Source: a virus. From it: 38,492 nt of DNA. Of the stretch, positions 1 to 38,492 are shown in pieces. Position numbers and translations under genes: made by a program. The notes under the pieces were generated by a model that was given only the letters and a program-made list of their open reading frames with translations, was not told the origin of the DNA and searched no databases. Numbering within the stretch: position 1 is the first letter of the stretch; every line of letters begins with the position of its first letter. The stretch covers positions 1 to 38,492 of the IMG/VR virus record IMGVR_UViG_3300038701_001197, one strand, 5' to 3'.

Positions 1-261
1 GGATGCTCAGGTAGCGACATTGCAAAAGTCCACACGAGCCAAGATATACCTACTCGGCACGATGTAGAGGCCTTAGCCAATGCCGAGTTCATCACCCGCG
101 CTTGTAATAGCCATTATGAGTTGATTGAAGAAATAGAAAAGCAAATAGAGTGGCTTAAACATGCAAAAGACAACGTGAAAGCATCGCCCAATATCATACG
201 AGGCTTTGAGCAATCTATAAAATATCTAAGCTTAGCACTCAAAAAAGCCAGAGGAGAATAG
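1..261 (+). CDS. C-terminal part of a small phage protein (KHT..PW / ANAEFI-RACNSH family), truncated by window edge
   Basis: Frame 1 is open from the first base to the TAG at 259-261 (86 codons visible, no start). The peptide contains ALANAEFITRACNSHYELIE followed by a charged amphipathic helix, a pattern very common in small phage proteins of unknown function that begin with K-H-T-x-x-P-W. Such an N-terminus (MTQKHTSLPWRTYNN) sits in the partial ORF at the other end of the window (38417-38492). This suggests the two pieces belong to one gene of a circular or circularly permuted genome. The frames do not join directly; a gap of 2 (mod 3) bases would be needed. Function unknown; probably first or second gene of the accessory operon. 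Confidence 0.75.
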   Translation, partial: GCSGSDIAKVHTSQDIPTRHDVEALANAEFITRACNSHYELIEEIEKQIEWLKHAKDNVKASPNIIRGFEQSIKYLSLALKKARGE

Positions 262-264
262 GCC

Positions 265-453
265 ATGACGGCACAAGTAGTGATATTAGAACCCAAAGGC
301 AAGTCGGCAATGCGTAGGAATATTGCTAAAGCCTATAATGATTTACCAATGGGGCAGCGCAAGTTAATGATGCTTGAAATGTATCTGGCGACGGGCGCAA
401 CGCTTAAACAGTTTTTTAACGATATTAGATTAATTAGAGGTGAGCATGCTTAG
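265..453 (+). CDS. small hypothetical phage protein
   Basis: 62 residues, ATG preceded by a purine-rich GAGGAG site at 251-256, starting 3 nt after the previous stop. The protein is basic in its first half (KGKSAMRRNIAKAY) and helical in the second (QRKLMMLEMYLATGATLKQFF). It resembles small accessory phage proteins but I recognise no family. Its end overlaps the start of the lipoprotein gene by 8 bp, which is typical of coupled translation in this operon. Confidence 0.6.
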   Translation: MTAQVVILEPKGKSAMRRNIAKAYNDLPMGQRKLMMLEMYLATGATLKQFFNDIRLIRGEHA

Positions 454-877
454 ATATATTCCGCTTTTGGCGCTAGCGGCATGCGCCACTCCTCAAGTTG
501 CCTCGGTACACCCAACCTATGAGCCTTTTACCAAGGTTTTGGAGCGTGAGCCAATAGGAGAATTATATACTATTGAGCAATGCCAGTCCATGAAAAGGAT
601 TGACGACATCGATGGCGAGTGGAAAACGCCAACTGAGTTTCTAGCAGATGGCGGTGGCGATTGTGAGGACTTTGCAATCTGCGTTTATTATGCTTTGCGG
701 TCAAAAGGTGTTAGCGCTAATAAAGTGTTTATTATAGCAACTAACGACCACGTTGTCACGCAGCACGGCAATAAAATATACGATGTGGACACGCAATTTA
801 ACGCTGATATGTGGCTGCGTACAGAAAAGCCAATCGGTAAGTTTAACGAGCATTATGCTCTGGCATTTAAGAGGTAG
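446..877 (+). CDS. transglutaminase-like cysteine peptidase, predicted lipoprotein
   Basis: 143 residues from ATG 446 (an in-frame GTG at 440 is also possible). Residues 1-13 form a short signal peptide ending in a lipobox LAAC, so the mature protein would start with a lipid-modified Cys. The rest matches the bacterial transglutaminase-like (BTLCP-type) fold: W-K-T-P-x-E-F-L, then GGGDCEDFAI with the presumed catalytic Cys, a His in NDHVV and an Asp in YDVDTQ, giving a plausible Cys-His-Asp triad. Families of this kind cleave or cross-link peptides; the substrate here is unknown. Being envelope-targeted and encoded in an early-type operon, it might act on the host cell surface (inference). 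About 145 residues is compact for the family. Confidence 0.75.
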   Translation: MLRYIPLLALAACATPQVASVHPTYEPFTKVLEREPIGELYTIEQCQSMKRIDDIDGEWKTPTEFLADGGGDCEDFAICVYYALRSKGVSANKVFIIATNDHVVTQHGNKIYDVDTQFNADMWLRTEKPIGKFNEHYALAFKR

Positions 878-880
878 GTT

Positions 881-1060
881 ATGCGTAGTTTTGGAGAAGC
901 TGTTTTGTGTGTGTTGGCGTTACTGACTTGTGTGCTAGTGGTTACATGCACCGCGAAACACTCTATGGCGTTTGCTGAAAAGCAATGTATAGGCGGCTTT
1001 GTATGGGATAATGAGAAGGGCTATACAGGCGAAACATGTCAATTAGGATTTAAGGGGTAG
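881..1060 (+). CDS. small membrane protein with Cys-rich C-terminus
   Basis: 59 residues, ATG four bases after the previous stop. Residues 8-23 are strongly hydrophobic (LCVLALLTCVLVVTC), so it is a single-pass membrane protein or has a signal sequence. The exported part has two further cysteines (KQCIGGF and GETCQLG) that could form a disulphide. This N-terminal helix plus two-Cys tail is a recurrent design in small phage proteins of unknown function. No family recognised; the gene is co-directional and tightly spaced with its neighbours. Confidence 0.6.
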   Translation: MRSFGEAVLCVLALLTCVLVVTCTAKHSMAFAEKQCIGGFVWDNEKGYTGETCQLGFKG

Positions 1061-1064
1061 GGTT

Positions 1065-1376
1065 ATGGACACTAAACGTTTTGGAATTGAAACTTATGTT
1101 TTAGCTTTACGTGCCGCCGATGGTGATGAATCGAAAGCTGATGAACTGCTTGAATCAGTTTATGATAAAACCAGCGATTTTATTTGGGTATTAATGGACG
1201 ATGACGAAATCACCTATTTCTATAAAACCTTAGACAAATACCCGTATCGTGAATTTATCAACAATGAACCAACGTGGTTAACGCAAGCCATACATGACGA
1301 GGTTATGGAGATGAACGATAGCCGAAATTATGTGTATGTTGATGGGTGGGGTGAAGAGGTGGCATTTCCAATATAG
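1065..1376 (+). CDS. hypothetical acidic protein
   Basis: 103 residues, very rich in Asp and Glu (DDDEITYF, DGDESKADELLE), with aromatic residues in the second half. ATG follows the preceding stop by 4 nt with GGGG upstream. No recognisable domain. Acidic small proteins in phage early operons sometimes act as protein-protein inhibitors, but nothing here shows that. Confidence 0.6.
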   Translation: MDTKRFGIETYVLALRAADGDESKADELLESVYDKTSDFIWVLMDDDEITYFYKTLDKYPYREFINNEPTWLTQAIHDEVMEMNDSRNYVYVDGWGEEVAFPI

Positions 1377-1387
1377 GAGTAAAAATC

Positions 1388-1597
1388 ATGTGGGTTAAAC
1401 GATTACTGGAAGAGAGACACGAAAGGAAAGTTAACCAAAAACTTGATAAGGAATTTAAGGAAAGAGAATTAAAGCTTGCTCTGGATAGGTTGGAGCAGGA
1501 TAGAATAACGGTAGCAAAGATTTCAGGGCGTGTTTACGTTCCGAAGGGCGCTAAGATAGTAGAACATTTAATGTGGAGTGAGGAGCGTGAAAGATAA
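1388..1597 (+). CDS. hypothetical charged coiled-coil-like protein
   Basis: 69 residues. The first 45 residues are almost entirely charged helix (ERHERKVNQKLDKEFKERE), followed by a short beta-like segment (AKISGRVYVPKGAK). ATG preceded by AGGAGT at 1376-1381. The gene lies 11 bp after the previous one and 30 bp before the repeat gene. Function unknown. Confidence 0.55.
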   Translation: MWVKRLLEERHERKVNQKLDKEFKERELKLALDRLEQDRITVAKISGRVYVPKGAKIVEHLMWSEERER

Positions 1598-1627
1598 AAC
1601 AAGAACCCCAAAACAAGGAGTAGGGAT

Positions 1628-2224
1628 GTGAAGAAATTTGAATTAACGTCAGAAACAAAAGTAGTTTTTGGAAAAACCCTTTTTAGAATCAAGGCTCTCG
1701 CTTCGTTCGGGAATGTTAAGAGGGGCGATTTAGGAGGATTTGTAGAAAAGAAAGACAATATCTCACAAGAGGGCAATGCGTGGGTGTATGGCAATGCGTG
1801 GGTGTATGGCAATGCGTGGGTGTCTGGCAATGCGTGGGTGTATGGCAATGCGTGGGTGTCTGGCAATGCGTGGGTGTCTGGCAATGCGTGGGTGTATGGC
1901 AATGCGTGGGTGTCTGGCAATGCGTGGGTGTATGGCAATGCGTGGGTGTCTGGCAATGCGTGGGTGTCTGGCAATGCGTGGGTGTATGGCAATGCGTGGG
2001 TGTTTTGGGCTTCTAAAGTTGGTAGTGAATTAGGAACGCTCACCGCTTTCAGGAATAAGGGCGGCGGTGTTTCGGTTAGCAGGGGCTGCTTTTTAGGGGG
2101 GCTTGATGAATTTGAGAAGGCCGTTAACAAGCGCCACGGTGAGTCCGATATTGGAAAACAATATGGCTTATTAATTGAGTTTATCAAACTGAAATTTAAA
2201 GTAACCCCAAAGCAGGAGGGCTAG
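1628..2224 (+). CDS. hexapeptide-repeat beta-helix phage protein with 13 near-identical repeats
   Basis: 198 residues with a GTG start, chosen because AAGGAG lies 9-14 nt upstream and the family N-terminus (KKFELTSETKVVFGKTLFRI) follows. Residues ~38-48 carry the family signature GDLGGFVEKKDNISQEG; residues 49-126 are 13 copies of GNAWV(Y/S/F); residues ~127-198 form a conserved tail (GTLTAFRNKGG, GCFLGGLDEFEKAV, HGES). I recognise this three-part arrangement from phage and bacterial hypothetical proteins whose repeats are normally diverged, such as G-N-A-x-V-Y/S-G-D. Left-handed beta-helix folding is inferred from the hexad period. The exceptional feature is near-identity of the repeats at DNA level. 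Role unknown; beta-helix proteins often bind glycans or form structural rods. Confidence 0.8.
   Translation: MKKFELTSETKVVFGKTLFRIKALASFGNVKRGDLGGFVEKKDNISQEGNAWVYGNAWVYGNAWVSGNAWVYGNAWVSGNAWVSGNAWVYGNAWVSGNAWVYGNAWVSGNAWVSGNAWVYGNAWVFWASKVGSELGTLTAFRNKGGGVSVSRGCFLGGLDEFEKAVNKRHGESDIGKQYGLLIEFIKLKFKVTPKQEG
1772..2005 (+). repeat. 13 x 18-bp coding tandem repeat with 90-bp higher-order duplication
   Basis: Thirteen contiguous 18-bp units (GGCAATGCGTGGGTGTVT-like, V = A or C) translate as GNAWVY or GNAWVS; the last ends in TTT (F). The only variation is the middle base of the sixth codon. Reading the sixth residue gives Y, then YSYSS, YSYSS, then Y, F, so units 2-6 (1790-1879) and 7-11 (1880-1969) are an exact 90-bp duplication. 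The unit has no stop in either other forward frame or in one reverse frame, which creates long spurious ORFs. Confidence 0.97.
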
Positions 2225-2227
2225 AAG

Positions 2228-2440
2228 GTGAGTATAAAATTAAAGGAAGAGATCCCGTTGTTAGTAACTTTGCTATTGGCAAAAGTTGATATTTTAAAGC
2301 TTAAAGCCGACGATTACAACTGGAAATGCCACACCCCACAAACAGTTAAAGAGCAATTAGAAATAGCATTAAATAAAATAGACGAGTTCACGGAAGCACT
2401 AACTGAAACGCCTCAACTAAAGGAGGGGAAAAAACCATGA
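2228..2440 (+). CDS. small hypothetical helical protein
   Basis: 70 residues with GTG start 3 nt after the previous stop. Mostly helical, with PLLVTLLLAKVDILKLKADD and later EQLEIALNKIDEFTEAL. Its stop overlaps the next start (ATGA at 2437-2440), indicating coupled translation. The AAGGAGGGG near its 3' end serves as the next gene's ribosome-binding site. No family recognised. Confidence 0.6.
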   Translation: MSIKLKEEIPLLVTLLLAKVDILKLKADDYNWKCHTPQTVKEQLEIALNKIDEFTEALTETPQLKEGKKP

Positions 2441-2583
2441 AAGAACACATAGATGCTATTCGGGAGGCTTTGTATAGCTGCGTAACTCTATCTAATGGCT
2501 GGGAACACTCATTTGATGAAGACAAAGTCAATAAGGCACTAATACACCTAACCGCCCTAGAGGCAATGATTAAAGGAGAGTGA
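2437..2583 (+). CDS. small hypothetical phage protein (…AL-HL-ALEAMIKGE type)
   Basis: 48 residues beginning at the ATGA overlap with the previous gene, preceded by AAGGAGGGG. The layout I-x-x-A-L-x-x-C followed by K-V-N-K-A-L and ending ALEAMIKGE is a short helical hairpin seen in many small phage proteins of unknown function. It is too short for most gene callers but has a good ribosome-binding site and perfect coupling. Confidence 0.6.
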   Translation: MKEHIDAIREALYSCVTLSNGWEHSFDEDKVNKALIHLTALEAMIKGE

Positions 2584-2586
2584 GTT

Positions 2587-3105
2587 GTGAGCACATACTA
2601 CCCAAGAGACATGCTAGAACATAAAGGTAAAAAGATTGAAGGTCATTTCAAAACATTTGATGATTATTTGAATTGGATTGGAGCAGAAATTCTTGAAAAA
2701 ACAAATCCATATGAGGTGTCACGATTTGTCGCAAATCAGATAGTCTGTGTTATTTATCATGGAAAGAGAGGGTTAACGTTTTCCAGCCAAGAAGCATTAA
2801 AAGTTCTTGAAGCATACAATCGTAAGCAGAAAATAAATGTAGCGGGAACAAAGCGCATAAGATTAGAGAAAGAGATAAAAGAAAAGATAAGGCGAAGAGA
2901 TGGCAATATGTGTTTTTATACAGGTGTAGAACTAACTGAAGAAACTGAATCTATTGAGCATCTGATACCAGTTAGTAAGGGCGGGAAAAACAATCTTGAT
3001 AATCTTGTTCTTTGCACGAAGCAAATAAATTATGAAATGGCTGATAAGCCACTAATTGAGAAGATAAGAATTAGAGATAAATTACTCCATAACAAGGAAA
3101 ACTAA
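2587..3105 (+). CDS. HNH endonuclease
   Basis: 172 residues with a GTG start behind GGAGAG. The first ~85 residues are an unrecognised helical domain. An HNH nuclease follows: a basic lead-in (KEKIRRRDGNMCFYTG), then EHLIPVSKGG with the first His, NNLDNLVLC with the Asn, and a final KQINYEM in place of the usual N-x-x-K/H. Only one Cys pair element (MCFYTG ... VLCTKQ) is visible, so a bound zinc is uncertain. HNH proteins in phages act as homing nucleases, in packaging or in host DNA attack. It is far from the terminase genes, so a mobile or defence role is more likely than packaging (inference). Confidence 0.8.
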   Translation: MSTYYPRDMLEHKGKKIEGHFKTFDDYLNWIGAEILEKTNPYEVSRFVANQIVCVIYHGKRGLTFSSQEALKVLEAYNRKQKINVAGTKRIRLEKEIKEKIRRRDGNMCFYTGVELTEETESIEHLIPVSKGGKNNLDNLVLCTKQINYEMADKPLIEKIRIRDKLLHNKEN

Positions 3106-3106
3106 A

Positions 3107-3430
3107 ATGACAAACGAAAACGAGCTTAAAGAGTTAGACGACAAAATTGTTGATAAAGTAATAAATGATGTTAGTTGGTTTCTAAAAGACTGGGAAGCCA
3201 GTACAAAAGATACCGTAAGAAACGTCATTTATTCTTATTTGAAACACAGTGGCAACCCCGACCTTGCGAAGAAGCTGGCGGAGGTGGAGGAAGCTTTAAG
3301 AAGGATGACTCAGAGTTCTGGCTCTAAGATGGATTACGGCAGCAATGATGACTCCCATCAGGCTTGCTATATTTTATCCCAAAAAGCCCTCACCCTCCTA
3401 TCCGAAATCAAGAAAGAGCTGGGGGTGTGA
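3107..3430 (+). CDS. hypothetical protein
   Basis: 107 residues; ATG directly after the HNH stop with AAGGA upstream. Acidic N-terminus (ENELKELDDKIVDKVIND), a W-rich helix (SWFLKDWEAS) and a C-terminal helix. No domain recognised. Its stop overlaps the next start (TGATG at 3428-3432). Confidence 0.6.
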   Translation: MTNENELKELDDKIVDKVINDVSWFLKDWEASTKDTVRNVIYSYLKHSGNPDLAKKLAEVEEALRRMTQSSGSKMDYGSNDDSHQACYILSQKALTLLSEIKKELGV

Positions 3431-3738
3431 TGTGGAACTGGATAAAGCACCAGATTAATTGCCTTAAATTCTGGTGGTATAGAAGAAAGGCAGTGCAGAA
3501 GGAAGTGTATGACAGAGCTTACATTATCATGCCCTACACGCCAGATTTATGGGATATTGCTATATCAAAATACGGGGAAAGCTATTTAAGCCCGTTACGA
3601 TTTAGCCATAAACAAGATAAGCCAACGCTGACTAAGAATCCTTCTAAATACGAAGAACTTCTATTTACTGAGTTGCTTGCTTATTGGAAATTCAGGCAAT
3701 TTACGCCTAAAGATAAAATGCTGATAGAGGTAAAATAA
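3430..3738 (+). CDS. hypothetical basic protein
   Basis: 102 residues. ATG 3430 is preferred over an upstream start at 3364 because it overlaps the previous stop and has GGGGGTG upstream. N-terminus MWNWIKHQINCLKFWWYRRK is very rich in Trp and basic residues, resembling a membrane-interface helix. The rest has several Tyr and Lys but no known motif. Confidence 0.6.
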   Translation: MWNWIKHQINCLKFWWYRRKAVQKEVYDRAYIIMPYTPDLWDIAISKYGESYLSPLRFSHKQDKPTLTKNPSKYEELLFTELLAYWKFRQFTPKDKMLIEVK

Positions 3739-3739
3739 T

Positions 3740-4066
3740 ATGACACTAAAAACCACCATACAAGAGGCGATTGATTCGCTGGAATACGCAATAAAAACAG
3801 CGACTATTAACGGCCTTGCAGAGATGGAACTTCATAAGCTTATACCAGTAAAAAACAACCTCAAAGCCGAGCTTGAGCGGTTGGAGGGTGGGGAAAGTGA
3901 CTTGCACAAGGCGTTGAAGTTAATGTGGTTTTTCCTGCCAGAGCACGAGCCTTGCAATCCACATAGCAACAAAGCCACAGATAAAGAGCGTAACAAACGC
4001 TGGCATTCAGCTTGTGACTTGTACCAAAAACATGCAACCGCAATCATGGGTAAAGATGATGAGTGA
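3740..4066 (+). CDS. hypothetical protein
   Basis: 108 residues; ATG 2 nt after the previous stop with AGAGG upstream. The first 50 residues are an amphipathic helical hairpin (IQEAIDSLEYAIKTATINGL / VKNNLKAELERLEGG). The C-terminal half contains C-N-P-H-S-N and H-S-A-C, four potential metal ligands, but the spacing matches no family I know. It ends within the start region of the next gene. Confidence 0.6.
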   Translation: MTLKTTIQEAIDSLEYAIKTATINGLAEMELHKLIPVKNNLKAELERLEGGESDLHKALKLMWFFLPEHEPCNPHSNKATDKERNKRWHSACDLYQKHATAIMGKDDE

Positions 4067-4391
4067 TGAATTGAAAAACATAACAGCAAAAGTGATTTCT
4101 ATGCTTGTGGAGTATAGCGGAGGTCACAGCTTGACAAACACAAAAGGCGATAGGCTTTGGCAGGGTAAAAATGCTATTAATGTGACGGAGGTTGTGTATA
4201 AGGTTTTAGAGTGGAACACCCGCTATGTCGACGACACCAATGTCGTTAAGATGCAGAATCGCATAGCAGAGCTTGAGGAGGCTTTAGAAATAGCTGATTA
4301 CGCTTTCGATTTATGCCGTAGGTACAATGGGAATAGTAAAAGTTACTACTTTAACGAAGCCAAACAAGCACTAAACAAGGGGAAGAAGTGA
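4059..4391 (+). CDS. hypothetical protein
   Basis: 110 residues from ATG 4059, which overlaps the previous gene's end by 8 bp; ATG 4056 is equally possible and an upstream start at 4014 would overlap too far. Contains a C-terminal helical region (LEEALEIADYAFDLCRRYNG) also common in small phage proteins. The stop overlaps the next start (TGATG). Confidence 0.55.
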   Translation: MSDELKNITAKVISMLVEYSGGHSLTNTKGDRLWQGKNAINVTEVVYKVLEWNTRYVDDTNVVKMQNRIAELEEALEIADYAFDLCRRYNGNSKSYYFNEAKQALNKGKK

Positions 4392-4591
4392 TGTACAGAT
4401 TATTAAATTGGCTATTCGGATGGCAATATATCACTTTTGTTTATGGTTTTAGTCATGTTATTTCGCGGGTTAAGACCCTACCGAATGGAAAAAAATACAC
4501 CATGTATTGCGGAGATATGTTTTTTCTTGATGGAAACAAACTTATTGATTGCGATGGCGATAAATTTAACTTCTGGACATTAACCAAATGA
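4391..4591 (+). CDS. hypothetical small beta-rich protein
   Basis: 66 residues, ATG overlapping the preceding stop, with AGGGGAAGAAG upstream. It begins with a hydrophobic aromatic stretch (LLNWLFGWQYITFVYGF) and continues with a beta-hairpin pattern (GKKYTMYCGDMFFLDGNKLIDCDGD). No family recognised. Confidence 0.55.
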   Translation: MYRLLNWLFGWQYITFVYGFSHVISRVKTLPNGKKYTMYCGDMFFLDGNKLIDCDGDKFNFWTLTK

Positions 4592-4604
4592 AAGGACAAT
4601 ACCC

Positions 4605-4805
4605 ATGCGTAATGAGTCAAGGCCACAGCTTTCAACATTCGAGCAGAAAATCATGCGGGATTATTTACCGGATGGCGCGAATGATAACCAGATTCTTGAA
4701 GCTATTGAAAAATTAGAGGATAAGGCCATAAGGCTTCCTGCCAATATCAGAAGGTCTTATCAAGTAGTTATTGACTTATTAAGGGATGAGTTGCATGGAT
4801 TATGA
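4605..4805 (+). CDS. hypothetical helical protein
   Basis: 66 residues; ATG preceded by AAAGGA. Helical throughout (FEQKIMRDYLPDGAND, ILEAIEKLEDKAIRL, YQVVIDLLRDEL). The end overlaps the next ORF by 11 bp. Function unknown. Confidence 0.55.
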   Translation: MRNESRPQLSTFEQKIMRDYLPDGANDNQILEAIEKLEDKAIRLPANIRRSYQVVIDLLRDELHGL

Positions 4806-4995
4806 ATTGCGATTGAAAATTAAAAAGATATGTCGGGAGTTCCCTGACGAATGCACATCCAAAAAGATATTGAGGCTGCTTGAAAATGAACGAATTAAAA
4901 CGTTGTACTGCCAAGGGGTGCAAGGAGATGCACGACACAAAATACAAGTTGTGCGAAGCTTGCAGGATAATAAGGCGCGACTACATGAGAAGTAA
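4795..4995 (+). CDS. hypothetical protein with KIKKIC...KKILRLL module
   Basis: 66 residues from ATG 4795, behind AAGGGATGAG. Residues ~4-30 (ELRLKIKKICREFPDE then KKILRLLE) closely mirror the C-terminal helix pair of the next gene (WKIQKLCIKNRDN then KEIIKLL). After about residue 31 the frame runs over the next gene for 110 bp and the peptide there looks like out-of-frame sequence. Either the overlap is real or the original gene ended earlier and lost its stop. The N-terminal third is well supported, the rest weakly. Confidence 0.45.
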   Translation: MDYELRLKIKKICREFPDECTSKKILRLLENERIKTLYCQGVQGDARHKIQVVRSLQDNKARLHEK

Positions 4996-5083
4996 AGCAG
5001 ATAACGTCATCTGGAAAATACAGAAACTTTGCATCAAGAATAGAGACAATCCACTTGCGAAAGAAATTATCAAACTGCTGTAA
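4886..5083 (+). CDS. small zinc-binding protein (CxxxxC...CxxC)
   Basis: 65 residues from ATG 4886. Residues 8-25 carry RCTAKGCKEMHD and KLCEACR, a four-Cys zinc-finger pattern followed by a basic helix (RIIRRDYMRSK), suggesting nucleic-acid binding. The C-terminal helices repeat the module seen at the start of the preceding ORF. It is the last gene of this operon and is followed within 10 bp by an intrinsic terminator. Confidence 0.65.
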   Translation: MNELKRCTAKGCKEMHDTKYKLCEACRIIRRDYMRSKADNVIWKIQKLCIKNRDNPLAKEIIKLL

Positions 5084-5088
5084 AAAGT

Positions 5089-5150
5089 AACCCCTCGGTT
5101 TGAGCATTGCCCCCACTACGCAATGACTAGAGGCTTGAGGGGTTTTATTT
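5089..5150 (+). terminator. intrinsic terminator of the left operon, with nested hairpin
   Basis: Stem AACCCCTC (5089-5096) pairs with GAGGGGTT (5137-5144), followed by TTATTT. Inside is a second perfect hairpin, CATTGC (5105-5110) with GCAATG (5120-5125). It starts 6 bp after the last stop of the rightward operon. Confidence 0.8.
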
Positions 5151-5238
5151 AAACATCATATATAACTGAGGTATTTTGCAGATGCCTTAGTTTTTTTGAC
5201 GTTTATCTAGAGCTAACTTTGTCAACTCTAACGTATTT

Positions 5239-5259
5239 TTGTATCACAAAAATATACAT
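5239..5259. promoter_or_regulatory. candidate operator, TGTAT-N9-ATACA
   Basis: TGTAT (5240-5244), nine bases, ATACA (5254-5258): a perfect match to the palindrome found at the divergent switch 14532-14598. It overlaps the -10 of a possible leftward promoter (TTGACA on the minus strand at 5284-5279, 17-bp spacer, TAATGT). It sits between two terminators, so its target is unclear. Confidence 0.55.
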
Positions 5260-5285
5260 TAGAATACAAATCGATTAATGTCAAC

Positions 5286-5312
5286 AAAAAAACCCCCATC
5301 TTGCGACAGGGG
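5286..5312 (-). terminator. intrinsic terminator of the leftward gene 5357-5656
   Basis: On the minus strand CCCC (5312-5309) pairs with GGGG (5297-5294) around an 11-nt loop, then the RNA runs into seven U (5292-5286). It lies ~45 bp beyond the stop of the only leftward gene in this part of the map. Confidence 0.75.
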
Positions 5313-5356
5313 CGGGAGATAGAGAGTAAGAATGCTAGGATAGTTTAGCACAAGCT

Positions 5357-5656
5357 TTATACTTTTGCAATAACCTTACACCCTTGCGCTTTTAACTCAT
5401 CCCAGTATTGGCGGCTCATTTTTTCTTCATATACCCATTGCTCACCATCAAGCTCTAAGGTATCGCCCATCTCTGGCATTTTGTCTTTCTGTGCCACATA
5501 GTTATTTGCAGCATCATAGCAGATACATCTATCCAATACGCCAGAACCTTCTTTTAGCGAAAGAATAACTCCCTCACCCTCATATTGCCTTTGCTTACGC
5601 AATCCAAATGTATAAACCTTTCTAGTGCCGTCTTGTTTTTCTATTGTTATTTTCAT
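5357..5656 (-). CDS. hypothetical protein, single leftward gene
   Basis: 99 residues, ATG with AAGGAT upstream. Predicted beta-rich: it opens ITIEKQDGTRKVYTFGL and has a charged C-terminus ending GCKVIAKV. It contains two cysteines (DRCICYD) in its middle. It is transcribed away from the replication block, has its own terminator and lies next to an operator at 5805-5825, so it is probably expressed separately, possibly as an early or lysogeny-type gene. No family recognised. Confidence 0.7.
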   Translation of the reverse strand: MKITIEKQDGTRKVYTFGLRKQRQYEGEGVILSLKEGSGVLDRCICYDAANNYVAQKDKMPEMGDTLELDGEQWVYEEKMSRQYWDELKAQGCKVIAKV

Positions 5657-5804
5657 CTCACATTATCCTTTAAATGTTGTTTATCTTTAAAATAAGCCTC
5701 ACCAGCCACCAACTACCACCCCTCTAGCTATACCCCCCTACCTAATACGCCCTACTAAAGCTTGTAGCCAGCATATTGGCGCATTGGTTTTCAAACTTAT
5801 TTAT

Positions 5805-5825
5805 ATGTATACAATAACTATACAA
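5805..5825. promoter_or_regulatory. candidate operator, TGTAT-N9-ATACA
   Basis: TGTAT (5806-5810), nine bases, ATACA (5820-5824), flanked by A on both sides. It lies between the leftward gene 5357-5656 and the rightward replication block, so it could control either or both. Same half-sites and spacing as at 10369, 14532 and 14578. Confidence 0.6.
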
Positions 5826-5856
5826 CCAAAACAACAAAATAACCCAACCAACAAAA

Positions 5857-6003
5857 AATAATTCTTTCCCGCGCACGCGTACACGAACACCCAGATAAGC
5901 CCCTAAATAGATAAAAAAGAAAGAATATATATATATAGAAAGAATTATTTATTTATATATATTTTCCTATTCAAACCCGCAGAAAACCGCCAAATAATTC
6001 TTT
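5857..6003. repeat. AATAATTCTTT repeats, two direct and one inverted
   Basis: AATAATTCTTT occurs at 5857-5867 and 5993-6003, and its exact complement AAAGAATTATT at 5939-5949. A related pair, AAAGAATATAT (5920-5930) and ATATATTCTTT (6078-6088), is also inverted. The arrangement suggests binding sites for a replication or regulatory protein. Confidence 0.7.
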
Positions 6004-6107
6004 GTTAATTAGTTATATTTAAAAATAAAACATTTTGCTAATAACTTATGTGCTTTACATAAAACATTTAAAGGATTATATATTCTTTATATTTAAAGGA
6101 GGTCAAG

Positions 6108-6590
6108 ATGAAACAAGAACACAAGATGGTTTATGAATTTATAAAACAAAACCCGCTTTGCACCATATCTGATTTGCAAATCAAACTGGGGTTAAGCCCA
6201 TACAAGCTAAGACAAATAACTCGTGAGCTTGAATTACTTAATAAAGGTATAAAAAGGGCAAGGTTGGAAATAACCACAAGTAAGGATTTCAGTTATGACG
6301 GGAAGAAGCTTGGCGCTCCTTTAACTGGATTTTTTATATCCGATGATGATATGCCAACAAATAACCAAAGGCATTACATGCTTTACGATTACATAAAAGG
6401 AAATCCATATTGTTCTATAAAATCAATATCCGAAACGCTTGATATTAACCAAAACTCATTAAGAATAGCTTTGAAAGAAATGCGCGAGATATTTCCAGAC
6501 CTAAAAAGAAGACCAGTTGAGGGCACTCGATCAGAAGATGGAATTAAGACAAGTAATGCTATTTACTTTGAATACTTTATAGAGGCATAA
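6108..6590 (+). CDS. tandem winged-helix DNA-binding protein
   Basis: 160 residues, ATG behind a perfect AAAGGAGG. Two similar helix-turn-helix segments are visible: HKMVYEFIKQNPLCTISDLQ ... LSPYKLRQITREL near residues 4-45, and YMLYDYIKGNPYCSIKSISE ... INQNSLRIALKEM near residues 88-130. Each resembles a MarR/replication-initiator-like winged helix. As first gene of the replication block, next to repeated AATAATTCTTT sites, it may be the origin-binding or regulatory protein (inference). No named family. Confidence 0.65.
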   Translation: MKQEHKMVYEFIKQNPLCTISDLQIKLGLSPYKLRQITRELELLNKGIKRARLEITTSKDFSYDGKKLGAPLTGFFISDDDMPTNNQRHYMLYDYIKGNPYCSIKSISETLDINQNSLRIALKEMREIFPDLKRRPVEGTRSEDGIKTSNAIYFEYFIEA

Positions 6591-6621
6591 AAACCCCTTG
6601 CAAAAGAATTAAAGCGGTGTA

Positions 6622-6642
6622 AAGTATTAAATAATTATACAA
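6622..6642. promoter_or_regulatory. candidate operator upstream of the primase gene (one mismatch)
   Basis: AGTAT-N9-ATACA, one base off the TGTAT-N9-ATACA palindrome, directly followed by AAAGAGGA, the ribosome-binding site of the primase gene. The inner bases also match the strongest site (14578-14598). Confidence 0.5.
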
Positions 6643-6654
6643 AGAGGACATAAC

Positions 6655-8892
6655 ATGGTTGACTTAACCCCATATCAAAATCAAATCAAAAGAGCGTCTG
6701 AAAAAAGCTTTTCTACTAATAGCTTTGAATCAAGAAGTTTGTTTCTAGACCACCTGCATTTAATTGGATATAGAGTTGATGGCGGACTGCAAGATGGTGA
6801 AATAGTGCGTGTTCAAACTGATGGCGATAAAGGGACTAAAAAGTCCGGCTGGTATATATTTTATCAAAATGAAACAGTTGGTGTTGGTGTATATGGTAGC
6901 TGGAAAAACCCTGAAGAAAAAAACGTATGGTACAGCCGTAATGAGTCAGACCTCACCTTTAAAGAGCGCATACAAATAAATGAGCAGATAAAGGCGGCGC
7001 AAGAAAAGCAGAAGCGGCAAATGCAGGAAAGGCAAGAAGAAAGCGCAAAAGAGGCAGCCGATATTTATAATAGTTTGCCTGATGCTACTGATAAAAACCC
7101 ATACATAGCCAAGAAAAAAGTCAAGGTTTACGAGGGTTTGAGGGCTGATCAAGACAAGCTTATAATACCAGTTATTTATGAAGACACAATTTCCTCACTT
7201 CAAACTATTTATCCAAATTCAGATAAGCGTTTTAAAAGTGGTGGAAAAACAAAGGGATGTTATTTTAAAGTAAAACACCCAAACGCCAAGGATGATATTG
7301 TTTATTTGGCCGAAGGTTATGCAACGGCTGCTAGTATTGTTGAGGCCACCACCAATCAGGACGGCTTAGGTAATAGTTGCTACATAGCCTTTAGCGCGCA
7401 CAACCTCTACGAGGTAGCAGCACAACTAAAGCATAAATATGGAAAGGTTATTTTATGTGGGGATAATGACGACACATGTTTTGCCAAAGCCAAGCAGATT
7501 GAACAGGGGCTGGCGATTGAAACTATCTTCCCACCTAAAGAGCATAATGACTTTAATGATTGGTGGGTGTTTAATCCCGAAGAGGTAAAAGGATTTTTTA
7601 ATAAAAAGCCAAAAGCCAAGAAAGTTGAACCAGTTAAGGAGGGTGTGGACTTTAACTTTGGCGGTGTGCTGCAGGATATTGTTGATTATTACAATGCCAC
7701 TGCCAAAAGAGAGCAGCCGTTGTTTGCTATTCAGGCAGCTATTGCTACTTGTTCTGTTATTTTAGGGCGTAACTTTGAAACTAACAAAGAAAACAGAACC
7801 AGCCTTTTTCTAATGAATATAGCCAAATCAGGAACAGGAAAAGAGCATGCCAAAAAGGTGGTGGAAAAGATACTTGAGGCAACTGAAAACGAGGAGTTAA
7901 TTTCTGGGGATGGCTACACCAGCCAATCGGCTGTGATTAGTGCTTGTCAGGAAAGGCCGCGCCACATTACTATTATAGATGAGTTTTCCAAGTATTTACA
8001 AGCAAGCCAGAATAAGCATAGCGGTGGACACTTAGCAGAAGCCAATGCTGCTTTGATGCAAGCTATAGGGCGGTTGGAAGGCAAGCTAAGGGCAAAGGCA
8101 AGGGCAACTATTGGCATGAGTGCAGCGCATAAGAAGGAACTACAAAACCAATATGTGATAAATCCTGCCATTACGTTGCTCTCTATGACAACACCGGATG
8201 ACTTTTTTAATACCATTAACATAGACGCTATTAAAGATGGCTTCATCAACCGCTTTATTATTTGCATATCGGACGCTGAAAGGGCGTTGCCAAACGAAAA
8301 AGAGCCTTTAGAAGTGCCTGATTCCATTATAAACTGGGCTGGCAAGATTAGAGAAAGACGGGGGCAATCAGACGAAAGTCCTGTTTTAGAGCCGAAAATT
8401 ATAACCATTCCATTTAACTTTGATTGTAATGCTGTGCAAGCTGAGTTTCATAAATACTGCTTGGAATGTGCTAATAAAAATGAAAGGTTTGGCTTATCAG
8501 AAATAAGCGGACGTTCCGCTGAAATGGCTTATAGATTGGCGCTCATTATAGCGCTATCGGAAAACCCGAATGCAGAAAGGGTGCAAGCGCACCACATGGA
8601 AAAGGCAATTGCATGGGTTAAGTTTAATCTTGAACGGCTAATTGCTAACTTAAAAATGCACGTCAGTACATCAATGCACGAAGCCAACAAAAAAGAAGTG
8701 CTTAACGCATTAAGGCAAGCCAAAGATGGCGTGACCAAATCTGCTATGTTTAAGCGTCCGCCATTTTCTAAATACGAAAGGAAAGTGCTGGACAACATTC
8801 TATCAGAACTGGCAGAAGCCGAACTAATAACCGATGAAGTAGAAAACAAAGAAGGCGCTGGAAGGAGGGCTGTAGTATGGAAGGCTATGTAA
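6655..8892 (+). CDS. primase/helicase-like protein: TOPRIM plus DUF3987-type P-loop ATPase
   Basis: 745 residues; ATG 9 nt after AAGAGGA. N-terminal ~150 residues resemble the substrate-binding part of phage primases. A TOPRIM core follows: VYLAEGYATA near residue 219 with the catalytic Glu, and ILCGDNDD near residue 270 with the metal-binding acidic cluster. The second half is a RecA-like ATPase with Walker A SGTGKEH (~residue 391), Walker B TIIDEFSKY (~441) and a DUF3987-like body; the C-terminus looks like a winged helix. It would lay down RNA primers and probably unwind the fork. No polymerase is present, so host DNA polymerase III must be recruited. The end overlaps the methyltransferase start by 16 bp. 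Confidence 0.85.
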   Translation: MVDLTPYQNQIKRASEKSFSTNSFESRSLFLDHLHLIGYRVDGGLQDGEIVRVQTDGDKGTKKSGWYIFYQNETVGVGVYGSWKNPEEKNVWYSRNESDLTFKERIQINEQIKAAQEKQKRQMQERQEESAKEAADIYNSLPDATDKNPYIAKKKVKVYEGLRADQDKLIIPVIYEDTISSLQTIYPNSDKRFKSGGKTKGCYFKVKHPNAKDDIVYLAEGYATAASIVEATTNQDGLGNSCYIAFSAHNLYEVAAQLKHKYGKVILCGDNDDTCFAKAKQIEQGLAIETIFPPKEHNDFNDWWVFNPEEVKGFFNKKPKAKKVEPVKEGVDFNFGGVLQDIVDYYNATAKREQPLFAIQAAIATCSVILGRNFETNKENRTSLFLMNIAKSGTGKEHAKKVVEKILEATENEELISGDGYTSQSAVISACQERPRHITIIDEFSKYLQASQNKHSGGHLAEANAALMQAIGRLEGKLRAKARATIGMSAAHKKELQNQYVINPAITLLSMTTPDDFFNTINIDAIKDGFINRFIICISDAERALPNEKEPLEVPDSIINWAGKIRERRGQSDESPVLEPKIITIPFNFDCNAVQAEFHKYCLECANKNERFGLSEISGRSAEMAYRLALIIALSENPNAERVQAHHMEKAIAWVKFNLERLIANLKMHVSTSMHEANKKEVLNALRQAKDGVTKSAMFKRPPFSKYERKVLDNILSELAEAELITDEVENKEGAGRRAVVWKAM

Positions 8893-10172
8893 ATTTACCA
8901 AAAACAAAAGATAGAATTATAATAGAAACGCTTGATGAGTATGAAGAAAAGCTTGAAAATATAGATGTAAATATAGCTGCATTTGAAGCTGCAGGAGAAA
9001 GATTAAAAGGACAATTATGTGTTTATGGCGTGTATGGACAAGAGCACTTAGATGTTGGAAAAGTTTACTCGCATAAAGCAAAGCAAAGTTTATTGCGCTC
9101 CGCATGGCTACGTATTTACACAGCCTACAACTTAGAGAAACTACTAAGCCCAAACGAAAAGAAAAAATTTGACCAAGGGCTAAATGACCTGCCACCATTT
9201 ACTTATGAGAATGTATTGGCAACCTTCGGTGGATACATTGAAAACCCTAAAGAAGCTATATTGCAATCATTGGCAGAGGTATTCAGTGGATTAGACCAAT
9301 CTTATAAGAGTCACGAGAAAGTGCGCGTAGGTGTTAAGGGATTGCCTAAGCGCGTTATTATCTCAAGCATAAACAATTACTGCTATGGGTGGGGGCATGA
9401 CAAGATAGTTGCTATATTAAACGCACTCGCAGCGTACCAACGCAAACCTTTAGTTTCTCATGCTGAAATGTCAACACTGCTAAAAGGTGGTGAATTGCTA
9501 GAAAATAAGTTTGACGATGATAAACAGACGCATTGGAATCGTGGTGTGTGGTTGAAACGCTTTAAAAACGGTAATGGTCATTTGTTTTTTGACGAATTAA
9601 CTTTAGTGGATATTAACAAAGCTTTATCCGAGTATTACGGTGATGTTTTGCCAGACGTTCAAACCAGAGAAAGCAATAGCAGAAACACTAATCTTTCTAA
9701 AGACTTACAGTATTACCCAACGCCAAGTGTGGTGGTTGATTGCATGCTTGATGATATTTATTTTAGACCTACTGATAAGGTATTAGAGCCTTCGTGTGGG
9801 TGTGGTCGCATTATGGATAAGGTGAGAGAGAAAGGAGCAGATGTTTACGGCATAGAGGTTGATTATAACCGCGCTACAGAGGCAAGAATCAAAGGGCATA
9901 AGGTGCAGGTTGCCAACTTCTTAGAAACAGTACCAGAAGCAAAGTATGACTACGTTATTATGAACCCGCCTTTTTATGGTAAGCACTACGCGCTGCATGT
10001 TGAGCATGCTCTAAAGTTTCTTAAAGAGGGTGGAAAGCTAAAAGCGGTACTACCTGCAACGGCAAGATACGACCACGGCTTACTAAACGGCTGGTGGACT
10101 GACCTTCCAGTTGGCAGTTTTAAAAAAAGTGGAACAAATATCAACACAACTATTTTGACAATTAGGAATTAA
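8877..10172 (+). CDS. DUF4942-type protein with N6-adenine DNA methyltransferase domain
   Basis: 431 residues, ATG 8877 inside the end of the primase gene with GGAGG upstream. Residues ~1-265 match the DUF4942 arrangement (helical, with SSINNYCYGWGHDK and WNRGVWLKRFKNGNGHLFF). Residues ~270-431 are a class I SAM-dependent methyltransferase: LEPSCGCGRI (motif I, SAM binding), YGIEVDYNRA (motif II), VIMNPPFYG (motif IV NPPF, typical of N6-adenine transfer), and a later LPATARYD. It probably methylates adenine in phage DNA to evade restriction or mark replication; no partner restriction enzyme is present, so it is an orphan enzyme. Confidence 0.85.
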   Translation: MEGYVNLPKTKDRIIIETLDEYEEKLENIDVNIAAFEAAGERLKGQLCVYGVYGQEHLDVGKVYSHKAKQSLLRSAWLRIYTAYNLEKLLSPNEKKKFDQGLNDLPPFTYENVLATFGGYIENPKEAILQSLAEVFSGLDQSYKSHEKVRVGVKGLPKRVIISSINNYCYGWGHDKIVAILNALAAYQRKPLVSHAEMSTLLKGGELLENKFDDDKQTHWNRGVWLKRFKNGNGHLFFDELTLVDINKALSEYYGDVLPDVQTRESNSRNTNLSKDLQYYPTPSVVVDCMLDDIYFRPTDKVLEPSCGCGRIMDKVREKGADVYGIEVDYNRATEARIKGHKVQVANFLETVPEAKYDYVIMNPPFYGKHYALHVEHALKFLKEGGKLKAVLPATARYDHGLLNGWWTDLPVGSFKKSGTNINTTILTIRN

Positions 10173-10174
10173 AA

Positions 10175-10369
10175 ATGAGCAATATCATAAACCAAGCAAA
10201 CCATTACGCCGCACAAAATGCGGTTGAGTACCTAACCGAACAAAATTGCTATGACTTGTCAGAGCTAGGTGAGGAGCGATTCAAACAGCTTATTGAGCTT
10301 ATAACAGAAAACTACGAGCTAAAAAAAATAGAATTAGACAAACTAGATATTGACGACTGCCCTTTTTAG
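10175..10369 (+). CDS. small hypothetical acidic protein
   Basis: 64 residues, ATG 2 nt after the methyltransferase stop with TTAGGAAT upstream. Helical, ending in a strongly acidic tail (KLDIDDCPF). An acidic tail ending in aromatic Phe is reminiscent of single-strand-binding protein tips that recruit partners, but the protein is too short for an OB fold, so this is only a resemblance. The operator/promoter for the next gene overlaps its stop codon. Confidence 0.6.
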   Translation: MSNIINQANHYAAQNAVEYLTEQNCYDLSELGEERFKQLIELITENYELKKIELDKLDIDDCPF

Positions 10370-10389
10370 TGTATTATTATTTTATACAA
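10350..10389 (+). promoter_or_regulatory. promoter with overlapping operator for the recombination sub-block
   Basis: TTGACG (10350-10355), then 17-18 bases to ATTATT/TTATTA as -10. The operator TGTAT (10370-10374)-N9-ATACA (10384-10388) covers the -10. The distance from the first base of the -35 to the operator (19 bp) is identical to that at the 14559 promoter, which supports both calls. Confidence 0.65.
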
Positions 10390-10412
10390 ACATAACTAAA
10401 GAGGACAATGTT

Positions 10413-10787
10413 GTGGATAGAAACTTACCTAATCGTTTAATATCTTTACGCAAAGTAGCGAAACACATAAATGACAAAATTGCTAAGATTGAGCAATCGC
10501 TCATAAACCAGCATAAGCTCGAACTGGAAGAAAAAGAGTATGGCCAAGTAACAATTGGCAGCCTTGTTTTTAACAAGCCTAAATATGTAAAATGGGATAA
10601 TGATTTGCTGTTTGGTTTAGCTAACGAAATAGCCGCTTCAGGTGGCGATCCATATCAATGGATTGACTGTAAGCTCTCAGTTGGCGAAAACAAATACAAC
10701 GCACTTCCTGATATTCTAAAAGCTAAGTTTGAGACTGCCAGAAGTGTTACTGGTGGAAAGATTAATATTAAAGTTAAAGAGGACTAA
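10413..10787 (+). CDS. hypothetical protein upstream of the AAA_24 ATPase
   Basis: 124 residues from GTG 10413, chosen because AGAGGACA lies 6-13 nt upstream; the longer frame starts inside the promoter. Basic helical N-terminus (LISLRKVAKHINDKIAKIEQ), a charged coiled-coil (HKLELEEKEYGQ), then a beta-rich part. Position directly before an AAA_24 ATPase and a DUF669 protein suggests a recombination or replication accessory role. No domain recognised. Confidence 0.65.
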   Translation: MDRNLPNRLISLRKVAKHINDKIAKIEQSLINQHKLELEEKEYGQVTIGSLVFNKPKYVKWDNDLLFGLANEIAASGGDPYQWIDCKLSVGENKYNALPDILKAKFETARSVTGGKINIKVKED

Positions 10788-10791
10788 AACT

Positions 10792-11559
10792 ATGGACTTA
10801 CAACAACCAAGACTATTACCACCAAGGATACTAATCTACGGTGAGCCAAAAAAAGGAAAGACAACCTTTGCTTATAATGCGCCCAACACTGTTTTTATTC
10901 AAACAGAAGACGGGCTGGACGCATATCCAGACGCAAAGGCATTTCCCTTGGCTGAAAGCTTTGAAGATATTATGAATTATCTAGGGCAATTGGCCACCGA
11001 AGAACACGAGTTTAATACACTGGCGATTGACTCTATGGATTGGCTAGAAACCTTAATCCATACCAAGATATGCAAAGAAAAGCATGTTGATTCTATTGCT
11101 GATATTGGATATGGCGCTGGATATACGGCAGCACTTGCGTACTGGCGTGAGTTTATGAGTGCTACGAATTGGCTTCGTGAAAACAAGAACATGATGATTA
11201 TCTTTATCGCTCATAGCCAGATTGCAGATTATAAAAGCCCTGATGCAGAGGCTTTCAGTAAGCATATGATAAAACTACATAAAGCAGCGTCGGCTTATGT
11301 TAAGGAGCGTTCAGACATTATTTTGTTTGTGAACACAATGCTCGCAACAAAAACTGAAAAGAAATTTGGCACTGAGCGTAAAATTGCATTGGGCGGTGAT
11401 GAACGTGTGCTTTACACTCACGATAAGAATAGCAGTGAATGCGGTACGCGCTTTGCTATGCCTAAAGAAATTCCTTTCGATAAGAACGGAAACTACTGGA
11501 ATGTGATATACCAGCATGTTCCATTTTTTAACCAAACTAATCAAATAAAAGAGGACTAA
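10792..11559 (+). CDS. AAA_24-type (RecA/Sak4-like) P-loop ATPase
   Basis: 255 residues from ATG 10792 behind AAAGAGGA. Walker A is YGEPKKGKTTFAY (residues ~17-29); a Walker B-like strand is TLAIDSMDW (~80); NMMIIFIAHSQIADY is the sensor-like segment (~140). This matches the AAA_24 family found in phage recombination cassettes, which overlaps the Sak4-type single-strand annealing/RecA-like ATPases. It is followed by a DUF669 gene, the usual partner. Likely role: loading or stimulating strand exchange or annealing during replication. Confidence 0.8.
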   Translation: MDLQQPRLLPPRILIYGEPKKGKTTFAYNAPNTVFIQTEDGLDAYPDAKAFPLAESFEDIMNYLGQLATEEHEFNTLAIDSMDWLETLIHTKICKEKHVDSIADIGYGAGYTAALAYWREFMSATNWLRENKNMMIIFIAHSQIADYKSPDAEAFSKHMIKLHKAASAYVKERSDIILFVNTMLATKTEKKFGTERKIALGGDERVLYTHDKNSSECGTRFAMPKEIPFDKNGNYWNVIYQHVPFFNQTNQIKED

Positions 11560-11564
11560 AAAAC

Positions 11565-12125
11565 ATGGTAAATCTAGCTAAATATCAAAGTGATATTCAA
11601 CATGCAAAAGATTCAGGCGGTGGCAAGGATTTAATGCCTTCGGGTGATTATGTTGTGGCTCTAGTTAATTCTGAAGAAAAAGCAAACAGCAAAAAAACAG
11701 GTCACTACATTGAATTGACTTTTGAAATTCAAGAAGGTGAACACGCTGGCAAAACGGTGATTGACCGTATCAACCACGACAATCCAAACGAAAAAGCGCG
11801 TGATATTGCATTTGCAACGCTTCGTGCGCTTACGCGTGCAATTGACCGCAATCCTGATGAACAACCGCTTTCATCAACTGATGAATTGATTGGACGCAGA
11901 ATTGTTGCTAAGATTGAAAATAAAGAAGGTGCGCCAATGCTAGATGATAGCGGCAACCAAAGAGTTGATGATAATGGAAGCCTAGCGTTTTTCCGTGACA
12001 TCAATGTAAAGAAATATCAATCGTTATCGGCAGGAAAGCCTAATGCTACAAGCGGGGGAGTGTCCTCCCAGAACAGTGCACCTCAAGCTAACTCTGGTTC
12101 TTTTCCGTTTCCTAAAAAGCAGTAA
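11565..12125 (+). CDS. DUF669-family protein, probable single-strand DNA-binding partner
   Basis: 186 residues, ATG 6 nt after the ATPase stop. The N-terminal two thirds fit DUF669: a lead-in Asp/Gly segment (SGGGKDLMPSGDY), beta strands (HYIELTFEIQEGEHAGKTV), NHDNPNEKARDIA and a basic GRRIVAKIENKEG. The last ~40 residues are a low-complexity Ser/Asn/Gln tail ending in PFPKKQ. Proteins of this family sit next to AAA_24 ATPases and are thought to bind single-stranded DNA; the tail is like the flexible tail of SSB proteins, though not acidic. An intrinsic terminator follows directly. Confidence 0.75.
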   Translation: MVNLAKYQSDIQHAKDSGGGKDLMPSGDYVVALVNSEEKANSKKTGHYIELTFEIQEGEHAGKTVIDRINHDNPNEKARDIAFATLRALTRAIDRNPDEQPLSSTDELIGRRIVAKIENKEGAPMLDDSGNQRVDDNGSLAFFRDINVKKYQSLSAGKPNATSGGVSSQNSAPQANSGSFPFPKKQ

Positions 12126-12136
12126 CGATTGAGGGG

Positions 12137-12171
12137 CAACGGGGTGGTGTGAAGGCTGCCCTGTTGTTTTT
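12137..12171 (+). terminator. intrinsic terminator after the DUF669 gene
   Basis: CAACGGGG (12137-12144) pairs with CCCTGTTG (12159-12166) with one G-U pair, followed by TTTTT (12167-12171). It starts 12 bp after the stop of the DUF669 gene. Partial read-through would be needed for the helicase unless it has its own promoter. Confidence 0.75.
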
Positions 12172-12181
12172 GGTAGAAAAA

Positions 12182-12403
12182 ATGAAAAAAGTAACGAGAG
12201 CACAAGAACTTTTAATATGCTTTATAAAAAAAGAAAAAGGCATAGTAATTGAATCAAGGGAAGATGGGGGGTTGATATACACCACCATTGGAGGAAGGAG
12301 AATTAATAAAAGAAGTTTTGAAATCATGGTCGAGAAAGGATTGTTTTTAAGGTCTAGTGATGGCTTGCTCGGCGATTCTCAAACTTATGTTTTGTTGGAT
12401 TAA
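12182..12403 (+). CDS. small hypothetical protein
   Basis: 73 residues from ATG 12182. A longer frame from GTG 12149 would begin inside the terminator hairpin and is rejected. The protein contains a helix (KVTRAQELLICFIKK) followed by a beta-hairpin (IVIESREDGGLIYTTIGG) and a second helix, compatible with a winged-helix fold (ELLICFIKKEKG ... SFEIMVEKGLFLRS). No clear ribosome-binding site is visible, so confidence is moderate. Confidence 0.55.
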   Translation: MKKVTRAQELLICFIKKEKGIVIESREDGGLIYTTIGGRRINKRSFEIMVEKGLFLRSSDGLLGDSQTYVLLD

Positions 12404-12407
12404 TTTT

Positions 12408-14114
12408 ATGCAACTGCGCGACTACCAAAACGAATGTATTGGCGCTACTTACAACTGGATGCAAACGCAATCGGATAATCCATTGAATGTATTGGCTACA
12501 GGTACAGGCAAGAGCGTTATTATTGCTCAATTTATTAAAACCTGCATTCAGCAATGGCCTGAGACCCGTATTATATGCGCCATTGATACAAAAGAATTAG
12601 TGCGCCAGAACTACGAAACGCTGCTTAAAATGTGGACGTTTGCTCCTGCGGGAGTGTGTAGTGCAGGACTTCGCAGGAAAGACACACAACACCAGATTTT
12701 ATTTACGGGCATTCAATCAGTTTACAATAAAGCCAATGATATAGGCCGTGTTGATATTTTAATTATTGACGAAGCGCACATGGCTAACTTAAAAGATGGC
12801 TCAATGTGGCGCACATTTATTGACGAATTACAAGCAATTAATCCTAGCCTATGGATTGTTGGTTTTACCGCCACACCATACCGCATGGATAGTGGCCTCA
12901 TTTATACTGGTGACGACGCTATATTTGGCGGAATTGCTTACGAGTATAATATCAAGCAGGGAATAAAAGACAAATACCTTTCAGAGATTATTCCCAAAAG
13001 AATGACCACACACTTTGATGTTTCGCAAGTTGGAAAATCAGGTGGTGATTTTGTAGAAAGCCAGTTGCAGAAAGTGGTAAACCAAGAAGATAAAAACCAA
13101 GCTGTTATAAATGAAATTATAACCTACGGAAAAGACCGCAAAGGCTGGCTTATATTTAGCTCTGGCTGTGACCATGCAGAGCAACTTGATAATATTCTAA
13201 AGTCACATGGATATAATGGCGCTGTGGTTTTAGGTGACACGCCAAACCACTTGCGAGATAAGTATATTGAAGATTTTAAACGCGGTGAATTGCGCTATCT
13301 TATTAACAATGCTGTATTAACAAAAGGATTTGATGCACCCCACATTGACCTACTGGCTGTTGTGCGGCCCACTATGTCTCCTGTATTGTGGACGCAGATG
13401 GTTGGTAGGGGCTTGCGTTTATTCGAGGGCAAAGATAATTGCCTCCTCCTAGATTTTGCAGAAAACGTACAACGATTCGGCTTTATTGATGAAATAGTCT
13501 TCAAAGACAAGAAGAAGAAAGAGGGGGAAGGCGTTCCTCCCATGAAGACGTGTGATGAGTGCAGCTCAATTGTGCATGCTGGAGTGCGTGAATGCCCGTT
13601 TTGTGGCTTCAAGTTTCCAGCACCTGAGCCAGATTTTAAAAAAGAAGCATATAATGGCGCAGTGTTATCCACGCAAATTATCCCAGAGTGGAAAGATGTC
13701 GAAAAGATTTTTGTATCAAAGCACAAAGGAAAAGGAAAGGATTTGCACGTCTTAAAGGTCGAATATGTATGCCGTGACTTTGAAAGGTACTTTGATTGGA
13801 TTTGCCTTGACCATCCGGTTGAAAATTACGCAAGGCAACGTGCTATCAAATGGTGGAAAGAACATGCTGATGGCTACCAAATGAAAGACGAAGCGGCATG
13901 TCAGAAATGGGTGCAGATTGATGGCATACCCAAATCAGTGGATGATGCTTTTGAGTTGCAAGAAGCTATTATATTGCCTAAGAGAATTAAAGTGAAACAA
14001 GAAGGAAAGTTTTGGAAAGTTCTGGAATCAGAATTTCTTTCGCCTGAAGAAGTGAATCAGCGTAAACAACAAGAACTTGATGATTTAGAGATTCAAGAAG
14101 CTCTATCATTTTAA
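12408..14114 (+). CDS. superfamily 2 DEAD/DEAH-box helicase with zinc ribbon
   Basis: 568 residues from ATG 12408, which gives the usual helicase N-terminus MQLRDYQNECI (Q-motif-like). Motif I ATGTGKSVI (~residue 28), motif II DEAH in LIIDEAHMA (~120), motif III TATPYR (~150), motif VI QMVGRGLR (~330). Residues ~385-410 carry CDECSSIVHAGVRECPFCGF, a four-Cys zinc ribbon. The C-terminal ~150 residues resemble those of phage UvsW/RadD-like helicases. Role: remodelling of branched DNA or R-loops in replication/recombination. Its last 128 bp overlap, antisense, the VRR-NUC gene. Confidence 0.85.
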   Translation: MQLRDYQNECIGATYNWMQTQSDNPLNVLATGTGKSVIIAQFIKTCIQQWPETRIICAIDTKELVRQNYETLLKMWTFAPAGVCSAGLRRKDTQHQILFTGIQSVYNKANDIGRVDILIIDEAHMANLKDGSMWRTFIDELQAINPSLWIVGFTATPYRMDSGLIYTGDDAIFGGIAYEYNIKQGIKDKYLSEIIPKRMTTHFDVSQVGKSGGDFVESQLQKVVNQEDKNQAVINEIITYGKDRKGWLIFSSGCDHAEQLDNILKSHGYNGAVVLGDTPNHLRDKYIEDFKRGELRYLINNAVLTKGFDAPHIDLLAVVRPTMSPVLWTQMVGRGLRLFEGKDNCLLLDFAENVQRFGFIDEIVFKDKKKKEGEGVPPMKTCDECSSIVHAGVRECPFCGFKFPAPEPDFKKEAYNGAVLSTQIIPEWKDVEKIFVSKHKGKGKDLHVLKVEYVCRDFERYFDWICLDHPVENYARQRAIKWWKEHADGYQMKDEAACQKWVQIDGIPKSVDDAFELQEAIILPKRIKVKQEGKFWKVLESEFLSPEEVNQRKQQELDDLEIQEALSF

Positions 14115-14364
14115 CCTGCGGCTTTGAAAGCTTGCCTTTTGCAAGTTTCAGCTCAATCCATAGCATTTTACCGTCTGGCAGCGGAATCATAAGATCGGGC
14201 ACTCCAGCACGAACACCCATGGCGGTCAGCTTCATAGCAACCTTGATGTTTCTTTCCTCGCCATTGGGGCAATGAAAAACAAATATATTATTTGATTGAA
14301 GCCATTGAACAAGCTCGTACTGAAGCCTTGCTTCTGATATTTTTTGATTAGATATAGACATCAT
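13987..14364 (-). CDS. VRR-NUC domain nuclease
   Basis: 125 residues from ATG 14364 (ATG 14361 equally possible). The VRR-NUC signature is clear: Q-Y-E-L-V-Q-W-L-Q, then FHCPNGEERN, GVRAGVPDLMIPLPDGKMLWIELKLAKGKLSKPQ split as G-x-P-D and I-E-L-K, with catalytic Asp (PDLM) and Glu-x-Lys (ELK). VRR-NUC enzymes are structure-specific nucleases of the PD-(D/E)xK fold and act on branched DNA. The gene is transcribed with the HTH repressor, overlapping its end by 17 bp, and runs antisense into the helicase gene for 128 bp. Confidence 0.85.
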   Translation of the reverse strand: MMSISNQKISEARLQYELVQWLQSNNIFVFHCPNGEERNIKVAMKLTAMGVRAGVPDLMIPLPDGKMLWIELKLAKGKLSKPQVKMIELLESLNHQVLVVYADSLLQAKEILIPELSKTFLLVSL

Positions 14365-14533
14365 CTAAGGGAATATCGAGAAGTTTAGCCAGTGCTATAG
14401 CTTTACGTGAGCCAAGATTTGCTCTACATTTAAGATGATTATAGATTGCACTTCTGTGCGTAGATATTTGCGTGGCAATTTCTTGCACACTATATCCACT
14501 TTCATTGATAGCAATTTGTAGTTTTGTTCTCAT
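14348..14533 (-). CDS. small HTH transcriptional repressor (Cro/CI-like)
   Basis: 61 residues. Almost the whole protein is one XRE-type helix-turn-helix: YSVQEIATQIS (helix 2), THRSAIYNHLK (recognition helix), then KAIALAKLLDIPLDDV, a classic XRE ending. No dimerisation or peptidase domain, so it is Cro-sized. Its start codon lies at the edge of an operator (14532-14552) and its promoter (-35 TTGCAT 14569-14564, -10 TATATT 14546-14541) places the start of transcription at or next to the A of ATG, suggesting a leaderless mRNA as for lambda cI from PRM. I infer it binds the TGTAT-N9-ATACA sites. Confidence 0.85.
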   Translation of the reverse strand: MRTKLQIAINESGYSVQEIATQISTHRSAIYNHLKCRANLGSRKAIALAKLLDIPLDDVYI

Positions 14534-14598
14534 GTATATAAATATAATACACTTTTATTTGACATGCAAGTTATATTGTGTATTATATAATTATACAC
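14532..14598. promoter_or_regulatory. divergent switch: two promoters, two operators
   Basis: Rightward promoter: TTGACA (14559-14564), 17-19 bp, TTATAT-like -10 at 14583. Leftward promoter: TTGCAT on the minus strand (14569-14564), 17-bp spacer, TATATT (14546-14541). Operators with perfect TGTAT-N9-ATACA cores lie at 14532-14552, over the leftward -10 and start codon, and at 14578-14598, over the rightward -10; the latter is extended to GTGTAT/ATACAC. The two -35 elements share one base pair. This is the layout of a repressor-controlled genetic switch. Confidence 0.75.
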
Positions 14599-14622
14599 AC
14601 AACATAAAGAGGAGATAAGTTT

Positions 14623-14769
14623 ATGTACCAGAAAGCAAAAATGCTCAAAGAGCAAGGCAAGCTACAAAAACTCAGAGGAAACATGGCTGCGTATTTAAAC
14701 ACTCGCGAGGATAGGTTGCGTAATGCGGATGATTATTATGCGCGTAAGTTTAGCGTGATGGCGGATTAA
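14623..14769 (+). CDS. small hypothetical protein, first gene of the rightward cassette
   Basis: 48 residues; ATG behind AAAGAGGAGATAAG, just after the operator-controlled promoter. Basic helical protein (KAKMLKEQGKLQKLRGNMAAYL, then DDYYARKFSVMAD). No family recognised. Position directly under the switch, equivalent to early immediate genes, makes it a candidate regulator or host-takeover peptide. Confidence 0.6.
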   Translation: MYQKAKMLKEQGKLQKLRGNMAAYLNTREDRLRNADDYYARKFSVMAD

Positions 14770-14794
14770 TCTTAATTTAATGGAGTAAGAGAAG

Positions 14795-15058
14795 GTGGCG
14801 GTAGTATATAAGTATCCATTAACACTAGTTGGCAATCAAGATGTGTCTATGCCGGTGGGGGCTAAAATATTAACTGCCCAAGAGCAGGATGGTTGTATTT
14901 GTCTTTGGGCGGAGTGTCCGCAAGTGGAGAATGTGGAATTAAGAGAGATTATTATAGTTGGCACTGGTCACGATTACTTGCCTTCTGAGCTTCAATACAT
15001 CGCCACAGTGCAGATTGGTGCGTTTGTCTGGCATGTTTATGAGGGTAAAGGCAATTAA
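14795..15058 (+). CDS. phage beta-sandwich protein of DUF7352-like family
   Basis: 87 residues with GTG start behind AAGAGAAG. The sequence pattern YKYPLTLVGNQDVSMPVGAK, then LWAECPQ, IIIVGTGHDYLP and a final FVWHVYE is shared by many small phage proteins (the group I know as DUF7352). Function is not established. It sits between the switch-controlled first gene and the Acb2-like gene. Confidence 0.7.
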   Translation: MAVVYKYPLTLVGNQDVSMPVGAKILTAQEQDGCICLWAECPQVENVELREIIIVGTGHDYLPSELQYIATVQIGAFVWHVYEGKGN

Positions 15059-15059
15059 G

Positions 15060-15150
15060 GAACTCCCTTTGGGATAAAGAGCACTAGAACGTTAATAGTG
15101 GGTAATCCTTAGCGTGACTTTGTAGGTGGGAGAGAAACCTTCTTAATTTA
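15060..15150 (+). ncRNA. candidate structured intergenic RNA A
   Basis: Starts one base after the stop of the preceding gene. Positions 15060-15081 are nearly the same as 15410-15432 (GAACTCCC ... GGGATAAAGAG). It is followed by a perfect CACTA (15082-15086)/TAGTG (15096-15100) hairpin; CTCCC (15063-15067) could also pair with GGGAG (15128-15132). Seen directly: the shared motif and hairpin. Role unknown. Confidence 0.35.
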
Positions 15151-15169
15151 ATCAATAAAGGAAAAGACT

Positions 15170-15409
15170 ATGGTTGATAATCAACATAAAAAAATCAAAG
15201 GCTACAGAGATTTGACAGAAGAGGAAATCGCTTTAATGAACGAAACCAAAGACCTAGCTAGCAAATGCGGGGATTTTTGCCAGAAGCTGCACTTAGCTGA
15301 ATGTAACGGTAGTGAGATTGATAGACGTTGGTTGGCAATTGCCAAGACGGACTTACAGAAGGGTTTTATGTCGCTGGTAAGGTCAGTGGCAAAACCTGAA
15401 AGTTTTTAA
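15170..15409 (+). CDS. acb2: Acb2-like cyclic-nucleotide sponge (anti-CBASS/anti-Thoeris family)
   Basis: 79 residues, ATG behind AAAGGAAAAG. The two conserved blocks of the Acb2/Tad1-hook family are present: an N-terminal [20 protein letters not shown] and a C-terminal [20 protein letters not shown] followed by SVAKPESF. Known members are small helical-hairpin proteins forming hexamers that sequester cyclic di- and trinucleotides made by CBASS systems, so blocking host abortive defence. The central linker is shorter than in most homologues I remember (79 against roughly 90-110 residues). Neighbouring tRNA and RtcB genes suggest a counter-defence cassette. Symbol given by family resemblance, not by database comparison. 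Confidence 0.8.
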
Positions 15410-15660
15410 GAACTCCCCTAGGGGATAAAGAGTTGTGGTGCGGCGCTGAAAGTAGAAGCGCGGGTGAATAGGCCACTAGGTGTGATGCTGAGAAACTCGT
15501 TAAAGCCATTTTGCATCACCCAAGCAGGATTAACGCCCTGCCGCCACAACACTAAAAAGCTAATCAAGGTTTATGTTTGTACCAGCGTAGCAAAACAAAG
15601 TATTCGGGAGTTTCGAGCTTCTCCCAACACTCCTGAGCATGAGGTAAAAGGCTCTTTATA
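15410..15660 (+). ncRNA. candidate large structured RNA B, upstream of the tRNAs
   Basis: Begins one base after the Acb2-like stop. Base pairing seen: hairpin TCCCC/GGGGA (15414-15425); outer helix ATAAAGAG (15425-15432) with CTCTTTAT (15652-15659); GTTGTGG (15432-15438) with CCACAAC (15544-15550), continued by CGG/CCG; within it three hairpins, GCGCT/AGCGC (15443-15461), GTGATGC/GCATCAC (15482-15519), GCAGG/CCTGC (15524-15541). In the 3' half GGGAG/CTCCC (15606-15625). It ends 2 bases before tRNA-Pro, so it may be a precursor leader, an independent ncRNA, or an RtcB/RNase substrate. No known class recognised; not tmRNA, RNase P or group I intron by core motifs. Confidence 0.5.
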
Positions 15661-15662
15661 AG

Positions 15663-15739
15663 CAGGGTGTAGCTCAGACAGGTAGAGTGCCGCACTTGGA
15701 ATGCGGAGGTCGTTGGTTCAAGTCCAGCCACCCTGACCA
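15663..15739 (+). tRNA. tRNA-Pro(UGG)
   Basis: 77 nt including encoded CCA. Acceptor CAGGGTG (15663-15669) pairs with CACCCTG (15729-15735), discriminator A, then CCA. D-arm TAGCTC...GAGT, anticodon stem CCGCA/TGCGG with loop CTTGGAA, anticodon TGG; T-arm with TTCAAGT loop. Complete cloverleaf. Reads CCA/CCN proline codons. Confidence 0.95.
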
Positions 15740-15742
15740 TAT

Positions 15743-15816
15743 TGCCCCTTCGTCTAATGGTAGGACGCATCACTTTGAATGATGAAATCGTGGTTCGAGT
15801 CCACGAGGGGCAACCA
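15743..15816 (+). tRNA. tRNA-Gln(UUG)
   Basis: 74 nt including encoded CCA. Acceptor TGCCCCT (15743-15749) pairs with AGGGGCA (15806-15812), discriminator A, CCA. Anticodon stem CATCA/TGATG with loop CTTTGAA, anticodon TTG; T-loop TTCGAGT. Three bases separate it from tRNA-Pro, so both come from one precursor. The RtcB gene starts 18 bp downstream. Confidence 0.95.
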
Positions 15817-15834
15817 AACAAAAAAGGTAATGAT

Positions 15835-17055
15835 ATGAAGAAATTTAGCTACCACAAAACAGAAGGCGCTCCATTAAAATTGTGGGACTCACACCAAGCG
15901 TTTGATGAATCCGCAATGGAGCAGTTACGCAATGTTGCTAAGTTGCCTTTTATACATCGTCACATTGCTGGTATGCCTGATGTCCACTGGGGTAGAGGCG
16001 CTACAGTTGGCTCTGTAATAGCCACTAAGGGCGCTATTGTGCCTGCTGCGGTAGGAGTAGATATAGGCTGCGGAATGATGGCAGCAAGAACATCATTAAA
16101 TGCAAGTCAGTTACCAGACAACTTGCACACCATACGTTGTGATATAGAGGCCGCTGTACCTCACGGAAGAACCGACAATGGCGGCAAGAATGATATTGGC
16201 GGTTGGGTCGATGTTCCAAATCATATAAATAATATATGGTCACGCATGAATGAGTCGTACAAAGTAATTACTGATAAGCACCCAAAAGCAGCAGCGTTTA
16301 ATACTGCTTGTCATATTGGAACACTTGGTACAGGAAACCACTTTATTGAGGTGTGCTTAGATGAAGATGATGCGGTGTGGGTGATGCTACATTCTGGCTC
16401 TCGTGGAGCTGGAAACCGCATAGGCTCTTACTTTATTGAGAAAGCCAAAGAAGAAATGGAGCGTTATCACATTGATAAGTATTTAGCAGATAAAGACCTT
16501 TCTTATTTGGTGGAAAATACTGAGATGTTTGATGATTATGTACGGGCAGTGGATTGGGCACAGGAGTATGCGAGGATTAACCGTGAAGTCATGATGAGTG
16601 CTGTGATTGGCGTGCTTAAAAAACACTTACCCAAATTCACTACGGATGATGTCGCGGTTAATTGTCACCATAATTACGTACAAAAGGAAAACCACTTTGG
16701 CGCTAATGTCTGGTTGACCCGTAAAGGGGCAGTGCGTGCAAGAAAAGGTGATTTAGGAATCATTCCCGGCTCTATGGGTACTGGCTCTTTTATTGTGGAG
16801 GGGCTTGGTAATAAAGAATCTTTCTGCTCATGCTCACACGGCGCGGGGCGCGTTATGTCGCGAGGTGAGGCTAAGAAACTTATATCACTTGACCAGCACG
16901 TTGAGGCTATGAGAGGGATTGAGGCGAGGTTAGATAAGGACGTACTAGATGAAAGTCCAGCAGCGTATAAAGACATCGGCGCGGTTATGGCTGCGCAAGA
17001 TGACTTAGTTAAGATTAAGTACAGACTGAGGCAAGTAGTTAACGTCAAAGGTTAA
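15835..17055 (+). CDS. rtcB: RtcB-family RNA ligase
   Basis: 406 residues from ATG 15835 behind AAAAAGGTAATG; the longer open frame starts inside the tRNA and is rejected. RtcB joins RNA 2',3'-cyclic phosphate or 3'-phosphate ends to 5'-OH ends using GTP and Mn2+. Conserved metal-binding motifs are present: MPDVHWG (D49, H51), GVDIGCGM (D76, C79), GTGNHFIEV, HSGSRGAGN, NCHHNY, and SCSHGAGRVMSR with the guanylylated His at residue ~335. Length fits phage/bacterial RtcB. Directly follows two tRNA genes, which fits a role in repairing tRNAs cut by host anticodon nucleases. Confidence 0.95.
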   Translation: MKKFSYHKTEGAPLKLWDSHQAFDESAMEQLRNVAKLPFIHRHIAGMPDVHWGRGATVGSVIATKGAIVPAAVGVDIGCGMMAARTSLNASQLPDNLHTIRCDIEAAVPHGRTDNGGKNDIGGWVDVPNHINNIWSRMNESYKVITDKHPKAAAFNTACHIGTLGTGNHFIEVCLDEDDAVWVMLHSGSRGAGNRIGSYFIEKAKEEMERYHIDKYLADKDLSYLVENTEMFDDYVRAVDWAQEYARINREVMMSAVIGVLKKHLPKFTTDDVAVNCHHNYVQKENHFGANVWLTRKGAVRARKGDLGIIPGSMGTGSFIVEGLGNKESFCSCSHGAGRVMSRGEAKKLISLDQHVEAMRGIEARLDKDVLDESPAAYKDIGAVMAAQDDLVKIKYRLRQVVNVKG

Positions 17056-17096
17056 CCACCCACCAACAACAGGGCAAGATAATTAGGAGAGTGATT

Positions 17097-17267
17097 GTGT
17101 TTGATAGTGTTCTATTACAGATATCGGTAAGCAGTTTAATTATAGCTTTTAGCTTTTTCTTTCTTTCGTTAGCTATTGCAATAGATGTCGCTGATTTTGC
17201 CTTTTTGGTAATACTTATTTCAACTGTCTGTTTCATAGTGTCATCTTTAGTTTACGTATGGGTATAA
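17097..17267 (+). CDS. small two-helix membrane protein
   Basis: 56 residues from GTG 17097 (GTG 17091 also possible), behind TAGGAGA. Two hydrophobic segments cover most of the protein: SLIIAFSFFFLSLAIAI and FAFLVILISTVCFIVSS. No charged cytoplasmic domain. The next gene begins 1 nt after its stop. Function unknown; may be holin-like or a superinfection-exclusion peptide. Confidence 0.55.
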   Translation: MFDSVLLQISVSSLIIAFSFFFLSLAIAIDVADFAFLVILISTVCFIVSSLVYVWV

Positions 17268-17268
17268 A

Positions 17269-17514
17269 ATGAAAACCACTAAAGAAAAGATTGCCGAGGC
17301 TATAGCAAAAAAGCTTGGCAATGGAATGTCAGAAAAGTATGAGATACACGCACAAGCCGCTTTAGACGTGGTGTGTGAGGAGTTGGAGAGTGCAGTTGAT
17401 ACTGTTGCTGATAAACTAGAGTTTCATTTACCATTAAAACATGAGTGCAGAACTAACTATGTAGTTGGGGCACAAGCCGCCCTCAAAGCAGCAGCCGATA
17501 GGCTGAGGGGGTGA
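17269..17514 (+). CDS. hypothetical helical protein with internal repeat
   Basis: 81 residues, ATG just after the previous stop. Two similar halves: IHAQAALDVVCEELE (~26-40) and VGAQAALKAAADRL (~66-80). This AQAAL motif occurs in many small phage proteins of unknown function. The stop overlaps the next GTG (GTGA at 17511-17514). Confidence 0.65.
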   Translation: MKTTKEKIAEAIAKKLGNGMSEKYEIHAQAALDVVCEELESAVDTVADKLEFHLPLKHECRTNYVVGAQAALKAAADRLRG

Positions 17515-17690
17515 GTGTGTTTTTAAATATTAAATTATTTATGGAATTGGCTTTAGTGATGTTGCCTAGTTCTTTACTCGGTAAATTCTTATTTGGTTGG
17601 GGGCATCAGGAATTTACAGGATTTCTTGTTTTATTATGCTTAATTTACCTAGTTGGGATAAAGCAATTATTAGAAGGAGCAAACCAATGA
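17511..17690 (+). CDS. small two-helix membrane protein
   Basis: 59 residues starting at the GTGA overlap. Hydrophobic segments MELALVMLPSSLLGKFLF and TGFLVLLCLIYLVGIKQLL. Stop overlaps the next start (ATGA at 17687-17690), so the chain of coupled genes continues. No family recognised. Confidence 0.55.
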   Translation: MSVFLNIKLFMELALVMLPSSLLGKFLFGWGHQEFTGFLVLLCLIYLVGIKQLLEGANQ

Positions 17691-17833
17691 AGCTGAGTGA
17701 GAAAATATTATTAGCCGTTTTGCTTTTTACTTGCTTTATCTCATTAACGCACACCATTAATGTGTTTATTACATGCAGCGGAACTGTGGTTAAAGGGTTA
17801 TATAAAATGGAGTGTATAAATGAAACTGAGTGA
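17687..17833 (+). CDS. small exported or membrane protein with two-Cys tail
   Basis: 48 residues from ATG 17687, behind AAGGAGC; an upstream start at 17597 is rejected because it would bury the previous gene. Hydrophobic helix ILLAVLLFTCFISLTH (residues ~6-21), then FITCSGTVVKGLYKMECIN, with two Cys 14 residues apart. The C-S-G-T-V-V-K pattern recurs in small phage proteins of unknown function. Confidence 0.6.
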   Translation: MKLSEKILLAVLLFTCFISLTHTINVFITCSGTVVKGLYKMECINETE

Positions 17834-18080
17834 TGAAGAGGTAAAAAAGCTAGTTGCCGATGATACGGTTGCAAATATGGAGTTTTCAGACTTCTATTTA
17901 AACACAAGACAAGCAATCCGCCAGCTTATGGAGGAGAGGGATAGGTATAGAGAATTATTAAATACCGCCCTTTATATCGCGCAAGAGCCGGAAGTATTTC
18001 CAAGTATGGAGGAGCGGGAAAGTGCTATCATAAAATGGCAAAGGGAAACAAAACAAGCACTGGAGAAAACCAATGACTGA
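17820..18080 (+). CDS. hypothetical coiled-coil protein
   Basis: 86 residues, overlapping the previous gene by 14 bp. Acidic N-terminus (LSDEEVKKLVADDTV) and a helical core (AIRQLMEERDRYRELLNTAL). RQLMEERD-like helices are typical of phage accessory proteins without known function. Overlaps the following start by 8 bp. Confidence 0.6.
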   Translation: MKLSDEEVKKLVADDTVANMEFSDFYLNTRQAIRQLMEERDRYRELLNTALYIAQEPEVFPSMEERESAIIKWQRETKQALEKTND

Positions 18081-18447
18081 ACTAAACGACAAGGCGGTTG
18101 AGGCGGTAGCAAGACAGTTGGAGCAAATGTGCTTTGAGCTAAACAGATATCATGAACAAGGCATGACTAATAGCCCAGAAGGGTGGAGAGTGGATGCCAA
18201 AAAAGTAATTGAAGCCTACGAAGCCGCAAAGGGCGATGGGTGGTTGCCAAAGGAGCAATTTCAGGAAGAGGGAGCGCAGGTTATAGCTTGGCTATCTAGC
18301 AACAAAGGGTTTCAGGACTGTACTGCCAATCTTATCTACCTTAGCGGACGCTGGAATTGGGGTGATGATGACGAATCACCAGTCAAGCGTCAAGATTTAA
18401 TTAAGGGTGTTATCCCATATCCACAACCCCCAAAGAGCGAGGTGTAG
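18073..18447 (+). CDS. DUF551-like phage protein
   Basis: 124 residues. N-terminal helix (AVEAVARQLEQMCFELNRYH), then DGWLPKEQFQEEGAQVIAWL and, near the end, VIPYPQPPK. The W-x-P ... E-G-x-x-V-x-x-W ... P-x-P-P-K arrangement is that of DUF551, a beta-rich phage domain of unknown function. Confidence 0.65.
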   Translation: MTELNDKAVEAVARQLEQMCFELNRYHEQGMTNSPEGWRVDAKKVIEAYEAAKGDGWLPKEQFQEEGAQVIAWLSSNKGFQDCTANLIYLSGRWNWGDDDESPVKRQDLIKGVIPYPQPPKSEV

Positions 18448-18876
18448 GTGGTGTTTAAGGTTAAATGTAAAGAGTGCGACAACCAAGCAACCATACATGT
18501 ATCGACTGGCATAAACGCGTCGCAAAAGTCTAAATCTTTAAAAGAAAAACAAGGGTTTTTCTGCGCCGAGCATGACCCATTTAAACAACACCCCCAAAGA
18601 GCGAGGCAAGCGATGAAACCAACGTATGATGAAGTAGTTGAGAAGGTGGCTAGGGCTATGTGTTTACAATGCCTGAAAGACGAGCATATTTTTATTAACG
18701 GTGCAAAAGCGGAAGATTTTGTGGACGATAACATTCAGGATTTTATCTGGGACGCTAAAATTGCAATCCGCGCCATGCAGGATATGATGCCTGATTACGA
18801 AGAGGGCAAACCATTACTAGAAAAGCTATCTAACGAGGCTTTATTTTATCAACACTTTAAAACAATAGGTAGATGA
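18448..18876 (+). CDS. hypothetical protein with N-terminal zinc knuckle
   Basis: 142 residues; start GTG 18448 or GTG 18451. Residues ~3-50 form a treble-clef-like site, VKCKECDN then GFFCAEHDP (C-x2-C...C-x2-H). The remainder is helical with DEVVEKVARAMCLQCLKDE and KIAIRAMQDMMPDYEEGK. No family recognised. Overlaps the next tiny gene at its stop. Confidence 0.6.
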   Translation: MVFKVKCKECDNQATIHVSTGINASQKSKSLKEKQGFFCAEHDPFKQHPQRARQAMKPTYDEVVEKVARAMCLQCLKDEHIFINGAKAEDFVDDNIQDFIWDAKIAIRAMQDMMPDYEEGKPLLEKLSNEALFYQHFKTIGR

Positions 18877-18983
18877 TGTTACAGAGAGTTAAATGTTGGC
18901 TGGGGTGGCATACACTATGTGAATGTTGCTCGCCAAGGAGAAGTCCAAAATTATGCAAATATTGCGGGGAATATTATGACTAA
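18876..18983 (+). CDS. tiny zinc-ribbon protein
   Basis: 35 residues from ATG 18876 (ATG 18873 in frame). Contains TLCECCSPRR and LCKYCGEYYD, two Cys pairs typical of a rubredoxin-like zinc ribbon, plus basic residues. It starts at the stop of the preceding gene (TGATG) and ends inside the next gene's start, so it keeps the overlap pattern of the cassette. Confidence 0.55.
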   Translation: MLQRVKCWLGWHTLCECCSPRRSPKLCKYCGEYYD

Positions 18984-19176
18984 CCAACAAGCACTAACAA
19001 TCCTAAAAGCCTACAACGCATGGCGCAGGCAGGATAACGACAACCCAGAAGATAGACTACCTATGCCACACCCTAAAGAGGTAGGCCAAGCCATAGACGT
19101 GGCTATCAGAGTATTATCTAAACAATCAGAACCCGTATTTATGACGGGCGAAACTTATTCGCCTTGGGGGAAGTAA
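18976..19176 (+). CDS. small hypothetical phage protein (ILKAYNAWRR type)
   Basis: 66 residues from ATG 18976; an upstream ATG at 18919 would run antisense to the reading of the zinc-ribbon gene's overlap and lacks support. Pattern ALTILKAYNAWRRQDN, then MPHPKEVGQAIDVAIRVL, occurs in many phages. Function unknown. Stop TAA shares its last base with the next ATG. Confidence 0.65.
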   Translation: MTNQQALTILKAYNAWRRQDNDNPEDRLPMPHPKEVGQAIDVAIRVLSKQSEPVFMTGETYSPWGK

Positions 19177-19292
19177 TGAAAATAAAATTGCCGTACTGGC
19201 TTACTGGCGAAGAATATCCCTCGTTTTATAAAATTATTAAACTAGCTATTATGCTTTTCGCGGTTGGATTTGTTTTTGGGTATTATTGGTAA
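19176..19292 (+). CDS. tiny membrane protein
   Basis: 38 residues; ATG shares a base with the preceding stop (TAATG), and the same overlap recurs at its own end. N-terminus MKIKLPYWLTGEEYPS, then a single hydrophobic helix (IIKLAIMLFAVGFVFGYYW). Too short for automatic callers, but in phase with the coupled series. Confidence 0.5.
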   Translation: MKIKLPYWLTGEEYPSFYKIIKLAIMLFAVGFVFGYYW

Positions 19293-19405
19293 TGTGCAAG
19301 CATCGTTGGATTATTCGGTTTTATAGAATAAACAATTACGCAACTTGTTATTACTGTAAGGCGTGGAAGTTTATAAAAAACCAAACAGAAAGCCAGCCAA
19401 ACTAA
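19292..19405 (+). CDS. tiny basic zinc-finger-like protein, last gene of the rightward cassette
   Basis: 37 residues starting at a TAATG overlap. CKHRWIIRFYR then CYYCKAWKF give a C-x-H ... C-x2-C metal site with many basic residues. C-K-H-R-W starts are common in small phage proteins. It overlaps the end of the convergent late operon (19371-19405). Confidence 0.5.
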   Translation: MCKHRWIIRFYRINNYATCYYCKAWKFIKNQTESQPN

Positions 19406-19490
19406 TCGCAATAAGCGCATAGCCAAACCATTTCGACTGCTGTTTATTGAGAGGCCATAGTGCAGACAGGAACTGTATTAGGTTTATCAT
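19371..19490 (-). CDS. 39-residue membrane protein coupled to the holin
   Basis: Starts at an ATGA overlap with the holin stop (19490-19487). Sequence begins MINLIQFLSALWPLNKQQSK and ends with one hydrophobic helix (WFGYALIAISLAGFLFGFL). Last gene of the leftward late operon. Its position suggests a holin regulator or small lysis peptide. It has no lipobox, so a spanin is less likely. Confidence 0.55.
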   Translation of the reverse strand: MINLIQFLSALWPLNKQQSKWFGYALIAISLAGFLFGFL

Positions 19491-19852
19491 TTTTTATATT
19501 CCTTCATAAGTTTTTCTGCACTTCGTCCTAAGACATATCCACCTAAACCAACTTTGATAATTCCTAACAGCTCAAGCTCTATCGCCTCAGTTACACCATC
19601 AACCGTAAATCCTAGCCACTTTGCAACCACAAGGCTAACAAAAGTAAGCATGGTCAGTGGTCGCCAGTTACGCTGCAACCATGATTCGCCCTTTGTTTCG
19701 GCGTTGATAATATTCGACTGACTTGTTAGGAGCTGGTTCTGTATTTGTTGTGCAAGTTCCTGTTTTTTAATTTCATCTTTTGGGTCAGGGAAAATATTAC
19801 CTGCAACTTTGTTGGCTATATCAGTTACACCTTTTATAATATCTGTAATCAT
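19487..19852 (-). CDS. holin, GTA 3-TM type
   Basis: 121 residues. Amphipathic N-terminal helix (IKGVTDIANKVAGNIFPD), a charged Gln-rich helix, then SWLQRNWRPLTMLTFVSLVV, a hallmark of the holin family first described in gene transfer agents, followed by another hydrophobic segment (LLGIIKVGLGGYVLGRSAEK). Holins open the inner membrane at the set time so endolysin reaches the wall. The endolysin gene is immediately upstream. Confidence 0.85.
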   Translation of the reverse strand: MITDIIKGVTDIANKVAGNIFPDPKDEIKKQELAQQIQNQLLTSQSNIINAETKGESWLQRNWRPLTMLTFVSLVVAKWLGFTVDGVTEAIELELLGIIKVGLGGYVLGRSAEKLMKEYKK

Positions 19853-19853
19853 G

Positions 19854-20249
19854 TCAACCCTCTATAATCTCAAAATGCACTAAGTCATTAAAACTCTGGT
19901 CTTTAAAGTCGCCATCACCATCCCAGTCACCGCCCCAACGCAGTTTGTAGCCAAGTTTAGCAGCGCATCCTTTCATTAGGCCAGCAAGATAATAGAACCG
20001 CTTGGTGTCATTCCAATCAATCGGATATGGCGCTATGTCAACCGCTAAAGATGGTAATTGGTTATGTTTTGACTTAGGCCAGTGTAATTTACTTTTGGCT
20101 TCAGCAAACGCTTTATTTTGTTCTTGCTCTGTCCTGTGGCCTACCAGTACCGTAAAATCATAAAGCTTTATCGCCTCTTCACACGCCATCCTTAGTCTGT
20201 GGTCAATGGTTGATAGTCTTTCTTTAGATGTACTTCCAAAACTTGGCAT
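19854..20249 (-). CDS. endolysin, M15-type peptidase
   Basis: 131 residues from ATG 20249 (in-frame GTG 20252). The zinc metallopeptidase signature of the VanY/M15 fold is visible: GHRTEQEQNKAFAEAKSK, SKHNQLPSLAVDIAPYP (His and Asp ligands), the tryptophan-rich LRWGGDWDGDGDFKD and FNDLVHFEI (third His). These enzymes cut the L-Ala-D-Glu or D-Ala bonds of peptidoglycan stems. No signal peptide, so export depends on the holin next door. Confidence 0.85.
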   Translation of the reverse strand: MPSFGSTSKERLSTIDHRLRMACEEAIKLYDFTVLVGHRTEQEQNKAFAEAKSKLHWPKSKHNQLPSLAVDIAPYPIDWNDTKRFYYLAGLMKGCAAKLGYKLRWGGDWDGDGDFKDQSFNDLVHFEIIEG

Positions 20250-20662
20250 CACTCACCTACTAATATTTTTATTACACCAATTGCTATACCTGCAATAACA
20301 GCGAGTCCACCAAACCCCAAAAACCCCTTGAACCATGCAAGGCTTGTTTCGCCTACTGTGACAAGTTTCGCAATGGCTGCTGTATTAGCGTCCGTTGCTT
20401 TTCTTAATAAACTTTGCTCTTTTTTCAGTTCATCATGGCTATCGTTTAAAACTGATACAATACCTTTAACGCCATTTAATAGTCCATCAAAATCATGAGA
20501 TCGATCACGCAACAACTCAATAAATGTCACCGAGTGAACTGTAAGTTTATTATGCTGCTCAATAATTTTCTCCACATTAGAGCCTTCTTCAACCATCATA
20601 GATTGAATAATCATTTCTTTTTCTTTTTCTCTGGCTTTTTTAGAAGCCTCATCTTTAGCCAT
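20249..20662 (-). CDS. coiled-coil membrane protein of the lysis region
   Basis: 137 residues. Starts with highly charged helix (KDEASKKAREKEKEMIIQSM), continues as long coiled coil, and ends with one membrane helix (FGGLAVIAGIAIGVIKILV). A tail-anchored coiled coil next to endolysin and holin could be an inner-membrane spanin-like, antiholin or pinholin-associated protein; the sequence does not decide. Overlaps the endolysin start (TGATG). Confidence 0.6.
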   Translation of the reverse strand: MAKDEASKKAREKEKEMIIQSMMVEEGSNVEKIIEQHNKLTVHSVTFIELLRDRSHDFDGLLNGVKGIVSVLNDSHDELKKEQSLLRKATDANTAAIAKLVTVGETSLAWFKGFLGFGGLAVIAGIAIGVIKILVGE

Positions 20663-20682
20663 ACAGTTCCCTTTCTTATTGG

Positions 20683-20919
20683 CTATGCCTCGTGATCCTT
20701 AAACACTGGGTTTTCAATTACGTTATATTGCGAATCACCAACCATGTCCGACTCTGTAAACTGCTCGTAGCCCATAGGGTACTCAATCACAAAAGAGCCG
20801 TCCTGTAGCTCACGAGGGTTACACCAGTTAACCGTCTTACCATCAGGCCAGCCACACCGTGTGCTTATTTCTGCATCGGCATTTTGGCAATATTCAAATG
20901 TTCCGTTTATGTATTTCAT
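20683..20919 (-). CDS. small hypothetical protein
   Basis: 78 residues; overlaps the stop of the lectin-like gene by 4 bp (ATGA). Contains NADAEISTRCGWPDGKTVNW and an acidic C-terminus. Small proteins in this place often assist a tail fibre or decorate it. Function unknown. Confidence 0.6.
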   Translation of the reverse strand: MKYINGTFEYCQNADAEISTRCGWPDGKTVNWCNPRELQDGSFVIEYPMGYEQFTESDMVGDSQYNVIENPVFKDHEA

Positions 20920-21728
20920 GATAGTGTAATCCCATATTTATTAGCCAGATAAAGCTCTACTGCTTGAATTTCAGAAGCAGATAGAACCCTGTCGTATATG
21001 AGTAACTCACCCATATCCCCGCCGTAGAAGTTAGATGGCGTTCCGGGGGATGGTCCATCAAATTCTTGACCTATAGCAAAAGCCTCAACCCCTGAAATAG
21101 GAACTGCTGATATAGTGGGGTTTGTATTTGCAGCAGCGCCGTTTATTCTTGAAGTTACAGTTGTAGAGGATTGTGTTACTGTAAAAATAAGGGGGGTATC
21201 AGTCCAATCTCTTGAGTCTATTATTGTATTAGTTTGACCTGTTCCGATGCCTATATTCCCGTTAGTATCAACATAAGGTTTGAATTGGTCTGGATTAGCT
21301 ACATCTCCGAACTTCTGCCATGAAAACAATATACCTATGTCCCCTTGCGAAGCGGGTTTTACAACATTAAACACAGTAAACTCTGATTCGGCAACAGATA
21401 CTAAACCATTTGCCGAAAGCCAGTCAGAGCCGCTATCAAATGTTAAGGCGTTCTTTCCGCCTATATCTCCACCTGTTGCGGGTCTAGATGATGCAGTACC
21501 CTGTGTGGCGTTGTTTCCATTACCTGATTTATCCTCCCCTGTGGCAACGCTACTGGTTGCAGGGTCACCGTTCGCGTCAAGCAGTGTAGACGTATCAGCG
21601 GCATCTAGCCAGAGTTGGAGGCCTTGTATAGATGTGGGCACAATACCACCCCCATCATTAGGTGGTTGCCCCCCCACATTAAAAGCAGGGTTATAACTCA
21701 CGTTAAAGGCTGGATTAAATGCTACCAT
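20916..21728 (-). CDS. LamG/concanavalin-like lectin-fold tail protein
   Basis: 270 residues. N-terminus has a direct repeat of FNPAFNVSYNPAFNVGG type. From ~residue 33, LQLWLDAADTSTLLDANGDP, DKSGNGNNATQGTASSRP, ALTFDSGSDWLSANG and a C-terminal GDMGELLIYDRVLSASEIQA are the classic strands of the LamG/concanavalin A-like fold. Such domains bind carbohydrate and are common in phage receptor-binding proteins. It lies at the end of the structural genes, a typical place for host-range proteins. Confidence 0.8.
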   Translation of the reverse strand: MVAFNPAFNVSYNPAFNVGGQPPNDGGGIVPTSIQGLQLWLDAADTSTLLDANGDPATSSVATGEDKSGNGNNATQGTASSRPATGGDIGGKNALTFDSGSDWLSANGLVSVAESEFTVFNVVKPASQGDIGILFSWQKFGDVANPDQFKPYVDTNGNIGIGTGQTNTIIDSRDWTDTPLIFTVTQSSTTVTSRINGAAANTNPTISAVPISGVEAFAIGQEFDGPSPGTPSNFYGGDMGELLIYDRVLSASEIQAVELYLANKYGITLS

Positions 21729-22057
21729 TACTTACCATTGCATACATCGAGTTTTATACTTGGATCACTTGCGCCCGTCAAAATTATTTGCAATTTTACA
21801 GGGTTTTGACTGCCGCCGCTTTGAGCTTCAAAATTGAATACACCATTGTCTGTCAATGACACATCAACGCCAGACGCATCAGGAATGGGAATCGCTACAG
21901 CCCCCGTGCGCGGCGATAGTAACAGGGCGGTGACAGTTCCACCACCAAAGTCATCAGAAAGATAGACAGAGTAAGTGTTTCTTACCCCACGATAATTTTG
22001 CAGATTAATGGTGGTGGTCCCATCCGCTGTAATTGTGCTTGAGTGTATTAATGCCAT
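21728..22057 (-). CDS. hypothetical structural protein upstream of the lectin-like gene
   Basis: 109 residues, beta-rich: IHSSTITADGTTTINLQNYR, later YLSDDFGGGTVTALLLSPR and a hydrophobic C-terminal strand. Resembles small virion or tail beta-sandwich proteins. Its stop overlaps the start of the lectin-like gene. Confidence 0.6.
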   Translation of the reverse strand: MALIHSSTITADGTTTINLQNYRGVRNTYSVYLSDDFGGGTVTALLLSPRTGAVAIPIPDASGVDVSLTDNGVFNFEAQSGGSQNPVKLQIILTGASDPSIKLDVCNGK

Positions 22058-22066
22058 TTCTAGCTC

Positions 22067-23467
22067 CTATTGTGTGTTGTTTATTCCCTGTGGCAATCCG
22101 AGTGTTAATGCCTTTAATCCTTCCAAGTCCGTCTTTTTAGTACCCGCTATCGCCTTTGAAACAGCAAGCGCCCTTCTGGCCTGCAATGCATCTCTCGCAC
22201 TTCTTGTAGCCACCCCCGCTGCTGCCGCGCCACCAACTGCCGCAGGATTTCCCGTAATCGTAGCACCAATTGGAACTAATCTACTGCCCGGTATTCTAAG
22301 CAACTCACTAACTATACCACTTTTCGCAGCTTTTTTAATAGCTGCTTGTGTATCTTTATCAAAAGCGTTAAACTTTTTAGGATTATTCTTCAGCGCCGCA
22401 AATCCATTCTTAATAACCGTCACTGGATTATCACGCCCTTCCGCCCTTTCCAGTATGCGTTCAACATCATTCAATTGCATGGACTTAGACCACATCTTTT
22501 TAGCCTCCTTCCACGCATTAAAACCCTGTTTACCACCTATTAGCTGTGCATCATCAGCGCTATCAATCATATCCCTTAATCCATCCCGCACCTTCATAAG
22601 CATCATCCCGACCTTATCTGGCTTTCCGTTCTGCTGGATATAAGAGCTAATAGTGTCACCAAGGTCGCTATCAAGAGATTGCGCCTCCGCAAGGCTTATA
22701 GGCTTTTTAGCAAGGTTCCTTATAAATTGTATCTGATCCCTCACCGGTTTATATTTAGGTGAAGTGCTAATAACTCTGTCAGAGAACAATTTTCCTTCAA
22801 TATCATCAAGTTTCTGCACTATTGATTGAGGCTTGAGTGCGCCACCTTGCTGTGCGGCCTGTCGATATGCAGCATTAGACTGCGCCCTCATTTCATTAGC
22901 TGTGTATGGAGTCTTCTTAGGGAGTACACTTTTAGTCGCGGCCATACCGCCAGCCAAACCCGCTAAGCCTTGTGCTAACTGACCGCCACCAGCCTCTCTC
23001 GTTGTGCCAGCCGCGCCTGATGCTCCGGTAGCCGCCCTTAATTGATTTATAGGGTTCTTCGCCAACTCTGACACCATAGGTGCATACTTCGATAACGCCT
23101 GCGCCCCCTTAATTGTCGCTCCCGTACCTGTAAGCGCTCTTGATATATCACCAACAACCCTCTCTTGTGCGTTCTGAGGTTCAGGAACTCCAACGGCCGT
23201 TAATCCCTCACCAACCATTTGGCTAGGATATTTGAGATTTGGGTTAGCGCCGAACGCTCCACCAACGGTATTTATAACATAGTTAGGAAGGTCGGCCAAA
23301 GATGACAACCCCTCTACCGCATATCTCCCCGTTAGTCCAAGTTGGCGCGGGATTTCTGAAACCGCATCAGCAACAGGGTTAGTTTCAGGCGCAGCATCAC
23401 CTTGCAGAAATGCTTCTGCATTCACCTTAGGCGACTGATTTAAGAAATCTTCTGCACTTGGCATCAT
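22067..23467 (-). CDS. putative ejection (internal virion) protein, P22 gp16-like position
   Basis: 466 residues starting at an ATGA overlap. Starts MMPSAEDFLNQSPKV, then long Ala/Gly-rich helical stretches (TGASGAAGTTREAGGGQLAQ) and a C-terminal helical region. No enzymatic motif. By gene order it is the third of three consecutive low-complexity proteins after the tail genes, the position of P22 gp7, gp20 and gp16, which leave the virion with the DNA. Assignment by position and composition only. Confidence 0.6.
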   Translation of the reverse strand: MMPSAEDFLNQSPKVNAEAFLQGDAAPETNPVADAVSEIPRQLGLTGRYAVEGLSSLADLPNYVINTVGGAFGANPNLKYPSQMVGEGLTAVGVPEPQNAQERVVGDISRALTGTGATIKGAQALSKYAPMVSELAKNPINQLRAATGASGAAGTTREAGGGQLAQGLAGLAGGMAATKSVLPKKTPYTANEMRAQSNAAYRQAAQQGGALKPQSIVQKLDDIEGKLFSDRVISTSPKYKPVRDQIQFIRNLAKKPISLAEAQSLDSDLGDTISSYIQQNGKPDKVGMMLMKVRDGLRDMIDSADDAQLIGGKQGFNAWKEAKKMWSKSMQLNDVERILERAEGRDNPVTVIKNGFAALKNNPKKFNAFDKDTQAAIKKAAKSGIVSELLRIPGSRLVPIGATITGNPAAVGGAAAAGVATRSARDALQARRALAVSKAIAGTKKTDLEGLKALTLGLPQGINNTQ

Positions 23468-24669
23468 TCATACCCGAATTGATCTTTTAATATCTTAATG
23501 GCCTCATCTTTCTTTATCTTTCCACTGCTAAAGGCTGATCTTACATCATCAGCGGACTTATATCCAGACGACTCCGTGCCTGTGTCATCTCCCCCAACTA
23601 GACCTTCAAGCTCTTTTGGTAGGCTTCCGTATGTTTCCTTATATTGTTGAGCCACACGACTAACTGTTTTATTTCTAAGCTCTAGGTATCTAGCTAAGTT
23701 TTCCTTAAACTGCTCCGGCGATTGTGATTGCGACAATGCAGCCCGCGATGCCATTAATAGACTAATCTCTCGCTCCGTTACTTGACCAAGCCCACTCGCC
23801 CCTGTATCGCTAGAATCTTTCAGCTCCATTAATTTATTTAATGCCGAATCTGCAAGCACCGTTTCTAGGTCAGCCTCAAAGTCTGCTTGTGGCGTTCCTG
23901 CAATATAACTTCCCGCTTTGCCAAGAAAGCCCGTAGTCCAGACATCCGCATTTTCAAGCAACCGCTCTCCAACAGTGTTGATATTGGTAAGATTATCCAT
24001 CTCAGCTTGCAATGAGAACTTGCCTAATTGTTGTGCCTGCTCTCTATCTATTTTCATCTGTTGCTGCGGCGTTATTTCTCCAGACCCTCTAACTTTAGCC
24101 GCCGACTTCGCCTCCTCCTCTAGCGCCGCATTAGCTGCCTGTTGTTGAGCTATGCTGTTGGGGGTAGGAAGTATGCTATCTCCTGTCGGTACATACTCAG
24201 GAGCCATTTGAGCCAGTGCGCTAGGCTGTTGTGCTGTAGGTTGTTGTGGTTGCCCTTCTGCTGTTGGCATAGGCTGTGGTTGCCCTTGATTAGGTGCTGC
24301 TGGTGGTGTTCCAAATGTATTAATCCCATAAGCGCCAGAACGAGCCAGCCATGCGAGGCGGTTTGCCTTTTCGGTATCACCAGATTTCAGGGCTTCCTCA
24401 ATGGCGCTGTTAATCTGCAACGCAGCAGGGGCTTTATTAGTGTACTGAGCTAGTGCAATTTTACTATAAGTAGCAGGGTCTTGCGTTGCTAATTGCTTGA
24501 TATATTGGTCTTGCGATATTTCGCCGGATGCCATTTGCTCACCAAGTTGCGCCAGAGCAGACTGCTTATCCTGCTCGCGTAGCCCACTAAGATACTGAGA
24601 ACCGCGACCTTGATAACCCTCACCAAAGCCAGCTAACGCCCTTCCCCAGTTAAATGAATTTTCAGCCAT
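23464..24669 (-). CDS. putative ejection protein, P22 gp20-like position
   Basis: 401 residues. Helical, rich in Gln, Ala and Glu, with a Pro/Gln-rich linker near residues 125-150 (PNQGQPQPMPTAEG) between two helical parts. The N-terminus NSFNWGRALAGFGEGYQGRG is a motif shared by many podoviral internal virion proteins. Start and stop overlap the neighbouring genes. Likely part of the DNA ejection channel. Confidence 0.65.
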   Translation of the reverse strand: MAENSFNWGRALAGFGEGYQGRGSQYLSGLREQDKQSALAQLGEQMASGEISQDQYIKQLATQDPATYSKIALAQYTNKAPAALQINSAIEEALKSGDTEKANRLAWLARSGAYGINTFGTPPAAPNQGQPQPMPTAEGQPQQPTAQQPSALAQMAPEYVPTGDSILPTPNSIAQQQAANAALEEEAKSAAKVRGSGEITPQQQMKIDREQAQQLGKFSLQAEMDNLTNINTVGERLLENADVWTTGFLGKAGSYIAGTPQADFEADLETVLADSALNKLMELKDSSDTGASGLGQVTEREISLLMASRAALSQSQSPEQFKENLARYLELRNKTVSRVAQQYKETYGSLPKELEGLVGGDDTGTESSGYKSADDVRSAFSSGKIKKDEAIKILKDQFGYE

Positions 24670-25400
24670 TATCCTGTCGCTCCTGCTTTTGCCCCTGTGC
24701 CAACCCCACTTGCCAACTTAGCAAGTCCCGGAATAATACCGTCGGTCGATGACGATCTACTATATCCCGAACTAATGCCAGATGTGAATGGTGAAATCAT
24801 ACTTGTTCCGGCTTGTAGGGCGGCAATAGGCGCTTGCTTAGTTTGATAATCAAGCTCTCGTTGCTTCTCTCCAATTCCAAGCATACCAAATGCGTCTGCC
24901 TGACGCTGTGGAACAAGCTTATTAAGCACCTGATCGAGGGCATTATTATATTGGCTTTGAAGAAATCCACCTATTTGGTTTTGCCTAGATAGATCAATAT
25001 CATTAGCGCCCAACATTTGGCGGTTTGATCCAAACTGCCCCGCCTCATTCATAGCTTGCTTTAAAATACTATAATCTCCACCAGCTTGGCGGTTAATTTC
25101 ACTAATAACCGACTCATTGTATGGATTCATAAGCATAGATATATCAGATCCTAACGTCTCTGCCGTTGGGGTGAACCCCTGCCGCATAGCATTATACGCA
25201 GCCGTTTCATCTGCGGTTTCTCCCATTGGAGTAAACCTAGTAATATTGGCTGCATCATTTGGGTCTGTAAACCGCGATGCCGCTGTGCCAAGCCTGTTGA
25301 AGCCAGCTTTAATCTCATCAGGAAGTGTTTCATATCCAGACTTAGACGAGCTAGTACTTTTACTATCTGATCCACCAAAAAGGGCTTTCATAAATCCCAT
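24669..25400 (-). CDS. putative ejection protein, P22 gp7-like position
   Basis: 243 residues, starting MGFMKALFGGSDSKSTSSSK, a common opening of podoviral internal virion proteins. Gly/Ser-rich ends and a central helical part (MLMNPYNESVISEINRQAGG, ANDIDLSRQNQIGGFLQSQY). Located between a small tail-accessory gene and the 401-residue protein. Function inferred from position and similarity of its opening motif. Confidence 0.65.
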   Translation of the reverse strand: MGFMKALFGGSDSKSTSSSKSGYETLPDEIKAGFNRLGTAASRFTDPNDAANITRFTPMGETADETAAYNAMRQGFTPTAETLGSDISMLMNPYNESVISEINRQAGGDYSILKQAMNEAGQFGSNRQMLGANDIDLSRQNQIGGFLQSQYNNALDQVLNKLVPQRQADAFGMLGIGEKQRELDYQTKQAPIAALQAGTSMISPFTSGISSGYSRSSSTDGIIPGLAKLASGVGTGAKAGATG

Positions 25401-25408
25401 AACTTACC

Positions 25409-25708
25409 TCACCAAGAACTTAAAGCAACTCTGCGCCACGCGGGAGTACCAGAGTTATCAATTAAAATATATAAATAACTTGCGTCATAATTTATATCGC
25501 CAAGCCTATCCGTAACCTCTACATCGTTACTTGCTGTTGGAACCTTGCCAACTTTTCTGCCACTAACAAAAGAACTAGGTATTTTTGATATAGTGGCTAT
25601 ATCATCTTTCCGAGTATAGCATATATCACGCAACTGGTCTCTAACATCTTCTAGTGTTTCAACAGGATAATATGGATACTCTTTAAACAAAAAAGGATTT
25701 GTGGTCAT
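25409..25708 (-). CDS. small virion-associated protein, possible tail accessory
   Basis: 99 residues; ATGA overlap with the long gp10-position gene. Contains FKEYPYYPVETLEDVRDQLR and a beta C-terminus with DYDASYLYILIDNSGTPAW-like pattern. It occupies the P22 gp26/gp14 position. No domain recognised. Confidence 0.55.
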   Translation of the reverse strand: MTTNPFLFKEYPYYPVETLEDVRDQLRDICYTRKDDIATISKIPSSFVSGRKVGKVPTASNDVEVTDRLGDINYDASYLYILIDNSGTPAWRRVALSSW

Positions 25709-27759
25709 GGAGCTCTACCTCCCTTCTGAGGTTCTAACATCCATTGCCCCATAAGAAACGATTGACCCAACTCATCGCCGGCTATTGTATATGTCGCATA
25801 CCTACCATTAATCTGCGTGGGTATTTTCTCCGTTGTAGATGTAACGCTATAGTCACTACTGTTCATCGTAGATGTGGATTGCGGATATAGAAAGGAATCT
25901 ACAGTGCATGTTACTGTGCCTGTCATTGTGCTGTCTGGAACCACTTGCCCGAGAATGGCGGAATTAGTTCCGGCGAAATATTTTTTCGTTGTAGCAGAAA
26001 AAGCCATAGCAGAGCCATCATCATCATTCCCTGTTTCATGCGTGTAAAGCGTTCCCATATTACCCAACCGAGGATTAGAAAGACTCTGGTTTGGATACTC
26101 TCCGGCCGTCCTATCCAGCATATCAGGAACCCAACAACGAAGTTTGCGATTGTATCTTGCAATCCTGTCGCACTCATCAGAGGATGCAGATGGGTAATGC
26201 CACCATATTTCATCGTAATTCTCATTATACCATGCGAATATCTTAAATCGCTGAGAATAGTTTAGGTCGTCAAAAACATATCTTAAAATAGTGCTTTGCA
26301 GCCCAATATTAGAGGGAATGGTTTCCACCTTACCGCCTCTAAACATATAGAAGTTATCCTGCCCCATCCAATACGCATAGCCATTTACAGACACCCGCGC
26401 CATTGGGCCGATAATTCCAATAGTATTATCTAAGGGGAGTATCTGCCACACACCAGAAAGAATACCAATGTATTTAAAAGTATAAGTTTGGTTTGGAGTG
26501 AATATTAAACTATACCCATCTACAGGAACATGAGAAATAAACCTTCCAGCTCCCTCAATAATATCCTCAAAGACCTGATTTTCAGATGATGCTGTCCATT
26601 CGGTTATATCGCCTTGATCTGAGGAAAATATCTTATTCTCTACACTACTCCCGAATGTCACCAATATACTATCTTGGACAAACGCATAATTTACATCAGT
26701 AGGAGCGCCAGATATTAATACAGGAGCCTCGGTCGTATCACCATCCCACGTATAAACGCCAGATGAGTTCCCCGGTGTTGCAATAATGTTATTTCCAAAC
26801 CTGTCACAAAACCATATCCGTGGATAAAACTCACCACCAATGGATTGAAGAGATGTGCCATAAAGACCCACCCCATAAAAACCAGCGCCGTAGCCTTGAT
26901 CCAAACCCTGCCCCAGATTCCCAGCCGCTATTTGGGGGTAGTATTCAGTGCTACCCCCACCGCCACCACTCACTGACGATGTAGCCGTTCCAGCCGTCAT
27001 TATATCAAACGAGTTTGTCAACACATTTCTTATGTTAAATTCCAAGTCAATCTGAGCTGCGGTGACACCTCCGATGTCAGCAGAGTTGTCCACCTCCACG
27101 CGATCATTATCATTGAGGCCGTGCCCTGTGCTATTAACCGTGATAAGCCCGCTACTTCTAACAACCGAAGCGCCGCCCCCACTCCCTGTTGAGCTTGCGG
27201 CAGTGGCTACAATTATTGTTATTGTTCCAGACCCCACCTCGCGTACAATATGATCTGCGTTGATTTCTGTGTCAGGAACTCCGTTAGTTGTCGCCGCGCC
27301 CGAAAGGGTATAAATATCACCAGCTTCAAACAAAGCTGCCTCACTGTCTGATATAACCAACATAGTGCTGCCACTTGTTGTAGCTATTGGGTCACTCGCC
27401 AATGTAGCATAGTGCGTATCTAATGAGTTGGCTGCCGCTGTTGCGGATGTCTGTAGGGGTGATATGTTATTAAGCCTAGACCCAATCAGTGAATAAAGGT
27501 TACTGTTAGTGCCAAGCAAAGTATAAACTCGTTGGCTAATGTTGGCAGAGTATATTGTCCGTATCGTACCGGATATAGTTTCATCGTAATCAAATGATGA
27601 ACTCTCCCACCCAGCCAACTTCCTTAACCTACCTGTGGTGGGGTCAAAACGAACATGGTTGCCAGCAGACCAGCATGGTATATCGCTGGACGTGGCATCT
27701 GTAGAGGGCATGATGCCCGGCATTATCTCTAATTCTGTTAAGCTGCCTACTGTTGTCAT
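25705..27759 (-). CDS. large tail/DNA-stabilisation protein, P22 gp10-like position
   Basis: 684 residues, starting MTTVGSLTELEIMPGIMPS, then a beta-propeller-like body with ARYNRKLRCWVPDM, YAYWMGQDNFYMF and repeated GTNS/W-x-P-x-blades. A Gly-rich beta segment (SSVSGGGGGSTEYY) lies near residue 265. Many podoviruses carry such a protein after the head-tail adaptor, where P22 has the packaged-DNA stabiliser gp10; it is longer than P22 gp10 (472). Probably closes the portal and forms the tail hub. Confidence 0.6.
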   Translation of the reverse strand: MTTVGSLTELEIMPGIMPSTDATSSDIPCWSAGNHVRFDPTTGRLRKLAGWESSSFDYDETISGTIRTIYSANISQRVYTLLGTNSNLYSLIGSRLNNISPLQTSATAAANSLDTHYATLASDPIATTSGSTMLVISDSEAALFEAGDIYTLSGAATTNGVPDTEINADHIVREVGSGTITIIVATAASSTGSGGGASVVRSSGLITVNSTGHGLNDNDRVEVDNSADIGGVTAAQIDLEFNIRNVLTNSFDIMTAGTATSSVSGGGGGSTEYYPQIAAGNLGQGLDQGYGAGFYGVGLYGTSLQSIGGEFYPRIWFCDRFGNNIIATPGNSSGVYTWDGDTTEAPVLISGAPTDVNYAFVQDSILVTFGSSVENKIFSSDQGDITEWTASSENQVFEDIIEGAGRFISHVPVDGYSLIFTPNQTYTFKYIGILSGVWQILPLDNTIGIIGPMARVSVNGYAYWMGQDNFYMFRGGKVETIPSNIGLQSTILRYVFDDLNYSQRFKIFAWYNENYDEIWWHYPSASSDECDRIARYNRKLRCWVPDMLDRTAGEYPNQSLSNPRLGNMGTLYTHETGNDDDGSAMAFSATTKKYFAGTNSAILGQVVPDSTMTGTVTCTVDSFLYPQSTSTMNSSDYSVTSTTEKIPTQINGRYATYTIAGDELGQSFLMGQWMLEPQKGGRAP

Positions 27760-27765
27760 GCTTTC

Positions 27766-28608
27766 TTATATCGCCCTAACACTCAACGTCCATTTGGTTA
27801 CATCTAGTGATGCAGTTGCACCGGTTGATTTCGTTATATTACTCCACACGGTTCCATCATTACCAAACCGCACATAAATATTAGTTGCGTCAGAGTAGAC
27901 CGTTAAACCCCTTGAGTTTGGCGCTTGTGAATTTGAGTAAACCTCAATTTCATCACCAACTGACCAGCCATCTTCAGCGCTTATGCATACAATAAATGTT
28001 CTAATAAGTTGAGGCTTTGCACCCAATGAGTGTGCTAACGTCAAACCGCCGCCAGAAGATATAGTTTGGGAGTCAGTGGAGTAAGACCAGAAAGAGGTTT
28101 TACTATCTGAAACCTCAGTATCAACATATGCTTTTACACTTTGTTGCGTTGGGGCTTGCTTTGCACTATCTGAGGACATATCATCTTCGTCTAATAACCC
28201 CGGAGTGTCGCTTGCAGGTTGATAGCTTGTTACTATCCAATTCCCCGAACCGAGCGAAACCACAACCATAGTATCATCCGCCGCTGTGGTAATGTTAGCC
28301 GCACCCGGAAGAATAAGAGATGTTCCGTTGTGGGTGAGTGTGAGAGCGTCATCAAAGCGCACCCGCCTTGTAATGCCAGCATTAACCGTGTCAAAAGCAG
28401 TAATCGTAGTAGTTCCGGTTAAAAGTACGTTTCGGCTTGCCGCCGCGCCTATATTAGGCGTAGCTGACGCAACACTTATAAATGTACTCCCTAATTCATT
28501 ATCAATAATGTCAAGGTCGGCATTTAATTGCCCACCCCACAGGTCTTGATCCACCGCACTATTGACGAGAGGTTTATCTAAATCATATGTTGTTGTTTGT
28601 GTTGGCAT
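27766..28608 (-). CDS. tail fibre-like protein
   Basis: 280 residues from ATG 28608, preferred over an upstream start because AGGAG lies 8 nt before it. N-terminus YDLDKPLVNSAVDQDLWGGQ and a middle LDEDDMSSDSAKQAPTQQSV followed by KAYVD, a motif found in very many phage tail fibres. The C-terminal ~90 residues are beta-rich (LTLAHSLGAKPQLIRTFIVC). Likely a fibre or tail appendage. Confidence 0.7.
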   Translation of the reverse strand: MPTQTTTYDLDKPLVNSAVDQDLWGGQLNADLDIIDNELGSTFISVASATPNIGAAASRNVLLTGTTTITAFDTVNAGITRRVRFDDALTLTHNGTSLILPGAANITTAADDTMVVVSLGSGNWIVTSYQPASDTPGLLDEDDMSSDSAKQAPTQQSVKAYVDTEVSDSKTSFWSYSTDSQTISSGGGLTLAHSLGAKPQLIRTFIVCISAEDGWSVGDEIEVYSNSQAPNSRGLTVYSDATNIYVRFGNDGTVWSNITKSTGATASLDVTKWTLSVRAI

Positions 28609-28630
28609 AGAATGCTCCTGTGTATGTGGC

Positions 28631-28651
28631 GGAGGGGGCGTATGCCCCTCC
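28631..28651. other. perfect 7-bp hairpin between two tail genes
   Basis: GGAGGGG (28631-28637) and CCCCTCC (28645-28651) with a 7-nt loop. No U-run follows on the minus strand, so it is more likely an mRNA stability or polarity element in the leftward late transcript than a terminator. Confidence 0.55.
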
Positions 28652-28657
28652 TTAATA

Positions 28658-29317
28658 TTAAGCAGCCGAGCTAAACATATCTGCAACGTTAGAGCCAGCA
28701 GGACAGACCAGCTGCCCATAAACCGCCCATTGATCGGTAGCAATATCAATTAATGTGATAGTGTCGCCAATCAATCCGCCAGTGGTTGTTCCATTAATAG
28801 TAATGGTGTCATCACCAGATGTACCGAAGTAAGCAGTTTGTGCATTTGAATCAGCATCTAAGATATTAATAGAGCCGCCAATACTAGTGTTACTGGTATC
28901 AGCCGCCACAATGGTAGTACCATTAGTGTTCACCTCACCAAAGACAAACGTATAAGTATCTCCAGTTCCAGTTGCTTCAGGTAGCGCGTAAGCCGCTGCA
29001 TCCGTTCCTGTGATAATATTCACACGATTTGCATTAGCTGCCTGCGTAAGTGATGCAGTGCCGGTAAGTGAGGCTGGGGCTCTAACCGCAGACCCACCAA
29101 GAGTAGTCACGTTAGCAGTTGTTGATGTAAGCGTACCAATAGTTGCTGCTGTTGCGGTAAATGATGCGACTGAAGCGCCATCAACAAGATTATCTTTAGT
29201 GACTTTCTTCAACTCAGTGGCTGAAACATCAACGATAGGAATGTAATCCCCTGAAGCCGCCGCTTCCCCCATAGCATTAAGGCGATTAACCTCGCCAACC
29301 AATAAAACATTAACCAT
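28658..29317 (-). CDS. Ala/Thr-rich virion structural protein
   Basis: 219 residues with AAAGGATT before ATG. Threonine- and Ala-rich beta repeats (TATAATIGTLTSTTANVTTL, GGSAVRAPASLTGTA). C-terminal segment DTITLIDIATDQWAVYGQL resembles the base of tail-fibre or head-decoration domains. No enzymatic motif. Likely a fibre or decoration protein. Confidence 0.6.
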   Translation of the reverse strand: MVNVLLVGEVNRLNAMGEAAASGDYIPIVDVSATELKKVTKDNLVDGASVASFTATAATIGTLTSTTANVTTLGGSAVRAPASLTGTASLTQAANANRVNIITGTDAAAYALPEATGTGDTYTFVFGEVNTNGTTIVAADTSNTSIGGSINILDADSNAQTAYFGTSGDDTITINGTTTGGLIGDTITLIDIATDQWAVYGQLVCPAGSNVADMFSSAA

Positions 29318-29339
29318 TGTAGTAATCCTTTAATAAAAG

Positions 29340-29969
29340 TTAAAAATAAGTTGCCAATGAGCCAGCAGCGTTTTCCTTTCGTGTCTGGTTCAGTAAATCC
29401 TGTTTTTCTTGCTGTGCCTGTGCCCAAAAAGCATTATACATCTCTGCATCCTGCCTGAAATCCCTAGAGCCATAGGCCGCCGCCGTGTATTTCAATAGTC
29501 TATCCGCCTCAGTGCTAAAGTCATTTGTGTCTGCGTCATCTACAAAATCATCATAGTCCTTTAGATAGAACCTTCTTAGTGTGTAATCCCTGTCAGGCAC
29601 TGGATATACTTGATACTCAATATTAGCCTGCCTAGCAAAGCAATAGGGCTGTCCTATACCATTGCTTAAATATATCTCGTTGTAGATTGTTCCTGAAACC
29701 TTCTTCAGCGGGTATCTAATTCCCGAATATTCAATCACAAATGCACTGTCAATCGATGGGCATAAAAAGTCAGCAGGAAGTGGGATACTGGCATCGCCTG
29801 TTGTAAGCGTGGTAGTGTCGGTTACTTCATTAAAGAAGAAACGTGTATTTTTCCAGTACCCCATAGCCTGATTAATTAGCTCGCCTACATCCGACTCAGA
29901 AACAGCAGTATTTGAGGGGTCTTGCAACCTCTTTGATACCCATGTTTTCATATCGCCGAATGTAGCCAT
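29340..29969 (-). CDS. head-tail adaptor, P22 gp4-like
   Basis: 209 residues. Starts MATFGDMKTWVSKRLQDPSN and contains VGELINQAMGYWKNTRFFFN and RQANIEYQVYPVPDRDYTLR, the arrangement of podoviral gp4-type tail accessory factors: helical N-terminus, beta middle, helical C-terminus. Directly after coat and a small protein, as in P22. It would bind the portal ring to start tail assembly. Confidence 0.7.
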   Translation of the reverse strand: MATFGDMKTWVSKRLQDPSNTAVSESDVGELINQAMGYWKNTRFFFNEVTDTTTLTTGDASIPLPADFLCPSIDSAFVIEYSGIRYPLKKVSGTIYNEIYLSNGIGQPYCFARQANIEYQVYPVPDRDYTLRRFYLKDYDDFVDDADTNDFSTEADRLLKYTAAAYGSRDFRQDAEMYNAFWAQAQQEKQDLLNQTRKENAAGSLATYF

Positions 29970-29972
29970 AAC

Positions 29973-30446
29973 TTATGCAATTGGCTTGTCGTAAACAACA
30001 CCAATAGACCAAGTAAGAGTGCCCTCTGACTCGGTAACATTAGTATCATTTTCAACAGCTAGCCATCCATTACCAGTTGTTACATAATCGAGTCCAGTCG
30101 GGTTCGTGACGGCCAAAAATCCACCCGCTTGCCCTGCTGTAGAAGCAAGAACAAACAAGTCAACATCATCCGTACCCTCGTTTGTATTTTGATAAATAAC
30201 ACCAACGTTCAAAAGAGAGTCAGTGCCATCATCAATATCAGTGACGTGGATTGATTTATCATTAACAATAAAGCGAGCACCGGCATTAAAGGGGATTAAT
30301 CCAATAAATGCACCCTCTTCGGTTGCTGAAGGAACGGTGACATCTCCGCTAGATTGTCTTACAGCACCTGAACGATCAACCTTAACGTTGAGATAATCAA
30401 CATAAGTGTTCTGGTACTCTGTAGGTACTACGGTAGGTGTAGTCAT
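29973..30446 (-). CDS. hypothetical capsid-associated protein
   Basis: 157 residues, AAGGAG 10 nt before ATG. Beta-rich: TVPSATEEGAFIGLIPFNAG, RFIVNDKSIHVTDID, VFVLASTAGQAGGFLAV-like strands. Lies between coat and adaptor genes, a common place for head decoration proteins. No family recognised. Confidence 0.6.
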   Translation of the reverse strand: MTTPTVVPTEYQNTYVDYLNVKVDRSGAVRQSSGDVTVPSATEEGAFIGLIPFNAGARFIVNDKSIHVTDIDDGTDSLLNVGVIYQNTNEGTDDVDLFVLASTAGQAGGFLAVTNPTGLDYVTTGNGWLAVENDTNVTESEGTLTWSIGVVYDKPIA

Positions 30447-30458
30447 AGTCTTATCTCC

Positions 30459-31583
30459 TTATGCGTGTGATGCTGCGTAGGTTGAAATAACGAATGCACC
30501 AATATCAGAGGAGTTAGACGCTACAGTCTTCTTCAAGCCGTAAATCATACGACCTTCCAAACCTTTGTAGTATTCATAATCCTTCAATTGGCTAAAGTAT
30601 TTCAACGGTACAGATTTATCTGTAGGGCGGCCACCAAACGGACTTGCAAACGTAAGGGCATCCTTACCAACAAGAACCGCACGGCGTACAGTCGTGATAA
30701 CAGAGCTATCAGCAGACGATACACCATAAGCAACACGGCCAGCTTTATAGATATTCACATTACCATACTGACCCAAGCAAGGGATGCTACGGTACAAATA
30801 CCCATCAAGCTGCTCAGTATCGCCAGACGTGGCCTTAGCCAACGCCATAGGGAACCACTGGATTTTACCTGAACTATCTTGCTTTAGGTCAGTGAACTGC
30901 TCAGGAGATACAAACAAGTCATATGTCATATCTGGAAGCATTTCCATTGGCTGGTCTGATACATCAATTGTCTCAAGAGCAATATCAATCAAGTCAAGCG
31001 TAATGGTATCACTAGATGTTAAAGCCTGATCTGTAGCAGCGCTTGCAGCGCGGATAATGCGATCACTAGATGGCGCAACAGGTACGTTGTGACCAGTTAC
31101 GAACAAGCGGTTGTTTCCACTCCAAGTGGTTTGGTTCTGTGTCCATGAAGTAGGATAAGCACCAGCCAATTGGTAGAAACACGCCGTGTCAATAAGCTCA
31201 AAGTGACGGTTAGGAATAACTTTACGAGTACGAGCTGGAAAGTCAACCAAAGTACGTTGCTGCTCAATCGTATCATCATTAGGGTTAAGCACACCAACAC
31301 GGGTCACATTGATAGCCATAGAGAAGTAGCCTAAATCTAAAGCTTCTTCGTTGCCATCAAGTGTTCCGCCCTCACCAACAGGAACGCCTGTTAGCTTGTT
31401 AGTGTAATCATAAGTAATTTGATCTCCGCGTGCGCGTTGTCCGAGGAACTCCTCAGCATAAAACACTGCACCACGAGAGAATAAGTGCCCAAATACCGTT
31501 AACTGACCGGGATTTACCCAATCTTCTGTAGCCCAAATCTGACGCGTTAACGAATTTGAGGAAGACATGCCAGTAGCAGCCAT
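30459..31583 (-). CDS. major capsid (coat) protein, N4-gp56/DUF4043-like
   Basis: 374 residues with GAGGAT before ATG. Contains GQRARGDQITYDYTNKLTGV, then GNEEALDLGYFSMAINVTRV and a C-terminal ALTFASPFGGRPTDKSVPLK-type segment, resembling the N4 gp56-type/DUF4043 capsid proteins with the HK97 fold. It follows the scaffold gene. A ~220-bp leader with stable hairpins lies before it, which suggests separate high-level control. Confidence 0.75.
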   Translation of the reverse strand: MAATGMSSSNSLTRQIWATEDWVNPGQLTVFGHLFSRGAVFYAEEFLGQRARGDQITYDYTNKLTGVPVGEGGTLDGNEEALDLGYFSMAINVTRVGVLNPNDDTIEQQRTLVDFPARTRKVIPNRHFELIDTACFYQLAGAYPTSWTQNQTTWSGNNRLFVTGHNVPVAPSSDRIIRAASAATDQALTSSDTITLDLIDIALETIDVSDQPMEMLPDMTYDLFVSPEQFTDLKQDSSGKIQWFPMALAKATSGDTEQLDGYLYRSIPCLGQYGNVNIYKAGRVAYGVSSADSSVITTVRRAVLVGKDALTFASPFGGRPTDKSVPLKYFSQLKDYEYYKGLEGRMIYGLKKTVASNSSDIGAFVISTYAASHA

Positions 31584-31803
31584 AATAATCCTCGCTGTTT
31601 ATATAAATTGTTTAACCAAAAACAACTGCATACAAAACAGGGATTATAAGGCTCCCGACTCCACTGCGTTTTAAACTGCGCGACCAGTTTTTGCAGTAGG
31701 TGCTTGACGCTGCACAGCGATGCTGAATTAAAGCTCAACACCAGCTACTGTCCGTATGTGGACGAATCAATACTATATTACACTAACTTTTATGAAAATG
31801 CAA
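31584..31803 (-). promoter_or_regulatory. long structured 5' leader of the coat gene
   Basis: About 220 bp without a gene between scaffold and coat. In minus-strand RNA an outer helix GGTGTTGA/TCAAGCACC encloses GCT...AGC and CGCTGTGCAGCG hairpins, forming a likely three-way junction (about 31700-31743). Downstream, ACTGC...GCAGT can pair. Could be an mRNA stabiliser, promoter region or ribosome-binding control. No clear sigma-70 promoter is evident. Confidence 0.45.
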
Positions 31804-32655
31804 CTAACCACCATTTAATATTCTTTGCTTCTCTGACTTCGGCAACCTAGCCCACTCAGCAACCGTTAAGTCAGTAGCTGCTTTTGCCGTCAAACTCCCT
31901 TGTGAGTTTCCACTTCCTGCTGCCGTTCCTGCCGATCGTTTGCGGTTCTGCCCCACCTTTGCCATATCGGGCTTAATATCTTCCTCCTCCTCAACCTCTT
32001 TCTTTTCTGGTTGAGCTACGAAGCCTAGACTTTTAGCCTCATGATAAAGCTCCTCTACAGGGTTCTCATAACCGGCACGCGCATATTCCCCCGCTTTAGC
32101 AAGAATAGTGCGATGCGTCATTTCAGCTAATTCACTTTCTGACTTACGCGGGTTCTGCACACGCAATGAGCTATACATGGCACTAGCATATTGACCAGCA
32201 ACATCATTATAGTCTTTATAAGATTGCTGCACCTTTTCTTCCAAACTGGTAAATTCCCTTTTTGCCTGATTGAATCGCTGCTCCTCAATAACCGCAGCAA
32301 CCTCTGGTGCGTACTGCTCCGGCTCTTTGGTATCGCTATCTTCTTTTGGCTCGCTTGAAGTAGAGCGAAGATCTTCCAATTCTTTTTGGAGTAACTCGGC
32401 CCTTTTCCTCTCTGCCGCCGCTTCGCGTCTGAGCTTAGCAAAACCAGAGTTGTCTAAATCTTCTTTTTCTTCCTCTTTATCCGCAGGTTTTTCCTCCTCT
32501 TCTTCATCTCCTTTTTCTGCTTCTGCCTCTGGCTTTTCTTCTTTTTCATCCTCCGCGACTTCTTCCTGTTCTTCTTGTTCCTCTTCTTGGTTTTCCTGCT
32601 CTTCCACCTGAGCCTGTTCTTCTTTTAAGCGCTTTAGTTCATCTTGCAAGGTCAT
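31804..32655 (-). CDS. capsid scaffolding protein
   Basis: 283 residues. Residues ~15-70 are almost all Glu, Asp and Lys (ENQEEEQEEQEEVAEDEKEE), then a long coiled coil with RREAAAERKRAELLQKELED and a C-terminal part ending PKSEKQRILNGG. Low-complexity acidic coiled-coil proteins between portal and coat genes are typical scaffolds, which shape the procapsid and then leave. The basic-hydrophobic C-terminus would be the coat-binding end. Confidence 0.75.
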   Translation of the reverse strand: MTLQDELKRLKEEQAQVEEQENQEEEQEEQEEVAEDEKEEKPEAEAEKGDEEEEEKPADKEEEKEDLDNSGFAKLRREAAAERKRAELLQKELEDLRSTSSEPKEDSDTKEPEQYAPEVAAVIEEQRFNQAKREFTSLEEKVQQSYKDYNDVAGQYASAMYSSLRVQNPRKSESELAEMTHRTILAKAGEYARAGYENPVEELYHEAKSLGFVAQPEKKEVEEEEDIKPDMAKVGQNRKRSAGTAAGSGNSQGSLTAKAATDLTVAEWARLPKSEKQRILNGG

Positions 32656-32664
32656 TGTTTACTC

Positions 32665-34812
32665 CTATAAATTAATATTAACATTGTCTTGATTTGGATT
32701 ATTACTTACGAAATCAGTCTCAAAGGCCGTGCGCCGTGCCTCCTCTAAGGCTTTTAATGTTTCGGCGTTTGTTTTCTCAGAAGTGTTATCTATAGCCATA
32801 GCTTCTTTCGCGGTCTTGGCGGCCTGAGCTTCGTTCTTAGCGGTTTCGGATTTTGTCTTCTCTACCTGCCCACTCTGAATGATTCCCTGCAATTGCTGGA
32901 TTTTTTGCTCCAGCATCGTGATACGCGGGTCATCCTGCGGCTCAAGTGATTTAACAAGCCTATCCCTAACATCCCCATCCAAGCGGTAGAACTGCAATGA
33001 CTCAGAAATAAACGAAAGACCTTGTGACACCTGCCCAGTGGTTAATAGATTCATGCCCGCCTGTGATAACATAACCGCCGTCTCTTGCTTTTCATCACCC
33101 GATAGCGCGGCCTCTTGAATATCAACATCATACTCAGATGCAAGCTTATCTTCCGATAGAACAAAAAATTCATCGCTTCCATCTTCACCAACCATACGAA
33201 CAGTTGCACCCCTGTTATTCTCCACCCATACAGGGATAAGATCCAACATTAGCTGGCAATCATCGCGCTGATACATGGTAATGCTATCAAAGTATCGTGC
33301 AAATCTTGATATAACTTGGCGAATACGCCTTTTATACAAAACACCAGACTGGTCTTCTCTGGAAATATCACCCATGAATGCAGGGTCAACACCATTCTTA
33401 TTTATAGAGTCATTAGCCAACGCGATAATATTATCCAGCCCAGTAGGGAGTGCGGCCTGTGCTTTCTGCATGATTTTGGATTGCCCAATTGCACCGGAGT
33501 TGACAACACATACGCCGTCAGTCTTAGCCCACTTGCGCTCAAACTCCTCAATATCCTCAACCGCATCACTCTCAATTAATACCCCGCCTTTTGAGTTGGC
33601 AGCAATTGTAAACATAAGCTCGGTAAGCGCTTTGTTCTTGTATTTGGTAGGTTCCATCAGGGAGTTAACCATGCCCTGCCACATCTTCTTGGTTTTATTC
33701 CATGTTCCAGTCTTGAACTTAATAGAGAAGCCGGACTGAGAAATGGATTTAAACCACGTAAACACATGACTTCCACTTATAACGGCTGTATAGAAAACTT
33801 TGCGCTTAAATGGAATTGGCTCTATTAAATCTCCAAACTCTTTCTTGAGCTTATTCTTTGTTGACTCATCAAACGTGAGGCTTTCAGCAGACGGATCAAA
33901 CGCAAACATATCTTCTTCTTTGGTGTCACCCGGTAAATCAATCTCAGATTTTATGACATCCATGCGGGTTTTCATAAACACCGCATCCATCGGGTCTTGG
34001 ACGGTATATAGTGGGTTGGCTGCTTTATAGAAAGTCTCATACTCAAACCACTGGTGATTGTAAACACGCACCATATCAAGGTCTTTAGCTGTCCACTCTA
34101 CTGAGTCCTCCATCTTGATCTTATCATAGATGCCGCCGTATGGATTATAGATGTAGCCGCTACTATCCTCATCATCTCCAACTTCTTCAAAGTCTTCTTC
34201 TTTTGAGCCTTGAAATAAGTTAAGAGCATCGTGTAGTTCATAGTCCTCATGGTAACCACACCACTTGCGGTCAATAATATTTCTAGCACGAGATGCGGGA
34301 TCCCAATAGGTACACGATGGGTCTAATTTCTTTTTAACAACCTCGCCATTAGGCATAGTAGTGGCATTACCAACATCATAGCTCAACTCCGTATCGATAG
34401 CCCCATATCCATTGACAATCATATCAAGGTCTTGGTCGCTTTCCAATTGATCTGCGTGGGTGTTATCGCGGTGATAGTCGAGTAGCGCATTCATATTCTT
34501 AGAGTAAAGTTGCTGCCCCTGAGACTGATTAAGTCGAGCCAGCGCTTTAGCCTGCCTGCGGTTCTGAGCCATAAAGCCACCAACCGCATCAACGTTTGGC
34601 TGTACCTCATTAAAATTCACCATTGCACGCTTCTTGCGCCCGTTCGCCTCTTGGAACTGTATTTGATCTTGATATGTCATCTGGTCGCCATCGTAAAACG
34701 ACCAACAAGCGTCCGTATTGTCATACTGCCCAGACAGGGCGCGCTTAGATATTTGAGACTGCTTTTTAAAAATAGAAGCGACTTTTGAGTCGGTCATTCG
34801 GCTATCAATCAT
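32665..34812 (-). CDS. portal protein, P22 type
   Basis: 715 residues from ATG 34812, which shares one base with the terminase stop. Length and layout match P22-like portals (725): N-terminal helix, NFNEVQPNVDAVGGFMAQNR, DLDMIVNGYGAIDTELSY, a long stem region, then a C-terminal coiled coil (EKTKSETAKNEAQAAKTAKE) that could form the barrel. Twelve copies form the vertex through which DNA is packaged and ejected. Preceded by large terminase and followed by scaffold. Confidence 0.9.
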   Translation of the reverse strand: MIDSRMTDSKVASIFKKQSQISKRALSGQYDNTDACWSFYDGDQMTYQDQIQFQEANGRKKRAMVNFNEVQPNVDAVGGFMAQNRRQAKALARLNQSQGQQLYSKNMNALLDYHRDNTHADQLESDQDLDMIVNGYGAIDTELSYDVGNATTMPNGEVVKKKLDPSCTYWDPASRARNIIDRKWCGYHEDYELHDALNLFQGSKEEDFEEVGDDEDSSGYIYNPYGGIYDKIKMEDSVEWTAKDLDMVRVYNHQWFEYETFYKAANPLYTVQDPMDAVFMKTRMDVIKSEIDLPGDTKEEDMFAFDPSAESLTFDESTKNKLKKEFGDLIEPIPFKRKVFYTAVISGSHVFTWFKSISQSGFSIKFKTGTWNKTKKMWQGMVNSLMEPTKYKNKALTELMFTIAANSKGGVLIESDAVEDIEEFERKWAKTDGVCVVNSGAIGQSKIMQKAQAALPTGLDNIIALANDSINKNGVDPAFMGDISREDQSGVLYKRRIRQVISRFARYFDSITMYQRDDCQLMLDLIPVWVENNRGATVRMVGEDGSDEFFVLSEDKLASEYDVDIQEAALSGDEKQETAVMLSQAGMNLLTTGQVSQGLSFISESLQFYRLDGDVRDRLVKSLEPQDDPRITMLEQKIQQLQGIIQSGQVEKTKSETAKNEAQAAKTAKEAMAIDNTSEKTNAETLKALEEARRTAFETDFVSNNPNQDNVNINL

Positions 34813-36344
34813 TACCAATTTTCCCAGTTGTCAGGTTCTGCGCGTGGACGCATGGCTTTTTGTACCATTGTAGCCTTTGGCTTCGGAAATTGCAAATTTA
34901 AATCTACATCACCTAATCGTGAAATAGTATCAAGAATATCATCCCACCTTGAGCGAGGAAAGGAGCGCATCTCACCCTTCATCTCGTCTATTAAATCAAA
35001 CCTGCGCCCTTCGGAGTCAATATAAATAAGATTGCCGGGAACATAAAACCTGTTTTGCTGCATCACAGGAACAAGCCACTTAATGCGCTCCTCTTTGATT
35101 TGGGTTCCGCCCACCGGTGTAACACTAAAGTGATACGCGTCTTGCTTACACTTCTCTTTGATGTAGTGAGCATCCGTCATCATACCAATCTGCTCGACAC
35201 CCACCTTTGGCGGCTTACCACATAACTGATTCCACTTTCTATGCAGCATGAACAATGTATTAACCCTATCCGTTGGGTTAAATCTATCCCGTACCATATC
35301 AAGTAAGTAATAATTGTTGTCACTTGCTAGACCAATTACAGATATAACCGTCCAATCTGATAACTTTTTCTTTTTCTTGTTTAATTGCTCTCCACCCGCT
35401 TGATCCATCAGGATAACGACATTCATCTCACGCGGTTTAATAGAGCCTTGAGCATACTCTTGCAGCCACTCCTCTCTAAAGTCACCACCGCCCAACGGTA
35501 CGGGTTCTTGTAGGTATTGGCCTACATAGTTATACTCACTCAATAGCAACATAAGCTCGTCTAAGTCGGCCCTTCCAAGCCGAGGGGTGAGTAATTCACC
35601 CTCTTCCATCTCCCACGATTTACCATTGCGTGAGTAACTTATAGTCTTTCCCTTATTCTCTGCTGGCAACTTTAGATGATAGCAACCACCATCTTTTAGT
35701 AAATCACCTGACGGGTCTTGCTCATGCACCCGCTGCATAATAAGCGTCATACGCCCTTCAGAGAATTTATTAAAACGCGAGAATAAAGTGGAGCGTATTT
35801 CATTAATAGCATTTACACGGATAGTGTCAGATGCCGCCTCTTTGGGGTTAACTGGGTCATCAATCACGAGCGTCCTAGCACCAAACCCCGTGACTGTTCC
35901 GCCAATACCAGTTCCCTTATATTGCCCAGCCTCTGTAGTAGTGAAGTAGTCCTTTTGATTCTGATCTTGAGATATGCGCGTGGTAAATGTGTCTTGGTAG
36001 AACTCACTCTGCATAATCTGACGGCAACGCATTACGTTTCTCTCGGCCAAAGTGTGGGCATAAGATGCGCCTATGAATTGGTGATGTGGCTCCCTACCCA
36101 TAGCCCATGCGGGATATATCTGAGCCACCTCAACAGACTTTAAACAGCGTGGGGGAATGTTAATAACAAGCTTCTTTAGCTCCTCATCACCCTCAAATTG
36201 CGCCTGTAGATGCTCTGCAATGCAGTCAATGTGCCAAGAAAACTCAAAGTCCGTGCCTGGCTCGATAATTTCAAATGCCTTTTGGACAAACGCTCCAAAG
36301 TTCTGTCTACACACAGCCTGCAATGCTTCGTAATCTGATACCAT
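34812..36344 (-). CDS. terL: terminase large subunit
   Basis: 510 residues. ATPase: Walker A-like NIPPRCLKS (residues ~58-66), Walker B TLVIDDPVNP (~150), coupling motif. C-terminal nuclease: VVILMDQAGG (first Asp), VGVEQIG (Glu) and RWDDILDTIS (late Asp). It cuts concatemers and drives DNA into the head; with a gp3-like small subunit the expected mode is headful packaging. Walker A is the variant form with C-L-K-S. Confidence 0.9.
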   Translation of the reverse strand: MVSDYEALQAVCRQNFGAFVQKAFEIIEPGTDFEFSWHIDCIAEHLQAQFEGDEELKKLVINIPPRCLKSVEVAQIYPAWAMGREPHHQFIGASYAHTLAERNVMRCRQIMQSEFYQDTFTTRISQDQNQKDYFTTTEAGQYKGTGIGGTVTGFGARTLVIDDPVNPKEAASDTIRVNAINEIRSTLFSRFNKFSEGRMTLIMQRVHEQDPSGDLLKDGGCYHLKLPAENKGKTISYSRNGKSWEMEEGELLTPRLGRADLDELMLLLSEYNYVGQYLQEPVPLGGGDFREEWLQEYAQGSIKPREMNVVILMDQAGGEQLNKKKKKLSDWTVISVIGLASDNNYYLLDMVRDRFNPTDRVNTLFMLHRKWNQLCGKPPKVGVEQIGMMTDAHYIKEKCKQDAYHFSVTPVGGTQIKEERIKWLVPVMQQNRFYVPGNLIYIDSEGRRFDLIDEMKGEMRSFPRSRWDDILDTISRLGDVDLNLQFPKPKATMVQKAMRPRAEPDNWENW

Positions 36345-36353
36345 AAGTTGAAA

Positions 36354-36722
36354 CTACTTGAGAACATCCCGCGCTTTCATTGCCGCAATCCGCAATGGCA
36401 TACGCATAGTTCCCGTGTCGTTCTTGACTCCAAAAGACATACGCCACATACCATCTTTAAATGACACCTTGAGGCCACGTGCAATATAAGGCTCCAACAC
36501 CTCAAGCAATGCAGCCTCACTGCACTCCTCAGATGGCTTTCCGCTTCGGAACCTACCATCATTAGGAATAGCTGGCTCAATTTTAGGCGCGGGCATTAAA
36601 TCCTTATGCTTCTGCTCAATATCTTGCATGAGCTGCGGGATGGTCTTGGTGAAAACATCGCCAACACCAAGTCCCTGCGCTATCTCTCGAAGTTCCGTTA
36701 CTGATTTCTCACCTAACGACAT
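36354..36722 (-). CDS. hypothetical protein with SAP/Rho-N-like N-terminus
   Basis: 122 residues. First ~40 residues (SVTELREIAQGLGVGDVFTK, IPQLMQDIEQK) resemble a SAP or Rho N-terminal DNA-binding helix-turn-helix. The C-terminal half has ARGLKVSFKDGMWRMSFG and a basic KAR. It lies between small and large terminase genes, so may assist packaging. ATGA-type overlap with the upstream gene. Confidence 0.55.
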   Translation of the reverse strand: MSLGEKSVTELREIAQGLGVGDVFTKTIPQLMQDIEQKHKDLMPAPKIEPAIPNDGRFRSGKPSEECSEAALLEVLEPYIARGLKVSFKDGMWRMSFGVKNDTGTMRMPLRIAAMKARDVLK

Positions 36723-37192
36723 TACAGCACCAAGTTAGTGTATGCGTTCTTTGGCTTAACACCACCAAGTGGCTCCCAGTCGCCCTCACGAGGCCGTAAC
36801 ACCAACGGACCACGCGCAACCTCTCCGGCCTTCCGAATGATTTTATTAATCGGATTAGACAAGTTCATGGTTTCAGAATGCTTGTAGCGCCCATCGTTAT
36901 AGCACAGCGTTACACACCTAGATTCATGGTCGTAGGAGGTTGAAAGTCGCGGCCTCTGAGCCTTGATGCGCTCTAGCGCCTTTTCTACCTCTTGCTCTGT
37001 CAAGAATACAGGAGCCTTCTTATGCGATGCTTGCTCCCGCTTTGGCTCATTAACCGCAGGCTCAAACACTTTCTCCATAATGTTGTTGATGATGGTTTCC
37101 TCCTTGTTGGCATGATGCCAGTGAGCATTAACCTGCTTGGCAATCTCAATAAGCTCTGGCTTCGTCTTGGTTTTTAGGAGTTCAATATCCAT
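36722..37192 (-). CDS. hypothetical protein with SAP-like N-terminus
   Basis: 156 residues. N-terminal LKTKTKPELIEIAKQVNAHW has the same helical pattern as the neighbouring 122-residue protein, suggesting related DNA-binding modules. Central charged helix (TEQEVEKALERIKAQRPRLS) and a C-terminal basic region with RKAGEVARGPLVLRPREGDW. Overlaps both neighbours by 1 bp. Role unknown; possibly packaging or head morphogenesis. Confidence 0.55.
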   Translation of the reverse strand: MDIELLKTKTKPELIEIAKQVNAHWHHANKEETIINNIMEKVFEPAVNEPKREQASHKKAPVFLTEQEVEKALERIKAQRPRLSTSYDHESRCVTLCYNDGRYKHSETMNLSNPINKIIRKAGEVARGPLVLRPREGDWEPLGGVKPKNAYTNLVL

Positions 37193-37467
37193 TAGCTAGC
37201 CCTCTTTATTCCAGCTTCAATTTCTGCCTCGATCTGTTGCAACTCAAGCAGCAACTTCTTTACAATTTCAACATTGCCACTTTCTTGAATCAGTTTAGAG
37301 ATCGACTGAATGTGCGACTCAAGATCTTTGTCAGGGATATATAGGTAATCCACAAGCTCATCGGCATCCGCCATAATTTCTTTAATTGACTTATCCTTAT
37401 CGCCAAACTTGGCAACCTCTGTTGCACGGTCTAGCGCAAAGCCACGCAGTTCTGCTTTATAATTCAT
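37192..37467 (-). CDS. small helical protein following small terminase
   Basis: 91 residues, highly helical: NYKAELRGFALDRATEVAKF and a C-terminal coiled coil (EIVKKLLLELQQIEAEIEAG). The ALDRA.EV.K...K...EIMADAD.L..Y pattern is common in phage proteins of unknown role. Overlaps the small terminase stop. Confidence 0.6.
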   Translation of the reverse strand: MNYKAELRGFALDRATEVAKFGDKDKSIKEIMADADELVDYLYIPDKDLESHIQSISKLIQESGNVEIVKKLLLELQQIEAEIEAGIKRAS

Positions 37468-37970
37468 TAGTCTTCCTTTGATTTTTGGTTGATATATTGG
37501 TTAATAATTGATTTATCTTTGTCGGAAATGTCTTTAGTGATAATCGCACCCCCATCCTTACCAGTAACCTCTTGCCTTTCAGACAACCCCAAATCCCGTG
37601 CAATAATGTTGGCGTTTAATAGCCCAGCCGAAGCACCTGTGAACTTTTGCTCCCTGATTATTTCATCGGCCCACTTAGTGACTCCTACAAAATCTTTATC
37701 ACCACAGACTCTCCACTTCGCCCACGTCTCTTGGCAAATGCCTAAAAAAATACACAACCCACCAATAGTCATAGCCCTTAGTTTCGGCAATTCTTCTACC
37801 TTGCTTTTTCCTTCAAAAGTAGTGAGTTTAGCCTCTTGCAGGGGGTTATCTTCCACCCACTGAAAATACTCCTCGCATGCCTCCTTAAGCAGCTCAGCCG
37901 ACGCAATGATTCTATCGCGCCCATGCTTTGCTCTAGCTTTCCAGAACTGGTTACCTTTAGGTGCTGGCAT
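37467..37970 (-). CDS. terS: terminase small subunit, P22 gp3-like
   Basis: 167 residues from ATG 37970; a TTG one codon upstream is ignored. MPAPKGNQFWKARAKHGRDR is the typical opening of gp3-like small terminases. Helical core with LKEACEEYFQWVEDNP and a DNA-binding-like RAMTIGGLCIFLGICQETWA segment; C-terminus with LGLSERQEVTGKDGG, also typical. It recognises the packaging site and is first of the leftward late operon. A pac site is expected in or near this gene. Confidence 0.85.
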   Translation of the reverse strand: MPAPKGNQFWKARAKHGRDRIIASAELLKEACEEYFQWVEDNPLQEAKLTTFEGKSKVEELPKLRAMTIGGLCIFLGICQETWAKWRVCGDKDFVGVTKWADEIIREQKFTGASAGLLNANIIARDLGLSERQEVTGKDGGAIITKDISDKDKSIINQYINQKSKED

Positions 37971-38067
37971 CAATCATTCCCCACTTCAGATAACACCTTT
38001 AGCGCAGCTCCTGCTAAAAATACACCAACGGTTATTTGCATTATTAAAAACATTAACTATAAACCTA

Positions 38068-38103
38068 TTGACATTTGCCCAAAAACAACATTATTGTAAT
38101 AAT
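38068..38103 (+). promoter_or_regulatory. promoter and palindrome before the second HTH gene
   Basis: TTGACA (38068-38073) with TATTGT (38092-38097) 18 bp downstream. An inverted repeat ATTATT-GT-AATAAT (38090-38103) overlaps the -10. Its half-sites differ from the TGTAT-N9-ATACA operator, so another regulator, perhaps the adjacent HTH protein, is likely. Confidence 0.5.
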
Positions 38104-38135
38104 AACAAACTAAACCAATAAAAGCAAGGCTGCTA

Positions 38136-38342
38136 ATGACATATACAGAGTTTATCGCGGAACATAAAAGACTATCAAACCTACCTTTTCGGGAGCAACT
38201 GGCTCTGGCTGGGCTTACAAAGGCCGCTCTATCTAGGGAATTAAACAGCGACCCATCAACCATTACAAAGTGGGGCAACAAAGCCCCTGCGTGGGTGTGC
38301 TGGGGGTTGGCTAGTTATATAATTGCTAAAAAGTTGATTTAA
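38136..38342 (+). CDS. Cro-like HTH protein
   Basis: 68 residues. HTH from about residue 17: PFREQLALAGLTKAALSREL then NSDPSTITKWGNKAPAWVCW, like YdaS/Cro-type small regulators in which W ends the recognition region. Hydrophobic C-terminus (GLASYIIAKKLI). It starts the rightward accessory operon together with the downstream promoter. Confidence 0.75.
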   Translation: MTYTEFIAEHKRLSNLPFREQLALAGLTKAALSRELNSDPSTITKWGNKAPAWVCWGLASYIIAKKLI

Positions 38343-38357
38343 AGACAATATTAATTG

Positions 38358-38387
38358 TTGACAGGCCAATATAGTGGTATATACTGG
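38358..38387 (+). promoter_or_regulatory. strong sigma-70 promoter with inverted-repeat operator
   Basis: TTGACA (38358-38363), 16-bp spacer, TATACT (38380-38385). CCAATATA (38366-38373) and TATACTGG (38380-38387) form an imperfect 22-bp inverted repeat (one mismatch) from the spacer over the -10. Likely controlled by the HTH protein just upstream. It would drive the accessory operon. Confidence 0.7.
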
Positions 38388-38416
38388 GCATATCGAAACA
38401 AAACGGAGTAAAGATT

Positions 38417-38492
38417 ATGACACAGAAACACACTTCATTGCCTTGGCGCACTTATAACAACTTCTGCGAAGACGATGGGCGCTTAATAGTCC
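38417..38492 (+). CDS. N-terminal part of a small phage protein (KHT..PW family), cut by window edge
   Basis: ATG behind CGGAGTAAAG; 25 codons visible: MTQKHTSLPWRTYNN, then CEDDGRLIV. K-H-T-x-x-P-W starts belong to a common small phage family whose C-terminus contains ANAEFI-x-RACNSH, exactly what the partial ORF at position 1 carries. First gene under the 38358 promoter. Confidence 0.75.
   Translation, partial: MTQKHTSLPWRTYNNFCEDDGRLIV

What the first reader, a model, noticed from the sequence alone, without database searches (positions are those of the whole stretch)
15060..15660. Two related structured RNA candidates bracket the Acb2-like gene and lead into the tRNAs
Motifs at 15060-15081 and 15410-15432 are nearly identical (GAACTCCC...GGGATAAAGAG) and each starts exactly one base after a stop codon. 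The second heads a ~250-nt element: an 8-bp closing helix, a cloverleaf-like core with a 7-bp stem and three hairpins, and a further hairpin. It ends two bases before tRNA-Pro. I cannot match it to tmRNA, RNase P, 6S, a group I intron, or to GOLLD/ROOL-type phage RNAs, which are also often found near phage tRNAs but are larger. It may be a new ncRNA or a tRNA-cluster leader processed by RtcB or host RNases.
Basis: partly seen in the sequence, partly recalled or inferred. Interest (0 to 1): 0.72.

Follow-up and report, generated by a model that had tools for sequence, protein, structure and literature searches.

The report
tRNA-shaped phage RNA with swappable arm
The stretch in front of this phage's tRNA genes encodes a small RNA folded rather like a tRNA without an anticodon; it belongs to a family of more than 100 phage RNAs, absent from the main RNA-family library, that keep one scaffold but carry very different middle arms, so it is a common phage gene whose function is unknown.

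Summary
The sequence features are mostly real, but the boundaries change. The 27-nt repeat exists; the two copies are not two related RNAs. Element 1 (15056-15169) folds no better than shuffles and matches no model. The real object is a 119-nt core, 15432-15550: a 9-bp outer stem, a D-like arm, a variable middle arm and a T-like arm (z = -3.3). The rest of the "250-nt element" is unsupported. A covariance model built from five phage RNAs, window excluded, finds the core at E = 3.3e-8. One strict D-arm pattern has at least 120 hits in IMG/VR; 90 of 120 distinct copies have the covarying outer stem and T-like arm, against 1-6 after shuffling. In an alignment of 37 members 98.8% of pair cells form, with compensatory changes in 16 of 21 pairs. 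A D-loop/T-loop contact covaries without exception (GC/GC 76, GU/AC 6). Cultured phages carry it (Persinger, POI1126, PotUPM1, Orimi01); a sister form lies in CUS-3 and 117 of 5,426 E. coli genomes. Rfam 15 does not recognise it. Arms appear exchangeable, and intact RNAs recur in unrelated flanks, which favours an independent RNA gene. Best guess: a trans-acting tRNA mimic, nearest in concept to Y RNA YrlA. The function is inferred, not shown.

The parts
15432..15550 (+). The structured RNA (core): 119-nt tRNA-like RNA
   Evidence: Model R2 built without the window hits 15434-15548, 43.4 bits, E=3.3e-8, the only hit in the window; R3, whose alignment includes the window, spans 15432-15550, E=4.6e-6; fold z=-3.3
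15432..15440 (+). 5' strand of the 9-bp outer (acceptor-like) stem GTTGTGGTG; partner 15542-15550 CGCCACAAC
   Evidence: 8 of 9 positions of this stem show compensatory changes in the family; the CUS-3 element has the same GTTGTGGTG...CGCCACAAC
15441..15461 (+). D-like arm CGGCG-CT-GAAAGTAGA-AG-CGC (stem 15443-15447/15457-15461, loop 15448-15456)
   Evidence: Pattern GCGGCGNNGRAAGNAGANNCGC: at least 120 IMG/VR hits; the two free stem positions pair in 113 of 121
15462..15523 (+). Variable middle arm (hairpin 15479-15488/15513-15521 with a 24-nt loop) in the place of an anticodon arm
   Evidence: Pair probability 0.97 or more; no sequence conservation across the family
15524..15541 (+). T-like arm GCAGG-ATTAACGC-CCTGC
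   Evidence: All 5 pairs covary in the family
15452..15453 (+). D-loop side of the predicted D-loop/T-loop contact (G15452-C15534, U15453-A15533)
   Evidence: GC/GC 76, GU/AC 6, no exception; helix 3
15542..15550 (+). 3' strand of the outer stem
15055..15081 (+). Copy 1 of the 27-nt repeat in front of the Acb2-like gene; function unknown, not a copy of the RNA
   Evidence: no CM hit
15406..15432 (+). Copy 2 of the 27-nt repeat, ending exactly at the first base of the RNA outer stem
15170..15409 (+). Acb2/Tad1 hairpin-domain protein (79 aa)
   Evidence: PF24729 E=1e-16
15663..15739 (+). tRNA-Pro (UGG)
15743..15816 (+). tRNA-Gln (UUG)
15835..17055 (+). RtcB RNA ligase
   Evidence: PF01139 E=7e-125
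14559..14586 (+). Best promoter-like site (TTGACA-16-TATTAT, 11/12) upstream of the operon
   Evidence: consensus match only; the region has fewer such sites than its shuffles

Best explanation
Window 15432-15550 is a gene for a noncoding RNA of a widespread phage family. SHOWN by comparison: a 9-bp outer stem, a D-like hairpin with loop GAAAG(C/U)AGA, a T-like hairpin with loop AGUA(G/A)CGC, a covarying D-loop/T-loop contact like a tRNA elbow, and a variable middle arm where a tRNA has its anticodon arm. INFERRED: the RNA is transcribed in the rightward operon (here with Acb2, tRNA-Pro, tRNA-Gln and RtcB), acts in trans as a folded tRNA mimic, and uses the constant scaffold for stability and docking while the middle arm carries the specificity. 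In this phage the most likely partner is a tRNA-handling protein: as a tRNA mimic without an anticodon loop it could occupy a host factor or tRNA-attacking nuclease while the phage tRNAs and RtcB replace and repair damaged tRNAs. Confidence: about 0.97 that it is a conserved structured RNA, about 0.5 that it acts in trans as a tRNA mimic, about 0.2 for the anti-nuclease role.
For: Homology: R2, trained on L254, L287, L292, L225 and L146 only, finds the window at E=3.3e-8; R1, built from the window alone, finds L071 330 nt upstream of another phage RtcB (E=0.002), and R2 finds it too (E=0.036). Covariation: 98.8% of cells paired (shuffled 69.9), score 0.739 (shuffled 0.158, slid partners 0.12 or less), 16 of 21 pairs with two-sided changes. 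Outer stem plus T-like arm found in 90 of 120 against 1-6 of 120 with shuffled 3' sequence. D-loop/T-loop contact 82 of 82. A sister form, with the conserved hairpin ACGAGGCGUCGNNNCACGCCUA in the middle arm, has outer stems with up to four pair types per position. Independent-gene behaviour: L380/L415, L380/L367 and L356/L384 have nearly the same RNA in unrelated flanks; L404/L418 have 93% identical upstream flank and the same stem but unrelated arms. Gene order [this kind of RNA]-tRNA-Pro-tRNA-Gln-tRNA-Arg-RtcB recurs in L146. YrlA, a tRNA mimic with D, T and acceptor arms, is encoded with rtcBA in some bacteria (PMC8394870) and has been proposed as a competitive inhibitor of an anticodon nuclease (PMC7790460).
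Against: No expression data. tRNA and RtcB neighbours are the exception for the D-arm class (4 of 89 and 1 of 89). The outer stem has no conserved aminoacylation determinants, and is 9 bp where tRNA has 7. T-like loops are mostly non-canonical. The window's middle arm lacks the hairpin conserved in the CUS-3 sister form. The arm-swap argument rests mainly on one locus pair. In annotated phages the RNA often sits at the front of early or late operons, which also fits a cis-acting leader.
Confidence: 0.5

Rival explanations
1. Cis-acting operon leader: the RNA folds as it emerges and acts on RNA polymerase or on the downstream genes, for example as a protein-independent antiterminator like HK022 put RNA, or as a processing signal.
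For: In cultured phages the element lies in long intergenic gaps near operon starts: between Q and holin in CUS-3 and Huey, in front of terminase genes in Aeromonas 62AhydR11PP and Sulfitobacter pCB2047-A, after early repressor regions in PotUPM1 and Orimi01, at an early operon in D14H. Put RNAs lie downstream of early promoters (PMC9378689).
Against: In the window it lies about 850 nt downstream of the promoter-like site, behind three genes. The same RNA occurs in unrelated flanks and the arm can be exchanged. Put is about 70 nt with two stem-loops and no tRNA-like elbow. One copy follows an integrase with a convergent gene downstream (Persinger).
Confidence: 0.27
2. Guide-like RNA: the constant tRNA-like scaffold holds a variable arm that base-pairs with host or rival nucleic acid (antisense, sponge or nuclease guide).
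For: Constant scaffold with arms of 44 to 207 nt and no sequence conservation; one locus pair with apparent arm exchange (L404/L418).
Against: Most arms are themselves predicted to be structured; no target was sought or found; no protein partner is consistently adjacent.
Confidence: 0.13
3. Degenerate tRNA gene or chance fold in a tRNA cluster.
For: It lies beside tRNA genes, and some sister members keep canonical D and T loops (L236, L249, L316).
Against: ARAGORN and Rfam find no tRNA there. Strong compensatory covariation in 37 members excludes decay. No anticodon arm was seen in the aligned members.
Confidence: 0.02

Closest known systems
Bacterial Y RNA YrlA (RF02553)
   Same: Modular RNA that mimics the D, T and acceptor arms of tRNA without decoding; encoded beside rtcBA in some bacteria (PMC8394870, PMC7790460)
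   Different: The Rfam YrlA model does not match the window or the L377 element, where it matches a separate stem about 130 nt upstream; no Rsr-binding stem was recognised; the spread of arms is much wider here
T4 stable RNAs rnaC and rnaD (species 1 and 2)
   Same: Stable phage RNAs of unknown function in a tRNA cluster; rnaC ends in a canonical T-arm and holds GAGTAGCG twice; expression confirmed by Northern blot (PMC9697503)
   Different: Models R2 and R3 do not match them; no D-like arm of this type
tmRNA tRNA-like domain
   Same: tRNA-like end with a long body in the place of the anticodon arm
   Different: ARAGORN finds no tmRNA; no tag reading frame identified; no conserved acceptor identity element; much shorter
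HK022 put RNA
   Same: Phage RNA element near operon starts
   Different: About 70 nt, two stem-loops (PMC9378689); different fold
GOLLD and ROOL RNAs
   Same: Structured RNAs of phages, often near tRNAs
   Different: Hundreds of nt; no Rfam match in the window

Membership tests
Phage tRNA-like scaffold RNA family (defined here) | Match to a covariance model built from other members | tested here: met
   R2 without the window: 43.4 bits, E=3.3e-8
Phage tRNA-like scaffold RNA family (defined here) | Outer stem with compensatory changes, enclosing a D-like and a T-like arm | tested here: met
   window row in A4
Phage tRNA-like scaffold RNA family (defined here) | D-loop/T-loop pair GC/GC or GU/AC | tested here: met
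   window is GU/AC; 82 of 82 members conform
Sister form with hairpin ACGAGGCGUCGNNNCACGCCUA in the middle arm | That hairpin | tested here: not met
   No match in the window with up to 3 mismatches
YrlA (RF02553) | Match to the Rfam model | tested here: not met
   No match in 15040-15662 up to E=10
YrlA (RF02553) | D, T and acceptor arms, no anticodon arm | tested here: met
   Architecture supported by covariation
YrlA (RF02553) | Ro60/Rsr binding stem and Rsr partner | tested here: inconclusive
   No YrlA stem match; the window's proteins were not searched systematically for Rsr
tRNA | Anticodon arm; detected by ARAGORN or Rfam tRNA | tested here: not met
tmRNA | ARAGORN tmRNA or Rfam match | tested here: not met
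GOLLD, ROOL, group I intron, RNase P, 6S | Match to the Rfam model | tested here: not met
T4 rnaC/rnaD | Shared covariance model | tested here: not met
HK022 put RNA | Protein-independent antitermination activity | not testable with these tools
   needs a transcription assay

The most novel reading that the evidence does not exclude
Phages of many bacteria carry a mobile gene for a tRNA-shaped scaffold RNA whose middle arm is exchanged like a cartridge, so that one conserved chassis delivers many different functional arms against host defences or rival elements.
Probability: 0.25. Interest if true: 0.92.

Novelty: new variant of a known kind. Interest (0 to 1): 0.78.

Why it matters
An RNA with at least 120 copies from a single strict pattern, present in cultured Pseudomonas and Ochrobactrum phages and, as a sister form, in 117 complete E. 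coli genomes, is missing from Rfam 15 and has no annotated feature under it in the E. coli records listed. It adds a large group to the few tRNA mimics known, and the constant scaffold with variable arms poses a question that can be tested in ordinary laboratory phages. The position beside tRNA-Pro, tRNA-Gln and RtcB suggests a link between tRNA repair and tRNA mimicry, as proposed for YrlA.

Tried and rejected
Scans with the 27-nt repeat gave only chance or coding matches, so the repeat is not the conserved part. BLAST with the element found nothing convincing. Gene-neighbour searches with RtcB, Acb2, DUF7352 and the helicase gave no sequence homologue by eye, but the RtcB set contained L146 and L130, whose upstream motif led to the sister form. 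A resemblance of 15650-15658 to boxA (GGCTCTTTA) was dropped: such sites are common in the window and not clearly more frequent near the family. The GGGTAATCC resemblance of element 1 to group I introns was dropped (no Rfam match). A neighbour-strand statistic with a crude ORF caller was not used as evidence because the caller is unreliable. T4 rnaC as a member was tested and failed. Literature searches found no description of this family in the held library, which lacks most subscription journals.

Full report
1. The window is a 38,492-base virus record. In the region are a DUF7352 gene, element 1, an Acb2/Tad1-hairpin gene, element 2, tRNA-Pro, tRNA-Gln and RtcB. The 27-nt repeat is real. 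Element 1 does not fold better than shuffled sequence (z = +0.9), and the whole 250-nt element 2 is only slightly better (z = -1.1 to -1.3). The cloverleaf-like core 15430-15552 is significant (z = -3.3). Other windows of the same phage reach similar z, so folding energy alone would not be enough.

2. First searches failed, then a detour worked. The repeat has no homologue in IMG/VR or in genome contigs beyond chance and coding matches. Looking at phage RtcB loci, tRNA-Pro recurs beside RtcB. Two loci, L130 and L146, share an RNA-like motif, ACGAGGCGTCGNNNCACGCCTA, in front of tRNA-Pro. That motif has 117 IMG/VR hits. It sits in a covarying helix, and one group is inside a tRNA-like body with acceptor, D and T arms. 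Its relatives include CUS-3, IME10 and Huey, between Q and the holin gene, and 117 of 5,426 complete E. coli genomes; the records listed have no feature under the match.

3. The window belongs to this group. A model made from the window core alone (R1) hit L071, upstream of another RtcB (E = 0.002), and fragments of the sister form. The converse test is the decisive one: R2, built from five sister-form RNAs without the window, hits only 15434-15548 in the window, 43.4 bits, E = 3.3e-8. E-values are from a shortened calibration and are rough.

4. The wider family. In 113 of 121 matches the two free stem positions pair. In 90 of 120 distinct copies a complementary outer stem and a T-like arm follow, against 1 to 6 with shuffled sequence. 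In an alignment of 37 members, including the window, 98.8% of cells are paired against 69.9% after shuffling; the covariation score is 0.739 against 0.158, and against at most 0.12 when partners are slid; 16 of 21 pairs have two-sided changes. The rows were selected for a complementary outer stem and T-like arm, so the pairing percentage there is partly by selection; the diversity of pair types, the D-stem and the loop contact were not selected. The D-loop/T-loop contact is GC/GC in 76 and GU/AC in 6 of 82, with no exception; the window is GU/AC. The middle arm was cut out of this alignment, because it shows no conservation. R3 also finds the RNA in cultured phages Persinger, POI1126, PotUPM1 and Orimi01.

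5. Modules. Among copies with the same 9-nt outer stem, L380/L415, L380/L367 and L356/L384 have 89-97% identical arms in flanks no more alike than chance, while L404/L418 have 93% identical upstream flank and unrelated arms. The RNA therefore seems to move as a unit and the arm seems exchangeable; the second point rests mainly on one pair. The sister-form hairpin is one kind of arm content.

6. Known families. Rfam 15 recognises neither the window element nor the relatives tested. L377 carries a below-threshold YrlA match, but as a separate stem about 130 nt from its element. YrlA is the best functional analogue: a tRNA mimic with D, T and acceptor arms, encoded with rtcBA in some bacteria (PMC8394870), proposed as a competitor of an anticodon nuclease (PMC7790460). 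T4 rnaC and rnaD are stable tRNA-cluster RNAs of unknown function (PMC9697503) but do not match the models.

7. Function. Shown: a conserved RNA fold with a tRNA-like elbow. Inferred: independent gene, trans action, tRNA mimicry. Neighbourhood statistics weaken a special role in tRNA repair: the D-arm class is not enriched near tRNAs (4 of 89; random 3%) and only 1 of 89 loci has an RtcB. The sister-form hairpin class is nearer to tRNAs (29 of 84 within 1 kb; random 15%), and all listed neighbours are on the same strand. A cis-acting leader remains a serious rival because many copies lie near operon starts.

8. Limits. No expression data; function not tested. Prior description in journals outside the held library cannot be excluded. 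The host of the window phage is unknown.

Noticed in passing
L215-L331; first seen at L130:3840-3861 and L146:3496-3517: Hairpin motif ACGAGGCGTCGNNNCACGCCTA with 117 exact-match stretches in IMG/VR, enclosed by covarying closing helices (up to 14 bp), in tRNA-like bodies, beside or around real tRNAs, and in stand-alone forms; no Rfam match in those tested.
   Followed up: partly
L070, L075, L082, L123, L129, L130, L132, L133, L134, L138, L140, L143, L146 and the window: tRNA-Pro, mostly UGG, lies within 250 nt of phage RtcB genes more often than other tRNAs do. A link between RtcB and tRNA-Pro damage is possible.
   Followed up: no
L377:239-301: A YrlA-like Y RNA stem (32.6 bits, below threshold) in which a stretch of 53 model positions is replaced by 2 nt, about 130 nt upstream of a tRNA-like scaffold RNA.
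   Followed up: partly
L070:3023-3141: tRNA-like gene with encoded CCA, an enlarged anticodon loop and a long variable region (Rfam tRNA 33 bits over 119 nt).
   Followed up: no
L071:3898-3970: A long hairpin GGGACTGCGTATATTA...TAATATGCAGTCCC followed by ACCA, directly upstream of RtcB.
   Followed up: no
window 5090-5142, minus strand: abiF RNA match just below the gathering score (36.0 of 37 bits, E = 0.0048).
   Followed up: no
window 15055-15081 and 15406-15432: The 27-nt repeat after two stop codons has no homologue found; copy 2 ends exactly at the first base of the RNA. Its role is unexplained.
   Followed up: partly
L348:1409-1547: T4 rnaC holds the string GAGTAGCG twice, like the T-like loop of this family, besides its canonical T-arm; the models do not match it.
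   Followed up: partly
window, 255-nt windows starting at 3001, 5001 and 30501: Fold z-scores of -3.6 to -3.8, lower than that of the core; not examined.
   Followed up: no
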